A stretch of 64,000 bases of DNA, taken from contig CANFTW010000009.1 of the NCBI GenBank assembly GCA_947450025.1, positions 1 through 64,000 of the forward strand, given 5' to 3'. A program made the position numbers and the translations under genes. Under the pieces are notes generated by a model. That model was not told where the DNA came from and searched no databases. It saw only the letters and a program-made list of their open reading frames with translations. The stretch comes from Bacteroidota bacterium. Lineage in GTDB: Bacteria; Bacteroidota; Bacteroidia; B-17B0; Aurantibacillaceae. Below, in pieces: positions 1-64,000 of the stretch (positions are counted from its first letter, which is position 1; every line of letters begins with the position of its first letter).

Positions 1-1152
1 ACTGGAACATTTACAGCAACTGCTGGAACTCAAACATATACCATCACAGATGCAAACAGTTGTTCAACTACAACTTCAATTACGATTACTGAACCTACTG
101 TGTTAACAGCAAGTGTAACTGCTTCATCTATTTTATGTAATGGTGGTGTAGCTTCGTTAACAGTTGCTGCTTCAGGTGGTACAGGTGCTTATATCGGTAC
201 AGGAACATTTACAGCAACTGCTGGAACTCAAACATATACTGTGACAGATGCTAATGGCTGTTTAGTCACTTCTACTATCAGTATCACAGAGCCTGCAACT
301 ATAGTTGGTTCTCAAACCATTACATTATGCTATGGACAATCCGTCTTAGTTGGTTCAAATACATATACATCAGCAGGTGTATATACAGATATATTAACTG
401 CAGCTAATACCTGTGATAGTATAGTGACTACTAATTTAATTGTAAATCCTTTACCAATCATCTCTGTGAACTCTGGGGCGATTTGTGCTGGGCAATCATT
501 TACCATGGTTCCAAGTGGCGCTAGTTCGTATACCTTCTCAAGTGGTAATGCTATCGTTACACCAACAGCTGATGTCACTTATTCGGTGAGTGGGACAGAT
601 GCAAATGGTTGTGTCTCTGCTGTGGATGCCGTTGCTAGTATTACGGTGAACGCCTTGCCTACCGTTACAATTGGTGCAGATACGGAAGTAAGCTTAGGTG
701 GTACCTATCAGTTAAATCCAACACAAGTTGGATCATCAACTTATGCTTGGTCACCAAGCGATTATTTAAGTTCGGTAAATATCATAAACCCAACCACCAC
801 TCCACAAAATGATATCACTTATATTTTAACCGTAACCTCTGCTAATGGTTGCATAGCTAGTGATACGATTAATATAAAAGTATTACGTGATTTAATAATT
901 GCTAATTACATGAGTCCTAATGGGGACGGAGTAAATGATACTTGGCAATTAAATGTGCCTGACTTAATAAAAGATTATAGTGTTGATATTATTGATAGCT
1001 ACGGACAAACGGTGTATTCAAAATCAGATCATTATAACAATGATTTTGATGGTAAGCTAGGTGGAAAAGATTTACCTGATGGCGTGTATTATTATTTTAT
1101 CAAAGACGGAAATACGGTGAAGTATAAAGGAAGTATTACGTTAACTAAATAA
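1..1152 (+). CDS. T9SS type B (gliding-type) adhesin, 3' part
   Basis: The reading frame is open from base 1, so the start lies upstream and only the last 383 residues are present. The N-terminal part carries SprB-like repeats of about 66 residues (TITEP...CNGG...TGTFTATAGTQTYT...DANGC), followed by Ig-like surface repeats with paired Cys. The last ~85 residues are a type B (CHU_C-like) sorting domain: a SPNGDGVND motif, a YGQTVY strand and a final KGSITLTK. Proteins with this domain are exported by T9SS and held at the cell surface with help from a PorP/SprF partner, which is the next gene, 42 bp downstream. A role in adhesion or gliding is inferred from the family. The cargo's ligand cannot be told. 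Confidence 0.85.
   Translation, partial: TGTFTATAGTQTYTITDANSCSTTTSITITEPTVLTASVTASSILCNGGVASLTVAASGGTGAYIGTGTFTATAGTQTYTVTDANGCLVTSTISITEPATIVGSQTITLCYGQSVLVGSNTYTSAGVYTDILTAANTCDSIVTTNLIVNPLPIISVNSGAICAGQSFTMVPSGASSYTFSSGNAIVTPTADVTYSVSGTDANGCVSAVDAVASITVNALPTVTIGADTEVSLGGTYQLNPTQVGSSTYAWSPSDYLSSVNIINPTTTPQNDITYILTVTSANGCIASDTINIKVLRDLIIANYMSPNGDGVNDTWQLNVPDLIKDYSVDIIDSYGQTVYSKSDHYNNDFDGKLGGKDLPDGVYYYFIKDGNTVKYKGSITLTK
4..239 (+). repeat. 38-bp exact repeat in SprB-like units
   Basis: Bases 4-41 and 202-239 are identical over 38 bp with an offset of 198 bp, which is exactly 66 codons. The repeat encodes the GTFTATAGTQTYT core of the SprB-like unit. Near-identity at DNA level suggests recent unit duplication or gene conversion, and more units probably lie upstream of the window. 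Confidence 0.8.
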
Positions 1153-1194
1153 TTTATTAAGAATCAAGAACTATTAAATACGAAACATTATCTC

Positions 1195-2583
1195 ATGAAA
1201 AAATATATCATCGTCATCATCGCTTTAGTGGCCATCTTATTTACAAATAAGGTATCTGCACAACAAAATAGTTTGTTTAACACCTATAGCCTCGATCCAT
1301 TGCAATTAAATATTGCTTATGCTGGTGCTATTTGCACCGAGGCAAATGCGCATTATCGCACCCAATGGATTGGTTTAAAAAATGCTCCTAAACTTTTGCA
1401 ATTAAATGCCCATACCGCTCTAGGAAAAAGCAATGCGCTGGCTATAAGAGTCAATTCACAAACACAAGGTTTATTAAATAATTTAGGAGCAACTATTGGT
1501 TATAGCTATCGATTTAAAGTAAGTGAAACTGCTAAAGTTCATTTAGGTTTAGGTATAGGCTGGACACAGTCATCACTTAATGCACAAAATGCTATTGTGA
1601 TTCAGGATAATGATGCAACCTTAAATAGTTATTCCCGTCAAAAGGCTAACGGTTTTGATAGTGAATTTGGAGCCATGTTTATTGGCAAAAAATTAAAGGC
1701 AGGGGCTTCGGTATTGCATTTATATAATAGTAATCCTAGCTTTAGTGGGAATAGTACTTATAAATTGCTTCCACAAATCAACTCTCAAATTAGCTATACC
1801 TTTTTTAAAGATAAAAAAATAGAACTTGAGCCTTGGTTATTAAATCGCTATACCATACAAGGAGATAATGTGATAGAAGGCATGCTAAATGTGAATATTA
1901 TAAAAACCATAACGATTGGCGCTGGTTATAGAACGAAGTATGGTGTTTTAGCCTTAGTAGGTGCAAAAATCGGAAATTTAAAAGTTGCTTATAGTGTTGA
2001 TTATGGCACAAATAAAAACGCTGTTAATATTGGTACTTCCCATCAAATTATGTTAGGGTTTAGTATGTGTAAAACAACTAAAAATCCTAAGCCTAAAGAG
2101 GAACCGATGGTTGTTACTCCTCCTGCTTCAACTATTCAGCCTACTGTGATTGAAACTACTGAAGAAGTAAAAAAAGAAGAGACGGTTGTTATCGAAGAGC
2201 CAAAAACTGAACCTACTAAAGAAAAACTACCAGAAGCTACGTTAGAAGACATGAATCAATTAGCATCTGAGGTTGTTTTTGATTTAAATAAATCGCAACT
2301 CAATGAAGAAGGGTTGAAAAAGTTAGAGGACATCGCTAAAATCATGAACCAAGATCCTACCCTAAAAATCAACATTGTTGGATACACCTGCAATAAAGGT
2401 GGTAAGGAAATTAATGATATTATTTCTGTGAGACGTGCAACTTATGTGCGAAATGAATTAATCAAAAGAGGTGTCAATCCAGAAAACATTAACCGCAGTA
2501 TTGGTACCGAAAAAGAAATTTTTGATAATAATTCAGAAAATCAGAGTAAAAATAGAACCGTTAGATTTGAATTAGCCAAATAA
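1195..2583 (+). CDS. PorP/SprF-like protein fused to an OmpA domain
   Basis: 462 residues. A signal peptide (MKKYIIVIIALVAILF...VSA) leads into a PorP/SprF barrel (about residues 23-300): QQNSLFNTYSLDPLQLNIAY, an AHYRTQW motif and repeated beta strands. A Pro/Glu/Lys-rich linker (about 300-355) then joins an OmpA-like domain (about 360-462). PorP/SprF proteins partner type B adhesins at the outer membrane, and the preceding gene is such an adhesin. OmpA domains normally bind peptidoglycan diaminopimelate through an Asp and an Arg. Here the position of the Asp in the usual GHTD motif is Cys399 (GYTCNKGG), while the Arg of the RRA motif remains. PorP/SprF proteins are usually about 300-360 residues, so this is a true fusion. 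Confidence 0.88.
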   Translation: MKKYIIVIIALVAILFTNKVSAQQNSLFNTYSLDPLQLNIAYAGAICTEANAHYRTQWIGLKNAPKLLQLNAHTALGKSNALAIRVNSQTQGLLNNLGATIGYSYRFKVSETAKVHLGLGIGWTQSSLNAQNAIVIQDNDATLNSYSRQKANGFDSEFGAMFIGKKLKAGASVLHLYNSNPSFSGNSTYKLLPQINSQISYTFFKDKKIELEPWLLNRYTIQGDNVIEGMLNVNIIKTITIGAGYRTKYGVLALVGAKIGNLKVAYSVDYGTNKNAVNIGTSHQIMLGFSMCKTTKNPKPKEEPMVVTPPASTIQPTVIETTEEVKKEETVVIEEPKTEPTKEKLPEATLEDMNQLASEVVFDLNKSQLNEEGLKKLEDIAKIMNQDPTLKINIVGYTCNKGGKEINDIISVRRATYVRNELIKRGVNPENINRSIGTEKEIFDNNSENQSKNRTVRFELAK

Positions 2584-2671
2584 GAATGGTTCTATATCCT
2601 TTAATATTTTTAGGCTTTCGAAATCAATTGTGAAATTCGATAAACTAAACCTGTAGGGTACAGATAAGTAC

Positions 2672-2706
2672 AAAAGGTCAATGCAACGCATTGGCCTTTT
2701 TGTTTT
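2672..2706 (+). terminator. Rho-independent terminator
   Basis: Arms AAGGTCAATGC (2674-2684) and GCATTGGCCTT (2688-2698) pair over 11 bp with one G-U, leaving an AAC loop and followed by a T-rich run. It ends the adhesin/PorP-OmpA transcript. Confidence 0.8.
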
Positions 2707-2813
2707 GAAAAACCCATCAAACTTGCTTGAATGATAGAATACAAATAGGGCATGCTTCGTGCCTTTTCAATCCCAGACGGGACTATGATAATTAAAGCTT
2801 TACTAAATTATGA

Positions 2814-2821
2814 TATATTTG
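2814..2821 (+). promoter_or_regulatory. Candidate Bacteroidota -7 box
   Basis: TATATTTG fits TAnnTTTG and lies 68 bp before the ATG of the SpoIIE-type sensor. No TTG is seen at the expected -33 distance, so support is weak. Confidence 0.3.
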
Positions 2822-2889
2822 TATGACATAAGGTGCATGCCTGAATTAACTTGCTATAAATAACATAGAGTAAACATTAAACCAGTCCT

Positions 2890-5154
2890 ATGAATTTTAA
2901 AATTAAACACAAGCTCACATTCACCATACTAATACTATGCTTTATCTCAATGGCAATCGTCTCCATTCTGGGATACTATATTTCTAAAAAATCAATTCAG
3001 GAGCAAACGTTTTCAAAGCTAACCGCCATTAGAAATTCAAAGGCTCAAGAAATTACACGTTACTTTCAAACATTGCATCATTTAGCTTCTTGTATTTCCG
3101 AAAACACAGTAACTGTTGATGCTTTTGAGCGTTTTAATCATGCCTATAACTTAATTAAAAATAATCGTCATAGTTCAATACAAAATCTTGAAACATTAGA
3201 ACAGCATAGAAACAATTATTTTTATAATCTATATCGCGAAAAAGATGTTTCAGCCCCATTGGAAAAAAATAATTTTCTAAAATATCTTCCGAAAAATAAA
3301 GAGGCCATTATTCTTCAAACCTATCGAAACGACACTAATTTAAAATCAAATGCTTTATTAAATGATTATGCTTTAGCGCTAAAAGATTATCAGCCATTTT
3401 TTAAAAGTTTTGAAAAACATACCGACTTTGGAGATTTGTTACTCACTAATTCAAAAACAGGCGAAATCATCTATTCTGTAAACAATACTTCTGATTTAGG
3501 CGGGTGTTTATTAAGCGATAGTTTATGTAAAACCAATTTGGCTGTTTTGTTTAATAAATTAAGATTTTTAAAAGAACCAAGGGTTGAAGTGATTGATTAC
3601 CAATCCTATTTTCCTAGCAATTTTGAGCAAAAGGCATTTATGGCTTGTCCGATTTTTAAAGATGGAGAAAATATTGGAGTCCTTTCATTGCGTATCCCCA
3701 TTGATAGCATTAACAAGATTATGACATTTAATAGTGAATGGGAATTAAATGGCCTAGGAAAAACCGGCGAAACCTATTTGTTTGGAGATGATTATACGAC
3801 GCGCTCTGCATCAAGATTTTTTACAGAAAATCCATCGCAGTTTTTAGAATTAGTTAGTAAGCTTGGCTATCAACAATCTCAAATAGAAGAAATTCGACAT
3901 TCCAACTCAACAATAAAAACCATTGAAATTAAAACAGACGCTACATTAGGTGCTATTAAAGGAGAAACAAAAACAAAAATTTTTAAAGATTACAGAGGAA
4001 AAGAAATATTAAGTGCCTATATGCCTTTACCAATTTTACAATTTAAATGGGGAATAACGGCTAAGATAGATACAGAGGAAGCTTTTGAAAATATTGAAAC
4101 ATTAAAACACTTTGTGATTTATAGTTTTTTAATTGTGTTTTTCATCATCGTTATTCTTTCCTATATCATTTCATTGGTAGTTACTAAACCCATTAACGAA
4201 TTAACCAATACTGCCAAAGCACTCAGTAATGGAAATTTTGAAGCGCTCATTAAAATTAATCAGAAAGATGAAATCGGTGTATTAGCAGAAAGCTTTCAGG
4301 ACATGCGAAACAAAATTGTTCAATTAATTTCTAATTTAAGGAGCGTTAATGAAAATCTTGAAGAGAAACAGAAAGAAATATTTGATTCGATTAGATACGC
4401 TCGTAAAATACAAGATAATATTTTAGCGAGTGCCGAGCTATTACATGAAAATTTACCCGATTACTTTGTGTATTTTAATCCTAAGGATATCGTGAGTGGG
4501 GATTTTTATTGGGGGATTAATGCGGTAAATCATAAAGAAATCAATAGCCAAGTTCCCAAAAATAAAAATGAGATTTTTTATTTAGCTGTATGTGATAGCA
4601 CTGGCCATGGTATTCCAGGTGCCTTTATGAGTTTATTAAATGTGAGTTTTTTAAATGAAGCCATTACCGAAAAACATCTTCACGAACCTAATGATATTTT
4701 TAATTATGTTCGTCACTCACTGATAAAAACATTTACCAATGAGGAAAATAAAGATGGTATGGATGGTATCCTTTTAAAAATAGAAAAAGGAAATCAAATC
4801 ATCTCATTTGCTGCTGGAAACAATAAACCTATTTTAGTGAGAGACAACACATACATTTGCTTAGAAGCTGATAAAATGGCCATTGGTAAAGGTATCCGAA
4901 CAGAGCCTTTTAATTTGTATACCATAGAAACACAGCCTAACGATATGTTGTATTTAATTAGCGATGGATTTCCTGATCAGTTTGGTGGCGACTTAAACAA
5001 AAAATATAAATACAGAAATTTATATGAATACATAGTTAGTATTCATACCTTACCACTTTCTGAGCAAAAAAATGCACTTTCTAATGAGTTTGACCAATGG
5101 AAAGGTTTTAACGATCAAGTTGATGATGTGATTGTTTTTGGAATTAGATTTTAA
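2890..5154 (+). CDS. Membrane sensor with HAMP and SpoIIE (PP2C-type) phosphatase domains
   Basis: 754 residues. The first membrane segment is about residues 9-28, followed by a ~380-residue extracytoplasmic sensor region of Cache type (inferred from layout), a second membrane segment at about 408-431, a HAMP linker (TKPINELTNTAKALSNGNFE) and a coiled coil. The C-terminal SpoIIE phosphatase domain (about 525-754) shows metal-binding motifs SGDFYW, VCDSTGHGIPGAFMS and ISDGFPDQFGG. Proteins of this class dephosphorylate Ser/Thr on partner-switching anti-sigma antagonists or similar targets. No antagonist or anti-sigma gene is adjacent. A second SpoIIE protein at 40656-42761 has an almost identical C-terminal signature (DQFGG...KKFKY...F..W..F..Q.DDV) but a different sensor. 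Confidence 0.88.
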   Translation: MNFKIKHKLTFTILILCFISMAIVSILGYYISKKSIQEQTFSKLTAIRNSKAQEITRYFQTLHHLASCISENTVTVDAFERFNHAYNLIKNNRHSSIQNLETLEQHRNNYFYNLYREKDVSAPLEKNNFLKYLPKNKEAIILQTYRNDTNLKSNALLNDYALALKDYQPFFKSFEKHTDFGDLLLTNSKTGEIIYSVNNTSDLGGCLLSDSLCKTNLAVLFNKLRFLKEPRVEVIDYQSYFPSNFEQKAFMACPIFKDGENIGVLSLRIPIDSINKIMTFNSEWELNGLGKTGETYLFGDDYTTRSASRFFTENPSQFLELVSKLGYQQSQIEEIRHSNSTIKTIEIKTDATLGAIKGETKTKIFKDYRGKEILSAYMPLPILQFKWGITAKIDTEEAFENIETLKHFVIYSFLIVFFIIVILSYIISLVVTKPINELTNTAKALSNGNFEALIKINQKDEIGVLAESFQDMRNKIVQLISNLRSVNENLEEKQKEIFDSIRYARKIQDNILASAELLHENLPDYFVYFNPKDIVSGDFYWGINAVNHKEINSQVPKNKNEIFYLAVCDSTGHGIPGAFMSLLNVSFLNEAITEKHLHEPNDIFNYVRHSLIKTFTNEENKDGMDGILLKIEKGNQIISFAAGNNKPILVRDNTYICLEADKMAIGKGIRTEPFNLYTIETQPNDMLYLISDGFPDQFGGDLNKKYKYRNLYEYIVSIHTLPLSEQKNALSNEFDQWKGFNDQVDDVIVFGIRF

Positions 5155-5190
5155 TTAGATTAAATTTATTTTGTAAATAAAATATTCTCT

Positions 5191-5847
5191 ATGAAAAAAT
5201 TGATTATTCTTTTTATTATCTCGCTATATTTTAATGTAAATATCCAAGCTCAATCAGTTGAGATTAATCCACAAGCTGGTTATACATTTCGTTCTGTTTA
5301 TTATGATGGTGGTGGGCGCATTGTTTTTAATGGTAATTATACTTATGGAGGGTCATTATTTTTTAAACAAGATAAATACTCAGACATTGGAATAACCATT
5401 TCACATATGGAGACAACGGCGAATGCCTACGCTTAGCGTAAGGATACTTTTGGAGTTAAGGTTGGCATTTCTCAATACCACGTTTCGGTTCTCAGAAACT
5501 TTTACCCTTTTACAACCGACAAGTTAGTCCCTTTTGCTGGTGGTGATATAGGTGCTTCGCATTTTTATGCAAAAAACGGTGGTCAATCAAGAATTAAAGC
5601 GTCTTTTTGCGTAAAAGGTGGACTAAAAATAAGATTATCAGAGCTAATGAGTATCAAACTTCAAGGCCAATTAAGCTGCCCTATTTCAGGTATTGGTTTA
5701 GGCTTTGGTTTTGGTTCAGGCGGCGCAACAGTAGGTGCATCAGCGTATGCCTCTTTTATTCAATTTACTGCAAGTGGTGGACTATGCTTTAATATAGGTG
5801 ATATTTTTAAAACTAATAATACTCCTAAAAATACATTAACAAATTAA
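5191..5847 (+). pseudogene. Outer-membrane beta-barrel protein interrupted by an in-frame stop
   Basis: One frame runs from ATG 5191 to TAA 5847 (about 218 codons) and is broken only by TAG at 5434-5436. Both sides read as one small outer-membrane barrel: a signal peptide (MKKLIILFIISLYFNVNIQAQ), alternating strands (EINPQAGYTFRSVYYDGGGR), then after the stop KDTFGVKVGISQYHVS, FAGGDIGASHF, Gly-rich strands and a C-terminal hydrophobic strand. No frameshift is needed. The stop sits in a perfect inverted repeat, TACGCT-T-AGCGTA (5428-5440). It could be a recent nonsense mutation, a small insertion, a sequencing error or a readthrough site. The barrel family is not recognised. Confidence 0.7.
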
Positions 5848-5881
5848 TAGGAAATTAAAATTTTAAACTCTGAGCGTAAGT

Positions 5882-7057
5882 TTAAAACGCTTCTGCAAAA
5901 CCAATATTAAAGGCTTGTATCACGTTGCCTAAACCTCTGCCATAATCTATTCTTAAATTAGTATTATGTTTTGAATCTACGCGAACACGAATCCCCACGC
6001 CATATGAAAACCAAACTCTGTTAGTCGATAATTTATCATAAGAAGGAGCAACCTGACCAGCACCAGCCCAAGCTGCAATCCCAAAAATTTTCCAGATTGG
6101 CATACGATATTCAACTTGTCCATCTAATAATACTTTATCACGCAAAGCACCTTTATAATATCCACGCATTTGGGCATCACCACCTAACATCGCTAATTCG
6201 TAAAACGGCACATCTTTATCAGAATAGGTTGATGTGGCTTGTAAGGCGATTTTGTGTTTATACCAAGGGTTGTAGTATTTTCGAACATCAATATTAACTT
6301 TTGTAAAATTGTAAGCACTTCCAAATGACTTATCAGAAATTGCTGCTGAAAAAAGTGCGTAAAATCCTGTTGATGGATTATATCGATTGTCTCTTGTATC
6401 ATAGGCTAAACCAACACCTGGCGCTAAAATAAAGCCACCAGCTATGCCAACCGCCTGTTGTCTAATTAAAATACTGTTGGTATCTAACTTAATATTGTAA
6501 TATTGAGAAACATCAATACCTCCACCAATATTTAAATGATCGGTTACTCTAAACAAGGCGTAACCATAATATTTAAAGCGATCCACACTAATGGATTCAA
6601 GATCTTTTAACTTCACATCATTTCCAATTCCTAAAATAAATTCAGGCGTTTTACGATAATTGATATAACTTAAAAAAATAACTTTGTTTTTCTTTAATAT
6701 CAATTCGGTTGATAATGAAAAATTAACGCGGCCTTTTGTAGATACTGAAAAAACTCCAGAAATTCTGGATGGCCTCGTAATACTATCACGAAACATATCA
6801 AATAAATTGAATTTCGCTAAACCAAGTGTATGTCCAGCTTCAAAAGAATAAGCATACATAGGAATAGGCATATATTTAAAAACCTTTTCAAACCTCTTAT
6901 TTATTCTATAAAACTTAGATAGAGTGTCAGACTTGTTAAACTTTGATTTTAAGCCTTTACTAGAGTTGTTTTTCAAACTATCGCCATCATTAATTAAACT
7001 TGCTGAGGATAATAAAAAAGAGAAACAGCATGTCGAAAAAAACAAATAATATCTCAT
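5882..7057 (-). CDS. BamA/TamA (Omp85) family outer-membrane barrel protein
   Basis: 391 residues with an N-terminal signal peptide, a ~65-residue polar stretch and then an Omp85-type C-terminal barrel without recognisable POTRA domains. Visible family features are GVGLAYDTRDNRYNPSTGFY, the GGDAQMRGYYKG turn and the last strands (YGVGIRVRVDSKHNTNLRID...GFAEAF) ending in Phe. Omp85 proteins insert or translocate proteins across the outer membrane. Short POTRA-less forms are common in Bacteroidota and their cargo is mostly unknown. It converges on the broken barrel gene (34 bp apart) and lies 63 bp downstream of the yitT-like gene on the same strand. Confidence 0.8.
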   Translation of the reverse strand: MRYYLFFSTCCFSFLLSSASLINDGDSLKNNSSKGLKSKFNKSDTLSKFYRINKRFEKVFKYMPIPMYAYSFEAGHTLGLAKFNLFDMFRDSITRPSRISGVFSVSTKGRVNFSLSTELILKKNKVIFLSYINYRKTPEFILGIGNDVKLKDLESISVDRFKYYGYALFRVTDHLNIGGGIDVSQYYNIKLDTNSILIRQQAVGIAGGFILAPGVGLAYDTRDNRYNPSTGFYALFSAAISDKSFGSAYNFTKVNIDVRKYYNPWYKHKIALQATSTYSDKDVPFYELAMLGGDAQMRGYYKGALRDKVLLDGQVEYRMPIWKIFGIAAWAGAGQVAPSYDKLSTNRVWFSYGVGIRVRVDSKHNTNLRIDYGRGLGNVIQAFNIGFAEAF

Positions 7058-7120
7058 ACCTCTACTGATTAAAAATAGTTATAAAATATAAATTTATTAA
7101 AATTGTCAAATAAAAAAAAT

Positions 7121-7960
7121 CTATTTTCCTAATACTTCTGCGGCTTCCATCACAATCATTTTTACTTGATCATCGTAATTAAACACCAATTGTTTTAAAG
7201 GTGTTAATTTACTTTTATCAATCATTAAAAAGATAATGTCTTTATACTCTGTGTTTCCTAAATCATTCCCTTTAATAATTGTCCCTGATATGCCAAGGTT
7301 TTCAGTAATAATTAAACTTAATTCGGTTAAATTTTTAATCGACGATATATGAACTATTTTTTGATTATTAGCCCCAACTAAAATTAAGTCAATTAATTTA
7401 GAACCGACATAAATACTAATTAAGCTCCAAAGGGCTAACTCAATACTGTGAAACACCAATCCTGCTGAAGCCACCACTAAGGCATCTAAAATTAAAATAA
7501 TAGAACTTGTTTTCAGACTTGTATGAGCAGCAATAATTTTTGCTAAAATAGTTCCTCCACCTGCTGAGGCTCCTCCCTTAAAAATTAATCCTAAACCTGT
7601 ACCAACCGTTACGCCTCCATATAGTGTTGCCAGCATTAAGTTAGAACTTAAACTTGGCAAATGAATCCATTGATTTAAAGCATCAACACAAATCACAATA
7701 AACCCAATACAAATGATAGTTTTAATCGCAAATCCTTTTCCTAAATAGTTTAAGCCAACTAAAATCAAGGGTACATTTACTAAAGCCATTAACACACCAA
7801 TGGGTAAATTAATTAAACTGTGAAGAACAATGGCTAAGCCTGCAGTTCCACCAGTAGCTATATGATTTGGGGATAAAAATCCAACAATACCAAAAGCCAC
7901 GACAAAACTTCCTAGTAAAATCACACTATAATTTAACAACTCTGTTTTTAAATTCTTCAT
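7121..7960 (-). CDS. YitT family membrane protein with C-terminal DUF2179
   Basis: 279 residues. The first ~190 form five or six hydrophobic segments with conserved Gly-rich loops (GFLSPNHIATGGTAGLAIVL; FKGGASAGGGTILAKI) typical of the YitT/DUF161 membrane family. The last ~80 residues (QKIVHISS...MVMEAAEVLGK) match the soluble DUF2179 domain, proposed in the family to bind a small ligand. The transported substrate is unknown. It is transcribed away from the gene at 8122, with a 161-bp divergent region between them. Confidence 0.85.
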   Translation of the reverse strand: MKNLKTELLNYSVILLGSFVVAFGIVGFLSPNHIATGGTAGLAIVLHSLINLPIGVLMALVNVPLILVGLNYLGKGFAIKTIICIGFIVICVDALNQWIHLPSLSSNLMLATLYGGVTVGTGLGLIFKGGASAGGGTILAKIIAAHTSLKTSSIILILDALVVASAGLVFHSIELALWSLISIYVGSKLIDLILVGANNQKIVHISSIKNLTELSLIITENLGISGTIIKGNDLGNTEYKDIIFLMIDKSKLTPLKQLVFNYDDQVKMIVMEAAEVLGK

Positions 7961-8056
7961 TGGTAGTTCAATTTAAACATCTTGAATTTGAAGTATAAAA
8001 ATAGTAATTTGTGCTTGTTTAATGATGTCATCAGGCATAATAATCAATATAATTTA

Positions 8057-8064
8057 TAATTTTG
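8057..8064 (+). promoter_or_regulatory. Candidate -7 box
   Basis: TAATTTTG fits TAnnTTTG, 57 bp upstream of the ATG at 8122. No -33 TTG is seen at 17-23 bp. Confidence 0.3.
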
Positions 8065-8121
8065 TATAGAAAACTAAAATGGAAATACAATTAACTACTT
8101 AGTTAGTAAAAATTAGATCAC

Positions 8122-10275
8122 ATGAAACATACAAATCATACATGGAGTTTTTCTACGATTGGTGGAGTAAAACGAGTAAATATTGAATCAGGTGCTGATT
8201 TATTAAATCTAGAAAAATTAGATCCGAAACTTTGGACAGCTTTAAGCTGTCCTGTAAATGGTTTAGAGATTGATAAGAAAACACTCCAATTAATAGACCT
8301 TGATAACGACGGGCAAATTAGAGTGCCTGAGATAATTAACGCTGTCAATTGGATAACCTCCATTTTAAAAGATCCAAATGATTTATTAAAACAATCGGAT
8401 GCATTCTCTTTAAGTTCTATCAATTCACAAACTGATTTAGGTAAAACATTATTGGAATCAGCAAAAGTGATTTTAAAAAATTTAGGAAAAGAAGGCGCAG
8501 AATATTTAACCGTTGATGATACTTCTGATACCACTAAAATATTTGCTGCTACTCGATTTAATGGAGATGGTGTTATTACCGAAGAGACTTCTACCGACAG
8601 TGAACATAAACAACTGATTCAAGATATCATTCAGTGTATTGGCTCAGTGGAAGATAGAGGCGGAGCGATAGGCATCAATAAAGAAATAGTCCAAACATTT
8701 ATTAACGACTGTGAAAAATTTTCGGCTTGGTGTTTAAAAAAAGAAACGCACTATAGCTTAATATTTCCTCTTGGAGATCAAACTGAAACCGCCTATCAAA
8801 ATTTCTGTACAATTAAATCAAAAGTAGATGATTACTTTATGCGATGTCGATTAGCCGCTTTCGACCCTCAATCTACCGAAGTTTTAAATTTACAAGTAGC
8901 GCGAGTAGAAAGCATTACGGCAAAAGACCTTTCTAATTGCATTGATGAAATTGCAGCCTACCCATTATCAAAAATAAGCGCTAATAAATCGTTGCCAATA
9001 ATTTCAGCAATCAACCCGGCTTGGGAAAAATCCATTCAAATTTTTCATCAACTTACGGCGTCGGTGTTAACTCCTAACAAAACCGAAATCACTGAAGTTG
9101 AATGGAATCATATTTGTGAAACATTTGTTCCTTATGCCACATGGTTATCAGAAAAAGAAGGGAAAATAGTTGAACCGTTAGGTATAGAAAGAGTTAAATA
9201 TATATTGTCGCATTCTCATAAAGAAGAAATTATTTCATTAATCGCACAAGATCAGGCATTAGAAAATGAAGCCAATAATATTATATTGGTAGATCAACTT
9301 GTGAGGTATCACAGGGATCTCTATACCTTGCTAAAAAACTTTGTGACATTTTTTGATTTTTATACTTTAGGTTCTAAAGCCATTTTTCAAGCAGGGACCT
9401 TATACATTGATCAAAGAAGTTGCGACTTATGCATTAAAGTGTCTGATATGCCAAAACACTCTACCATGGCATCTTATAGTGGCATGTTTTTAATGTATTG
9501 CGATTGTCGTTCGAGATCAACCAATGAAGCAATGACTATTGTTGCGGCATTAACCAACGGAGACATCGACAATTTAGTAGTTGGTAAAAACGCTCTTTTT
9601 TATGATAGAAATGGTTTAGACTGGGACGCTACTGTCATTAAAATTATTGATAACCCAATTAGTATTCGCCAAGCTTTCTTTTCGCCTTATCGTAAGGTAT
9701 CGAGATTTATAGAAACACAAATCCATAAAGTAGCCACTGCTCAAGACGACAAAGTAACTGGTGATATGACTAAGGGTGTTGAAACTATTCCTGTTAAAGC
9801 AGAAGAATCTAAAGCAAAAAAAGAACCGCCAGCGCCATTTGATGTTGGTAAATTTGTAGGAATATTTGCCGCCATTGGTTTAGCCGTTGGGGCTATCGGT
9901 ACCGCCTTAGCATCTGTTGTTGCTGGATTTTTAGGTCTAACGTGGTGGAAAATGCCTATAGCCTTTGCCGGATTATTATTGTTGGTATCTGGCCCATCGA
10001 TGATTATGGCTTTTTTAAAATTACGTAAACGAAATCTAGCTCCTATCTTAGACGCTAACGGTTGGGCAATTAACGCTAGTGCAGTTGTAAATATTCAATT
10101 TGGAAATACTTTAACCCATTTAGCAGAATTACCAAAGGGCGCAAAAATTAATTTAAATGATCCGTTTACTAAAAAGAATAGGCCATTACTTCCAGTCATA
10201 TTTATCTTATCAATTATGATAGGAATGGCTTTATACTTCTTTTGGAAATACGGGTACATGCATTTACCATTTTAA
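8122..10275 (+). CDS. Uncharacterised 717-residue protein with an EF-hand-like loop and C-terminal membrane segments
   Basis: No function is known to me. Residues 59-70 (DLDNDGQIRVPE) form a canonical EF-hand calcium loop: Asp at positions 1, 3 and 5, Gly at 6, Ile at 8 and Glu at 12. A second, degenerate copy (FNGDGVITEE, about residue 149) follows. The opening, with SGADLLNLEKLDPKLWTALSCP before the loop, resembles a family of long uncharacterised proteins I recall from Proteobacteria. The middle is a mostly helical soluble region, then a Lys/Glu-rich linker (about 545-570), a hydrophobic hairpin (about 575-635) and a last membrane segment near 690-710. There is no signal peptide, so the bulk is probably cytoplasmic and anchored at the C-terminus. 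It converges with the next gene, 16 bp away. Confidence 0.75.
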   Translation: MKHTNHTWSFSTIGGVKRVNIESGADLLNLEKLDPKLWTALSCPVNGLEIDKKTLQLIDLDNDGQIRVPEIINAVNWITSILKDPNDLLKQSDAFSLSSINSQTDLGKTLLESAKVILKNLGKEGAEYLTVDDTSDTTKIFAATRFNGDGVITEETSTDSEHKQLIQDIIQCIGSVEDRGGAIGINKEIVQTFINDCEKFSAWCLKKETHYSLIFPLGDQTETAYQNFCTIKSKVDDYFMRCRLAAFDPQSTEVLNLQVARVESITAKDLSNCIDEIAAYPLSKISANKSLPIISAINPAWEKSIQIFHQLTASVLTPNKTEITEVEWNHICETFVPYATWLSEKEGKIVEPLGIERVKYILSHSHKEEIISLIAQDQALENEANNIILVDQLVRYHRDLYTLLKNFVTFFDFYTLGSKAIFQAGTLYIDQRSCDLCIKVSDMPKHSTMASYSGMFLMYCDCRSRSTNEAMTIVAALTNGDIDNLVVGKNALFYDRNGLDWDATVIKIIDNPISIRQAFFSPYRKVSRFIETQIHKVATAQDDKVTGDMTKGVETIPVKAEESKAKKEPPAPFDVGKFVGIFAAIGLAVGAIGTALASVVAGFLGLTWWKMPIAFAGLLLLVSGPSMIMAFLKLRKRNLAPILDANGWAINASAVVNIQFGNTLTHLAELPKGAKINLNDPFTKKNRPLLPVIFILSIMIGMALYFFWKYGYMHLPF

Positions 10276-10291
10276 AAAATTCAATAAACTA

Positions 10292-11368
10292 TTAATCAAA
10301 CATGGATCGTGATCTTTTTTGATATAGAAATGGATTGGGCGTGACAAACTTTAAAGTTAACTCTGGACCACCTCTCGCGGTAGACACTTTGGTTAAATCT
10401 GATGTATTAAAGTCATAACTAAATCCGATGGCATATCTTCCTATTTCAAACAACACAGATGTAATAATTGCATCTGAATTACGATAATATATTCCTAATC
10501 CAACTGATGATCTCTTAATAATTCCTGTGTATTTAGAATCATCATTGATGTAATATTTAAACATCATCCCAGCAAGAATTTCTTTTGATGGCCCTTGAAC
10601 TTGAACAAGCCAAGAAGGAGCAATAGCCATCATAGAATTTGGAATGCCGATTAATAAATTTCCATGGAAAATATATTTTAGAAACAACCGATCTTCTTTT
10701 ACTCTAATAAAACTTTGATAAGGTCTCAGTAAATGATAGGTAGAAAATCCAATTTGAGCCTTAAATTGATTATTGGCTGCAATCGATTTTTCGTTATGAG
10801 CATATGACCAAACAGCACCAGCAGCTAAATCAGGGTAAAGCAATCGTTGTTGGGCATATAGTTCATTTGATGAAATATTTGGGTCATACCCTGAACCGTT
10901 ATATTGATCTGGATAAATCAATTTGGAATTATCTATTTTTCTTTGAACCACAGAACCTTGAATACCGAACGATAAAGAAGTCATTTTGCTTAATGGAAAA
11001 AACATTGCTAATGATAAATTCGTTTGAAAGGTTCCTAATCGGCCTATGCCAGCTTTATCATTATAGATAGATAAACCTCCAGCCATTCTGCTATATGATT
11101 TTTTAAAGGTCATTGACCTACGTGGATCCACTAAATCCCAATTACTCGGTTTAAACTTAGATTCAAATGAAAAACCATATGATGAATATGGATTTGTTAT
11201 GCTTCTCCATTGATCTTTATAAACTAAGGATGCTCTCAAAGCATTGGCTGAACCTGTTAATCCGGGATTAATTAAAGAGGGATTTTCATTGAATTGAGAA
11301 AAATGAAAATCTTGAGCCTGAGAATTTAAAAAGAAAACAACGGCTAGTAAAACAAATGAAACTTTCAT
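10292..11368 (-). CDS. PorP/SprF family T9SS outer-membrane protein
   Basis: 358 residues: signal peptide (MKVSFVLLAVVFFLNSQAQ), then the family opening DFHFSQFNENPSLINPGLTG, which matches the FSQF/NP..NPA pattern of PorP/SprF, an YKDQWR motif and a long beta-strand-rich barrel. It starts 7 bp after the adhesin gene 11376-15179, so the two are almost certainly co-transcribed. In this family each SprF-like protein helps one type B cargo reach or stay on the surface. It contains no OmpA extension, unlike the protein at 1195-2583. Confidence 0.88.
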   Translation of the reverse strand: MKVSFVLLAVVFFLNSQAQDFHFSQFNENPSLINPGLTGSANALRASLVYKDQWRSITNPYSSYGFSFESKFKPSNWDLVDPRRSMTFKKSYSRMAGGLSIYNDKAGIGRLGTFQTNLSLAMFFPLSKMTSLSFGIQGSVVQRKIDNSKLIYPDQYNGSGYDPNISSNELYAQQRLLYPDLAAGAVWSYAHNEKSIAANNQFKAQIGFSTYHLLRPYQSFIRVKEDRLFLKYIFHGNLLIGIPNSMMAIAPSWLVQVQGPSKEILAGMMFKYYINDDSKYTGIIKRSSVGLGIYYRNSDAIITSVLFEIGRYAIGFSYDFNTSDLTKVSTARGGPELTLKFVTPNPFLYQKRSRSMFD

Positions 11369-11375
11369 AATAGGT

Positions 11376-14300
11376 TTATTTTATTAAAGTTATATTTCCT
11401 TTTTTAGTCACCGTTCCTACATTTAATATTTCTGCCTTAATGTAAAACACAAACACGGCAGGATTTAGGGCTGTCCCTAAGTATTTACCATCCCAACAAA
11501 AGGATGGGTCATCTGATTGATAGACCATTTCGCCCCAACGATCGAAAATAGCAACATGAAATGATGTGGTACAATCACTCCATCCCTTTAAACAAAATTC
11601 GTCATTAAAGCCATCACCATTAGGAGTAAAAGCATTTGGTGTTGTATAATCGGCATTACTCTTACAATCATTATCTACCGAAACTAAAACACAAGATGTT
11701 GTTGAACAGGCGCCCATAATTGAGGTTGCACAATATTGCGTTGTAACTACTGGCGATGCAATTGGATTGGAGCAAGTCATACAGGATAATGAAGAATTAG
11801 GTGACCATGTATAATTCCCATTGCCGCCTGAAACAAACAATGGCGTAGTCATTCCTTTCACGATGGTTACATCCGGACTAATATTTAGAGTTGGAGTTTG
11901 AACGACAGACACCGTTGTTGTTATAAATGATGAACAACCATTTACTGAACCTGTTACAGTATATACTGTAGTCGCATTTGGAGATACATTTAACGTCGTT
12001 GTATTTGCGCCTGTATTCCAACTATACGATGTGGCTCCACTCGCCGTTAAGGTAGCACTTGATCCTGAACAAATACTTACTGTATTGACTGATACGGTTG
12101 GTTGTGGTGTTATAACAACATTAACCGTGGTTGAACCTGTGCAGGTACCACTTAATCCAACAATTGTATATGTTGTATTACTAGTTGGACTAACTGTTAC
12201 AGAACTACCGCTAATTGACATCGGTAACCAAGTGTATGTACTTGCTCCACTAGCTGTTAAGGTTGCTGTTGAGCCTGAGCAAATGCTGACTGAATTTGAA
12301 ATTATTGATAAGGCTCCGCTTACTGTAACTGATCCTGTTGCTGTTGATGAACAAGTTCCGTTAGAGCCTATAACTGTATAGATTGTATTACTTCCGGGCG
12401 ATACAACCAGACTTGCATTTGTTGATGAGCCTGGATTCCACGTATAATTTGTTGCGCCACTCGCTGTTAAGGTAGCGCTTCCTCCTGCACATATTGTTGA
12501 ACTCGATGCTGATAGTGTTGGTGTTGAGGATACTGTTACCGTTGTTGTTTTTAAGGTAGAACAGCCATTGGTTGTTCCAGTGACAGTATATACCGTTGTT
12601 GTTGTTGGTGATACAACCAATGATGGTGTGGTAGCAGTTGTATTCCAACTATACGTTGTCGCTCCACTCGCCGTTAAGGTAGCACTTGATCCTGAACAGA
12701 TACTTACTGTATTGACTGATACGGTTGGTTGTGGTGTTATAACAACATTAACCGTGGTTGAACCTGAGCAGGTACCACTTAATCCAACAATTGTATACGT
12801 TGTATTGCTAGTAGGACTAACTGTTACAGAACTACCGCTAATTGACATTGGTAACCAAGTATAAGTACTTGCTCCACTAGCTGTTAAGGTTGCTGTTAAG
12901 CCTGAGCAAATGCTGACTGAATTTGAAATTATTGATAAGGCTCCGCTTATAGTCACTGAACTCGTTGCTGTTGATGAACAAGTTCCGTTAGAGCCTATAA
13001 CTGTATAGGTTGTATTACTTCCGGGCGATACAACCAAACTTGCATTTGTTGATGAGCCTGGATTCCACGTATAATTTGTTGCGCCACTCGCTGTTAAGGT
13101 TGCGCTTCCTCCTGCACATATTGTTGAACTCGTTGCTGATAGTGTTGGTGTTGAGGATACTGTTACCGTTGTTGTTTTTAAGGTAGAACAGCCATTGGTT
13201 GTTCCAGTGACAGTATATACCGTCGTTGTTGGTGGTGATACAACTAATGATGGTGTGGTAGCAGTTGTATTCCAACTATACGTTGTCGCTCCACTCGCCG
13301 TTAAGGTAGCACTTGACCCTGAACAGATACTTACTGTATTGACTGATACGGTTGGTTGTGGTGTTATTGTTAGTGTGCCCGTTTTATTTGAAGAACAACC
13401 ATTTGTTATACCAGTGACAGTATAGATAGTCGTTGTTATTGGCGACACATTAATCGTAGATGTATTAGCGCCCGTATTCCAACTATACGTAGATGCTCCA
13501 GATGCTGTTAATAACGCCGATGTTCCAGAACAAGTCGTAGCTGAGTTAACCGTTAAAGTAGGTGTTGGATTAATAATCAATGTAGCTGAACTATTAGAAG
13601 CAACGCCACAAGAAGTTGCGGGAACTGTATATGTCACCACATAAGTTCCAGTTGAACTTGTTGCTAAATTAACCGAGCCAGTTGATGAACTTAAACTTAA
13701 ACCTACAGGAGCAGAAGAAAATGTTCCTCCAGTAGTAAAGCCTGATGCCAATGATGGCAAAGGATTTGTGCCATTTGAACAATAAGGACTTGTATATGAA
13801 AAAGAAGTCACCGGCGCCGAACCTCCATTTAATGTCACCGTTTGATTACTTGTACAAGTAGTGGTTCCATCTGTAATAGATGCTTGATAAACGGTTGTAG
13901 ATGTTGGACTAACCGTATATGATATAGGAGAAACTGTAGACGATACTAAAACAATATTATTTGTTATATCTCTAATGGTTATGGTAGATGTTTTTGGAGT
14001 TGATATAATAACATTATCTAATCCCCAATTATCTGTACTTGCTGAAGTACATTTGGGCATAATCCAACGAAATTGTGTGCTTGTTGTTTGCGCTGAGCTG
14101 GGAATTGGCACAACAATTTTACTCCATTTTTTTACTTCATAACCACATCCTAAATAATTATCGCCTGTTAATGATGGGCTTTGAATATTATTAGGAAACA
14201 TAACTTTCATATTATTCCAAGTTGTACCAGTATTCGTTGAATATTGTAAAAACACAGCCTCTGGAGTTGAACCATTAATATCTGGTGCTTCACAAGGAGA

Positions 14301-15179
14301 AGGGTCAGAATTATTATCAGGACTTCTATATTCGAAACTAACAGTACCACCACTAGAAACATCAATACCGTTAGATGTTAAAGATCTCGGGCAGGCAGAA
14401 CTTGCCATCCATAAATAAGTTGACCCATCTAAACTAGGATTACTGCATGCATTATTTTGAAAAGTAGCTGCAGATGTTCCTTGCCAACCAGTCCCTACTG
14501 TACTTGTATTAAAATCATTATTCAATGATGAACTAACAATACTTCCTGTTGCAGTTAATACAACTGTATTTCCAGCACATATTGTATTTGTTGAAGCTGT
14601 TAAATGGACATTACATCCGGGAGTTCCTAATGGCTCATATAGTAAAACATTAGCCGACCATCCTGGTGATTGAGTGGCATCTACATTGTGAAAACTTGCC
14701 GTAAGACATCCATTAGCATTCGTTGAACAAAAAATTCCTGGCGCAGTAACCGCTGCCAATCCGCTTGAAATACCTACTCCTACAGGAGTTGGGGTGGTAC
14801 CATTGTTCCATGCAACTCCATAATTTCCGCTCAGTGTTGCCATTTTAGTAGTGGTATTGGTTGCTCCATTAAATAAACATAAAGAATCACCGTAAGCATA
14901 TGAAAGTGAACTCACATCGTAATACGTATTGAATAATGTAAAATCTACACATACATTTTTTCCAGCGATATTAGGACACAAGGTTATTAATCGATTTGTA
15001 TTACCATCATTTCCTGCTGTACCACCAGCATCTAGAAATACCTCGCCCCCATTGACGTTAACAGTTCCTCCAGTACTAATTAATATATTTTGAGATTTGA
15101 CAACTACGCCTAATAATAAAAACATTATTAAGAACATTGCCTTTAAGTTGATTAAGAATTTTTTCATAGAACACATCAT
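11376..15179 (-). CDS. T9SS type B adhesin with a CUB-like N-terminus and Ig-like repeats
   Basis: 1267 residues. The likely true start is the fifth codon (Met at 15167), giving a normal signal peptide (MKKFLINLKAMFLIMFLL). Residues about 25-190 look like a CUB-type domain (CVDFTLFNTYYDV...YGDSLCLFNG). A second module near 215-395 holds a reelin-like sub-domain (NWGLDNVIIS). It is followed by a string of ~70-residue Ig-like repeats (SICSGSSATLTASGATTYSW), two blocks of which are a 627-bp DNA duplication. The end is a type B sorting domain (FTPNGDGFNDEFCL...FDRWGEMVYQ...KKGNITLIK). A surface protein exported by T9SS with the adjacent SprF-like gene as partner. Ligand unknown. The promoter carries the 13-base element shared with three other genes. 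Confidence 0.88.
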   Translation of the reverse strand: MMCSMKKFLINLKAMFLIMFLLLGVVVKSQNILISTGGTVNVNGGEVFLDAGGTAGNDGNTNRLITLCPNIAGKNVCVDFTLFNTYYDVSSLSYAYGDSLCLFNGATNTTTKMATLSGNYGVAWNNGTTPTPVGVGISSGLAAVTAPGIFCSTNANGCLTASFHNVDATQSPGWSANVLLYEPLGTPGCNVHLTASTNTICAGNTVVLTATGSIVSSSLNNDFNTSTVGTGWQGTSAATFQNNACSNPSLDGSTYLWMASSACPRSLTSNGIDVSSGGTVSFEYRSPDNNSDPSPCEAPDINGSTPEAVFLQYSTNTGTTWNNMKVMFPNNIQSPSLTGDNYLGCGYEVKKWSKIVVPIPSSAQTTSTQFRWIMPKCTSASTDNWGLDNVIISTPKTSTITIRDITNNIVLVSSTVSPISYTVSPTSTTVYQASITDGTTTCTSNQTVTLNGGSAPVTSFSYTSPYCSNGTNPLPSLASGFTTGGTFSSAPVGLSLSSSTGSVNLATSSTGTYVVTYTVPATSCGVASNSSATLIINPTPTLTVNSATTCSGTSALLTASGASTYSWNTGANTSTINVSPITTTIYTVTGITNGCSSNKTGTLTITPQPTVSVNTVSICSGSSATLTASGATTYSWNTTATTPSLVVSPPTTTVYTVTGTTNGCSTLKTTTVTVSSTPTLSATSSTICAGGSATLTASGATNYTWNPGSSTNASLVVSPGSNTTYTVIGSNGTCSSTATSSVTISGALSIISNSVSICSGLTATLTASGASTYTWLPMSISGSSVTVSPTSNTTYTIVGLSGTCSGSTTVNVVITPQPTVSVNTVSICSGSSATLTASGATTYSWNTTATTPSLVVSPTTTTVYTVTGTTNGCSTLKTTTVTVSSTPTLSASSSTICAGGSATLTASGATNYTWNPGSSTNASLVVSPGSNTIYTVIGSNGTCSSTATGSVTVSGALSIISNSVSICSGSTATLTASGASTYTWLPMSISGSSVTVSPTSNTTYTIVGLSGTCTGSTTVNVVITPQPTVSVNTVSICSGSSATLTASGATSYSWNTGANTTTLNVSPNATTVYTVTGSVNGCSSFITTTVSVVQTPTLNISPDVTIVKGMTTPLFVSGGNGNYTWSPNSSLSCMTCSNPIASPVVTTQYCATSIMGACSTTSCVLVSVDNDCKSNADYTTPNAFTPNGDGFNDEFCLKGWSDCTTSFHVAIFDRWGEMVYQSDDPSFCWDGKYLGTALNPAVFVFYIKAEILNVGTVTKKGNITLIK
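12091..13344 (-). repeat. 627-bp tandem duplication inside the adhesin gene
   Basis: Landmark GATACGGTTGGTTGTGGTGT occurs at 12091, 12718 and 13345, an exact 627-bp spacing (209 codons, three Ig-like modules per unit). The two full units differ at only scattered positions, and a partial third copy continues below 12091. The high DNA identity points to a recent in-frame duplication. Confidence 0.85.
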
Positions 15180-15248
15180 CGTTTTTTATCATTAACATTC
15201 TAACAAATAAATACTGGTAAAACTTAAAGCAGTATTTAAAATTTCTAA

Positions 15249-15310
15249 TAAAATTAGCTAAAACGAAACCATAATATGATTTTTTAAGCACGAAAAATAG
15301 TAAGTCTGAT
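15249..15310 (-). promoter_or_regulatory. Adhesin promoter with shared upstream element
   Basis: Read on the minus strand: ATCAGACTTACTA (15310-15298), 41 bases, then the -7-like box TAATTTTA (15256-15249). The same arrangement with the same 41-base gap occurs upstream of 24930, of the ilv leader and of 34811. No TTG is present at the usual -33 position, which suggests dependence on a bound activator. Confidence 0.65.
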
Positions 15311-15326
15311 TTAGAATAACATAAAC

Positions 15327-15358
15327 AAAAAAAGCTCTGTTAGTCACAGAGCTTTTTA
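15327..15358 (-). terminator. Rho-independent terminator after the PorE-like gene
   Basis: A perfect 12-bp stem, AAAAAGCTCTGT (15329-15340) with ACAGAGCTTTTT (15346-15357), and a 5-base loop. On the minus strand it is followed by a T run. It lies 20 bp after the stop of the OmpA-family gene and separates it from the next adhesin promoter. Confidence 0.85.
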
Positions 15359-15376
15359 ATATTGAGTTTTTATTAA

Positions 15377-17596
15377 TTAAAACTTCGTAATCAAGAATTC
15401 GGTTCTTCGATTAGCTTGGTGTTCTTCTTCAGAACAAGTTGACTTAACAGTACCTTCGCATTCGCAACCATTGATGAGTTTACTCTCGCCATAACCCTTG
15501 CCAACAATTCTGTTTTTAGCAATGCCCTTTGATACAATATAGGCCGCAGAAGCTTTCGCTCGTTTATCTGATAAAGACATATTATAAGCCTTCGTTGAAC
15601 GACAATCTGTATGTGAACCAAGCTCAATCGTCATCGTTGGATTCTCTTGCATCACCTTCACAATCTTGTCTAACTCCGCAGCAGCATCCTTTCTAATATT
15701 AGACTTCCCTAAATCAAAATATATTGGGTTAACTTGAATCACCTTTGCAATGTCAGCTCCAATCTCTAACTTCTGCATCGTCTCTTTTAAATCAATCAAC
15801 GTATTTACATCTAAGGTTATATCATAGTTCTTCTCTACCGTGATGTAACCTTCCTTTTCATACTTAATACTAAACTGTAATTTATCTCCTGTCTTTTTAT
15901 CTTTTATAATATCCGTAAATGTTCCTGTTGCATCCGTGATATAAGTTTTTGGTTGATTGGTGGCTTTGTCAACAAGCGTCGCTTTAACACCTTCTACTGG
16001 CGCTTTTGTTTTGGCGTCCGTAATTTGATCAATCAATTTGTATTTAGGGAACAAGCCAATGTCTTTCTTATTATCGCCTGTTTGAAGTTTTCCTAAAGGT
16101 ATTAAACGGTCATAGTATTTTATTCTTTCCTTTGCTCCTACAAAATACTCCTTGCTTGGGTCATTTATCACGAAGCTGAACTCTGCTTTGTCATTTACCT
16201 TTGCCGAATCAATTACTAATTTATTTTTATCTAATAAATACACCCAAGCATTATTGATTTTTTCTTTATTACTCTCATCAAACACTATCCCGCTTAAAGT
16301 AACACCCATCAATGGTTCTTTAGCTCTAAAAAAATAAATATCATCTTTACCTTTTCCTCCTGCTCTATTCGAAGAAAAGTAACCTGTTTTTAAATCCTCG
16401 TTCAACGCAAAGCCAAAGTCATCATAATTAGAGTTCATTGGATAACCTAAACTCTGTGGCTCAAAATAAGCATCCATGGCTGGTACTGTAAAATATAAAT
16501 CTAAACCACCTAAGCCTGCTCGTCCATCCGTTGAGAAAAATAAAGTTCCATCTTCATGCACATAGGGGAACATTTCTCTGCCTTCAGTATTAATCGCTTG
16601 TCCTAAGTTCTCTGGCTTTTGCCATTGTCCATTAACATTCTCTGATAAGTATAAATCCGTTTGTCCTAAGCCACCTGGCATATCCGATACAAAATACATC
16701 CGTGATCCATCTTTGGTGACCGTAGCATGTCCTAAAGAATAATCATCAGAGTTATAAGGAAAGCTTACTGGTTCAGATAATTTTCCGTCTTTGTCTTTGG
16801 TTAAGATGTAAAGTTTTAAGTTCACCACATTCACTAAAGCACCTTTTACTTTTTTAGTGATGATATTACTCTTAGTTAAATACACCGTCTTCTCATCAGC
16901 TGATAATGACGCTGGACCATCATGGTATAAACTTGACACCGTTTTTGCCATCGTAGTGGTTGATGTAAATTTTAAAGAGTCTTTCTTCTCTGAGGTATAA
17001 ACATCTATAAAATAACTGTCATCCCACGAAAAGGTTTTGTTTCTGCCAGAAGTGTTTCTTCGGTTTGAGGCAAACAACACGGCTTGATTTTTATTAAAAA
17101 ACACTGGCGAAAATTCTGAGTTTTCTGTATTCAACATTTCTACATTAGTCACTTTGTAAGCTGCAGAATCTTCTTTTAAATCCTTAACGTAGTTCTGATT
17201 GTTTGTATGGTGCTTTAAAATTATATTGTCTTTGCGCTTTTGTTCAATTTGTTTTAATACCAATTGGACTTCTGTATATTTTTGATTGTACTTTAGGCAT
17301 TGTAAATAATTAATTAAATCATTCTCCGTAATGGTTGAGGTAAACTTCGTATTTAAGTTCTTATACGCCTGCTCTGCTTTTACAAAGTCATAAATCTTAA
17401 AATAACATTCTGCCAAACGTCGCATATTAATCTCTGTCGGACTATCTGTCTTTACCAAACTCTTGTAATAATCTGCAGCTTGTATATACGATAGTTCGTT
17501 ATAGAGTTGGTCTGCTTTCTTTTGGAACAAAGACTGACCTTTTATACTTGTTACCGCAAATAGTGCAAGTGTAAATATTAAAATTAATTGCTTCAT
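15377..17596 (-). CDS. PorE-like OmpA-family protein (TPR, beta-propeller, regulatory-like and OmpA domains)
   Basis: 739 residues in the domain order known for PorE of the T9SS: signal peptide, N-terminal TPR region (about 25-135), WD40/PD40-type propeller (about 150-430; NTENSEFSPVFF, DGPASLSADEKTVYLTKS, LFFSTDGRAGLGGLDLYF), a carboxypeptidase-regulatory-like domain (about 430-610) and an OmpA domain (about 620-739). The OmpA motif is intact (LGSHTDCRSTKAYNMSLSDKRA), with the Asp and Arg that bind diaminopimelate, so it probably ties the outer-membrane machinery to peptidoglycan. It is the last gene of the adhesin-SprF-PorE operon, 44 bp after the SprF gene. It could be a cassette-specific paralogue and not the core PorE. 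Confidence 0.82.
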   Translation of the reverse strand: MKQLILIFTLALFAVTSIKGQSLFQKKADQLYNELSYIQAADYYKSLVKTDSPTEINMRRLAECYFKIYDFVKAEQAYKNLNTKFTSTITENDLINYLQCLKYNQKYTEVQLVLKQIEQKRKDNIILKHHTNNQNYVKDLKEDSAAYKVTNVEMLNTENSEFSPVFFNKNQAVLFASNRRNTSGRNKTFSWDDSYFIDVYTSEKKDSLKFTSTTTMAKTVSSLYHDGPASLSADEKTVYLTKSNIITKKVKGALVNVVNLKLYILTKDKDGKLSEPVSFPYNSDDYSLGHATVTKDGSRMYFVSDMPGGLGQTDLYLSENVNGQWQKPENLGQAINTEGREMFPYVHEDGTLFFSTDGRAGLGGLDLYFTVPAMDAYFEPQSLGYPMNSNYDDFGFALNEDLKTGYFSSNRAGGKGKDDIYFFRAKEPLMGVTLSGIVFDESNKEKINNAWVYLLDKNKLVIDSAKVNDKAEFSFVINDPSKEYFVGAKERIKYYDRLIPLGKLQTGDNKKDIGLFPKYKLIDQITDAKTKAPVEGVKATLVDKATNQPKTYITDATGTFTDIIKDKKTGDKLQFSIKYEKEGYITVEKNYDITLDVNTLIDLKETMQKLEIGADIAKVIQVNPIYFDLGKSNIRKDAAAELDKIVKVMQENPTMTIELGSHTDCRSTKAYNMSLSDKRAKASAAYIVSKGIAKNRIVGKGYGESKLINGCECEGTVKSTCSEEEHQANRRTEFLITKF

Positions 17597-17640
17597 ATCG
17601 TGTTGTTCTGTTGTTCGATGTTTAGTGTTTTTTGTTATTG

Positions 17641-18567
17641 CTAGAAGTAGCGTGGTGATTTAAATCCTTTCGCTTTACTTCTTAAATCATAACTCAACAT
17701 AATTTCATGGGAGCCTTGACTATAATTTTGTAAGGATGTTAACTGATAATCATAAGCATATCCTATACGTAAGTTTTGATTGATATTATACATGATGTTT
17801 AATCCTGCAGCTGCTTTATGACGATACATCGCTCCTATCCATATTTTATCATAAAACAAAAATGATAAATTTCCTTCTATCGATAATGGAGCATTATTCA
17901 CATACTTTACAATAAACGATGGACGCATATTAATCGCAGGATTTAATTGCACAACAATCCCTCCAAAAAAGTAATAGTGATTTTCTTGTAAGGCTTTTTG
18001 ATCAGCGGCTACATTAATTTTATTCTTTAACATCCTTGGTGTCGCAATTCCTAAATAATGACGCTTCCCATAGTAATAAATCCCTGCTCCTAAATTAAAT
18101 AAGTTCTTCTTATAATTAAACCCATTATTATATAACTCATCCGTATTATCATTCACTCGTAAATTAGAAAAATCTTGTCTGAAAAAATCCATCCCAGCTT
18201 TTAATCCAAATGCTAAACGATTGTTTCTTTTATTCACCTTTATACTGTATGCTAAATCTGCATACACTCCCGTGTTTTTAGTCACCCCTAATTGATCATT
18301 TAAAACGGTTAGTCCAATCCCAATATTCTCCGTCTTTAATGGCGAATGGATTGACAATACCTGCGTCTTTGGCGCTCCCTTTAATCCTGTCCATTGGTCT
18401 CGAACTGTTCCTGTCACCTGAATCGCTTCCTGACTTCCAGCATAGGCTGGGTTCATCAAAACAGGATTAAAAAAATACATACTGTGCTGCGTTTCCTGCT
18501 GTGCCATACTGGTGTATCCTACTAAGATAAAGAGTATGCTAAGGATTAGTTGCTTTGTGTGTGTCAT
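17641..18567 (-). CDS. PorP/SprF family T9SS outer-membrane protein
   Basis: 308 residues, the usual length. Signal peptide ends at MAQ, followed by the classical family opening QHSMYFFNPVLMNPAYAGS, VRDQWTGLKGAPKTQVLSIH and GIGLTVLNDQLG, all textbook PorP/SprF motifs, then barrel strands to the C-terminus. It sits 39 bp after the giant adhesin gene and 44 bp before the PorE-like gene, matching the sprB-sprF gene order of gliding Bacteroidota. It is presumed to be the dedicated outer-membrane partner of the 2107-residue adhesin. Confidence 0.92.
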   Translation of the reverse strand: MTHTKQLILSILFILVGYTSMAQQETQHSMYFFNPVLMNPAYAGSQEAIQVTGTVRDQWTGLKGAPKTQVLSIHSPLKTENIGIGLTVLNDQLGVTKNTGVYADLAYSIKVNKRNNRLAFGLKAGMDFFRQDFSNLRVNDNTDELYNNGFNYKKNLFNLGAGIYYYGKRHYLGIATPRMLKNKINVAADQKALQENHYYFFGGIVVQLNPAINMRPSFIVKYVNNAPLSIEGNLSFLFYDKIWIGAMYRHKAAAGLNIMYNINQNLRIGYAYDYQLTSLQNYSQGSHEIMLSYDLRSKAKGFKSPRYF

Positions 18568-18606
18568 GTCTTTTTATTTTATTAAATGTGGTTGCGCGTG
18601 TTTAAA

Positions 18607-21600
18607 CTAGTATTGTAATAATAAATAACCGTTATACGCTTCTGTCTTATCATCTCCGTATACTAAAATTACATAGTAGGTACCCGCTGGTAATTTTGAC
18701 TTACCTGCCGCATCGCCTACATTAGCATATCCTAAAAACTCATTTGAGTACCCGTCCTTTTGATACACCAAGTTACCCCATCGATTGAAGATTTTTAATT
18801 GATTGTTCGGATAGTTCTCAATGTTCTTAATCACAAACCCATCATTCACGCCATCACCATTTGGTGAGAAAAATTCTGGCACAAACGTCTCACATAACTG
18901 CATGTCAACTAAACCTGTCGTTCTATTTTGACAACCGTTTTGATCTATCACCGTTACTGTATAGGTCCCCTGTGTGGATGGGGTTAATGGATTAATACTT
19001 AAACTTGTACCTGTGGATACAGTTTGTCCATTGGTCCAAGTATACGTATACGTTGTTACTGGACTTGCCACCGCTAACTGAGCACTAGCATTCTCACAAG
19101 CACTCACTTGCGAGCTCATCAGTGTGACACTTGGCAAAGCATTAACCGTTAAGGTATTGGCTGCTGTGTTTGTACACGTTCCTAAACTCGCTAAAACACT
19201 TACCGTATAAGTTCCGGCTACTCCTGTGACTGTGCTTGGAACCGTTAATGGATTTGCATTCGGTAACGTTTGTCCATTAATACTCCAATCATACACAACA
19301 TTCGCTTGCGGTGTATTAATGCTTATTGTGCCATTTTCATTTTGACAAATCACTAAATCACTTAAATCAAAATTCGCGTTTGGCACATTAATAACGTTCA
19401 ACGTTGTGGTTGCGGAAATCGATACACAACCATTCGTATCAGACGCTGTAACTGTATAAATATACATTCCTGTAGTTAAGCTAGATGCTGGAAACGTTAT
19501 GCTTCCTTGGTTTTGGTTACCTGTATTTATTCCATTACCTATTGTCCATGTATAACTCGTCGCTGTACTCGCCGCTGTTAAATTTACCGTGCCACTTGTA
19601 CAGGTTAAATTTGGATTTGCTGTAGCTGTTAGCGTTGGTAAAGCATTAACCGTCACATCAACCATTGTTAGCGTTGATGTACATCCTGTTAATGTATTAG
19701 TCCCCGTCACAGTATACGTACTATTCGTTGTTGGTGTTACAGTCGTAGTGCTTGTCGTTGCTCCTGTTGGTTGCCATTGATAGGTATCTGCTCCACTCGC
19801 TGCTAATGTTACGGAGCTTCCCGAACAAATCGTCGCGTTTGTCGTTGCTAATATCGGAAGCTGGTTCACATCAATCGTTATTGTCTCTGTTGCACTCGAA
19901 CATCCTTGTGCTTCTCCCATGATTGTATACGTGGTTAATACTGTTGGTGTTAAAACTATTGTATTAGTTGTTGTCTGAACTGGACTCATTAACGTATAAG
20001 TACTCGCTCCAGTTAGTGTTATAGTCGTTGTATTACCCAAACAAATCGTCGTCGCACTAGCTGATATCCCTATCGTCGGTGTCGGGGTAACATTTATCGT
20101 GATACTAGCTGTGTTGGAACAGCCTGTTAGTGTATTCGTGCCCGTCGCACTATAACTCGTCGTCGTCATCGGACTTACCGTTATCGTGGATGCTGTCTCC
20201 GTCGTGCTCCATACATAACTGTCAGCTCCTGTTATTGACACCACTGCAATCCCTCCTGAACATATTATCGTGTTAACCGAACTTGCAGTTAATATTGGTA
20301 AAGGGTTAACATTAACTGTAAAAGTTGTATTCCCATTACAACCAGATCCAGCAGATCCTAATACAGTATATGATGTTGTAGAAATTGGATTTAATGTAAA
20401 ACTTAATCCTGAAATTGCACTTGGCAATAAAGTATAAGTGCTGCCACCTTGGGGAGTAATAGTGGCTGTTGAACCAATACAAAGATCCGTATTTGCAACT
20501 GTAATACTTGCTGATAAAACAACTGAAACCGTTACTTGACTAATAGCACTTGAGCAAGTTTGACTGCCGTATGTGTTTGAAATAAACACGGAGTAAATTC
20601 CCGCATTAGCATTAGTTATTGAATTAGTTACAGTTGGAGAAGAAACTGAAGATGTATAAGAATTAGGTCCTGACCAATTAATATCTGTTCCTCCAGATAC
20701 TGCTGGCAATACCAATGAGTTTCCTGAACATAAAGAAATATTATCCGTTGGAATATTAACCGTAGGTGTTGCGTTAACCGTTATTAGAGTTGTTGCTAAA
20801 TTATTACTCACACATCCTGCGACACTCGTGCCTGTTAAAGTATACGTTGTATTACTTGTTGGTGATACTGTAAAGCTTGTGCCTGTTAACGCTCCTGGAT
20901 TTAAAGTATACGTACTTGCGCCTGTTGGTGTTGCTGTTGGTGTAATCACCGTTGAACCATTAGAACAAATCGTTGGATTACTTACGGATAAGACTGAAAC
21001 CGTTGGTGTTGTATTTACTGTAATTGCTGTCGTTGCTGAATTAGCACTGACACATCCTGCGACACTCGTGCCTGTTAAAGTATACGTTGTATTGGTTATT
21101 GGCGACACTGTAAAACTTGTGCCTGTTAACGCTCCTGGATTTAAAGTATATGTACTTGCGCCTGTTGGTGCTGCTGTTGGTGTAATCACCGTTGAACCAT
21201 TAGAACAAATCGTTGGATTGCTTACGGATAAGACTGAAACCGTTGGTGTTGTATTTACTGTAATTACTGTCGTTGCTGAATTAGCACTTACACATCCTGC
21301 GACACTCGTGCCTGTTAAAGTATACGTTGTATTTGTTGTTGGCGATACTGTAAAGCTTGCGCCTACTAATGCGCCTGGATTTAAAGTATAAGTGCTTGCG
21401 CCTGTTGGTGTTGCTGTTGGTGTAATCACCGTTGAACCATTAGAACAAATCGTTGGATTACTTACGGATAAGACTGAAACCGTTGGTGTTGTATTTACTG
21501 TAATTGCTGTCGTTGCTGAATTAGCACTTACACATCCTGCGACACTCGTGCCTGTTAAAGTATACGTTGTATTGGTTATTGGCGAAACTGTAAAACTTGT

Positions 21601-24600
21601 GCCTGTTAACGCTCCTGGATTTAAAGTATACGTACTTGCACCTATTGGTGTTGCTGTTGGTGTTATTATGCTAGTGTTGCCTGAACAAATCGTTGGATTG
21701 CTTACGGATAAGACTGAAACCGTTGGTGTTGTATTTACTGTAATTGCGGTCGTCGCTGAATTAGCACTGACACATCCTGCGACACTCGTGCCTGTTAAAG
21801 TATACGTTGTATTGGTTATTGGCGTCACTGTAAAGCTTGTGCCTGTTAACGCTCCTGGATTTAAAGTATACGTACTTGCGCCTGTTGGTGATGCTGTTGG
21901 TGTAATCACCGTTGAACCATTAGAACAAATCGTTGGATTACTTACGGATAAGACTGAAACCGTTGGTGTTGTATTTACTGTAATTGCTGTCGTTGCTGAA
22001 TTAGCACTTACACATCCTGCGACACTCGTACCTATTAAAGTATACGTTGTATTACTTGTTGGCGATACTGTAAAGCTTGTTCCTGTTAACGCTCCTGGAT
22101 TTAAAGTATATGTACTTGCGCCTGTTGGTGCTGCTGTTGGCGTTATTATGGTAGTGTTGCCTGAACAAATCGTTGGATTGCTTACGGATAAGACTGAAAC
22201 CGTTGGTGTTGTATTTACGACAATTGCTGTCGTTGCTGAATTAGCACTGACACATCCTGCGACACTCGTGCCTGTTAAAGTATACGTTGTATTGGTTATT
22301 GGCGACACTGTAAAACTTGTGCCTGTTAACGCTCCTGGATTTAAAGTATACGTACTTGCGCCTGTTGGTGTTGCTGTTGGTGTTATTATGGTAGTGTTGC
22401 CTGAACAAATCGTTGGATTACTTACGGATAAGACTGAAACCGTTGGTGTTGTATTTACGGTAATGACTGTCGTTGCTGAATTAGCACTTACACATCCTGC
22501 GACACTCGTGCCTGTTAAAGTATACGTTGTATTGGTTATTGGCGTCACTGTAAAGCTTGTGCCTACTAATGCGCCTGGATTTAATGTATAACTACTCGCT
22601 CCAGTTGGTGTTGCTGTTGGTGTAATCACTGTTGAACCATTAGAACAAATCGTTGGATTGCTTACGGATAAGACTGAAACCGTTGGTGTTGTATTTACTG
22701 TAATTGCTGTCGTTGCTGAATTAGCACTTACACATCCTGCGACACTCGTGCCTGTTAAAGTATACGTTGTATTGGTTATTGGTGACACTGTAAAGCTTGT
22801 GCCTGTTAACGCTCCTGGATTTAAAGTATACGTACTTGCGCCTATTGGTGTTGCTGTTGGTGTTATTATGGTAGTGTTGCCTGAACAAATCGTTGGATTG
22901 CTTACGGATAAGACTGAAACCGTTGGTGTTGTATTTACTGTAATTGCTGTCGTTGCTGAATTAGCACTGACACATCCTGCGACACTCGTGCCTGTTAAAG
23001 TATACGTCGTATTGGTTATTGGTGACACTGTAAAGCTTGTGCCTGTTAACGCTCCTGGATTTAAAGTATACGTACTTGCGCCTGTTGGAGTAATGGTAAC
23101 TGAATTATTAGAACAAATAGTAGAAGACGTAATTGTCAAACTAACGTTTACTGGACTTAAAGGTCCAGAAATTGTAACACTTTTTGTCGCTGTACATGTA
23201 CCGTCTGTAGCAGAAACTGTATACACATTAGCAGCTAAACCAGTTTGAACTGTTCCTGTTAAAGCACCTGGCATCCAAGTTACAGTATATGTTCCAGAGC
23301 CACCAGACGGTATTACAGTTGCTGCGCCAGTAGAACCGCCAAAACACGTCACACTTGTTGTTGCATTCACTGCTAATGAGACCCCTCCAGTACCTGCTGT
23401 GGCTAAAAATGTACAAATAGTGGAATTACCATGAGTATCTGTGACTGTCATGGTTACTGTAATGACTCCTGAAACTAAAGTTCCTGGAGCTGGATTTTGT
23501 GTTACTGTAAATGCACAATCATCAAATGCAACGACTTCAGGAACATAATTTCCTAAAACAGAAGAACAAGATGATCCAGTTAATGTTTTATCAGGAACAC
23601 AAGAAAGAATAATTGGAGGTAAGGTTTCCGTTGCACAATTAATAGCGGAACTACAACTAGCAATGTTTGTATTTATAGAAACTGCAGTAGGTAAAGATGT
23701 TGGAGAAAGAGTATTAGATCCGACCGCAGTGAAATTAGTTCCTGTAAAGGTTAAACTGTTTGAATTTGACAGCAAAATCGCTCCCGCAGGCAAATTATTA
23801 TTATAGATATTAACCTTTGCTGAACCAGAAGCTCCAGTTGAAGGCCCAAATGTACAGTTGGTAATTGTACCAGTCGCCGTAGCACCGTCTAAATAAAAAT
23901 CACTTCCCTTGTCAAAGGGGGTATTACTCGAAAATTTACAAGTATTGAAGTTAATAGAACCAGAAGAACTTCTCAATAAAATAGCTCCTCCATCAACCGA
24001 ACCATTATTTGGATTATTGACCTGATCATTATAATTTCCTGTAAATACGCAATTTGAAAAAGTAGTTGTTCCTGCTAATTTGTAAAAAGCTCCTCCCCCA
24101 TTTGTTGGATCAGAGGCATCTCCTGCAGTGAAATTATCTGAAAAATAAGAACCTTTAACCAACAATGTTCCTGAGCCTTGATAGATAGCGCCACCTCTTC
24201 TTGAGGAGCATCTGTTAAAAGTCGTATTATTGACAGTAACAACTGGACTAGCATTAAACATTTTGATGGCTCCTCCCCAATCAGCAAAATTTCTATCATC
24301 AATAAATAAGCAAGTATTAACTGTTAAATTAGAATTATCAACAAAAATAGAACCCCCACCATCTGCGTTCCATCCAGAACAACTTATAACAGAAGTATTA
24401 AATGTTACCACTGAGCCTGAAGACATATAAACGTTGGCTCCATTGCCAGCTACAGTAGCACCAGGGTTCTTCCGAATAACTACGTTTTCGAATAAAATAC
24501 CAGTAACTCCACTATTAATCATAAAAACTTGGCCTTGTGCCACATCATAATAATAATTAACAAAAGACAAATTTTTAAAAATAACATTACTAACTGTGAT

Positions 24601-24930
24601 TGTAGCAAATCTTTGATTGCCTGCACCATTATCAAAGATGGTATTCCCTGTTCCTGCTCCAATAATTGTTAATGCCTTTCCAAGAGTCAAGGTATTATCA
24701 TTATAGGTGCCTTTATCAATATAAATAGTATCTCCAGCAACAGCCACGCCATATGCTTGAGCTAAAGTTAATTTAGGAGTAGTAGTTGTTGTTCCATTGT
24801 TGGCTGCTAATCCAACTGAAAATGTAAATACATCTCCAACAGTTGAATTATTATTAACATAGATTTTTTTTGCACTCATATGAGTTGCAAAAAAAAGCAT
24901 TGACACAAATAAAATTTTAAATAACTTCAT
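18607..24930 (-). CDS. Giant T9SS type B adhesin with beta-helix, HYR and ten 80-residue repeats
   Basis: 2107 residues. Signal peptide (to MSAKK), then a right-handed parallel beta-helix of pectin-lyase type (about 20-400; GDTIYIDKGTYNDN, many Asn/Ser rungs). A HYR-like module follows (about 440-515), then one SprB-like repeat (AVNATTSVTCFGGSTGAATV). Next come about ten copies of an 80-residue Ig-like repeat (PTVSVLSVSNPTICS...CVSANSATT), further Ig-like and PKD-like modules, and a type B sorting domain (FFSPNGDGVNDGFVI...FNRWGNLVYQKDG). An SprB-like surface adhesin by architecture. The N-terminal module is shared with the type A protein at 32862-34811. First gene of an adhesin-SprF-PorE operon, with the shared upstream promoter element. 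Confidence 0.9.
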   Translation of the reverse strand: MKLFKILFVSMLFFATHMSAKKIYVNNNSTVGDVFTFSVGLAANNGTTTTTPKLTLAQAYGVAVAGDTIYIDKGTYNDNTLTLGKALTIIGAGTGNTIFDNGAGNQRFATITVSNVIFKNLSFVNYYYDVAQGQVFMINSGVTGILFENVVIRKNPGATVAGNGANVYMSSGSVVTFNTSVISCSGWNADGGGSIFVDNSNLTVNTCLFIDDRNFADWGGAIKMFNASPVVTVNNTTFNRCSSRRGGAIYQGSGTLLVKGSYFSDNFTAGDASDPTNGGGAFYKLAGTTTFSNCVFTGNYNDQVNNPNNGSVDGGAILLRSSSGSINFNTCKFSSNTPFDKGSDFYLDGATATGTITNCTFGPSTGASGSAKVNIYNNNLPAGAILLSNSNSLTFTGTNFTAVGSNTLSPTSLPTAVSINTNIASCSSAINCATETLPPIILSCVPDKTLTGSSCSSVLGNYVPEVVAFDDCAFTVTQNPAPGTLVSGVITVTMTVTDTHGNSTICTFLATAGTGGVSLAVNATTSVTCFGGSTGAATVIPSGGSGTYTVTWMPGALTGTVQTGLAANVYTVSATDGTCTATKSVTISGPLSPVNVSLTITSSTICSNNSVTITPTGASTYTLNPGALTGTSFTVSPITNTTYTLTGTSVAGCVSANSATTAITVNTTPTVSVLSVSNPTICSGNTTIITPTATPIGASTYTLNPGALTGTSFTVSPITNTTYTLTGTSVAGCVSANSATTAITVNTTPTVSVLSVSNPTICSNGSTVITPTATPTGASSYTLNPGALVGTSFTVTPITNTTYTLTGTSVAGCVSANSATTVITVNTTPTVSVLSVSNPTICSGNTTIITPTATPTGASTYTLNPGALTGTSFTVSPITNTTYTLTGTSVAGCVSANSATTAIVVNTTPTVSVLSVSNPTICSGNTTIITPTAAPTGASTYTLNPGALTGTSFTVSPTSNTTYTLIGTSVAGCVSANSATTAITVNTTPTVSVLSVSNPTICSNGSTVITPTASPTGASTYTLNPGALTGTSFTVTPITNTTYTLTGTSVAGCVSANSATTAITVNTTPTVSVLSVSNPTICSGNTSIITPTATPIGASTYTLNPGALTGTSFTVSPITNTTYTLTGTSVAGCVSANSATTAITVNTTPTVSVLSVSNPTICSNGSTVITPTATPTGASTYTLNPGALVGASFTVSPTTNTTYTLTGTSVAGCVSANSATTVITVNTTPTVSVLSVSNPTICSNGSTVITPTAAPTGASTYTLNPGALTGTSFTVSPITNTTYTLTGTSVAGCVSANSATTAITVNTTPTVSVLSVSNPTICSNGSTVITPTATPTGASTYTLNPGALTGTSFTVSPTSNTTYTLTGTSVAGCVSNNLATTLITVNATPTVNIPTDNISLCSGNSLVLPAVSGGTDINWSGPNSYTSSVSSPTVTNSITNANAGIYSVFISNTYGSQTCSSAISQVTVSVVLSASITVANTDLCIGSTATITPQGGSTYTLLPSAISGLSFTLNPISTTSYTVLGSAGSGCNGNTTFTVNVNPLPILTASSVNTIICSGGIAVVSITGADSYVWSTTETASTITVSPMTTTSYSATGTNTLTGCSNTASITINVTPTPTIGISASATTICLGNTTTITLTGASTYTLMSPVQTTTNTIVLTPTVLTTYTIMGEAQGCSSATETITIDVNQLPILATTNATICSGSSVTLAASGADTYQWQPTGATTSTTTVTPTTNSTYTVTGTNTLTGCTSTLTMVDVTVNALPTLTATANPNLTCTSGTVNLTAASTATSYTWTIGNGINTGNQNQGSITFPASSLTTGMYIYTVTASDTNGCVSISATTTLNVINVPNANFDLSDLVICQNENGTISINTPQANVVYDWSINGQTLPNANPLTVPSTVTGVAGTYTVSVLASLGTCTNTAANTLTVNALPSVTLMSSQVSACENASAQLAVASPVTTYTYTWTNGQTVSTGTSLSINPLTPSTQGTYTVTVIDQNGCQNRTTGLVDMQLCETFVPEFFSPNGDGVNDGFVIKNIENYPNNQLKIFNRWGNLVYQKDGYSNEFLGYANVGDAAGKSKLPAGTYYVILVYGDDKTEAYNGYLLLQY
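20761..23100 (-). repeat. 240-bp tandem repeat array, about 9.75 copies
   Basis: The landmark CTTACGGATAAGACTGAAAC recurs at 20981, 21221 and every 240 bp to 22901. Units begin at 20761 and every 240 bp after that. The 20761 unit is diverged. Two variants of one segment alternate: TGTAATCACCGTTGAACCAT (encodes SNGSTVITP) at 20941, 21181, 21421, 21901 and 22621, and TGTTATTATGGTAGTGTTGC (encodes SGNTTIITP) at 21661, 22141, 22381 and 22861, each with small variations. The period is exactly 80 codons, so unit gain or loss keeps the frame. Confidence 0.92.
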
Positions 24931-24975
24931 GATTAAATAACATTATAATAATTAGAGCAATTGTTTATTTTATAT

Positions 24976-25037
24976 TAAAATTAAATCATTTACTGTCACA
25001 ACCCAGTAACAAAAATAAAAAAATTAGCAAGTCTGAT
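24976..25037 (-). promoter_or_regulatory. Giant-adhesin promoter with shared upstream element
   Basis: On the minus strand ATCAGACTTGCTA (25037-25025) is followed after exactly 41 bases by TAATTTTA (24983-24976), 46 bp before the ATG. The element abuts the ilvA stop codon. An alternative -7 box TATTTTTG lies at 25017-25010. Confidence 0.62.
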
Positions 25038-26278
25038 TAGATTAAAAACTGAAGCAAATTATCATTTTTATTTAAATATTCAAATTGAAAACCTGAATTT
25101 TTTAGCTTATGTTTTAATAACTCAAGATCTTTCGGTTCCTTAATCTCAAGCCCTACAAGAGCCGGGCCATTTTCCCGATTATTTTTTTTCATATATTCAA
25201 AATGCACAATGTCATCATTTGGCCCCAAAACGTTTCCTAAAAACTCTTTTAAAGCGCCTGCTCGTTGAGGAAATCTGATAACGAAAAAATGCTTTAGTCC
25301 CTCAAATACCAGCGATCGTTCCCTTATTTCCTCCGTTCGCATAATATCATTGTTGCTTCCACTAACCACACACACCACATTTTTACCTTTGAGTGTTTCT
25401 TTTAAATAATATAAAGACGCAACCGTTAATGCCCCTGCAGGCTCAACAACTATCGCTTGCTGATTGTATAAATTTAAAATCGTGGTACATACTTTCCCTT
25501 CAGGAACTAATACAATTTCACTCAATTTTTGTTTACATATATCAAATGTTTTAGCGCCAACTTTTTTGACGGCCGCTCCATCAACAAACTTATCAATTTC
25601 TAGTAACTCTGTATTATATCCATTCGCTATCGAAGTTTTCATAGAGGGGGCCCCTTCTGGTTCCACTCCAATGATTTTGGTATTAGGTTTTGTTTGCGAT
25701 AAGTAACTCACACAACCAGCTGCCAGTCCACCACCTCCAATTGGAACTAAAACATAATCAATTTCAAAATCTGCATCCTCAACTATTTCTTTAGCAACAG
25801 TTCCCTGACCTTCAATTACTTTTTCATCATCAAAGGGATGAACAAATGCTGCATTCTTTGATACACAAAATTCAACAGCGGCCTTGTAAGCATCATCAAA
25901 CGTATCACCAACTAATACAACATCCACATGCTCTTTACCAAATAATTTTACTTGACTAATTTTTTGCGAAGGAGTAGTTGCAGGCATAAAGATTGTGCCT
26001 TTGATATTTAACTTACGACATGAATAGGCTACCCCTTGTGCATGATTTCCAGCACTGGCGCAAACAACCCCGTTCTGTTTTTCTGCATCTGACAAAGAAC
26101 TGATTTTGTTGTACGCACCCCTAATTTTATATGAACGAACTACTTGTAAGTCTTCGCGTTTTAAATAAACGTTACAACCAAATTCTTCGCTCAATTGCAC
26201 ATTATATTGCAAAGGCGTATGCATTGATACACCTTTCAAATTTTGAGCAGCCTTGTTGATGTGATCTAATGATACCAT
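25037..26278 (-). CDS. ilvA: Threonine ammonia-lyase (threonine dehydratase), biosynthetic
   Basis: 413 residues. Deaminates threonine to 2-oxobutanoate, the first step towards isoleucine. A PLP-dependent fold type II enzyme: the PLP lysine is Lys51 in SYKIRGAYNK, the phosphate-binding loop is PIGGGGLAAG, and the Asn-bearing loop is SAGNHAQG. The C-terminal ~85 residues (HFFVIRFPQRAGALKEFL) form a single ACT-like regulatory domain, as in short forms of the enzyme, so allosteric control by Ile or Val is expected. Last gene of the ilv operon, 25 bp after ilvC, and placed under the isoleucine attenuator. Its genetic context favours the biosynthetic over the catabolic form. Confidence 0.93.
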   Translation of the reverse strand: MVSLDHINKAAQNLKGVSMHTPLQYNVQLSEEFGCNVYLKREDLQVVRSYKIRGAYNKISSLSDAEKQNGVVCASAGNHAQGVAYSCRKLNIKGTIFMPATTPSQKISQVKLFGKEHVDVVLVGDTFDDAYKAAVEFCVSKNAAFVHPFDDEKVIEGQGTVAKEIVEDADFEIDYVLVPIGGGGLAAGCVSYLSQTKPNTKIIGVEPEGAPSMKTSIANGYNTELLEIDKFVDGAAVKKVGAKTFDICKQKLSEIVLVPEGKVCTTILNLYNQQAIVVEPAGALTVASLYYLKETLKGKNVVCVVSGSNNDIMRTEEIRERSLVFEGLKHFFVIRFPQRAGALKEFLGNVLGPNDDIVHFEYMKKNNRENGPALVGLEIKEPKDLELLKHKLKNSGFQFEYLNKNDNLLQFLI

Positions 26279-26303
26279 GTGGTGATTTTAAATTTCTTAA
26301 AAC

Positions 26304-27773
26304 TTATCCTATTTTCTTCATCTCTGTCATTGACTCTCTTAGCCAAGCGCCAACCTCTTCTATTGGGTGATTTCTGATGCTCTGATTTACTTTGATTAAT
26401 AATGTATTATCTACCCCATTCGAACTTGCAAATGCTCTTCCAATCACATTAGTCTCGATGCTTTTCATGAACTCATTTAATAATGGTTTACAAGCATGAT
26501 CAAATAAATAGCATCCATATTCAGCCGTGTCCGAAATAATTCGGTTCATCTCATACAATTTTTTACGTGCTACTGTATTAGCGATTAATGGCAACTCATG
26601 CAGCGATTCATAGTAAGCTGACTCTTCAATAATACCAGATTCGGTCATCGTTTCAAAAGCTAACTCAACGCCCGCTTTCACCATGGCAATAATTAATACA
26701 CCATGATCAAAATATTCTTGCTCAGAAATAACTGAATCAGTTGCAGAAGTTTTTTCAAAATTAGTTTCTGCAGTAGCCGCCCTCCAGCTTAACAAATTAA
26801 TATCATCATTTCCCCAATCAGCCATCATGTTTTTAGAAAACTCACCAGATAAAATATCATCCATATGTTTTTGGAATAATGGACGCAAGATTGATTTCAA
26901 TTCTTCTGCTAATTCAAATGCTTTGATTTTTGAAGGATTATTTAAGCGATCCATCATGTTGGTTATTCCTCCATGCTTCAAGGCTTCAGTAATAGTTTCC
27001 CAACCATATTGAACTAACTTAGAAGCATAACTTGGTTCTATTCCCTTCTCGACCATTTTATCAAAACATAAAATAGAACCAGTTTGTAACATCCCACACA
27101 AAATAGTTTGTTCACCCATTAAATCCGATTTTACTTCTGCTACAAAAGATGAATTTAAAACGCCAGCTCTATGGCCACCTGTTGCAACTGCATATGCTTT
27201 TGCTTGATTAAACCCTTCTCCATTTGGATTATTTTCAGGATGCACAGCTATTAATGTTGGCACACCAAATCCTCTTTTATATTCTTCGCGAACTTCCGAA
27301 CCAGGACATTTAGGAGCACACATGATTACCGTTATGTCTTTACGTATTTGCATGCCTTCTTCCACAATGTTAAAGCCATGAGAATAAGACAACGTAGAGC
27401 CTTTCTTCATTAAAGGCATAATGGCATTAACTACAGACTTGTGCTGTTTATCAGGAGTTAAATTACAAACTAAGTCAGCAGTTGGAATAAGATCTTCATA
27501 AGTACCAACTTTAAATCCATTTTCAGTGGCATTTAAATATGATGCGCGTTTTTGAGATATTGCATCTGCTCTTAAGGCGTAAGAAATGTCCAAGCCAGAA
27601 TCTCTCATATTTAAACCTTGATTTAATCCTTGAGCTCCACAACCAACAATCACAATTTTTTTATTCTTAAGAGCAAATACACCATCTGCGAATTCTGATT
27701 GATCCATGAATTCACAAACACCTAATTGTTCAAGTTGTAATCTAAGGGGTAATGTGTTGAAATAATTTTCCAT
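26304..27773 (-). CDS. ilvC: Ketol-acid reductoisomerase, class II
   Basis: 489 residues, the length of the long class II enzymes (E. coli type) and well above the ~330 of class I. Converts acetolactate or acetohydroxybutyrate to dihydroxy acids with NADPH and Mg2+. The N-terminal Rossmann motif is [20 protein letters not shown]. The knotted C-terminal helical domain is duplicated, as expected for class II, with metal-binding acidic stretches ([19 protein letters not shown]). It lies 7 bp after ilvN and 25 bp before ilvA. Confidence 0.95.
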
Positions 27774-27780
27774 ATATAAT

Positions 27781-28335
27781 TTATTTATTAAAATGTTTAA
27801 CAGTTGTTTTGCTATTGTTTTCTACTTCTTTTAAAAAGGTATTTAATGTTTTCATTGGTTTAGTAATGGCTACTCTTCCACTTCTCACAAATTCTAACAT
27901 GCCAAATTTTTCTAAATCGTTGAACAAGTGTTTTATCTCTCGCTCATCTCCAGTTTTTTCTATTACAATAAATTCGGGAGAAATGCTCAATATCTTCGCG
28001 TGATTTTCATTAACTATACGTGTAAATAATTCGTTTTCCTTCAAAGCATCAGCCGATACTTTATATAAAGCCATTTCACGTGATAGGATATCGTTATTGA
28101 TATGATAAAATGCTTTTAAAACTTCTACTTGCTTTTCTATTTGTCCAACTAATTTTTCGACTTGTTCTTGAGAAACAGTTACAACAATTGTATAACGATA
28201 GATTCCCTTGACTTCACTTTCGCTAGCAGTGATACTTTCTATATTAATATGTCTTCGAGTAAAGATGATGGTTACTCTATTTAATAAACCAATTTTATCT
28301 TCTGTAAAAATTGAAAGTGTATATGTATTTTCCAT
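27781..28335 (-). CDS. ilvN: Acetolactate synthase small (regulatory) subunit
   Basis: 184 residues. The N-terminal ACT domain ([21 protein letters not shown]...[11 protein letters not shown]) is the valine-binding regulatory module of IlvN/IlvH, followed by the usual C-terminal ALS_ss domain ending in the R.G..A. segment ([12 protein letters not shown]). It activates the catalytic subunit and gives it end-product sensitivity. It directly follows the large-subunit gene (5 bp gap) in the ilv operon. Confidence 0.93.
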
Positions 28336-28340
28336 AATTT

Positions 28341-30056
28341 CTATTCTAATATGATTTCTGAAACACTTGCTCCTGTTGTGATCATAGGGAAAACGTTTTC
28401 TTCGTTTTCTACTACAACCTCTAACAAATACGCTTCTTTTGATTCATACATTTCCTTTAATGCCTCTTTTAAATCTTTTCTTTCTGTGACTTTTTTTCCT
28501 TTAATATTATAGCAATTCGCAATAGCCACAAAATTTGGATTTTTCATTTCTGTAAATGAATAGCGTCTGTCAAAAAACAACTGTTGCCACTGACGAACCA
28601 TTCCTAAAAAATTATTATTCAATACCAAAATCTTTACCGGAATATCACTCTGCATAATTGTTCCTAATTCCTGTATCGTCATTTGAAAACCACCGTCACC
28701 TAAAACTGCCACTACTTCTTTATTTGGTTGAGCAACTTTAGCGCCAACTGCTGCAGGTAATCCAAAGCCCATAGTTCCTAATCCACCTGAAGTGACATTA
28801 TGATTTGGGTGATTAAATTTATAGTAACGAGAAGTGATCATTTGATGTTGACCAACATCCGTAACAACTATCGCATTACCTTCACTTAATTGATGAAACT
28901 GATGAATAACTTCTGCCATTCTTAATTTTTCTGTAGCAGGATTAACGGCATTTTTTACAACCTTTTCAAATTCTACTTTAGCACATTCTGTGAATTTTTG
29001 TAACCATTGAGCATGTTTTTGAGCTTTAACTTTTGGTAATAATAATTCCAAAGCTTCCTTAGCATCTCCTAATACTGCCACATCAGCATGTATGATTTTA
29101 TTCACTTCTGATGGATCAATTTCGAAATGAACCACTTTAGCTTGTTTCGCATATTTCGAAACATTACCTGTCACTCGATCATCAAAACGCATTCCTATCG
29201 CTATTAAAACATCACACTCATTGGTTAATAAATTAGGGCCGTAATTCCCATGCATCCCTAAGTAGCCAACATATAATTCATGAGTTGGTGGGAAGGCTCC
29301 TAAACCTAATAGAGTTGAAGCTACTGGTATATTTGCTTTTTCAGCTAAGTCTAATAATTGTTTTTCGGCTCCAGATAATAATACACCATGACCACATAAT
29401 ATATAAGGTCGCTGAGCGTTATTAATTAATTCAGCAGCTTTTGAAACTTCCTCTTCATTAACTTTAGGGCAAGGAAAATAACTTCGGATGCTTTCACATT
29501 TCTCATAAACATATTTTGTCTTGCCAAACTGTGCATCTTTTGTGATATCAACTAATACAGGACCTGGACGACCAGATGTTGCTATATAAAATGCTTTAGC
29601 GATTGCAGGCGCGATGTCTTCTGCCTTCGTCACTTGGATATTCCATTTAGTAACCGGCATCGATATCCCAACTACATCCGTTTCTTGAAAAGCATCAGTT
29701 CCTAATAAGTGAGAATGTACTTGTCCTGTTATACAAACCAACGGCGTTGAATCTATTTGCGCATCCGCAATGCCTGTTATTAAATTAGTAGCGCCTGGAC
29801 CTGATGTAGCGAATACAACTCCTGGCTTTCCAGATACTCTTGAATAACCTTGCGCCGCATGAGTAGCACCTTGCTCGTGACGAACTAAGTAATGATTTAA
29901 TTGATCCATATAATCATAAAGCGCATCATACACCGGCATGATAGCGCCTCCTGGATAACCAAATACATCCGTTACTTGAGCATCTAACAATGATAATATC
30001 ACTGCTTCTGCTCCCGTTACTTCTGTTTGATATTTATTATGTTTTTTCATTTTCAA
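28341..30056 (-). CDS. ilvB: Acetolactate synthase large (catalytic) subunit
   Basis: 571 residues. A thiamine-diphosphate enzyme that condenses pyruvate with pyruvate or 2-oxobutanoate. Visible features: catalytic Glu in VRHEQGATHAAQGYSR, the FAD-domain middle region, and the ThDP/Mg motif GDGGFQMTIQEL...NN. Starts MKMKKHNKYQ; initiation at the first or third codon cannot be distinguished. It overlaps tightly with its neighbours (1 bp after ilvD, 5 bp before ilvN), so translation is probably coupled. Confidence 0.95.
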   Translation of the reverse strand: MKMKKHNKYQTEVTGAEAVILSLLDAQVTDVFGYPGGAIMPVYDALYDYMDQLNHYLVRHEQGATHAAQGYSRVSGKPGVVFATSGPGATNLITGIADAQIDSTPLVCITGQVHSHLLGTDAFQETDVVGISMPVTKWNIQVTKAEDIAPAIAKAFYIATSGRPGPVLVDITKDAQFGKTKYVYEKCESIRSYFPCPKVNEEEVSKAAELINNAQRPYILCGHGVLLSGAEKQLLDLAEKANIPVASTLLGLGAFPPTHELYVGYLGMHGNYGPNLLTNECDVLIAIGMRFDDRVTGNVSKYAKQAKVVHFEIDPSEVNKIIHADVAVLGDAKEALELLLPKVKAQKHAQWLQKFTECAKVEFEKVVKNAVNPATEKLRMAEVIHQFHQLSEGNAIVVTDVGQHQMITSRYYKFNHPNHNVTSGGLGTMGFGLPAAVGAKVAQPNKEVVAVLGDGGFQMTIQELGTIMQSDIPVKILVLNNNFLGMVRQWQQLFFDRRYSFTEMKNPNFVAIANCYNIKGKKVTERKDLKEALKEMYESKEAYLLEVVVENEENVFPMITTGASVSEIILE

Positions 30057-30057
30057 A

Positions 30058-31731
30058 TTATAAATCGGTTAAACAACCTTTACTAGCAGAACTTACTTGT
30101 TTAGCATATTTATACAACACACCAAACTTTACTTTCAATTCTGGTTGTTGCCATTGTTTTTTTCTTTCAACTAATTCTTCACTTGACACTTGAATATCAA
30201 TTTTATTATTCACCGCGTCAATCATAATCACATCGCCATCTTTTACTAAGGCTATTGGTCCGCCATCAAATGCTTCTGGACTCACATGTCCCACTACAAA
30301 TCCATGTGTACCACCAGAAAAACGACCATCTGTAATTAAGGCTACGCTATTACCTAAACCTGCACCTATTAAAGCAGAAGTAGGCTTTAACATTTCCGGC
30401 ATACCTGGCCCACCTTTTGGCCCTTCATTTCGGATGACTAATACTTGACCTGCTTTTACTTTTCCTTCGCGTATTCCTTTGATGCATTCAAATTCATTTT
30501 CAAAAACGATTGCTGGTCCGGTAAATGATTCTCCTTCTTTACCTGTAATTTTTGCTACAGAGCCTTCAGGAGCTAAATTGCCATATAAGATTCTTAAATG
30601 TCCGTTTGCTTTTACCGGGTTAGTTACAGGTAATATCACATCTTGTCCATCAGGCAATGCATTCACGGCATCCAAATTTTCTTTAATGGTTTTTCCAGTT
30701 ACCGTTAAACAATCTCCATGTAATAAACCTTGTTGCAATAAATATTTCATCACAGCTGGCACACCTCCAACTGCAAATACATCTTCCATTAAGTATTTAC
30801 CACTTGGTTTTAAATCAGCTAATACAGGTGTTTTGGCATTTACTCTAGTAACATCTTCCAAAGTAAAATCAACATTTGCCGTTTTTGCCATCGCTAATAA
30901 ATGCAACACCGCATTTGTCGAACCGCCTAATACAACTACTACCGTTAAAGCATTTTCAAACGCTTTTTTAGATAATATATCTGATGGCTTGATGTTTTTT
31001 TCTAATAGCACTTTTAAATACTCTCCTGCTTTTAAACATTCTTCTTTTTTATCATCACTCAAAGCAGGGTTTGAAGAACTATATGGTAAACTTAAACCCA
31101 TTGCTTCTATAGCAGATGACATAGTATTTGCTGTATACATGCCTCCGCAAGCACCAGCCCCAGGGCAAGCATTTTTGACAACACCTTTAAAATCTTCTTC
31201 AGATATTTTACCGGCATATTTTTCTCCTAAAGCTTCAAAGGCAGAAACGATATTTAACTTTTTTCCTTTATAATTTCCTGAAGCTATAGTCCCTCCATAC
31301 ACCATGATGGATGGACGATTGACACGTATCATAGCCATCGTCACACCAGGCATATTTTTATCACAACCGGCTATGGTTATTAAACCATCATAGTAATGAG
31401 CCGCAGTAACGGCTTCAACAGAATCAGCAATAATTTCACGAGACACTAATGAATAACGCATTCCCTCAGTTCCATTGGTAATACCGTCACTTATCCCTAT
31501 GGTATTAAATTGTAACCCCACCATGCCATTTTTACGAACGCCGTCTTTTACAAAAGCCGACAATCCGTTCAAGTGCATATTACAAGTGTTCCCTTCATAC
31601 CAAGTTGATGCAATACCTACTTGAGGTTTCTTCATATCCTCTTCGGTTAAACCGATGCCATATAACATAGCTTGAGAAGCAGGTTGAGATTCATCTTGAG
31701 TAACTGTTTTACTATAGCGATTTAATTCCAT
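30058..31731 (-). CDS. ilvD: Dihydroxy-acid dehydratase
   Basis: 557 residues, the normal length. An Fe-S dehydratase producing the 2-oxo acid precursors of valine and isoleucine. The three cluster cysteines are seen in [16 protein letters not shown] and [19 protein letters not shown]. The C-terminal barrel has the [19 protein letters not shown] signature. The C-terminus is complete. It is the second gene of the operon, 11 bp after ilvE and 1 bp before ilvB. Confidence 0.95.
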
Positions 31732-31742
31732 GGTTGATTATT

Positions 31743-32633
31743 TTATACAAGTGAAAAATTTCCGTATTCATTAAATGCAACGCGTCGTGTATATTTAGCT
31801 TGAAGAATATACCCTAAAGAGTCTTCCCATTTTAATTTAAACGGCACTTTATCTAATGACGCTATTCCTGCAACTTCTGCTGCAGTTCCAGTAAAGAAGG
31901 CGCTATCCGCACCTCTTACTTCTTCAGGAGTAAAATATTTTTCTACTAATTTAAATCCTAATTCATGACATAATTCGAACATTGTTGCGCGAGTAATCCC
32001 TGGTAATATATTCCCTAAAGGAGAAGTATAAAGCACCTCGTCTTTTTCGAAAAAGAAATTTGCTCCTGGTCCTTCAGCGACATTTCCGTTTGCATCTAAC
32101 AATAAAGCCTCATCAAATCCTTTGTTTTTAGCTTCTGTTGTGGCTAAAATAGAATTCACATAATGACCTGTTACTTTTGCTTCGACGTGACAAGATTTTG
32201 GATTTGGACGTTGATACGAAGATGTCATAACATCCAGCATCTTACTACCTAAATATTTTCCCCATTCCCAAGCACATAACATCACATGAACTTCCTCTGC
32301 AGGAGTTAATGACATATTAGCACCAGCAAATATTAATGGGCGGATATAGGCATTACTTAAATTATTTTTTTCTAATAACTGATAGGTTAATTGAGTAAAC
32401 TCTTCTGCCGTATAATTTACTTTCAAATACATCTTTTCAGCTGAGAACAATAATCTTTCATAATGTTCTTTTGATTTAAATACTCTGGTGCCATCAGGAG
32501 TAGCGTATGAACGAATACCTTCAAATACGCCACTACCATAATGCATCACTTGCACATAAGGACTCACCATTAAATCTTTTGCTTTTACCCATTCTCCATT
32601 AAAGAAAACTACTGTGTTGTCGTTGTAATACAT
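31743..32633 (-). CDS. ilvE: Branched-chain amino acid aminotransferase
   Basis: 296 residues, fold type IV PLP enzyme. The PLP lysine is Lys153 in EAKVTGHYVNS. Other family marks are HYGSGVFEGIRSY near the N-terminus and LPGITRATMFEL in the second domain. It carries out the last step of Val, Ile and Leu synthesis. It is the first structural gene of the ilv operon, 91 bp downstream of the leader peptide stop and behind the attenuator hairpin, so its expression should respond to charged tRNA-Ile. Confidence 0.94.
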   Translation of the reverse strand: MYYNDNTVVFFNGEWVKAKDLMVSPYVQVMHYGSGVFEGIRSYATPDGTRVFKSKEHYERLLFSAEKMYLKVNYTAEEFTQLTYQLLEKNNLSNAYIRPLIFAGANMSLTPAEEVHVMLCAWEWGKYLGSKMLDVMTSSYQRPNPKSCHVEAKVTGHYVNSILATTEAKNKGFDEALLLDANGNVAEGPGANFFFEKDEVLYTSPLGNILPGITRATMFELCHELGFKLVEKYFTPEEVRGADSAFFTGTAAEVAGIASLDKVPFKLKWEDSLGYILQAKYTRRVAFNEYGNFSLV

Positions 32634-32663
32634 TGTTTTGTTTTTTGTTTTATTAAATTTTTG

Positions 32664-32698
32664 AAAATAAAAAAAGCCTTTCCCGTCGGAAAGGCTTT
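32664..32698 (-). terminator. Attenuator terminator of the ilv operon
   Basis: A perfect 11-bp stem, AAAGCCTTTCC and GGAAAGGCTTT around a 4-base loop (arms 32698-32688 and 32683-32673 on the minus strand), is followed by TTTTTATTTTC. The 5' arm segment CCTTTCC (32694-32688) can instead pair with GGGAAGG (32721-32715), which begins two bases after the leader stop codon, forming an antiterminator with one G-U pair. Confidence 0.85.
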
Positions 32699-32723
32699 GT
32701 TAATATAACATTATCCTTCCCTC

Positions 32724-32771
32724 TTATGAGAGTGGAATAATAATGATAATATTAGATGTGCTTTGTTTCAT
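32724..32771 (-). CDS. ilv operon leader peptide
   Basis: A 15-codon frame on the minus strand encodes MKQSTSNIIIIIPLS and a TAA stop. It has five successive isoleucine codons (32750-32736) and one leucine codon, with no valine. It starts about 21 bases after the predicted -7 box and ends just ahead of a terminator that precedes ilvE. Stalling on the Ile run would leave the antiterminator strand free. A ribosome reaching the stop would cover it and let the terminator form. The position, codon content and hairpins together make a classical attenuator, inferred from the sequence. Confidence 0.82.
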   Translation of the reverse strand: MKQSTSNIIIIIPLS

Positions 32772-32792
32772 ATATTGTTTAACAGACTGACG

Positions 32793-32854
32793 CAAAATTA
32801 TATATTTTAAGCCAACTGACAATTACAAATTATATACTATTTAGTGAGTCTGAT
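32793..32854 (-). promoter_or_regulatory. ilv operon promoter with shared upstream element
   Basis: Minus strand: ATCAGACTCACTA (32854-32842), 41 bases, then TAATTTTG (32800-32793). An ATTG at 32823-32820 lies 19 bases before the -7 box and serves as -33, so this is a full Bacteroidota promoter as well as a carrier of the shared element. Confidence 0.75.
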
Positions 32855-32861
32855 TTTTGTT

Positions 32862-34811
32862 TTATAATTTAATGTATTTATGAATTTGCTCTTGATTATT
32901 GATGACTGTTTTAATAAAATAAATACCTGATTTAACTGAACTAAAATCCAATGGATAGGTTTGGAACCCTTTTTCAAATTTCAAATTCTCATAAGAATTA
33001 ACTAATTGTCCTATGTGATTGTATATGTATACGGATATTGAAGAAGGGTGGAATAATTTCAATTTCAAAAATGAATTTCCTTCTGATGGATTAGGAAATA
33101 AAGTGATGATAGCATCTTGCTTTTTATCACAATCCTGTGAAACAGAAACTATTTTAGATTCAGTTCTTTTACGATTATAGTCACTTTGGGTTAAACGATA
33201 ATAAACCATACCTTCATTTATTGAAGTATCTGTGAAACTATAAGTCGCATTAGACTCACGATTGCCAAGTCCATTTACTTTGCCGATTATTTCAAACGAG
33301 ATTCCATCATTAGAACGCTCTACTTCAAAATCAAGATTATTTTTTTCCGAAGCGGTTTCCCAATTTAAAATAATATCTCCCTCTTGACAGTCACCCTCAA
33401 ATCTAACTAATTCTATTGGCAACAAAATTAAAACCGCTCCGCAAGCTCCTGTAAATGATGGTGTACTGATGATTGGCGTGTATACTGTATGTGGACTAGC
33501 CGCAAATGATGTTAACGCATTTCCACCTTTATTTGGTGCTGTTCCGAAATAAGTTACATTAAATGTATTCGCAGCGCCATCACTTATAGGCGTAGCGCCA
33601 TCATAATTAAAAATATTATAATTCGACCCTGTTCCTGTAGATAAAAACCGACAATCACGCATTGTTACAAAAGCATTATATGTTGGTCCAGATCTTCTAA
33701 CATAAACATCACTATATCCTACAGCAGTATTTAATTGAAAAACGCATGTATCAATTGTTAGATTAACATGTCCTTCGTTGGCATTTACACAAATAGCACC
33801 ACCTTTTGGCGCTGAATTTTTTGAAAATTTAGAATTAGATATTGCTAAAGTTCCTTGTGTAATATAAATTCCTCCGCCATAATTTGCGGAAGCTATATTA
33901 CTATCAATCATACAATTTTTAATGGTGATGTTGCCTCCTCGAAAACACATAGCGCCCCCCTCACTACTAGTTGTATTGCTATAAAAACGTGTTTTTGTGA
34001 CACTAATATTTGTGGTATTATCAGCTGCATACGTGTACAATCCTCCGCCAAAAAAACCTGCGCTTTTAGAATTATAACTAACTAAATAATTAGAAATCAC
34101 TAAATTAATAGCCGTGCCATACACATCGATGCCTCCTGCATAGGAGCCACCATAGGCATTACAAGTTGAGCCTCCGCCAGTAATAGTAGCAGTTGTCATT
34201 GGTTGAATAGCAATGGCTGCATTACCTGTCCCAGCATTATCATAGGTCTGAACATTTTGTAATAAGATTCCTGAAATAGTAGATGTCCCAGTGCCTACTG
34301 TAAAAGCCTGTCCACCTGTATTAACAGAAGCTACCGTTATCCCACTATTACTTGCCCCTCCAGTATATTCGCGAACCGTCATATCCTTAACAGAAACATT
34401 ATTCGCTTTTATCCACATAAAAAAATCTGTATTTGGGCCATGGAAATTATGATCAAAAATAGTTTTTCCAACTCCAGTGCCTTGGAAGGTGATACCACTT
34501 GTGGTAATAATAAAATTTGCTTCATCGTTAGCTGCAAAACCTGTTGTAGAATAAGTTCCAGCATCAATGTAAATAACATCCCCCAAAGTAAACAAAGCAC
34601 TATATAGATTAAACAAATATCTTAAAGTTAAAACAGGTGTAGAAGCTGACATGCCTCTGCCAGCGGCATCAATGCCAATATGATTTACTCCTCCTACAAA
34701 ACAAAATACGTCTCCTGTCGTGTATCCATCATTAACATAATAATTAGTCGCAATTATTTTATTACAACTAAATAATAAATTAAAATACATGAAAAGCACG
34801 ATCTTTCTCAT
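32862..34811 (-). CDS. T9SS type A cargo: beta-helix surface or secreted protein
   Basis: 649 residues. Signal peptide, then a right-handed beta-helix of pectate-lyase type (about 20-450; GDVIYIDAGTYSTTGF, GITFQGTGVGKTIFDH, many Asn/Gly rungs). A beta-sandwich stretch common ahead of type A signals follows (LVRFEGDCQEGDIILNWETASEKNN...FEVERSNDG). A type A sorting domain ends the protein (ITLFPNPSEGNSFLKL...SGIYFIKTVINN). The first ~120 residues align by eye with the start of the 2107-residue adhesin (YVN...T.GDVF.F...TPVLTL...GD.IYID.GTY), so the two share an N-terminal module but use different sorting signals. Substrate unknown; a lyase activity is not implied by the fold. Confidence 0.85.
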   Translation of the reverse strand: MRKIVLFMYFNLLFSCNKIIATNYYVNDGYTTGDVFCFVGGVNHIGIDAAGRGMSASTPVLTLRYLFNLYSALFTLGDVIYIDAGTYSTTGFAANDEANFIITTSGITFQGTGVGKTIFDHNFHGPNTDFFMWIKANNVSVKDMTVREYTGGASNSGITVASVNTGGQAFTVGTGTSTISGILLQNVQTYDNAGTGNAAIAIQPMTTATITGGGSTCNAYGGSYAGGIDVYGTAINLVISNYLVSYNSKSAGFFGGGLYTYAADNTTNISVTKTRFYSNTTSSEGGAMCFRGGNITIKNCMIDSNIASANYGGGIYITQGTLAISNSKFSKNSAPKGGAICVNANEGHVNLTIDTCVFQLNTAVGYSDVYVRRSGPTYNAFVTMRDCRFLSTGTGSNYNIFNYDGATPISDGAANTFNVTYFGTAPNKGGNALTSFAASPHTVYTPIISTPSFTGACGAVLILLPIELVRFEGDCQEGDIILNWETASEKNNLDFEVERSNDGISFEIIGKVNGLGNRESNATYSFTDTSINEGMVYYRLTQSDYNRKRTESKIVSVSQDCDKKQDAIITLFPNPSEGNSFLKLKLFHPSSISVYIYNHIGQLVNSYENLKFEKGFQTYPLDFSSVKSGIYFIKTVINNQEQIHKYIKL

Positions 34812-34839
34812 ATCAATGGCTATGGCGTTAAGCTAACAT

Positions 34840-34901
34840 CAAAATTATGTTATCCTATGGTAGTATATTGATGATATTTTAGTATTTTTAGTAAGTCTGA
34901 A
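34840..34901 (-). promoter_or_regulatory. Beta-helix gene promoter with shared upstream element
   Basis: Minus strand: TTCAGACTTACTA (34901-34889), 41 bases, then TAATTTTG (34847-34840), 29 bp before the ATG at 34811. One base differs from the consensus. The element also lies 9 bp before the plus-strand gene at 34910, so it could influence both. Confidence 0.65.
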
Positions 34902-34909
34902 TAAATAAT

Positions 34910-36430
34910 ATGAAAAAAAATAGTAATGCTTTTAGCATCATTAAAAGCTTAACCATGTCTGAGAAAAGATATTTTAAAATATTTTCCGAGAGACATACCA
35001 TTGGGGAACAGAATAAATACATCACTTTATTTGATGAATTAGACAAAACCGATGAAGAAAAAGATGGTGATTTAGTAAAGAATTTAAAAAAATTAGGTAT
35101 AAATGGCGATTTTATCTCTGCTGATAAAAACTATTTATATCAGCTAATTTTAAGAAGTTTAAACGTTTTTCATGATTCAAAAACATACAACATAGAAATT
35201 AAACAATTACTAATTTCCATTGAAATTTTATTTCACAAGGGATTATATCAGGAATGCTTAAAACTCATTTCGAAGGCAGAAATACTAGCCGATGAATGCG
35301 AAAGTTTTCAGTTAATGATCGATGTTTTAACCTGGAAGAAAAAATGTAGTGGTTATTCTTTAGGCTTAAAAAAAGCTGCAGAAGTAAATTTGGAAATAGA
35401 TCAATATCTTGCATTAATTAATAATCTCAAACGGATCACTGATTTATATTATGAGAGCAATCTGATTCAAGCAAATAATGAGAAGCAAACAAAAAACGAA
35501 CTTATAAAACGCTTAAAAACCATATTAAAAGAACCTGAGTTACAATCAGAAAAAAACGCCTTATCGTTTTCAGCAAAAATATTTTACTATTTGATCTACT
35601 CTAATTACTATTATTCAATAGATCATAAAGAAGAAGAATACAATCATTTACAAAAATTAGTTATTATTTTAAATCAATCTAAAACCTACTCCATTGAAAA
35701 TCCATTAGATTATGTTTCCATTTACAATCGCTTATTAGGTATTAAAAAATTCTTCCCGCAATCAGATTTCTTTAATGATATTAAAGTGTTAAATGAATTT
35801 ACAAAAAAAATCAATTTCAGAAAAGAGGTTATTTCGGAACGTGTATTTATTCATACAAATACTCATGAGCTGGAGTATTATTTAATTAATAATGATTTTC
35901 AGCAAGCTTTACATAAAATAAAATCAATTGAAAAAGATATTTCTAAATTAAACTTAACGATTGAACCCTATCATGTCATCTATTTTTACTATCTACATGC
36001 TATTACCCTTATTTATGTTGGTGAATTTCATAGAGCTTTAAAGTTTATCAATAAAACATTGAATGAGTTTAAATTCGAGGATAGACCTCAAGTATATCGT
36101 AGAATTGAAGTGCTAAACTTAATTACGCATTATGAATTAAAAAATGAATCATTAGTAATCGCTCTTTCAAAACAAATTCTAAAAAAGAATTTAACTCAAA
36201 CTATTTTAACACCTATAGAAGAAAAAATTATTCAAGTTCTTTATAAGATCACAAATACTAAGCGAATAACATTGAAAGAGGAAAATGCGTTATTGAAAAC
36301 GATACTAGATGAAATTTTATTAGCAAAAAATACATCTGCATTATCAGTCAGCATTTTAAATGAAAATTATGAAAAATGGCTAATTGCCAAAACTAAACGA
36401 AAACAAGTTTCAGATATTTACAAGGTGTAA
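34910..36430 (+). CDS. Uncharacterised helical protein (TPR-like)
   Basis: 506 residues with no signal peptide or membrane segment. The opening (IIKSLTMSEKRYFKIFSERHTIGEQNKYITLFDELD) is a conserved start I associate with uncharacterised cytoplasmic Bacteroidota proteins. The remainder is Lys/Glu/Leu-rich helical sequence with regularly spaced aromatic residues (LYQECLKLISKAEILAD; EFHRALKFINKTL) that looks like divergent TPR repeats. No catalytic motif is visible. Its stop codon (36428-36430) directly abuts that of the convergent amidase gene. A scaffold role is possible but is only a guess. Confidence 0.7.
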   Translation: MKKNSNAFSIIKSLTMSEKRYFKIFSERHTIGEQNKYITLFDELDKTDEEKDGDLVKNLKKLGINGDFISADKNYLYQLILRSLNVFHDSKTYNIEIKQLLISIEILFHKGLYQECLKLISKAEILADECESFQLMIDVLTWKKKCSGYSLGLKKAAEVNLEIDQYLALINNLKRITDLYYESNLIQANNEKQTKNELIKRLKTILKEPELQSEKNALSFSAKIFYYLIYSNYYYSIDHKEEEYNHLQKLVIILNQSKTYSIENPLDYVSIYNRLLGIKKFFPQSDFFNDIKVLNEFTKKINFRKEVISERVFIHTNTHELEYYLINNDFQQALHKIKSIEKDISKLNLTIEPYHVIYFYYLHAITLIYVGEFHRALKFINKTLNEFKFEDRPQVYRRIEVLNLITHYELKNESLVIALSKQILKKNLTQTILTPIEEKIIQVLYKITNTKRITLKEENALLKTILDEILLAKNTSALSVSILNENYEKWLIAKTKRKQVSDIYKV

Positions 36431-37213
36431 TTATATTATCTTAAAATCATCTGAATCTAACATCACAGGAAATATTTTTCTAAAATCGCTCAAGTATTTT
36501 TCAGACAGTGTAATCGTCTCCATTAGTTCCTGATGAGCTAGTGTCTCATTAATTTTTTCTCCACGCGGATTAAGGACCATTGTGTCACCTGAGTGATTAA
36601 TCTGATTTCCATCCTCTCCAATTCTATTGACACCAATTACATAAGATTGGTTTTCGATGGCTCTTGCAATTAATAATTGTTTCCAAGGATAGGACCTTAA
36701 CTCAGGCCAATTAGCCACATATATTAATGCATCATAACTATTTTGTTTGGTATTTCTACTCCAAATAGGAAATCGCAAATCATAACAAACTAATGGACAA
36801 ATTTTCCATCCTTTATAGTCAACAATTAATCTTTCATTTCCGGCTGTATAATATTGCTGTTCATTTCCCATTCTAAATAAATGGCGTTTATTATAATATT
36901 GATATGAACCGTCTGGATTTACCCAATATAATCGATTATAAAAACCGTCTTGATCCTTCACCGATATACTTCCAACTAGGGCGATTTCTTTTTCTTTTGC
37001 CTTTTCAATCATCCACTGTAAACCTTTACCGCCATGCGTTTCAGCCAAACGCTCTGTGCTCATCGTAAAGCCTGTGGTAAACATTTCGGGGAGTACAACA
37101 ACGTCTGTTTGCTCTTTTAATGCATTTAACATGTTATTAAAATGAGTGATATTAGCCCCTACATCTTCCCAAACAAGATGCGTTTGAATGGTGGTAATTT
37201 TTAAATCTGCCAT
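36431..37213 (-). CDS. Carbon-nitrogen hydrolase, omega-amidase type
   Basis: 260 residues, nitrilase superfamily. The catalytic triad is complete: Glu43 (LPEMFTTGF), Lys109 (YNKRHLF) and Cys143 (VCYDLRFP). The MFTTGFTM and SGDTMVLNPRGE segments fit the YafV/NIT2 omega-amidase group, which hydrolyses 2-oxoglutaramate or 2-oxosuccinamate. Such enzymes work with glutamine/methionine transaminases, and one is encoded upstream in the same gene run (39265-40407). The start codon is at the first base after the stop of the gene at 37214 on this strand, so the two are translationally linked. Confidence 0.87.
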   Translation of the reverse strand: MADLKITTIQTHLVWEDVGANITHFNNMLNALKEQTDVVVLPEMFTTGFTMSTERLAETHGGKGLQWMIEKAKEKEIALVGSISVKDQDGFYNRLYWVNPDGSYQYYNKRHLFRMGNEQQYYTAGNERLIVDYKGWKICPLVCYDLRFPIWSRNTKQNSYDALIYVANWPELRSYPWKQLLIARAIENQSYVIGVNRIGEDGNQINHSGDTMVLNPRGEKINETLAHQELMETITLSEKYLSDFRKIFPVMLDSDDFKII

Positions 37214-37885
37214 TTAGTTTATTGAAAATTGATTATATAATAAAACCATTTTATTTGCACTTGCTAACCGTTTCTTCTTATAAATCGCTGACAATACTTG
37301 TGAGGTAACGAATACACCTACACTCGACAACATGACCACGGTCCCAATGTTTTCTCCTTGTACACTGGAGGTGCCAGATAAAGATAACGAAGCACCGTAA
37401 AATGAAGCTGCAGCTAATCCTGCTCCACCAAACCCTACAGCATATTGCAATGTCCTATATCGCTTATAATTATCCAATTCCATGGTGATCTCTTTATTAT
37501 TTACTATTCTGTTTTTTTCTGACAATAAAAAATACACACGGTAATCAGATATTTGGTTGCCTTGAAACATATATTTTCCTTTACGATATGATTCTTTTAT
37601 AAAAGGGCTCATCGTTGCAGGCAGAAGGTTCTTGGCGAGAGGCTCATCTTTTTTAATTGGAAAAGAATCCACCTGTCCGTTAAAATATTTGATTTTTTTA
37701 ATATCGTGTTTATCACAAATGAATAAAGGACCGTCAATTAAATCAGCTCTTTTGTACGAAATCTCTTTGATATTAATCTCAATGATTTTAGCAGATATAA
37801 TATCCCCACTTCTTTTAAAAATTGTATCCTGTGATATTGCTAAATGATGAATCAGGATAATCAAAAAAACATAAAATAATTTCAT
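37214..37885 (-). CDS. Secreted protein of a three-copy paralogous family, copy 3
   Basis: 223 residues. Signal peptide (MKLFYVFLIILIHHLAIS) followed by QDTIFKRSGDIISAKIIEINIKEISYKRADLIDGP, a pattern shared with the next two genes upstream: QDT, a K.G-like turn, an EI...EI.YK strand pair, a DGP turn and a final KIKYFNGQ. This module looks like a small beta domain. After it comes a polar region and two hydrophobic helices (about 145-200) that may lie in a membrane. Function unknown. Confidence 0.7.
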   Translation of the reverse strand: MKLFYVFLIILIHHLAISQDTIFKRSGDIISAKIIEINIKEISYKRADLIDGPLFICDKHDIKKIKYFNGQVDSFPIKKDEPLAKNLLPATMSPFIKESYRKGKYMFQGNQISDYRVYFLLSEKNRIVNNKEITMELDNYKRYRTLQYAVGFGGAGLAAASFYGASLSLSGTSSVQGENIGTVVMLSSVGVFVTSQVLSAIYKKKRLASANKMVLLYNQFSIN

Positions 37886-37902
37886 CCAATAAAATATAAA
37901 AA

Positions 37903-38568
37903 TTAGTATAAAAGTTCTTTATTATACAATAAAGCCGCCTTGCGAATATGTTTGTTTTTAATGGACTTGTATATTTGAGCGGTTATAATTGATGCGACAC
38001 ACACACCTAGTCCACTTAAAAAAAATGTTTTAGCTTTTAATTGCTCTTTAGGATCATTATAACGGTGTTGACGCGCAAAATAAATTCCTGCAACGGCACT
38101 TGTAGGCGCTATAATATTAAAAGCAATCTGACCATTACGTTTACTATCTGCCATCACTAAAGCATTGTTTAATTCATCGCTATTCGTTTGTGGAGCTTTA
38201 TTCATCATTATTTTAAATGCTGCTTTGTGTGTGATATCTTCATTATTAAAAGCAATATGATTGCCTTCAACAACAAATACATTTGATTCAAGTGTCTTTC
38301 CTGAAGTTTTATTTTTTAATTGGAATTTTGATTCTTCTTTACCATTCTCATAAACAATTTTTAGAATATGCTGATTTGGGATTGAGCGCAAAATTCCATC
38401 TGGATTAAAAAAATTTTTATAAGTAACCTCCGTACTCGAAATTTCAATGACTCTCACTAAAAGTGTTTCGGGCGTGTCTGAAAAAATGGTGTCTTGTGCT
38501 TTGCTAGTATAACAAAACAATAACCATAAAACTAATATACCTAGTTTATTCATTATAAAAATTAACAA
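37903..38568 (-). CDS. Secreted protein of a three-copy paralogous family, copy 2
   Basis: 221 residues from the first Met; the sixth residue, Met at 38553, gives a cleaner signal peptide (MNKLGILVLWLLFCYTSKA) and a shorter overlap with the preceding gene (stop at 38546). The shared module follows (QDTIFSDTPETLLVRVIEISSTEVTYK, DGILRS, LKIVYENGKEE), then a polar stretch and two hydrophobic helices (ITHKAAF...APTSAVAGIYFA; FLSGLGVCVASIITAQIY). The DGP turn is replaced by DGI. Function unknown. Confidence 0.7.
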   Translation of the reverse strand: MLIFIMNKLGILVLWLLFCYTSKAQDTIFSDTPETLLVRVIEISSTEVTYKNFFNPDGILRSIPNQHILKIVYENGKEESKFQLKNKTSGKTLESNVFVVEGNHIAFNNEDITHKAAFKIMMNKAPQTNSDELNNALVMADSKRNGQIAFNIIAPTSAVAGIYFARQHRYNDPKEQLKAKTFFLSGLGVCVASIITAQIYKSIKNKHIRKAALLYNKELLY

Positions 38569-39202
38569 ACTCTTTTCTCTTTTCCTTCAAATTCAAATGA
38601 ATCATAATAGATGCTGAACCCATTACTAATCCAAGTGTTCCAAAAATAATCGGAGGTGCTGCAAAAACAGGGTCACTAGATCCTGCTGCTGATGTGACAG
38701 CATATAAAAATGTGCCCGCAAAGGCAATACTCCCAAAAATTATTGCTCCAGTTCTTGTCCCATTTCTATGAGTGCTTAAACGTCGCATAGATCGTGCCAT
38801 ATTGGTTAATTCGGGTTGCTTATTAGCATTTGGATGTTGTGATATTAATCGAATTAATGATGCGGTTCTTTGTTTAGTATCTTCGTATGTGATTTTTTGA
38901 AATAGTGCTTTCTCTGAATTCCCGTTTACTTTAGGTTGATTGTCAATTGCAACATTGGTGCTTTCTGTGACTTGCTTCACTGTTTCAGAATAGCCATTTT
39001 TATAAACTATTTTAGCAATTTCTGATTTATCAACCACATACATCGGGCCATCTGGCAATTCTAATTTTTTGTACTTAACTTCTGTTTGGGAAATCTCTTT
39101 AATGAACACAACCAATTTTTGTGTGTTCTTAAAACAAAGTGTGTCTTGTGCGCAGATTATATTTGCTAATAAAATCAGTCCTAATAATAGTGTATTTTTC
39201 AT
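38546..39202 (-). CDS. Secreted protein of a three-copy paralogous family, copy 1
   Basis: 218 residues. Signal peptide (MKNTLLLGLILLANIICA), then QDTLCFKNTQKLVVFIKEISQTEVKYKK, DGPMYVV and IAKIVYKNGYSE, the module common to the three tandem copies. A central Ser/Thr/Asn-rich stretch leads to paired hydrophobic helices (TGAIIFGSIAFAGTFLYAV; IIFGTLGLVMGSASIMIHL). The three genes overlap or nearly touch, so they arose by tandem duplication and are co-transcribed. Function unknown. Confidence 0.7.
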   Translation of the reverse strand: MKNTLLLGLILLANIICAQDTLCFKNTQKLVVFIKEISQTEVKYKKLELPDGPMYVVDKSEIAKIVYKNGYSETVKQVTESTNVAIDNQPKVNGNSEKALFQKITYEDTKQRTASLIRLISQHPNANKQPELTNMARSMRRLSTHRNGTRTGAIIFGSIAFAGTFLYAVTSAAGSSDPVFAAPPIIFGTLGLVMGSASIMIHLNLKEKRKEFVNFYNE

Positions 39203-39264
39203 ATATCTTATTTATTAAATCTCATGAGCCATCATTAAAATAAGAAGCCTAGTAAATATACCGA

Positions 39265-40407
39265 TTAAATTTTACATAAAATTTCGGCCGCTTTTTCTAA
39301 CGTTTCTTCTTTTTTAGCAAAGCAAAAGCGCAATAATTGTTGTTGCTGTTGATTAGAATAAAATACTGACAATGGGATAGATGCTAAGCCTTTTTCTTTA
39401 GTTAAACGAATAGCAAAATCGGTATCTTTTTCTTGAGTAATTGCTTTGTAATTTAATAATTGAAAATAGGTTCCAGTACAAGGCTCTAATTGGAATCGTG
39501 ATGTTGATATTAAATTTCTAAAATAATCGCGTTTCGTTTCATAAAATTGATGCAAGCCTTTGTAGTTCTGATCATCTTTTAAGAAATCGGCTAATGCTAA
39601 TTGAAAGGGATGATTCACGCAAAACACTAAAAACTGATGTACTTTTCTAAACTCTATCATGAGTTCTTTAGGTGCTGCCACATAGCCTATTTTCCATCCT
39701 GTTGCATGAATGGTTTTGCCAAACGAAGACACAATGATGGATTGAGCTGATAATGTTTTAAAACGAGCCACGCTTTGATGAACTTTACCATCAAAGACCA
39801 TGTGCTCATAAACTTCATCACTCACCACAATGATATCTGTTCCTGACACCAACTTTTCCAACTCTAATAAATCACTTTGCTGCAAGGTTGTGCCACTAGG
39901 ATTATGAGGCGAATTGATGATGATCATTTTAGTGCGCTCTGTGATGGTATTTTTAACTAATGTCCAATCAATGGTAAAGTTCGGATAGTTTAAAGAAATA
40001 GCCTTCACAATTCCTCCATGAACCTCAATCGCAGGAATATAACAATCATAGGCTGGTTCAAACACAATAACTTCATCACCTTTATTGATAAATGCAGCAA
40101 TGCTTGTGTAAATGCCTTGAGTGGCGCCTGCTGTAATCGTAATTTCTGTTTCAGGATGATACTGAGCCTGATAACAGTTTTGCAATAATTCGCTAATCGT
40201 TTCTCTTAATGGTTGAGCACCCGTCATGGGAGCATACTGATTGAAGCCTGATGAGACATATTTTTGTGCTAACTCCGTTAATCGCAAATCGCAGCCGAAA
40301 TCTGGGAATCCCTGAGAAAGATTAATTGCTTGATGTTCTTTCGCTAAACCACTCATGACGGTGAAAATGGTAGTGCCTATATTGGGTAATTTGGAAATTA
40401 TCTTCAT
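39265..40407 (-). CDS. Class I/II aminotransferase, methionine/glutamine (kynurenine)-type
   Basis: 380 residues, fold type I PLP enzyme. The PLP lysine lies in SSFGKTIHATGWKIGY. The opening SKLPNIGTTIFTVMSGLAKE...INLSQGFPDF is characteristic of the YbdL/MtnE/kynurenine aminotransferase group, whose members transaminate methionine, glutamine and aromatic amino acids. Co-occurrence on the same strand with an omega-amidase (36431-37213) fits the transamidation pair in which Gln or Met transamination yields an oxo-amide that the amidase opens. Gene order is aminotransferase, three secreted paralogues, amidase. Confidence 0.87.
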   Translation of the reverse strand: MKIISKLPNIGTTIFTVMSGLAKEHQAINLSQGFPDFGCDLRLTELAQKYVSSGFNQYAPMTGAQPLRETISELLQNCYQAQYHPETEITITAGATQGIYTSIAAFINKGDEVIVFEPAYDCYIPAIEVHGGIVKAISLNYPNFTIDWTLVKNTITERTKMIIINSPHNPSGTTLQQSDLLELEKLVSGTDIIVVSDEVYEHMVFDGKVHQSVARFKTLSAQSIIVSSFGKTIHATGWKIGYVAAPKELMIEFRKVHQFLVFCVNHPFQLALADFLKDDQNYKGLHQFYETKRDYFRNLISTSRFQLEPCTGTYFQLLNYKAITQEKDTDFAIRLTKEKGLASIPLSVFYSNQQQQQLLRFCFAKKEETLEKAAEILCKI

Positions 40408-40446
40408 TTTTTTTATAATAATTAGACTAAGTTGCTAAAAAAATCT

Positions 40447-40454
40447 TATTTTTG
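40447..40454 (+). promoter_or_regulatory. Candidate -7 box for tRNA-Cys
   Basis: TATTTTTG matches TAnnTTTG exactly, 49 bp upstream of the mature tRNA 5' end. No good -33 TTG is found at 17-23 bp. Confidence 0.4.
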
Positions 40455-40503
40455 CTACCCGTTCATAGATAATTGATAAAAAATCAGCTATCTATTAAAA
40501 ATT

Positions 40504-40574
40504 GGTCCTGTGGCCGAGCGGCTAGGCAGAGCTCTGCAAAAGCTTCCACAGCGGTTCGAATCCGCTCGGGACCT
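40504..40574 (+). tRNA. tRNA-Cys (anticodon GCA)
   Basis: 71 nt cloverleaf by eye. The acceptor arms GGTCCTG (40504-40510) and CGGGACC (40567-40573) pair over 7 bp with one G-U. The anticodon arm GAGCT...AGCTT encloses loop CTGCAAA with anticodon GCA. The T arm is AGCGG-TTCGAAT-CCGCT. The discriminator is T at 40574, and CCA is not encoded. It is followed directly by a strong terminator. Confidence 0.95.
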
Positions 40575-40582
40575 CTCCAAAT

Positions 40583-40617
40583 AAAAAAACCCTTAGAAAA
40601 TTCTAAGGGTTTTTTTA
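40583..40617 (+). terminator. Terminator after tRNA-Cys
   Basis: A perfect 9-bp core stem, CCCTTAGAA (40590-40598) with TTCTAAGGG (40601-40609), is extended by flanking A and T runs. It is symmetric enough to work on either strand and may also end the convergent TPR-SpoIIE gene. Confidence 0.88.
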
Positions 40618-40655
40618 TTTGTGTTTTTTCAAAAAAAGTCTTGGATTATGCTTTG

Positions 40656-42761
40656 TCAAACCCTTACTCCAATAACACAAACATCATCCGTTTGTTCATG
40701 AAATGATTTCCATGATTCAAAATGATTGTTTAATAAAAACTTTTGTTTCTCCATAGGTTCTTGAGCAATGGAAGTGAGTAATTCTTTAAATTTAGAATAT
40801 TTGAATTTTTTTCCTTTAGGTCCACCAAACTGATCTGCATAGCCATCAGTAAATAAGAAAAAAGTATCCTCATTTTCTAATGTGATATTAAAATTTGTAA
40901 ATGGTTTCATGTTTTCATGAAACCCAATAGATTGTTTATTTCCTTTAATCTCTTTTAAAGCCTCGCCTCGTAAAATATATAAGGGATTATTGGCCCCTGC
41001 CCATTGCAATTGTTTAGTTTTCATGTTTAAGCATACTAACGAAATATCCATCCCATCCTTAGCTTCACCATCAGTGCCTCTTTGACCCATTTCTTTTACT
41101 AGTTTCTCTCTTAATAAATCTAGTATAGTAGCTGGTGCAAGCAAATCGGTAGAGGCAGAAATTTCATTTAAAAAAGCAATTCCTAACATGCTCATAAACG
41201 CTCCTGGAACTCCGTGGCCAGTGCAATCTGCCACAGCAAAATACCAATACTCCTCTTTTTCAAACGACCAGTAAAAATCGCCACTAACAATGTCTTTAGG
41301 TTTAAATAAAATAAAATGTTCTGGCAAATGTTCGCTAACATGCTCCTCCTCTTTTAACAAGGCTAACTGTATGCGCTTAGCATAATTAATAGAATCAATA
41401 ATATTTCTATTTTTTTCCTCAACAATACTATTTTTTTCTTCCACCAATCGTTTTTGATTTTCAATAATTGTTTTTTGTTTCCGGGTTGTTTTCAGGGTGT
41501 TTAATAATAAAAAAGATAATAGTATGGTAACAATTAATCCTAAGACAGAAATAACAATAATAATTTTTTGTTTTTTAATGTTATTTGTTTGAACCTCATT
41601 GTCTTTGTTTAAAATATTAATCTCTTGCTCTTTCTTCTGTGTTTCATATTTCACGTTCATGTCGGCAATTTGCTCCAAACTCTCTTTCGTGATTAATGAA
41701 TCTTTAATCTCATAAAACAACACATGATATTTATAGGCTTTATTGTAATCACCTTTTTTAGAAAATAAGGCTGCTAAACTCTCATAATAAGAAGCTTGTA
41801 AGTCTTTTGCCTCAAGTGACTTAGCATATTTTAGTCCTTCTGTAAAATATTTTTCAGCAAGATTGAAATTATTTTTTTCTAAATAAATTTTTCCAAGATG
41901 ATCATATACTTGCGATAAGCCTTGTGTATTTTCCATAGAAGCATATATTTCTTCTGCTTTATGAAAATAATTAAAGGCGGTATCTAATTGATGCATTTTT
42001 TTGTGCCATAATCCTATGGACGTGTAAAGTGTGGCCACTCTTTCTTGATCCCCTTCTTTTAGATAATATTGTTTTGCTTGATTAAAATAAATCAACGCAC
42101 TATCATTACGGTTACTGTCAAAATTAGCACTCCCTATATTTAATAAGGCATCTGCAATACCCTTATTATTCTTTGCTTTTTTTGAATACGCTAAACTTAT
42201 TCGATAATACTTAATTGCTCCATTCGCATTATGTTGTTGAGATAACACATTACCAATATTATTAGCGGCAGATAATGCTCCTTCATAATTTTTTAATTCT
42301 TCGTTAATTTTTAGGGAATTGATATAATGTAAGATTGCTTTATTATAATCACCACGATAATCAAAAATAGCGCCCATATTATTATAGGATGAGGCCATCC
42401 CTTTTTTATCTCCAATAGACTGTTTTATCTTTAAAGAGCTATTAAAGTAATGTAGTGCTGAATCAAAATTTCCAAGATTATAATATACAATTCCTATATT
42501 ATGTAGTGCTTTTGCGCATCCTTTGTCGTAATTTGATTGTTCGGAAAGCGCAAGCGCTTGTTTACCAAAAACTAAGGCCTTATTATACTCAGAAAACATA
42601 AAGTGTTTACAAAGCTCTTGTAAGGTGTTTGCTTTTTGAATATCTGTTTGAGCTAGTGAGAATGATTTATTGAGAGAGTCTACTGCTTTATCTTGTGAAT
42701 TTGCATAACTATAAAGAGATAGTAAAATTAGCGCAAGGATTTTTTTAAAATTCAAACTCAT
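40656..42761 (-). CDS. TPR-repeat sensor with SpoIIE (PP2C-type) phosphatase domain
   Basis: 701 residues. Signal peptide or anchor (MSLNFKKILALILLSLYSYANS), eight or so TPR repeats in the periplasm (about 40-355; IGIVYYNLGNFDSALHYFNSSLKI is typical), and a membrane segment near 395-417. A coiled coil follows (KQKTIIENQKRLVEEKNS), then a cytoplasmic SpoIIE phosphatase (about 480-701) with SGDFYW, VADCTGHGVPGAFMSMLG and FTDGYADQFGG metal-site motifs. This TPR/coiled-coil/SpoIIE layout is widespread in Bacteroidota and presumably feeds a partner-switching or related pathway. No target gene lies next to it. Confidence 0.88.
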   Translation of the reverse strand: MSLNFKKILALILLSLYSYANSQDKAVDSLNKSFSLAQTDIQKANTLQELCKHFMFSEYNKALVFGKQALALSEQSNYDKGCAKALHNIGIVYYNLGNFDSALHYFNSSLKIKQSIGDKKGMASSYNNMGAIFDYRGDYNKAILHYINSLKINEELKNYEGALSAANNIGNVLSQQHNANGAIKYYRISLAYSKKAKNNKGIADALLNIGSANFDSNRNDSALIYFNQAKQYYLKEGDQERVATLYTSIGLWHKKMHQLDTAFNYFHKAEEIYASMENTQGLSQVYDHLGKIYLEKNNFNLAEKYFTEGLKYAKSLEAKDLQASYYESLAALFSKKGDYNKAYKYHVLFYEIKDSLITKESLEQIADMNVKYETQKKEQEINILNKDNEVQTNNIKKQKIIIVISVLGLIVTILLSFLLLNTLKTTRKQKTIIENQKRLVEEKNSIVEEKNRNIIDSINYAKRIQLALLKEEEHVSEHLPEHFILFKPKDIVSGDFYWSFEKEEYWYFAVADCTGHGVPGAFMSMLGIAFLNEISASTDLLAPATILDLLREKLVKEMGQRGTDGEAKDGMDISLVCLNMKTKQLQWAGANNPLYILRGEALKEIKGNKQSIGFHENMKPFTNFNITLENEDTFFLFTDGYADQFGGPKGKKFKYSKFKELLTSIAQEPMEKQKFLLNNHFESWKSFHEQTDDVCVIGVRV

Positions 42762-42861
42762 AAATTATGAATAGTAATTTTTTGAAAATAAGGTTTAACG
42801 AAGGAAAGATATGAAAATATTTTCTCTCTTCGCATAAAAAGTGAAAGAATAGCCTTCATCA

Positions 42862-42886
42862 GAAAAATGCCACTCAAATAGAGGCA
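42862..42886 (-). terminator. Terminator after the efflux operon
   Basis: On the minus strand TGCCTCT (42886-42880) and AGTGGCA (42874-42868) pair over 7 positions with one mismatch and are followed by TTTTTC. It lies 24 bp after the MFS stop codon. Confidence 0.6.
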
Positions 42887-42909
42887 CTGAGTTTACCTAA
42901 AAATAATTG

Positions 42910-44493
42910 TTAATGATCTGACAGAGCTACTTGTTTTTCTGGCTTTTTGTAGCGAATCAATAACACGATCGGAATACAAATTAAAATCACAAAACCTACC
43001 ATTAAAAATCCTTGATTATAACTGACTAAGGCTTGTTGTTTAAATAAAGCCCCTTCTAAAACTTTATAGGCTAATGATTGGGCTTCCTCTAAGCTTCGAC
43101 CTGATGCCGCAAAGTTTTGTGTGAGCGTTGATATTCTTTCGGAACTTACATAATCGTATATATTTATATAACCTAACATACTCCCCCGTATCTGAGCATT
43201 AGAGTTTATTAAATATAAATTTATTAAGGCAATGCCAACAGCCCCTCCTAATTGACGAATCATGTTTGCCAAGCCAACAGCTTGAGCCATGTCTTTACCT
43301 TTTAAGTTTCCTACAGCCAGAGATAAAATAGGCGACATCATAAATGCCATCCCAAATCCTCTCAATACAAAGGGTAAATAAAAATCATTTTCATTTGAGT
43401 CTGGTGAGGCAAAACCTAACATCATTAAAAACACGAAGGTAAAAGCAATGCCTATGATAATAATACGTTTAGGATTAGCGCCATTGCTAAGCATTTTTCC
43501 AACGATAGGCATTCCAATAGCAGAACATAGAGCGCCTGGAATCATAAATACACCTGTTTGTGTGGCGGTCCACCCTAGTGATATTTGAGCAAATAATGGA
43601 AAAATAAATACGGTGCCAAATAATAACATCCCTAACATTAAATTCATAAAACTTCCCATCACTAAATTATAATTTTTATAAAGTCTAATGTTAACGGCGG
43701 GATAATCAATACTTAACTCACGATATATAAACGCTATTAATCCAAATAAAGCTAGAATAGATACGGCGACAATTTCATCACTCTCAAACCAATCTTTAGA
43801 AGTTCCTTCTTCTAATACAAATTGGATAGACCCTACAGACAGCACTAAAAATAACATTCCCCACCAATCAATTTTTCGAGGTTTCACAGCTCCAACTCTA
43901 TCTGTAATATAAGTCCATGATAAAAATGTGGCAACAATTCCAATGGGAATATTGACAAAAAATATCCAGTTCCAAGAAATATGATCGGTGATGTAGCCTC
44001 CGATTGTTGGCCCAAAAGTAGGTCCCATAATAATGCCCATTCCAAAAATAGCATTAGCTGTACTTATTTTTTGTGGAGGAAAAACACCAATGATAATGGT
44101 TTGTGCAGTTGATAGTAATCCGCCTCCACCTAGCCCTTGAATAAATCGCCAAAATACCAAAGTCCATAAATTATCTGAAAAACCACACATTAATGATGAA
44201 ACTGTGAAAATAACAACAGAAGCTGTGAAATATGTTTTACGGCCAAACAGATCAGATAACATGCTGGTTAGTGGAATAATAATCACATTTGAAATAGCAT
44301 AAGAAGTTGTTACCCAAGCAATTTCAGTGGTGGTTGCCCCAATACTTCCACTTATTTCTCTCAAAGAAACATTTACAATCGTGGTATCAATCAATTCCAA
44401 AATAGCACAACTAATGGCTGTGATAATGGTAATCCATTTCGTAAATCCAGTAGGATACTGAATTGAAGCTGGCGATTGAAGAGTTGCGTTCAA
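42910..44493 (-). CDS. DHA2-family MFS multidrug efflux permease (EmrB/QacA type)
   Basis: 527 residues with about 14 hydrophobic segments. Family motifs are visible: LDTTIVNVSLREI-like motif in the first helix (ELIDTTIVNVSL), the antiporter motif C region (GMGIIMGPTFGPTIGGYI) and the RFIQGLGGGGLL loop. It pumps drugs or toxic compounds out with proton exchange. The gene order TetR-TolC-HlyD-MFS shows a tripartite pump spanning both membranes, and this is the inner-membrane component. It begins 7 bp after the HlyD gene. The substrate cannot be told. Confidence 0.92.
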   Translation of the reverse strand: MNATLQSPASIQYPTGFTKWITIITAISCAILELIDTTIVNVSLREISGSIGATTTEIAWVTTSYAISNVIIIPLTSMLSDLFGRKTYFTASVVIFTVSSLMCGFSDNLWTLVFWRFIQGLGGGGLLSTAQTIIIGVFPPQKISTANAIFGMGIIMGPTFGPTIGGYITDHISWNWIFFVNIPIGIVATFLSWTYITDRVGAVKPRKIDWWGMLFLVLSVGSIQFVLEEGTSKDWFESDEIVAVSILALFGLIAFIYRELSIDYPAVNIRLYKNYNLVMGSFMNLMLGMLLFGTVFIFPLFAQISLGWTATQTGVFMIPGALCSAIGMPIVGKMLSNGANPKRIIIIGIAFTFVFLMMLGFASPDSNENDFYLPFVLRGFGMAFMMSPILSLAVGNLKGKDMAQAVGLANMIRQLGGAVGIALINLYLINSNAQIRGSMLGYINIYDYVSSERISTLTQNFAASGRSLEEAQSLAYKVLEGALFKQQALVSYNQGFLMVGFVILICIPIVLLIRYKKPEKQVALSDH

Positions 44494-44500
44494 AATTTAA

Positions 44501-45646
44501 TTATTTAGTATGAATATCTACCGATGCGCTTAAACCTGGCAATAAGAAGCCCGTTAGTTCTTTAGGGTACTCTGTAATCATCACTCTTACTGGCACTCTT
44601 TGTGTTATTTTCACAAAATTACCCGTTGCATTATCAGGAGGAAGTAGCGAAAACTTAGCTCCTGTAGCACCGCCAAAACTTTGCAATTTTCCTTTAATTA
44701 CTGCATGAGGGAAAGCATCCACTTTAATATCCACTATTTGTTCTGGTTTCATATCCTCAATTTGAGTTTCTTTAAAATTTGCACTAACCCATAAATGAGT
44801 ATAATCAACGGCTGAACACACAGGTGTCCCAGCTTGAAGATACTGTCCAATTTCAATTGATTTTTTTGAGATAATTCCATCGAAAGGAGCTTTTATTAAA
44901 GTATTGTCTAATTGCGTTTGTGCTAATTGTAACTCTGCTTCACGTTGTTTAACAATAGCTTGTGCTAATACGATTTGAGATTTTTGGCCAACTGCCTGTG
45001 ATTGAGCGCCACTTGCTTGTGATGAAGAGGCTTCATATTGTTTATTCAACATGTTTAATTGTGCTTTAGCGGTTTCGAATTCAGCCTTTACAGATTCGAA
45101 TTGTTGTTGTGTGGCAGCGCCATCTTTCAACATCTTTTCTATACGATTCATTTCCTTTTCGTCTTTAGTAAAACGTGCTTGAGCAGTTGCAATATTTTCT
45201 TTTGCTGCTTGACTATTTAACGAAAAAGCTAAGGCATTTAAGTCAGCTGTTGTTGCACCTGAATTAGCAATTTCTAATTGTGCTTTTGAACTTTCTAAGG
45301 CAGCTTCAGCTTGAGTAACTTTTGCTTTAAAATCTTTATCATCAATCACAATAAGCACATCTCCTTTTTTTACCATTTGATTATCTGTAAATTTAACCTC
45401 AGCAACAAATCCTTGAACAATGGCTCTCACTGGTGTAATCATAGCGTCAACCTGGGCATTGTCTGTTTTTTGATGTCCCATTCCAGAAATCCAAACAAAT
45501 AATATGATTGATAAAATCACAGTAACGACTGTACCTAAAATCATAAACTTCTTTTTCTTTCCTGCGGCTTTTTGTTCAGCAGATACTTCTTTTAAAACTT
45601 GAGCATTTTGCTCTGATGAATCTTGGGGTTGTTTTTTGTTTTCCAT
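44501..45646 (-). CDS. HlyD/EmrA-family membrane fusion protein
   Basis: 381 residues. A short cytoplasmic tail with Lys-rich stretch, one membrane helix (about 34-55; KFMILGTVVTVILSIILFVW), then the EmrA-type periplasmic adaptor. The lipoyl half-motif is QGFVAEVKFTDNQMVKKGDVL, followed by long Ala/Gln/Glu-rich helical hairpin arms (about 110-240) and the second lipoyl half (NTLIKAPFDGIISKKSIEIGQYLQAG). It bridges the MFS permease and the TolC-like channel. Gaps to neighbours are 4 and 7 bp. Confidence 0.92.
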   Translation of the reverse strand: MENKKQPQDSSEQNAQVLKEVSAEQKAAGKKKKFMILGTVVTVILSIILFVWISGMGHQKTDNAQVDAMITPVRAIVQGFVAEVKFTDNQMVKKGDVLIVIDDKDFKAKVTQAEAALESSKAQLEIANSGATTADLNALAFSLNSQAAKENIATAQARFTKDEKEMNRIEKMLKDGAATQQQFESVKAEFETAKAQLNMLNKQYEASSSQASGAQSQAVGQKSQIVLAQAIVKQREAELQLAQTQLDNTLIKAPFDGIISKKSIEIGQYLQAGTPVCSAVDYTHLWVSANFKETQIEDMKPEQIVDIKVDAFPHAVIKGKLQSFGGATGAKFSLLPPDNATGNFVKITQRVPVRVMITEYPKELTGFLLPGLSASVDIHTK

Positions 45647-45650
45647 AATA

Positions 45651-46922
45651 TTAGTATCCTAAAGTTGTGTTGTAATTTTGTTTTGCCATTAATAATTGAA
45701 TCTCGTGCAGTTTCAAATTAAATTGAGCTTGATTTTCTGCATTTAAATCCACAATATAATCTGACGATGTCATAACGCCATTATCCAATTGACTTGATGA
45801 AGATTTTCGAATTGCAGTTTTTGCTTCTACAATCTTTAAATCCATCGAAATCATTTTTTCTAGTTTTATAATTTCTTCCTGTTGCTGAACTAAAATAGAT
45901 TGAAGATTTAAATCAAATATTTTTTTCTGATTAGTGACAATATCATTATTAATTCGAAGATTATTTTTGTCCTTGCCGGAAGTGTAATACGCTGTTAAAT
46001 TCCATGATAATCCAGCTCCTACCATCCCATAAGGTCTAAAATCATTATTCAAGAAATTATATCCAGGTCGTCCGTAATAACCTCTGCCAAATACAAATAC
46101 TTTAGGTAAGGTGTTTTTAAAGATCATGCCTTCTTTTAATTTCAAGCTATGGCTTTGTAAATCATATAATCGATACTCAGGCCGCATATTGTTAGTTTGT
46201 AAAACAATTTCTTTTTTAGTGTCGGTAAAAACAACAGTTGTATCCATTTTTTTATTTGTAATAATAGACAGTGTTTTATACCAGCCAACTAAATTTGAAT
46301 TAATCTCTTCTAACTTTTGTTGTGTTGTTAAGTATTCAGACTCTAATACTAAAAAGCTACTTTCTAAAGCGGCGCCGTTAGCAACTGCTGATTGCACGTT
46401 TTTTCGTTTAGCTTGCAGTTCATTCATTCGTAAATACATGATTTTTTTGTTTTCTTGCTGTAAGCAAACATTACCATATAGCTGATTAATTCTGTCTTTT
46501 AATTTTAAATACTCAATGTCAACTTGCTGTGCTTGAATTTCAGCAGATTCTTGCTCAATAATTTTTTGCGTTTTAATGGCGCCATAATCTAGGACGTTTT
46601 CTTTTACCTCTAGGCCTAAACTATATTGATCAGGTTTTTGTTTAAACCCTGCTGAACCCGCTCCAGGAAAAGCAAATTCTGTAACCTCACTCTGATATGT
46701 GGCTTGCCCTGCAAGATTTATTTGAGGTAAAAAATTAGTACCCACTTGTTTGGATTTATTGTTGCCAATATCCATATACATTTGCTTTTGCTGTAACAAA
46801 GGATAATTGTCCTTTGCCAAAACCTGCAATTGTTCTAAGGTATATTCCACATTATTTTGAGTATAGGCTTGTAAACTCAATAATAGTAATGTATAACTTA
46901 TGATGTGATGATAAATTCTCAT
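45651..46922 (-). CDS. TolC-family outer-membrane efflux protein
   Basis: 423 residues. Signal peptide (MRIYHHIISYTLLLLSLQAYTQ), then the TolC-like start YTLEQLQVLAKDNYPLLQQKQ and the duplicated helix-strand layout of OEP proteins (QINLAGQATYQSEVTEF; the second half includes GAGLSWNLTAYYTSGKDKN). It forms the outer-membrane exit duct of the pump. It starts 4 bp after the tetR stop codon, so the operon is translated as a tight unit. Confidence 0.9.
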   Translation of the reverse strand: MRIYHHIISYTLLLLSLQAYTQNNVEYTLEQLQVLAKDNYPLLQQKQMYMDIGNNKSKQVGTNFLPQINLAGQATYQSEVTEFAFPGAGSAGFKQKPDQYSLGLEVKENVLDYGAIKTQKIIEQESAEIQAQQVDIEYLKLKDRINQLYGNVCLQQENKKIMYLRMNELQAKRKNVQSAVANGAALESSFLVLESEYLTTQQKLEEINSNLVGWYKTLSIITNKKMDTTVVFTDTKKEIVLQTNNMRPEYRLYDLQSHSLKLKEGMIFKNTLPKVFVFGRGYYGRPGYNFLNNDFRPYGMVGAGLSWNLTAYYTSGKDKNNLRINNDIVTNQKKIFDLNLQSILVQQQEEIIKLEKMISMDLKIVEAKTAIRKSSSSQLDNGVMTSSDYIVDLNAENQAQFNLKLHEIQLLMAKQNYNTTLGY

Positions 46923-46926
46923 AGGT

Positions 46927-47529
46927 TTAGTTTAGTCCTCTTTTTAAGGCGTTAATTAATAAGTCCGCTACAGTGTCTGGATAGTTTTTCATAAACACTT
47001 CAAAATCATGATTGTTCATCCCCGTCGTCATTTGAAATAATCCGGCATTTAAAACTGGATAAGCACATAATGAATGCATAAAGATGTATACTACATACAT
47101 GTTAGATGATTTAAGCTTCCCAGCTTCTTGCAAATTTTCGAAATAGGAAATAAACTTGGCTTTAGGTTTGGATTTCTTTCTTCTACTCAGTAATAAGTCT
47201 GGATTTCGATTAATTTCTCCTAGAATAAATAGTAAAGATTTTGTTTTCAAAAAATCGAAAAATTGATGTATAAAATTCCTCAACTTCTCTTCCCAATGTT
47301 CTTTTTCATCACTCCAAGTTGACACTAGTTCCATAAAATCAGACATCGTTTCATCAAAAATACGTTCAAATAAATTTTCTTTACTTCTAAAATAATAATG
47401 CAAAGAGGCTTTACTAATGCCCGCTTCATCAGCTATATGCTGCATACGAGCTCCTGTATAGCCTTGCTTTTCAAATACTTTTTTAGCGGCATCTAAAATC
47501 TTTTTTTCAGAATCTGTAAGAGATAACAT
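46927..47529 (-). CDS. TetR/AcrR-family transcriptional regulator
   Basis: 200 residues. The N-terminal helix-turn-helix is classical: KKILDAAKKVFEKQGYTGARM, DEAGISKASLHYYFRSKENLFE. The C-terminal ligand domain is unlike any named subgroup I can identify. First gene of the efflux operon. A perfect TetR-type palindrome overlaps its own predicted transcription start, so autorepression and drug-inducible release of the whole operon are likely. Confidence 0.93.
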   Translation of the reverse strand: MLSLTDSEKKILDAAKKVFEKQGYTGARMQHIADEAGISKASLHYYFRSKENLFERIFDETMSDFMELVSTWSDEKEHWEEKLRNFIHQFFDFLKTKSLLFILGEINRNPDLLLSRRKKSKPKAKFISYFENLQEAGKLKSSNMYVVYIFMHSLCAYPVLNAGLFQMTTGMNNHDFEVFMKNYPDTVADLLINALKRGLN

Positions 47530-47549
47530 GTTGGTTTAATAAATTGGTT

Positions 47550-47563
47550 TGACCAAATGGTCA
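47550..47563 (-). promoter_or_regulatory. TetR-type operator
   Basis: TGACCA-AA-TGGTCA, a perfect 6-bp inverted repeat with a 2-base centre, similar to known AcrR/TetR operators. It lies 20 bp before the tetR start and immediately downstream of its -7 box, where a bound repressor would block initiation. Confidence 0.78.
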
Positions 47564-47564
47564 G

Positions 47565-47593
47565 CAAAAGTAATGATTTAAAATTATTGACAA
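47565..47593 (-). promoter_or_regulatory. tetR-efflux operon promoter
   Basis: Minus strand: TTG (47593-47591), an 18-base spacer and TACTTTTG (47572-47565), a full match to TTG-N17-23-TAnnTTTG. The TetR palindrome begins two bases after the -7 box. Confidence 0.65.
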
Positions 47594-47663
47594 AACAAAA
47601 ATCAAAAAAATTTATTCGGTTCATCAATTCTTTTAAAAAGACAAAAACATACTGTTATAATGT

Positions 47664-47671
47664 TATATTTG
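47664..47671 (+). promoter_or_regulatory. Candidate -7 box for the oxidoreductase gene
   Basis: TATATTTG fits TAnnTTTG, 73 bp before the TTG start at 47745. No -33 TTG is seen. Confidence 0.33.
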
Positions 47672-47744
47672 ATAAACAATGTTGCTGTTTATTTGTCTTA
47701 TTCAAAGTTTTATTTAAAATGTTCATTTATACACTACCTATCTG

Positions 47745-49337
47745 TTGAAAAATTTATACAGCTCAGAACTAAGTCACATATCTTACGATGCCATTATTAT
47801 TGGCTCGGGCATGGGAGGTTTAACAACAGCTGCTTGTTTAGCTAAGGCAGGAAAAAAAGTCTTAGTGCTTGAAAAACATTACGTTTCTGGTGGATTTACA
47901 CAAACATTTAAACGTAAAAAATTTGAATGGGATGTTGGAGTTCATTATGTGGGTCAGGTAAATAATCCGAAAAGCTTAATCAGAAAAGCGTTTGATTACA
48001 TCTCAGATGGGAAATTAACATGGGATGATATGGGGGAAGTGTATGATCAAACTACTATTGATGGTGATGTATATGATTTTAAAAAAGGGATTACGCAACA
48101 AATTAATCAAATGCTTGAGTATTTCCCGAATGATGAAAAGGCAATACGCGCATACTATGCTCTTATTTTACAAGTCAGTAAGCATGCATCGCTATTTTTT
48201 ATTGAAAAAACCATGCCTCAATGGTTAAGTTTTTTATTTGGCAATCAACTCAGAAAACGTTTTTTAAAATACTCCAAACTTACTACTCATGAAGTTTTAA
48301 GTCAGCTTACTCAGAATCAAAAACTCATTGCTGTTTTATGTTCACAATGTGGAAACTATGGTTTAACACCTAAAGAAAGTAGTTTTGGTATTCACGCTGT
48401 GGTGGTAGCTCATTATTTAGAGGGCGCCGCATATCCATCAGGAGGGTCAGCTAACATTCATAAAAGTGTAGCATCGGTGATTGAAAAGCATCAAGGCATT
48501 ATTGCCCTTAAAGCAGGAGTAAAAGAAATTATTATTAAAAACAATACAGCTATTGGCGTCGTCATGGAAAATGGCGATCAAATTTTTGCTAAAACCATTG
48601 TGAGTAATGTTGGAGCGCACAATACCTTTAATCATCTAATTGCTACCAAAAATCAAAAATCGATTAATACCGATGAGTTAAATAAGATTGCGCCTTCAGT
48701 CGCTAATGTTTGTTTGTATGTCGGTTTAAATGGGTCTGATCAGGAATTACAATTTCCGAAACATAACTTATGGTTATATAACAACTACCAATTAGATGAT
48801 AGCAATCTAAATCATCAAAATATTAAACATAGTATTTCTCCAGTCATATACATTTCATTTCCATCTGCCAAAGACAGTTTATGGAATGAAAAGTGTCCAG
48901 GGACCTCAACCATTCAAGTCCTTGGCTCCTATTCATATAAATGGGTTCATGAATGGGAAGGCCTCCAATGGCAAAAACGAGGAGATGATTATGACGCTAT
49001 AAAAGACAGTATCAAAACTCAATATTTAAATAAATTATATGAGGTTTTACCTCAAGTAAAAGGACGAGTTGAAATTGCAGAACTTTCAACGCCTCTATCC
49101 ACAAAGCATTTTACAAGTTATGAGCATGGCGAAATATATGGATTAGCGCATTCGCCAAAACGTTTTGAACTGAAACAATTGCGTCCAAAAACCAATTACA
49201 AAAACTTATACCTTACCGGACAAGATATTATTTCAGTTGGTGTTTCATCTGCTATGATTGCGGGAGTGTTTACATCCATAAGTATTTTAAATCGTAATAT
49301 CTTGTGGAGAATCATGCGATATAAAACCGCTAATTAA
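47745..49337 (+). CDS. FAD-dependent oxidoreductase of the carotenoid isomerase / retinol saturase group
   Basis: 530 residues. The N-terminal dinucleotide fold is clear (YDAIIIGSGMGGLTTAACLAKAGKKVLVLEKH), followed by YVSGGFTQTFKRKKFEWDVGVHYVG, which is the CrtISO/all-trans-retinol 13,14-reductase pattern. The C-terminal FAD-contact segment is YLTGQDIISVGVSSAMIAG. It probably isomerises or reduces a polyene or carotenoid; no crt genes are near, so the substrate is open. No ATG is in frame near the start, and TTG at 47745 is the best initiation codon because the fold begins only 13 residues later. It is divergent from the tetR efflux operon, and the TetR operator lies 180 bp upstream. Confidence 0.82.
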   Translation: MKNLYSSELSHISYDAIIIGSGMGGLTTAACLAKAGKKVLVLEKHYVSGGFTQTFKRKKFEWDVGVHYVGQVNNPKSLIRKAFDYISDGKLTWDDMGEVYDQTTIDGDVYDFKKGITQQINQMLEYFPNDEKAIRAYYALILQVSKHASLFFIEKTMPQWLSFLFGNQLRKRFLKYSKLTTHEVLSQLTQNQKLIAVLCSQCGNYGLTPKESSFGIHAVVVAHYLEGAAYPSGGSANIHKSVASVIEKHQGIIALKAGVKEIIIKNNTAIGVVMENGDQIFAKTIVSNVGAHNTFNHLIATKNQKSINTDELNKIAPSVANVCLYVGLNGSDQELQFPKHNLWLYNNYQLDDSNLNHQNIKHSISPVIYISFPSAKDSLWNEKCPGTSTIQVLGSYSYKWVHEWEGLQWQKRGDDYDAIKDSIKTQYLNKLYEVLPQVKGRVEIAELSTPLSTKHFTSYEHGEIYGLAHSPKRFELKQLRPKTNYKNLYLTGQDIISVGVSSAMIAGVFTSISILNRNILWRIMRYKTAN

Positions 49338-49450
49338 GTTCAAAGACAATTTTTTAAATTTAGAAACATTCCAAATAAGCCTTTTTTAGTCTATTTGTAA
49401 ACCTAATTAGGCTTAATCTTGTTACTTAGTTGATAAAAGCATGAAATTTT

Positions 49451-49482
49451 ATTGGAATAAATGCTTCACAATTATACATTTG
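49451..49482 (+). promoter_or_regulatory. sdh operon promoter
   Basis: ATTG (49451-49454), a 20-base spacer and TACATTTG (49475-49482) match the Bacteroidota consensus at both boxes. The SdhC start lies 29 bp downstream. Confidence 0.65.
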
Positions 49483-49510
49483 CCAAGTAAAAATTAAACA
49501 CATTTCTCAT

Positions 49511-50185
49511 ATGAGTCAAGGATTCTTAAAATCATCAATCGGAAAAAAATTTGTAATGGGCCTAACTGGCTTATTCTTGATTACATTTTTAGTAGTACAC
49601 TGCTTCATTAACTGCCTTATCTTTTTTAATGATGGCGGATTAACCTTTAATATTGGCGCCGACTTTATGGCTCACAATTGGTTAATCAGAGCAGGCGAAT
49701 TAGTTTTATTTTTTGGATTAATAGTTCACATTATCCAAGCATTACTTTTAACTTTAGAAAACAAGAAAGCTCGTCCTGTAGGATATGCTAAAATTGACGG
49801 TGCTGCCAACTCATCTTGGTACAGCCGTTCTATGGGTTTATTAGGAACGTTATTATTAATTTTCTTAATCATTCACTTAGTTCATTTCTGGGTTAAATCT
49901 CGTTTTACTGGTTTACCAGGAGAAGATGCAAATGGAAATGAGAACTTATATGCCGTGATGCAAGAAACATTTAAAATGGCATGGGTTGTTGTATTGTATG
50001 CTTTATCTATGATTTCATTATCATACCATTTATTACATGGCTTCCAATCAGCTTTCCAAACATTAGGATTAAATCACAAAGTGTATACGCCAATTATTAA
50101 AAAAGTTGGTATCGCATTTTCAATTCTTATCCCTTTTATTTTCGCTTTAATGCCAATCTTAATGTTTTTAGGCGTTATTAAATAA
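49511..50185 (+). CDS. sdhC: Succinate dehydrogenase / fumarate reductase cytochrome b558 subunit
   Basis: 224 residues with five membrane helices (first at about 14-34), the Bacillus/Wolinella-type single-subunit diheme anchor. Candidate axial histidines are in LVVHCFINC, AHNWLIRAGE, GLIVHIIQ, IIHLVHFW and YHLLHGFQSAF. It binds the flavoprotein/iron-sulphur head and exchanges electrons with menaquinone. Followed by sdhA after 36 bp and under a good promoter. Confidence 0.93.
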   Translation: MSQGFLKSSIGKKFVMGLTGLFLITFLVVHCFINCLIFFNDGGLTFNIGADFMAHNWLIRAGELVLFFGLIVHIIQALLLTLENKKARPVGYAKIDGAANSSWYSRSMGLLGTLLLIFLIIHLVHFWVKSRFTGLPGEDANGNENLYAVMQETFKMAWVVVLYALSMISLSYHLLHGFQSAFQTLGLNHKVYTPIIKKVGIAFSILIPFIFALMPILMFLGVIK

Positions 50186-50221
50186 TTAAAAAATTCAATC
50201 TTACATTCTTAATTTTTCGAT

Positions 50222-52234
50222 ATGAGTAAATTAGATTCAAAAATTCCTGAAGGAGCGATAGACCAAAAATGGTCGAAATACCGCTCTACAGTTCATTTAG
50301 TAAATCCTGCTAACAAACGTAGCTTAGAAGTATTAGTTGTTGGTTCTGGTTTAGCTGGTGCATCAGCAGCATCTTCTTTAGCAGAAATGGGATACAAAGT
50401 AAAAGTATTTTGTTTTCAAGATTCACCTCGTCGTGCACATTCTATTGCAGCGCAAGGAGGCATCAACGCAGCAAAAAATTATCAAAATGATGGTGACTCA
50501 ACTTACCGTTTATTTTACGATACAATTAAAGGTGGTGATTATAGAGCACGTGAAGCAAACGTTCACCGTTTGGCTGAAGTGTCTTCAAACATTATTGATC
50601 AATGTGTGGCTCAAGGTGTGCCTTTAGCTCGCGAATACGGTGGTTTATTAAGTAACCGTTCATTTGGTGGGACTCAAGTACAACGTACATTTTATGCTGC
50701 TGGTCAAACTGGTCAACAATTATTATTAGGTGCTTACTCAGCTTTACAACGTCAAGTTGGTATGGGTGCTGTTGAATTATGTGCTCGTCACGAAATGTTA
50801 GATGTAGTTACTATTGATGGCGTTACTCGTGGTATCATCGCTCGTAATTTAATAACTGGCGAAATGGAAAAACATTTCGGTCATGCTGTTTTATTATGTA
50901 CAGGTGGCTACGGAAACGTTTTCTACTTATCTACAAATGCAATGGGAAGTAACGTAACGGCTGCTTGGAAAGCTCACAAAAAAGGTGCTTTCTTTGGTAA
51001 TCCTTGTTATACACAAATTCACCCAACTTGTATTCCAGTTTCTGGTGATCACCAATCTAAATTAACTTTAATGTCTGAATCGTTACGTAACGATGGACGT
51101 ATTTGGGTTCCAAAAAAGAAAGATGATAACCGTAAACCAACCGATATTCCTGAAGAAGAAAGAGATTATTATTTAGAGCGTCGTTACCCTGCATTTGGTA
51201 ACTTAGTACCTCGTGACGTGGCTTCTCGTGGAGCTAAAGAACGTTGTGATGCTGGTTATGGTGTTGGTAATTCTAAAATGGCGGTGTACTTAGATTTCGC
51301 ATTTAATACAGCACGTTACGGAAGAACAGAAGCTACTAAGCGTAATATTCAAAACCCAAGCCAAGAAGAAATTATGCGCTTAGGGAAAGAAGTCGTAAAA
51401 GAAAAATACGGTAACTTGTTTGATATGTATCAACAAATTACTGGCGAAAATCCATACGAAGTGCCAATGCGCATTTATCCTGCGGTTCACTATACCATGG
51501 GTGGATTATGGGTAGATTACAACTTAATGACCACTGTCAAAGGTTTATATGCATTAGGTGAAGCTAATTTCTCTGACCACGGAGCTAACCGTTTAGGTGC
51601 TTCTGCTTTAATGCAAGGTTTAGCAGATGGCTATTTCGTAATACCTTATACATTAGGTGTGTATTTATCTGAAGAAGTTTCTCGTATGAGTGCTGAAAAA
51701 GATAAAGCAGATTCTATAGATAAATTAAAAACAAAACATCCTGCATTTGATGCGGCTTTAAAAGAGCAAACTGATTTAATCAATAAATTCTTAAACATTA
51801 AAGGAACTAAATCAGTAGAAAGTTTCCACAAACGTTTAGGATTAATTATGTGGAACAAATGTGGTATGGCTCGTAACAAACAAGGTTTAACTGAAGCTAT
51901 TGCTGAAATACAAGCATTGCGTAAAGAATTCTGGAGTGATGTACGTGTATTAGGAAGTGCGGATGAGTTCAATCCAGATTTAGAAAAAGCTGGTCGTGTA
52001 GCAGATTTCATCGAGTTAGGAGAGTTAATGTGTAAAGATGCATTACACCGCGAAGAAAGCTGTGGTGGTCACTTCCGTGAAGAACACCAAACAGAAGATG
52101 GTGAAGCAAAACGTGATGACGTGAACTTTGCTTATGTTGCTGCTTGGGAATACAAAGGCGAAAGTAACTGGGAATTAAACAAAGAGGAATTAAAATACGA
52201 GAATATTAAAATCGCACAACGATCATATAAATAA
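50222..52234 (+). CDS. sdhA: Succinate dehydrogenase / fumarate reductase flavoprotein subunit
   Basis: 670 residues. The FAD-binding [10 protein letters not shown] motif is at 41-50, and the covalent FAD attachment is at His73 ([15 protein letters not shown]). Substrate-site motifs are present ([46 protein letters not shown]), and the C-terminal domain is complete. Codons are strongly biased (CGT for Arg, TTA for Leu, GGT for Gly) compared with neighbouring genes, which fits high expression. Catalyses succinate to fumarate at the inner membrane, and the reverse in fumarate respiration. Confidence 0.96.
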
Positions 52235-52242
52235 TAGAAACT

Positions 52243-53007
52243 ATGGGATCAGGACACGGAACAGAATTGAATCTAACTTTAAAAGTTTGGAGACAAAAAA
52301 ATACAAAAGCAACAGGTAGCTTTGAAACACATCAATTAACTGGCATCTCAACTGATATGTCGTTTTTAGAGATGTTTGATGTATTAAACGAAAAATTAAT
52401 TAGCGAAGGCAAAGAAGCCATCGCCTTTGATCACGATTGCCGCGAAGGCATTTGTGGTATGTGCAGTATGTACATCAATGGTCGTCCACACGGACCAAAA
52501 CAAGGTGTAACGACTTGCCAATTACATATGCGTTCTTTCAAAAATGGAGACACAATTGTTGTGGAACCATGGAGAAGTGCTGCATTTCCAGTTATTAAAG
52601 ATTTAGCTGTAGATAGAGGTGCATTTGATAGAATTATTGCAAGTGGCGGTTACATTTCTGTAAACACTGGTAATGCACAAGATGCAAATAACATTTTAAT
52701 TCCTAAAACAGACGCAGATGAATCTTTTGGAGCAGCGGCTTGTATTGGTTGTGGAGCTTGTGTAGCAGCTTGTAAAAATGGTTCTGCGATGTTGTTTGTT
52801 TCAGCAAAAGTTTCTCAATTAGCATTATTACCTCAAGGACAAGTTGAGCGTAAAGAGCGTGTTAAGAAAATGGTTGAGGCAATGGATGCTGAAGGATTTG
52901 GTAACTGTACAAACACAGGAGCTTGCGAAGCTGAATGCCCTAAAGGAATTTCTTTAGAAAACATTGCTCGTATGAACCGTGAATTAATGGGCGCAACTTT
53001 TAAATAA
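52243..53007 (+). CDS. sdhB: Succinate dehydrogenase / fumarate reductase iron-sulphur subunit
   Basis: 254 residues. The [2Fe-2S] cluster Cys are C66, C71, C74 (CREGICGMC) and C92. The second domain carries [11 protein letters not shown] and [15 protein letters not shown] for the [4Fe-4S] and [3Fe-4S] clusters. It passes electrons from the flavin to the cytochrome subunit. It starts 8 bp after sdhA and shares its codon bias. Confidence 0.96.
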
Positions 53008-53021
53008 TTAGTGTCAATCAT

Positions 53022-53055
53022 AAAAAAAGCCCTACAATATTGTGGGGCTTTTTTA
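53022..53055. terminator. Bidirectional terminator between sdhB and holB
   Basis: AAAAAAGCCCTACAAT and ATTGTGGGGCTTTTTT pair over 16 bp with one G-U. A and T runs on each side allow function for both convergent transcripts. Confidence 0.88.
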
Positions 53056-53065
53056 TTTAAAAAAA

Positions 53066-54190
53066 TTATGCTGGACGGTTAATCATTTCATTTGTTTTCA
53101 TAATCAAATCCATAAATAAAATTTTAGGATTTGCATTACGTTCAATATGATAAAATGCCGAATTAAATTCTTCTAATAATTTCTCATAATTACGTTGATG
53201 AACAAAACGAGCAAACTTTGTAATAAATTCTTTTTCTTCTCCAGAATGCCTCACTAAATCAGCACTTCCAAAATTAAACATTAAACAGTCTCTAAATATT
53301 TCTAAGCCATATTGTAAAAATTGTTTTTGTTTTTCTCTCCCCGATCTGGCGTTTTCATCAATCCACGCCACCGCTTTAACAGCATCGAACTTTAGAGCAA
53401 TTAACATAAACGTTCTAAAATTTTGCAGGTAAGCCGTGCCACCATCTAAATGTTGTAGCAACAATTGTGCTTCGCGATAACTACCATCACTCAATAAAGC
53501 AGCTTGCTTAGCAGCTTGTGGTTGACAACTAAATTCATCTACTAAACCTGTAATGATATCTTCATTATCGATTTTATAAAACGAAATTTGTTGTACACGA
53601 GAAATAATCGTTGCTAATAATTGATCGGGATGATTACATACTAATAAAAACAAGGTTTGTTCAGGCGGCTCTTCTAATATTTTTAAAAGCTTATTTGCAG
53701 ATGAAGCATTCATTTTTTCAGGCTGCCAGATAATCATAATCTTATAGCCACCCTCGTAGCTGGTATAGGATAGTTTTTTTAAAATATCATTGGCTTCGTC
53801 AGTAGGAATAGTAGGCTGTTTATTCTCAGCACTTAAACTATCAAACCAATCATGAACTGTCAGGTAGGGAGCCTCAATAAATGTTTCTCTAAATTCCGGC
53901 AATAAATCATTACTTGTACGAACATTTTTACTAAGCGGTATAGGAAATACTAAATGTAAATCTGGATGAATTAACTTACTAACCTTTAAACAAGAAGGGC
54001 AAACACCGCATGAATCATGTGGTTGCTTATTTTGGCAAAATAAATATTGCACAAAGGCAAAGGCAGCAGGTAAATTTCCACTTCCTTCTGGTCCAGTAAA
54101 CATTAATGCATGAGGAACCCTCCCATCTTGCAGCATGTTTAATAATTTTTCTTTAACTGGTTTTTGACCTATGATGTTTTTGAAAAGCAC
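53066..54190 (-). CDS. holB: DNA polymerase III delta' subunit
   Basis: 374 residues, AAA+ clamp-loader fold. The opening FKNIIGQKPVKEKLLNMLQDGRVPHALMF is typical. The zinc finger is complete (C52, C61, C64, C67). The P-loop is degenerate (GPEGSGNL, with Asn39 in place of the catalytic Lys), as expected for delta', which does not hydrolyse ATP. The sensor-1 region reads LLKILEEPPEQTLFLLVCN. It loads the sliding clamp with DnaX and HolA. Divergent from nadD with a 79-bp gap. Confidence 0.93.
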   Translation of the reverse strand: MLFKNIIGQKPVKEKLLNMLQDGRVPHALMFTGPEGSGNLPAAFAFVQYLFCQNKQPHDSCGVCPSCLKVSKLIHPDLHLVFPIPLSKNVRTSNDLLPEFRETFIEAPYLTVHDWFDSLSAENKQPTIPTDEANDILKKLSYTSYEGGYKIMIIWQPEKMNASSANKLLKILEEPPEQTLFLLVCNHPDQLLATIISRVQQISFYKIDNEDIITGLVDEFSCQPQAAKQAALLSDGSYREAQLLLQHLDGGTAYLQNFRTFMLIALKFDAVKAVAWIDENARSGREKQKQFLQYGLEIFRDCLMFNFGSADLVRHSGEEKEFITKFARFVHQRNYEKLLEEFNSAFYHIERNANPKILFMDLIMKTNEMINRPA

Positions 54191-54269
54191 AGGCTAATTT
54201 ACATATTTAGATGATTAAAAAATTAAAAATATTAAGCATCATTAAATGAAAAATGATGTTTAATTTTAC

Positions 54270-54848
54270 ATGATGCATATTGGTTTATTTTTTGGTTCGT
54301 TTAATCCTATTCATGTAGGACATATGGTTTTAGCTAACTATATGGCGGCCTATACAGACATAGAACAAGTTTGGTTTATTGTTTCACCACACAACCCTTT
54401 GAAAGAAAAATCTTCCTTACTCAACCAAAATCAACGGTTACATATGGTCAATTTAGCCATTGGAGACAATGATACCTTTAAAAGTAGTAATATAGAATTT
54501 GGATTAACACAGCCGTCTTATACAATTAATACATTGGCACATTTAAAAGAAAAATATCCACAACATCGTTTTTCATTAATCATTGGAGAAGATAATTTAG
54601 CGTCATTCTCAAAATGGAAAAACTACGAGGAGATTCTTAAAAATCATAAACTGTTCGTTTATCCTCGCCCTAATTGTAATTCTGACGAGTTAAACACACA
54701 TCCAAATGTTATTCTAACTGAAGCTCCATTAATGAATATCTCTTCAACCATGATTCGTCAGGCAATAAAAGATAAAAAAGATGTCTCTTTCTTTGTTCCT
54801 CTTGCTGTATGGCAATACCTTGATGAAATGAGTTTTTACAAGAAATAA
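54270..54848 (+). CDS. nadD: Nicotinate-nucleotide adenylyltransferase
   Basis: 192 residues. The nucleotidyltransferase (T/H)xGH motif appears as FFGSFNPIHVGHMVLAN, and the ISSTMIR motif sits near the C-terminus. It makes deamido-NAD from nicotinate mononucleotide and ATP. Two adjacent ATG codons start the frame (54270 and 54273); the second gives the family's usual MHIGLFFGSFNP start. Confidence 0.93.
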   Translation: MMHIGLFFGSFNPIHVGHMVLANYMAAYTDIEQVWFIVSPHNPLKEKSSLLNQNQRLHMVNLAIGDNDTFKSSNIEFGLTQPSYTINTLAHLKEKYPQHRFSLIIGEDNLASFSKWKNYEEILKNHKLFVYPRPNCNSDELNTHPNVILTEAPLMNISSTMIRQAIKDKKDVSFFVPLAVWQYLDEMSFYKK

Positions 54849-54851
54849 TTC

Positions 54852-55042
54852 TTAGGAATCCTATAATTTTTTAAAAATAAGGAAGGATAGATTATTTTCT
54901 TTTCATTCCTAAAATTTCGTGAATAATCTATATTTTACAAGCTTTTGGCCTATATTATGGCGTATTTTTTGATAAAATTTTGATTGTTAGGAATACTATT
55001 TGTAGTCAAATGCCATTATGTTTTAAGGGAATAGTTTCCTAA
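54852..55042. repeat. Cluster of TTAGGAAT-type 8-mers in an intergenic region
   Basis: TTAGGAAT occurs at 54852-54859 and 54987-54994, its reverse ATTCCTAA at 54905-54912, and a one-mismatch reverse copy TTTCCTAA at 55035-55042. All lie within the 226 bp between nadD and the next T9SS gene. Possibly a regulator's sites; chance is not excluded. Confidence 0.4.
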
Positions 55043-55074
55043 TATTGTATTAGTAATTTTTAATAATCAGATAA

Positions 55075-55845
55075 ATGAATAATATGAAAAGACTTTTACT
55101 TATCGCATCTACTTTATTTATGGGTAGTTTTCAAATGATGGCACAGTCATCATTAGCTGTCACAGATGTGAATAACGGAATGGCATCTGTTGTAGATAAC
55201 AGTAACATTTCCTATACTATTGCTGCCTTAGGTCATCTTACATCAGAAATAGATGCTAAGAATACAAGCGCATCAACTAAATATTATAAATTGAAACGTT
55301 TTGATGATGTACTAAATTCAGGTGCTAGTGCTTATTTTTGTGTTGGTGGGGCAAATTGTTATCCTCCTACAGTATTTACTTCACCAATTACAATGACTTT
55401 AACTCCTAATCAAACATTATCATCTCAAAGTTTATCATTGTTATTAGACTTAGAAGAAGGCACAACTTCTGGTTACTCATCTATTAGATATCAAATTTAT
55501 AATATCAATGATGTTAATGATGTGTTTACATTTACTTTAAAGTATAATGAAACAGCTACATCAGTTAAAGAAACAGCTTCTTTATTTTCATCTGTATCTT
55601 CCATATATCCAAACCCTTCGGTAAGCAAAGCTCATATTAATATTACTTCTATTGAGGCCATTGAAAATGTAACACTTTCGGTTACTAATAGCTTAGGGTC
55701 TGTAGTTTCAACAAAACAAATTGATTTAACAGTTGGAAAAAATACTATTGGGATTGATTCTGAAGCTTTAAGTTCTGGAATTTACTTCGCAACCATCACT
55801 AGCAACAATACTAAAATCGTTAAAAAGTTTACTGTCAATAAATAA
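55075..55845 (+). CDS. Small T9SS type A cargo protein
   Basis: 256 residues. The third-codon ATG neighbour (Met4, 55084) gives a standard signal peptide (MKRLLLIASTLFMGSFQMMAQ). The mature region (about 25-165) is a beta-rich domain of unknown type with one Cys pair (YFCVGGANCYPP). The C-terminal ~80 residues are a type A sorting domain (SSIYPNPSVSKAHINI...SSGIYFATITSNNTKIVKKF). Secreted or surface-anchored by T9SS, with function unknown. It is 22 bp before the next cargo gene. Confidence 0.82.
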   Translation: MNNMKRLLLIASTLFMGSFQMMAQSSLAVTDVNNGMASVVDNSNISYTIAALGHLTSEIDAKNTSASTKYYKLKRFDDVLNSGASAYFCVGGANCYPPTVFTSPITMTLTPNQTLSSQSLSLLLDLEEGTTSGYSSIRYQIYNINDVNDVFTFTLKYNETATSVKETASLFSSVSSIYPNPSVSKAHINITSIEAIENVTLSVTNSLGSVVSTKQIDLTVGKNTIGIDSEALSSGIYFATITSNNTKIVKKFTVNK

Positions 55846-55867
55846 AAATAACCTAACACAAATAAAC

Positions 55868-57799
55868 ATGAAAAAAACAATTACCCTTTTCAGCTTTATG
55901 GCATTAACCACTGCAGGTTTTGCTCAAAGCCCTCGTATGTCATTATACGAAGAATTCACTGGAGAAAACTGTCCTCCATGTGCATCAACTAATCCAGGAT
56001 TAGATGTTAAGTTAGCAGCAAATGCTAATAATACAATTCCATTAAAATGGCAAGTAGCTATTCCAAGCGCGCCAACATCATTAACGTCGCTATATCAACA
56101 AAATAAAGCTGAAATTGATGCGAGAGACTCATATTATTCAATTTCATCTGCACCAAACGGAAGACAAGACGGCCAAAGCCAAGCGGTATTTGGTGCAACT
56201 GGTACTTCAGCAGATCATCCAGCTAACGTTACGGCTACTCTTTTAAATAATGCGGCGGCTGTGACATCTCCATTTACTATTGCGATGAATAGAGCATGGG
56301 ATGCTTCTTTCTCAACAATTACTGTAACTGGTACATTAACAGCTACTGGCAACTATACAACTACTGGTACAAACTTAAAATTCAGATTAGTAATGACTGA
56401 AAAAGAAGTGCACTATGCAGTAGCTCCAGGTTCAAATGGTGAAAAAGATTTTCACTGGGTAGCACGTAAATCATTCCCTGATTTAACCAACGGTACAGCA
56501 ATGTCAAATACATGGACAACTGGTCAAACTCAAACATTTACAGTAGTTTGTGCGTTACCATCTTATATTTGGGATAAAAGTCAAGTTGAAATGGTTGGTT
56601 TCATCCAAGACGATGCAAACAAAAAAGTAATACAAGCAGGTTTAGCTGCTGCTGCTCCATTACAAGATGATGCTGCTGCAACTTCTGTTTCTGGATTACC
56701 TGCGATGACGTGTAATACGTCGTTAAATCCATCAGCAGTAATTAAAAACAATGGTTCAAATGCAATTACTAGCATGACTATTAATCCATTTGTAAACGGT
56801 GTAGCTAACGGCGCATCTATTAACTGGACTGGAAGTTTAGCTGCTGGCGCAACAACCACTGTTGTCTTAAATCCAATCACAGCATTAACTTCTGGATCAA
56901 GCACATTTTCTTTAAGTATTGCTTCAAATGTAAACGGTGCATTAGATTATAACTTAGGTAACAATTCAACAACTGCAAAATTCTCAGTAGTTGGTACTTA
57001 TGGTGCAGCTCCAATTGTAGAAAGTTTTTCAAGTGCAACTTTCCCTCCTGCAAACTGGATTTTAATCAATCCTGATGGTGGTGCTTCAACTTGGGCAAGA
57101 TCAACTTCTGCTGGAAGTCAATCAACAACTCAATCAGTAAGATACCCTGCATATTCAGCTTCTGCTGGTGATATTGATGATTTAGTTTTACCTCCAGTTA
57201 GCTTAAGCGGTATCACTTCTCCAGTATTAGTATTTGACGTTGCTTATGCTCAATACTCAACTGAAAATGATCAATTAGATGTTATGGTTTCTACAAACTG
57301 TGGCTCTACTTGGACAAATGTATTCAGCAAAGCAGGTACTTCTTTAATGACTGCTAATGCAACAACTTCAAGTTTTGTTCCTACAACTTCTCAATGGAGA
57401 GGTGAATCGGTTAACTTAAGCGCTTATGCTAACAATACTACTGTATTAGTTAAATTTGTGGCAACAAGTGATTATGGAAACAATATTTATGTTGATCAAA
57501 TTAACTTATTACAAGCAACAGGAATTGAAAACATCAACTCTAACTTCACAGCAGTTGAGTTATTCCCTAACCCAACTTCTAACGAAACATCTGTAAATGT
57601 TAGCTTAGTTAAAGCTGCTGATGTTACAATCAATGTTTTAAATACAGTTGGTCAAAATGTTTACCAAGCAACTTCTACTTTAAATGGTGGAACTAACAAA
57701 GTAAATATCGATACTAAAAACTTTGCAGCTGGTATCTACAATGTAGTAGTTACTTCTGAAAATGGTTCAATCACAAAAAAATTATCTGTTATTAAATAA
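55868..57799 (+). CDS. T9SS type A cargo with Omp28/thioredoxin-like CPPC domain and a jelly-roll module
   Basis: 643 residues. Signal peptide to AQ20, then an Omp28-like thioredoxin-fold domain starting SLYEEFTGENCPPCASTN, with a CPPC redox motif at residues 35-38 and extending to about 270. A CARDB-like spacer follows (AVIKNNGSNAITSMTI). Next is a MAM-like 'choice-of-anchor J' module (SFSSATFPPANWILINPDGG...YVDQINL), and the end is a type A sorting domain (VELFPNPTSNETSVNVSL...AAGIYNVVVTSENG). The Cys pair might act in disulphide chemistry outside the cell, but could also be structural. Codon use is biased (TTA, GTA, AAC), suggesting strong expression. Confidence 0.85.
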   Translation: MKKTITLFSFMALTTAGFAQSPRMSLYEEFTGENCPPCASTNPGLDVKLAANANNTIPLKWQVAIPSAPTSLTSLYQQNKAEIDARDSYYSISSAPNGRQDGQSQAVFGATGTSADHPANVTATLLNNAAAVTSPFTIAMNRAWDASFSTITVTGTLTATGNYTTTGTNLKFRLVMTEKEVHYAVAPGSNGEKDFHWVARKSFPDLTNGTAMSNTWTTGQTQTFTVVCALPSYIWDKSQVEMVGFIQDDANKKVIQAGLAAAAPLQDDAAATSVSGLPAMTCNTSLNPSAVIKNNGSNAITSMTINPFVNGVANGASINWTGSLAAGATTTVVLNPITALTSGSSTFSLSIASNVNGALDYNLGNNSTTAKFSVVGTYGAAPIVESFSSATFPPANWILINPDGGASTWARSTSAGSQSTTQSVRYPAYSASAGDIDDLVLPPVSLSGITSPVLVFDVAYAQYSTENDQLDVMVSTNCGSTWTNVFSKAGTSLMTANATTSSFVPTTSQWRGESVNLSAYANNTTVLVKFVATSDYGNNIYVDQINLLQATGIENINSNFTAVELFPNPTSNETSVNVSLVKAADVTINVLNTVGQNVYQATSTLNGGTNKVNIDTKNFAAGIYNVVVTSENGSITKKLSVIK

Positions 57800-57820
57800 T
57801 TTTTGATTTTTTGATTTAAC

Positions 57821-57856
57821 AAAGGGCTGGTGAGATTCATCAGCCCTTTGTTTTTA
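57821..57856 (+). terminator. Terminator after the CPPC cargo gene
   Basis: AAAGGGCTGGTGA (57821-57833) and TCATCAGCCCTTT (57837-57849) pair over 13 bp with one G-U around a 3-base loop. It is followed by a T run, 21 bp after the stop codon. Confidence 0.87.
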
Positions 57857-57924
57857 TCCTATTTTTAACTAAAAATGGCATAATATCTCTTTAATTACTT
57901 ATCTCTTCATATAATTAAAAATCC

Positions 57925-57960
57925 TATTTTTGTAAAGGCTGTCGTTATTTCAGCCTTTTA
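57925..57960 (+). promoter_or_regulatory. Candidate -7 box followed by a 5'-leader hairpin
   Basis: TATTTTTG (57925-57932) fits the -7 consensus. Directly after it AAAGGCTG (57934-57941) pairs with CAGCCTTT (57951-57958) and leads into a T-rich stretch, ending just before the ATG at 57973. It could be a transcript-stabilising 5' hairpin or a weak terminator. Confidence 0.4.
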
Positions 57961-57972
57961 TTATTTTATACT

Positions 57973-60069
57973 ATGCTAAAAAAAATATTTTTCTTTGTTG
58001 TCATTTCACTAATCGCTACTCAAAGCTTTACTCAAGTTTTATACAGTGAACGTTTTAATACTTTGAGCCTAACCACAGCAACATACAGCTCAAATAATAC
58101 CACACAAACTTATCAGTATGCTGATGTTCCAAACGCAATGTTTACAATTAATAATGGAAATTTAATTGCAGATACTTTGACTGGGAATTATCCATTCAGA
58201 GCAAATAGTCAAAAGCAAAAAGCGTGGTTAAGTTATGTGCCTGTTAATGCTACAGATACCTTTGCCGTATCAACGTCTTGGATAAAACCAGTAGGAACTA
58301 CCAGTGCTTGGCTAATTACACCTACTATTAGCAATGTTGCAGCTAACAGTGTTTTAACTTGGGAAGCTTTAGCGCCAGATATGAATAACCAAGATGGTTA
58401 TGAAGTCTATATATCAACAGTAACAACTGGCACACCTAATGTTTCAAATTTTACGACATTAGTATTTAACACGACTGCTGAAAAAAGTACATGGCAAACT
58501 CATGGAATATCCTTAGCCTCCTTTGCAGGCCAAAATATTAGAATTGCGTTTAAAAATAATTCGACCAACAAATACCAATTATGGATTGATGATATTATCG
58601 TGTCTAACATCACTAACGGATTTGATGTGAGCACAATTTCTCACAATGTTTACAAATACTCTACAACTAATATAAACAATGCCATTGTTGCAACCTTTAA
58701 AAATAATGGCTATACCCCTATCAGTAATTTAACAATTAATTATAAATTAAATAATGGCTCTACCATTACTGAAACAAAAATATTTTCACCGGCATTAAAT
58801 TATTTGGAAAGTAAAGCATTAACATTTACGATGCCATACAATACTCCAACTCCACAATACAATACTTTTAAAATTTGGCCAAGTTTTATTAACGGACAAT
58901 CAGATCAAGTAGCAGCAAATGATACAGTCAATGGGTCGATTACTATTTCATCATCCGTGCCAACAAAAAACATATTAGTTGAACAATTTGCTAGTACAAC
59001 ATGTGGTTGGTGTCCTGATGGACTATCAACAATCAACTCTATTGTAAGCACTAATACCAATGTGATTAGTTCAGAAATTCACTATAATGACAATTTAACC
59101 TCAACCTCCACAGCGCCTTTATTTACATCTTATGGGGACACCGATGACTTTCCGTCGGCCATGATTGATCGTTATTTGTTCGCTGAAAATTCTAAAATGG
59201 CTAGTGAAAAAACAGACTGGAGTTCATATATTACTCAACGACAAGCAATGATAGTGCCAGCAACTGTAACTATTACTAATGTAACTTACAATTCAAGTAC
59301 ACGTCAAATAAGTGCTACAGTCATAGCAAACTTTGTTGGTGATGTAAAAGGGCAATATGGATTAAATTTATATGTAAAAGAAAATAATATTTATGGGAAA
59401 TTAGCTGACAGCTCTGACAACCAATGGAATCAACATAATAGTTTATATAACATTTCAAGTTCTTCCTTTTATCAATACGGAAATTTAATTGGCAACAATT
59501 ATGTCATGAGTGCAGTTTCATACAAGCACAAACATGTTATTAATGCACTGTTAGACGGATGGATTGGTGATCTATCCTTGGTTCCTACAAATGGTTCTAC
59601 TAGCGGTCAAAGCTATAGTAAAACGTATACATACACTTTACCAAATGCTGCTGGAAGTGAGTTTAGATATAATGCTGATAATATCTATTTAATTGGCGTC
59701 ATTAGTGAATACGATATAAACTACTATAATGGCATCGCTATTTTAAATTCTGCGGAAGTTAAACTAACATCTAACGCAGAAACCACAGTTGGCATCAATG
59801 AAAAATACTCCCAAAATGTTCAATTAAATATATTCCCAAATCCAACTAGCGACATCTGTCAACTATCATATACATTAAAAAATGATGAATATGTAAAAGT
59901 AAATGTTTACAATACGTTAGGAGAATTGGTATACATGGAAACAAAAAATGTATCTGCTGGAAACGTGTCCCATGAATTAAATTTAAAAGAATTAAATGCA
60001 GGAAATTACAGTGTTCAAGTGTCTTTTAAAAATACTAGTATTACAAAAAAATTAACCATCATTAAATAG
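57973..60069 (+). CDS. T9SS type A cargo with jelly-roll module and CGWC thioredoxin-like domain
   Basis: 698 residues. Signal peptide (MLKKIFFFVVISLIATQSFTQ). First comes a choice-of-anchor J-like module (about 22-215; YSERFNTLSLTTATY...LWIDDIIVSN), a CARDB-like spacer, and then an Omp28-like domain beginning LVEQFASTTCGWCPDGL with CGWC at 344-347. A type A sorting domain ends the protein (LNIFPNPTSDICQLSYTL...NAGNYSVQVSF). The modules are the same as in the upstream 643-residue protein but in the opposite order. hldD starts 4 bp after its stop. Confidence 0.84.
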   Translation: MLKKIFFFVVISLIATQSFTQVLYSERFNTLSLTTATYSSNNTTQTYQYADVPNAMFTINNGNLIADTLTGNYPFRANSQKQKAWLSYVPVNATDTFAVSTSWIKPVGTTSAWLITPTISNVAANSVLTWEALAPDMNNQDGYEVYISTVTTGTPNVSNFTTLVFNTTAEKSTWQTHGISLASFAGQNIRIAFKNNSTNKYQLWIDDIIVSNITNGFDVSTISHNVYKYSTTNINNAIVATFKNNGYTPISNLTINYKLNNGSTITETKIFSPALNYLESKALTFTMPYNTPTPQYNTFKIWPSFINGQSDQVAANDTVNGSITISSSVPTKNILVEQFASTTCGWCPDGLSTINSIVSTNTNVISSEIHYNDNLTSTSTAPLFTSYGDTDDFPSAMIDRYLFAENSKMASEKTDWSSYITQRQAMIVPATVTITNVTYNSSTRQISATVIANFVGDVKGQYGLNLYVKENNIYGKLADSSDNQWNQHNSLYNISSSSFYQYGNLIGNNYVMSAVSYKHKHVINALLDGWIGDLSLVPTNGSTSGQSYSKTYTYTLPNAAGSEFRYNADNIYLIGVISEYDINYYNGIAILNSAEVKLTSNAETTVGINEKYSQNVQLNIFPNPTSDICQLSYTLKNDEYVKVNVYNTLGELVYMETKNVSAGNVSHELNLKELNAGNYSVQVSFKNTSITKKLTIIK

Positions 60070-60073
60070 AAAA

Positions 60074-61039
60074 ATGATTGTCATTACAGGCGCCGCAGGC
60101 TTTATAGGAAGTTGTTTAATTAGTAAATTAAATAATGAAGGACGCACCGATTTGATTTTAGTTGATGATTTTTCACAACTACAGAAAGTAAATAATTACG
60201 AAAGTAAATTGTTTGCTAAAAAAATTGAACGCAACGAGTTTTTAAATTGGTTTGAAAATCATGCTCATGAGGTTGATTTTGTATATCATATTGGAGCACG
60301 AACAGACACCACTGAGTTTAATGTAGAATTATTTAATGAGTTAAATTTAAATTACACCAAATCCATCTGGAACACTTGTTCAATACATGCTATTCCTTTG
60401 GTTTACGCTTCTTCTGCCGCTACTTATGGCTTAGGTGAATTTGGATATGATGATGATGAATCTAAAATTAATTTATTAAAACCGCTAAATCCATATGGAG
60501 ATAGTAAAAATGATTTTGATAAATGGGCAATTGCACAAGAATCTTCTCCTCCAAAATGGGCTGGTTTTAAATTCTTTAATGTATATGGCCCTAATGAATA
60601 TCATAAAGGCAGAATGGCATCCGTTATATTCCACTCATTTAATCAAATACATGAAAAAGGTGGTGTGAAATTATTTCGCTCACATAATCCAAAGTATACA
60701 GACGGTGGACAACTTCGAGATTTTATATATGTAAAAGATTTAATAGACGTTTTATATTTTGCTCAAAAGACCGCTATTAAAAGTGGCGTCTACAATTTAG
60801 GAAGTGGCAAAGCTCGTCCATTTTTAGATTTAGCAAAAGCTACATTTAAAGCATTAGGAAAAGAACCACAAATTGAATTTATTGACACTCCAATAGATAT
60901 CCGAGACAAATATCAATATTTTACGGAAGCAAATATGAGTAAACTTATTGAACAAGGATATACAAAGCCATTTACAAGTTTAGAAGATGGTGTTCATGAT
61001 TATGTAACTAACTATTTAATTGGTAAAAGATATTGCTAG
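60074..61039 (+). CDS. hldD: ADP-L-glycero-D-manno-heptose 6-epimerase
   Basis: 321 residues, extended short-chain dehydrogenase family. The NAD(P)-binding motif is GAAGFIG at 6-12. The catalytic region has ASSAATYG and the YxxxK pair in NPYGDSK, and the family-specific stretches FKFFNVYGPNEYHKGRMASV and DFIYVKDLIDVLYF support HldD over other epimerases. It supplies L,D-heptose for the LPS core. A GT9 transferase lies 2 kb downstream. It follows the T9SS cargo gene with only a 4-bp gap, so it may be carried on that transcript. Its stop overlaps that of the convergent gene through a CTAG palindrome (61036-61039). Confidence 0.92.
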   Translation: MIVITGAAGFIGSCLISKLNNEGRTDLILVDDFSQLQKVNNYESKLFAKKIERNEFLNWFENHAHEVDFVYHIGARTDTTEFNVELFNELNLNYTKSIWNTCSIHAIPLVYASSAATYGLGEFGYDDDESKINLLKPLNPYGDSKNDFDKWAIAQESSPPKWAGFKFFNVYGPNEYHKGRMASVIFHSFNQIHEKGGVKLFRSHNPKYTDGGQLRDFIYVKDLIDVLYFAQKTAIKSGVYNLGSGKARPFLDLAKATFKALGKEPQIEFIDTPIDIRDKYQYFTEANMSKLIEQGYTKPFTSLEDGVHDYVTNYLIGKRYC

Positions 61040-61869
61040 CAACTATAAAAACAAATCGCTTGTAATATTAAAAGTCCGTCTACCCATAAATAATAATAAA
61101 AAGGATGTCTTTTGTCATTCGTAAATACTACTGTTAAAATTACAATAAGTGCTAATGCTCCGAAATTTATAAGCACCGTGGTTTCTTTTGAAAAGGCATA
61201 AAAACAAAATAAACAAATTATAATTAGTAGATAACAGATTCCTTTTGTAAAAGGAATGCCAAATTTATTAGCGTAAGTATTAACTCCTAATACATAGTCG
61301 TCTTCTGCGTCTTTTATATCAAACAATAAACACATCACGGATATAAAACAAAACTGAGAAACGATAAACCAAACACTAGTTTCAGTCACTAATTTATTTT
61401 CAATTAAAGGCACTAAACTGCAACTAATTACCCATACGAATGAAATTAAAAACGGCTTAATATAGCCGTGCTTTCTTAAATTCACTGGAGGTAAATAATA
61501 TAACGTTGATATAACTTCTGCGCCAATCATAATTCCAATAGAAGTCCAACTTAAATTATTACATAAAAACAAGACTATAAGTAATGATATTCCTACACTA
61601 TATAGTAATACTTTTTTATGTTTCAATAACCATTGTGATCTATCCGAATACAGGTTGTTTTCATTAATCATATAACCACGTTGCACATTATATTGCAAAT
61701 AGGTTGATAATAGAACAAAAAACAAATACGATGAACTATTGAAATCAAATGGTATTGAAAATAAACGATACACAAGCAAAACCTGAGCAAAGGCACATAT
61801 AGAAATAAAAATATTAGCATACACTAATGTTTTTACAATTGGTGAGGATATAAAACAGTTAGTTTTCAA
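61036..61869 (-). CDS. UbiA-like integral membrane protein
   Basis: 277 residues with about eight hydrophobic helices. The second Asp-rich motif of UbiA prenyltransferases is recognisable (LLFDIKDAEDDYVLGVNTYANKFG). The first motif (NDxxDxxxD in active enzymes) is replaced by LQYNVQRGYMINEN, which lacks the usual aspartates. A UbiA-superfamily fold is therefore likely, while classical prenyl transfer is uncertain. It overlaps the tatD stop by 11 bp and is probably expressed with it. Confidence 0.65.
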   Translation of the reverse strand: MKTNCFISSPIVKTLVYANIFISICAFAQVLLVYRLFSIPFDFNSSSYLFFVLLSTYLQYNVQRGYMINENNLYSDRSQWLLKHKKVLLYSVGISLLIVLFLCNNLSWTSIGIMIGAEVISTLYYLPPVNLRKHGYIKPFLISFVWVISCSLVPLIENKLVTETSVWFIVSQFCFISVMCLLFDIKDAEDDYVLGVNTYANKFGIPFTKGICYLLIIICLFCFYAFSKETTVLINFGALALIVILTVVFTNDKRHPFYYYLWVDGLLILQAICFYSC

Positions 61870-62623
61870 ATATCTCTTCGGCGTTTTTTGAAGTAATGTC
61901 AGCTACCTCTTGCACACTTATCTTTTTAATTTCTGCAATTTTTTCTGCAATGAGTGGCAAATACATACTCTCATTTCGCTTTCCTCGATGAGGAACTGGA
62001 GCTAAATAAGGAGCATCTGTTTCTAATACAATATCATGAATGTTTAACTGCTCAACTACTTTATCTAACCCAGAATTTTTAAATGTGATAACGCCTCCTA
62101 TGCCTAACTTAAAGTTTCCTAGTGATAGGATTTGTTGGGCTTGAGCAATATCCCCACTAAAACAATGAAAAATTCCTTTCGGCAACTTATCAAAAGACTT
62201 TAAAGTAGAGAAAATTTCATCGAAGGCATTGCGACAATGAATAACAACTGTATAATTATATTCCAATGCCCAAAACAATTGCTCTTTAAAAGCCAATTCC
62301 TGCTCTTTTACAAAAGTTTTATCCCAATATAAATCCATCCCGATCTCACCAATTGCTGAAAACCTTCGTAAATCGAGCCATTGCTTAACCATATTTAATT
62401 CCTCTCTGTAATTTTCTTTTACTGAACAGGGATGTAAACCCATCATTGGTAAACATTGTTCAGGAAAATGGATTTCCAATGCTAACATCCCATCAATACT
62501 AGAACTATCAACATTTGGCATATAGAATTTAACAACTCCTTTTGCAATAGCCTGATTGATGCTTTCTATTCTATCAGAGTTAAATTCTTCTGAATAAAGG
62601 TGTGTATGTGTATCGATTAACAT
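61859..62623 (-). CDS. tatD: TatD-family metal-dependent hydrolase
   Basis: 254 residues from the chosen start, MLIDTHTHLYSEEF, which is how most TatD proteins begin. An in-frame ATG at 62650 would add nine residues but lies upstream of the transcription start expected from the -7 box at 62655-62648. Metal ligands: HTH, IGEIGMDLYW, VIHCRNAFDE, FHCFSGD, ETDAPYLAP. Members are DNA 3'-exonuclease-like or deacylase enzymes. Often named tatD, although not part of Tat export. Confidence 0.9.
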   Translation of the reverse strand: MLIDTHTHLYSEEFNSDRIESINQAIAKGVVKFYMPNVDSSSIDGMLALEIHFPEQCLPMMGLHPCSVKENYREELNMVKQWLDLRRFSAIGEIGMDLYWDKTFVKEQELAFKEQLFWALEYNYTVVIHCRNAFDEIFSTLKSFDKLPKGIFHCFSGDIAQAQQILSLGNFKLGIGGVITFKNSGLDKVVEQLNIHDIVLETDAPYLAPVPHRGKRNESMYLPLIAEKIAEIKKISVQEVADITSKNAEEIFEN

Positions 62624-62635
62624 TGGAAAAATAGT

Positions 62636-62655
62636 TATTTTTGTATACAAATTTA
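62636..62655. promoter_or_regulatory. Overlapping divergent -7 boxes between tatD and the lipoprotein gene
   Basis: TATTTTTG (62636-62643) on the plus strand and TAAATTTG (62655-62648) on the minus strand both match TAnnTTTG, and they flank the palindrome TTGTATACAA. Each sits about 20-25 bp from its start codon (62663 and 62623). The two promoters would compete for polymerase. Confidence 0.5.
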
Positions 62656-62662
62656 AGCATAC

Positions 62663-63109
62663 ATGAAGACATTATTCGCATTTATTTTGTTAATCGGCAC
62701 TTTATTATTTACTGAATGTAAAAAGTATCCAGAGGGACCAGCGCTTAGTTTAAGAACTAAAAAAGAAAGAATTGCAAACACTTGGAAACTATCTAAATAC
62801 ATAGAAAATAGTGTTGATTTAACATCTAACTTTAATTCTATATTCACCCAATTCTCATTTTATGCTTCAAAAGATGGGCATTATACCATTAGTAGACAAT
62901 ACCAATCATTTTTTAATACCACAGAATCAGGCACTTGGACATTATCGTCAAATAAAAAGGATTTTACTTTAAATCCAAGTTCTATATCTGCTGGAACTTT
63001 ACCTAATTATAGCACTTGGCAAATTTTAAAACTATATGAAAAAGAATTTTGGTTGAGAACATTAGATGCAAATGGCAAATTGATCGAATATCATTTAATA
63101 CCTCAATAA
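62663..63109 (+). CDS. Small lipoprotein, lipocalin-like
   Basis: 148 residues. Signal peptide with a lipobox (LLFTEC, Cys at residue 19), then a domain that reads like the lipocalin-like small lipoproteins of Bacteroidota: a KKERIANTWKLSKY opening, GTWTLSSNKKDFTL in the middle and LKLYEKEFWLRTLDANGK at the end. It is probably attached to a membrane. Ligand unknown. The next gene begins one base after the stop, so the two are coupled. Confidence 0.75.
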   Translation: MKTLFAFILLIGTLLFTECKKYPEGPALSLRTKKERIANTWKLSKYIENSVDLTSNFNSIFTQFSFYASKDGHYTISRQYQSFFNTTESGTWTLSSNKKDFTLNPSSISAGTLPNYSTWQILKLYEKEFWLRTLDANGKLIEYHLIPQ

Positions 63110-63110
63110 A

Positions 63111-64000
63111 TTGAAAATATTAGTTGTTCGTTTTAGTTCTATTGGTGATATCGTTTTAACAACGCCGATTCTTCGTTGCATAAAGCAACAAAGAAAAGAC
63201 ACTGAGCTTCACTATGTTACTAAACATGGTTTTTTGTCAGTAATAGAAAACAATATATTTGTCGATAAAGTCTTTACTATTAAAGATTCTTTAAAAGAAG
63301 TCATCCCTCAATTAAAAAAAGAAAATTACGACTACATCATCGATCTTCACCACAATGTTAGAACATTAAGATTAAAAAGAGCCTTAGGTAAAAAATCTTT
63401 TTCATTCAATAAATTAAATTGGGAAAAGTTTTTGATAGTTAATTTCAAAAAAAATAAATTACCTCATGTTCATATAGTTGATAGATATTTTGAAACTGTA
63501 AAATCTCTGGGGATTGTGAATGATGGAAAAGGCTTAGATTATTTTATTCATGAAAAAGACATTATAAAAACTCAAGACTTTTTAACGGACTCTTTTAAAA
63601 ATGGATATAATGCTTTAGTTGTTGGAGGCTCCTATTTCACGAAGCAGATTCCCACTAATAAACTATGTGAAATCGTAGACGCAAGTTCATTACCTGTTGT
63701 TTTACTTGGAGGAAAAGAAGATCGGGATACTGCGAACCAAGTAAATCAATTATATCCAATTAAAACAATTAATTTATGTGGGCAATTAAACTTAAATCAA
63801 TCTGCTTCTCTCATTCAACAATCCCATAAAGTCATTACATCGGATACAGGATTAATGCATATTGCAGCAGCCTATAAAAAAGATATTATTTCATTATGGG
63901 GAAATACCATTCCTGAATTTGGCATGGGGCCATATCTTGCTGGGAATGATTCGCAAGTACTAGAAGTAAAAGGATTGTCATGTAGGCCTTGTTCTAAATT
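63111..64000 (+). CDS. Glycosyltransferase family 9 (heptosyltransferase-like), 5' part
   Basis: The frame starts with TTG at 63111, one base after the lipoprotein stop, and is open to the window end (296 codons). The opening (M/L)KILVVRFSSIGDIVLTTPILR is the classical GT9/WaaF start, and the C-terminal half shows VVGGSYFTKQIPTNK, LLGGKEDRDTA, NLCGQLNLNQ and SDTGLMHIAAA, all marks of ADP-heptose:LPS heptosyltransferases. With hldD nearby this fits LPS inner-core synthesis. The last part of the protein is outside the window. Confidence 0.88.
   Translation, partial: MKILVVRFSSIGDIVLTTPILRCIKQQRKDTELHYVTKHGFLSVIENNIFVDKVFTIKDSLKEVIPQLKKENYDYIIDLHHNVRTLRLKRALGKKSFSFNKLNWEKFLIVNFKKNKLPHVHIVDRYFETVKSLGIVNDGKGLDYFIHEKDIIKTQDFLTDSFKNGYNALVVGGSYFTKQIPTNKLCEIVDASSLPVVLLGGKEDRDTANQVNQLYPIKTINLCGQLNLNQSASLIQQSHKVITSDTGLMHIAAAYKKDIISLWGNTIPEFGMGPYLAGNDSQVLEVKGLSCRPCSK

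Follow-up and report, generated by a model that had tools for sequence, protein, structure and literature searches.

A probable ribosome-dependent isoleucine attenuator of Bacteroidota ilv operons, with serial units in some lineages

How is isoleucine synthesis controlled at this Bacteroidota locus, and is the control element shared by other members of the phylum? The window, i.e., the whole 64,000-nucleotide stretch of DNA that was analyzed, carries an operon of six genes in the order ilvE-D-B-N-C-A; all six exceeded their NCBIfam cut-offs, in agreement with the original prediction. According to these matches, the enzymes make isoleucine, the amino acid proposed to be sensed, and also serve valine. 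Between ilvE (32633) and the end of a gene for a 649-aa protein (32862) lies a compact minus-strand leader, the parts of which are listed in Table 1. On either side of the operon, at 18607-24930 and 32862-34811 of the minus strand, is a gene for a protein with a C-terminal domain of the type IX secretion kind (CHU_C and Por_Secre_tail).

Table 1. Features of the leader and the operon in the window
Feature	Coordinates	Strand	Basis
Promoter -7 box TAATTTTG, TAnnTTTG type	32793..32800	minus	Sequence; conserved in close leaders
Leader peptide gene MKQSTSNIIIIIPLS, including stop	32724..32771	minus	Sequence; Ile-rich frame kept in genus
Leader start ATG	32771-32769	minus	Sequence
Five sensed Ile codons, ATT ATC ATT ATT ATT	32736..32750	minus	Sequence
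Single Leu codon of leader, CTC	32732-32730	minus	Sequence
Leader stop TAA	32726-32724	minus	Sequence
Antiterminator arm 2, GGGAAGG	32715..32721	minus	Arm-pairing tests, pair counts
Arm 3, CCTTTCC, common to antiterminator and terminator	32688..32694	minus	Pair counts
Intrinsic terminator hairpin, then U-rich tail	32673..32698	minus	11 pairs, 4-nt loop
Predicted protector hairpin	32701..32754	minus	Fold
Small hairpin TGTTA-TAT-TAACA inside antiterminator loop	32698..32710	minus	Fold
ilvE, first structural gene	31743..32633	minus	NCBIfam match
ilvD, ilvB, ilvN, ilvC, ilvA	25037..31731	minus	NCBIfam matches

The leader frame comprises 15 codons, its ATG lies 21 bases from the TAATTTTG box, and arm 2 begins two bases past its stop codon. 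The frame, the five Ile codons and the promoter spacing had been predicted correctly to the base, as had the coordinates of the GGGAAGG/CCTTTCC pairing, which includes one G-U pair, and the 11-bp terminator that shares CCTTTCC. Two further elements appear in the predicted folds and had been missed. One is a protector hairpin, in which the Ile-codon segment CATTATT (32745-32739) would pair with GATAATG (32715-32709); the other is the small hairpin inside the antiterminator loop, and similar small hairpins were recognized by eye in relatives.

We consider it very probable that this device controls transcription by classical ribosome-dependent attenuation, with charged tRNA-Ile as the signal. Transcription would start shortly before the leader ATG, and a ribosome would follow the RNA polymerase; Bacteroidota largely start translation without Shine-Dalgarno sequences. 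When Ile-tRNA is ample, the ribosome would reach the stop codon and cover GGGAAGG, CCTTTCC would pair with its 3' partner, and transcription would stop before ilvE. When Ile-tRNA is scarce, the ribosome would wait on the Ile codons, opening the protector hairpin but staying short of arm 2, and the free arm 2 would pair with CCTTTCC before the 3' arm of the terminator is made, so that the polymerase enters ilvE-D-B-N-C-A. If no ribosome is loaded, the protector would sequester arm 2 and the terminator would form. That the leader is translated, that the structures fold in this order and that the system responds to isoleucine are inferences. The calculated energies constrain this scheme: the terminator is the stabler fold even when region 2 is free (-17.2 versus -11.8 kcal/mol for the antiterminator), and thus the switch must depend on folding order, with arm 2 pairing first.

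An Ile-rich frame next to a hairpin could arise by chance, and the hairpin might merely terminate the gene upstream. That gene, which encodes the 649-aa protein, is read in the same direction as the operon, and about 160 bases separate its end from the hairpin. Translated in six frames, the 64 kb contains five consecutive Ile codons at two places. We ran a detector for ATG frames of 7 to 50 codons with at least six of eight consecutive codons for Ile, Val or Leu and a terminator shortly after. It returned eight matches in the window, four of them antisense to a gene for a 2107-aa protein and only one, the leader described here, with five Ile; 20 Markov-shuffled windows, searched on both strands, gave two matches, none with five Ile. 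The leader also folded more stably than all 200 of its shuffles (z of -5.75). A conserved TAnnTTTG box stands between the 649-aa gene and the hairpin. Among 17 close leaders, 15 have the box on their 5' side, and one of the two exceptions has just 18 nt of sequence. Across a wider set with one locus per non-redundant entry, 28 of 74 loci had it, whereas the opposite strand gave 2 of 74. A scan of the window for sigma-70-type promoters did no better than in shuffled sequence (5 found, 5.5 expected) and was uninformative, so the promoter assignment rests on the box and its conservation.

Conservation in the genus bears on the same question. Of 20 genomes of the genus, nine gave a match to ilvD, and all nine have an Ile-rich leader with a terminator at a threshold of five of eight codons (three of nine at six of eight). 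The Ile run, which had been expected to be conserved in relatives, was thus kept at the laxer threshold. One close relative stands apart: L022, with an 86% identical ilvE, has no leader or terminator visible in the 181 nt upstream (L022:1-181), where its contig ends; this counts against the expectation that close relatives keep the frame. Given this recurrence, the conserved box, and the way in which arm 2 and codon spacing track the terminator over the phylum (see below), a chance frame beside the terminator of the upstream gene is a very unlikely explanation.

Both hairpins had likewise been expected to show compensatory changes. The antiterminator and terminator helices can form in all 17 close leaders, although our script picked another antiterminator register in L008. 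RNAalifold, applied to these 17 sequences, found both partners changed in 2 of the 10 pairs of the terminator and in none of the 5 pairs of the antiterminator, and it did not predict the protector or the hairpin inside the antiterminator loop; the program was limited by the likeness of the sequences and by alignment gaps. For that reason pairs were also counted directly. At the terminator pair nearest the loop, nine leaders have C-G and five have T-A; at another terminator pair, 14 have T-A, two have C-G and one has T-G. Both helices are kept in close relatives with C-G/T-A exchanges; the covariation signal from RNAalifold was weak.

We also evaluated how common such leaders are in the phylum. 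One hundred eighteen ilvD loci were assembled from the nine genus genomes, the 29 best phylum matches and 80 chosen among the matches listed. The strict detector found a leader in 60 of them, at least two of which (L111 and L113) look spurious, and none in about half; run on the opposite strand, it found 1 in 118. Adding 52 of 60 ilvE loci (L065-L072 were omitted as partial or distant) gave 170 loci, with some genomes occurring in both sets. Here leaders were detected in 113 loci at the laxer threshold and in 95 at the strict one, as opposed to 9 and 2, respectively, when the sequences were reversed. These loci yielded 130 distinct leaders. Removal of spurious or doubtful cases (L063, L107, L111, L113), leaders with fewer than 12 nt between their end and the stem, and near-duplicates left 90 non-redundant leaders, among which at least one doubtful case (the first leader of L163) was retained. 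The surveyed sequences indicate that Bacteroidota commonly control isoleucine and valine synthesis by classical attenuation.

The 90 leaders were used to examine the two relationships on which the proposed mechanism depends. Arm 2 pairs with the terminator arm of its own locus at a mean of -13.8 kcal/mol, as opposed to -8.85 kcal/mol (standard deviation of 0.26, 100 permutations) when terminators were swapped between loci; shuffled arms gave -6.7 kcal/mol. Lineage composition may add to the difference obtained by swapping arms, a weakness from which the within-locus shuffle is free. Spacing was measured in the 80 leaders that had an arm energy of -10 kcal/mol or better and an Ile/Val run. The median distance from the last Ile or Val codon of the run to arm 2 was 15 nt (interquartile range of 13 to 16), and in the window the last Ile codon starts 17 nt before arm 2. 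A spacing of 13 to 18 nt was found in 58 of the 80 leaders, compared with 27% when arm positions were permuted (maximum of 44% in 2,000 permutations). Codon and arm positions were correlated with a coefficient of 0.91, the permuted values having a mean of 0.35 and a maximum of 0.60. This spacing is kept although the position of arm 2 relative to the stop codon varies: counted from the first base of that codon, the arm begins anywhere between 29 bases upstream and 9 bases downstream.

A ribosome extends about 12 nt beyond the codon in its A site. A ribosome stalled at the last Ile or Val codon would therefore end, roughly, just short of arm 2, and one at the stop codon would cover it. The fit of arm 2 to its terminator and the codon-to-arm spacing thus lend support to the ribosome-dependent mechanism of the original prediction. 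The parts, their conservation, the arm 2-terminator match and the spacing can all be read in the sequence itself. T-boxes, riboswitches and protein-bound attenuators likewise use rival terminator and antiterminator folds, and any of them could act here with the Ile-rich frame left untranslated. An Rfam search of the window at the gathering threshold returned a tRNA gene as its sole match, which led us to reject a T-box or riboswitch, and the observed spacing would have no rationale without a ribosome reading the frame. We regard this whole class of explanations as highly improbable.

Many ribosome-dependent attenuators, though not all, have a protector hairpin, and such a hairpin is likely to be general among the leaders. 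The codon region paired with region 2 at -11.5, compared with -9.3 and -9.0 for shuffles and -9.75 for swapped regions. Natural Ile/Val codons folded better than random synonyms in 84% of the 90 leaders, and natural Val codons did so in 85% of 80 leaders; for the window leader alone, 14% of 300 synonymous variants were equally stable, which is not significant. Codon usage in the leaders is also distinctive. The Ile codons of the 90 leaders are 78% ATT, 15% ATC and 7% ATA, compared with 40, 29 and 31%, respectively, in the ilvE genes of 52 loci and 52, 18 and 30% in nine open reading frames of the window. Among Val codons, GTC accounts for 48% in leaders as opposed to 6% in ilvE of the 52 loci and 11% in the nine window frames. 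Protector pairing may explain part of this bias.

The tRNA content of two genomes was inspected. Among the 28 tRNA matches of the source genome, a list that is probably incomplete in that tRNA-Ile with anticodon GAU is absent, the only Val anticodon found is UAC, represented by one gene. A complete genome (G282) with 60 tRNA matches, one of them not identified, likewise gave UAC as the only Val anticodon, in three genes. ARAGORN reported in G282 a tRNA-Ile with anticodon UAU (L220:1784-1857), which is unusual for a bacterium. Selective charging of isoacceptors, an idea found in the available part of PMC1183508, fails to explain the choice of GTC in G282, as UAC is the sole Val anticodon found there.

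Which amino acids are sensed is a separate matter. An attenuator of the same kind could respond to branched-chain amino acids generally, Ile together with Leu or Val, rather than to Ile alone. The original prediction that Ile, with one Leu and no Val, is the sensed residue holds for the window leader but does not generalize: Val occurs in 80 of the 90 non-redundant leaders and lies within the sensed run of three of the nine same-genus leaders (L006, L007 and L012). Such mixed leaders, the single Leu codon in the window and the role of the operon enzymes in valine synthesis all fit a broader signal. Against it, the window leader has five Ile codons and none for Val, and the geometry suggests that a ribosome stalled at the Leu codon would extend into the beginning of arm 2. 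Furthermore, the source genome, rated 99.96% complete, has no match to LeuA_dimer, nor to HisG, and hence offers no leuA or hisG leaders for comparison. On balance, the broader signal is unlikely for the window, and charged tRNA-Ile is the favored reading. The source organism is possibly a leucine and histidine auxotroph that keeps an isoleucine/valine operon. A close ilvE (E value of 1e-60 or better) was found in 11 of 76 family genomes; together with the missing LeuA_dimer and HisG matches, this suggests that the operon is patchy in a group seemingly short of amino-acid pathways.

The window carries a single leader-plus-terminator unit. Outside it, 23 of the 113 loci with a detected leader gave two complete units in series ahead of ilvE or ilvD (L024, L034, L038-L041, L048, L052, L057-L059, L061, L062, L064, L083, L088, L089, L115, L130, L131, L143, L171 and L174), and one of these, L058 from Oceanihabitans sediminis, has three; the set includes loci that are closely related to each other. 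The count excludes double detections in L113, L151 and L163, which were judged spurious. A second unit was also seen, by eye or with a laxer search, in L023, L026, L027 and L033, and accepting GTG as a start codon adds one in L081, from the window's own family. Of 24 intervals between units, 18 have the following ATG 7 to 30 nt past the preceding terminator, which is probably too near for the downstream unit to have a promoter of its own.

The ilv leaders of Escherichia coli and Salmonella mix Ile, Val and Leu codons. Like their ilvGMEDA and ilvBN systems, the window combines a short leader with branched-chain codons, a rival antiterminator and terminator, and an ilv operon; unlike them, its leader has Ile with one Leu and is preceded by a Bacteroidota promoter box. 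These enterobacterial attenuators are named in the available part of PMC1183508. A 2010 survey, as far as its available text goes, treats leader-peptide attenuation as known in Proteobacteria and Actinobacteria and adds Firmicutes (PMC2965389). Within Bacteroidota, leader-peptide attenuation has been suggested in accessible portions of PMC7366714 and, upstream of amino-acid operons of Flavobacterium psychrophilum, of PMC9723704. The latter proposal concerns the same phylum and mechanism, and its accessible portion does not mention ilv detail, codon-to-arm spacing or serial units.

For serial units, the nearest parallel is the pair of tandem attenuators of Salmonella mgtCBR, which, like the tandem ilv leaders, have two short ORFs per leader RNA (available part of PMC3641672). 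According to the same excerpt, the mgtCBR ORFs sense different signals, ATP and proline. The tandem ilv units differ from that system as described there in that every unit has an intrinsic terminator to itself and all sense codons of one type. That 2012 paper, in the part available, presents tandem attenuators as singular and one attenuator as the norm (PMC3641672). Our literature search, which covered mostly non-subscription papers, found no tandem leader-peptide attenuators before amino-acid operons. From sequence comparison it is well supported that the window device belongs to a known class of attenuators. The spacing statistics and the serial units are the features likely to surprise a specialist.

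Thus, the ilv attenuator of Bacteroidota is probably built on a ribosome ruler of about 15 nt, even where the arm lies in coding sequence, and repeated serially, up to three times per transcript, in many lineages. The natural set of leaders provides a statistical measure of the reach of a stalled ribosome. If the serial arrangement works as proposed, the termination probabilities of successive units would multiply and the response to isoleucine and valine would become sharper. The serial units make it testable how stacking similar attenuators affects leakiness and the steepness of the response.
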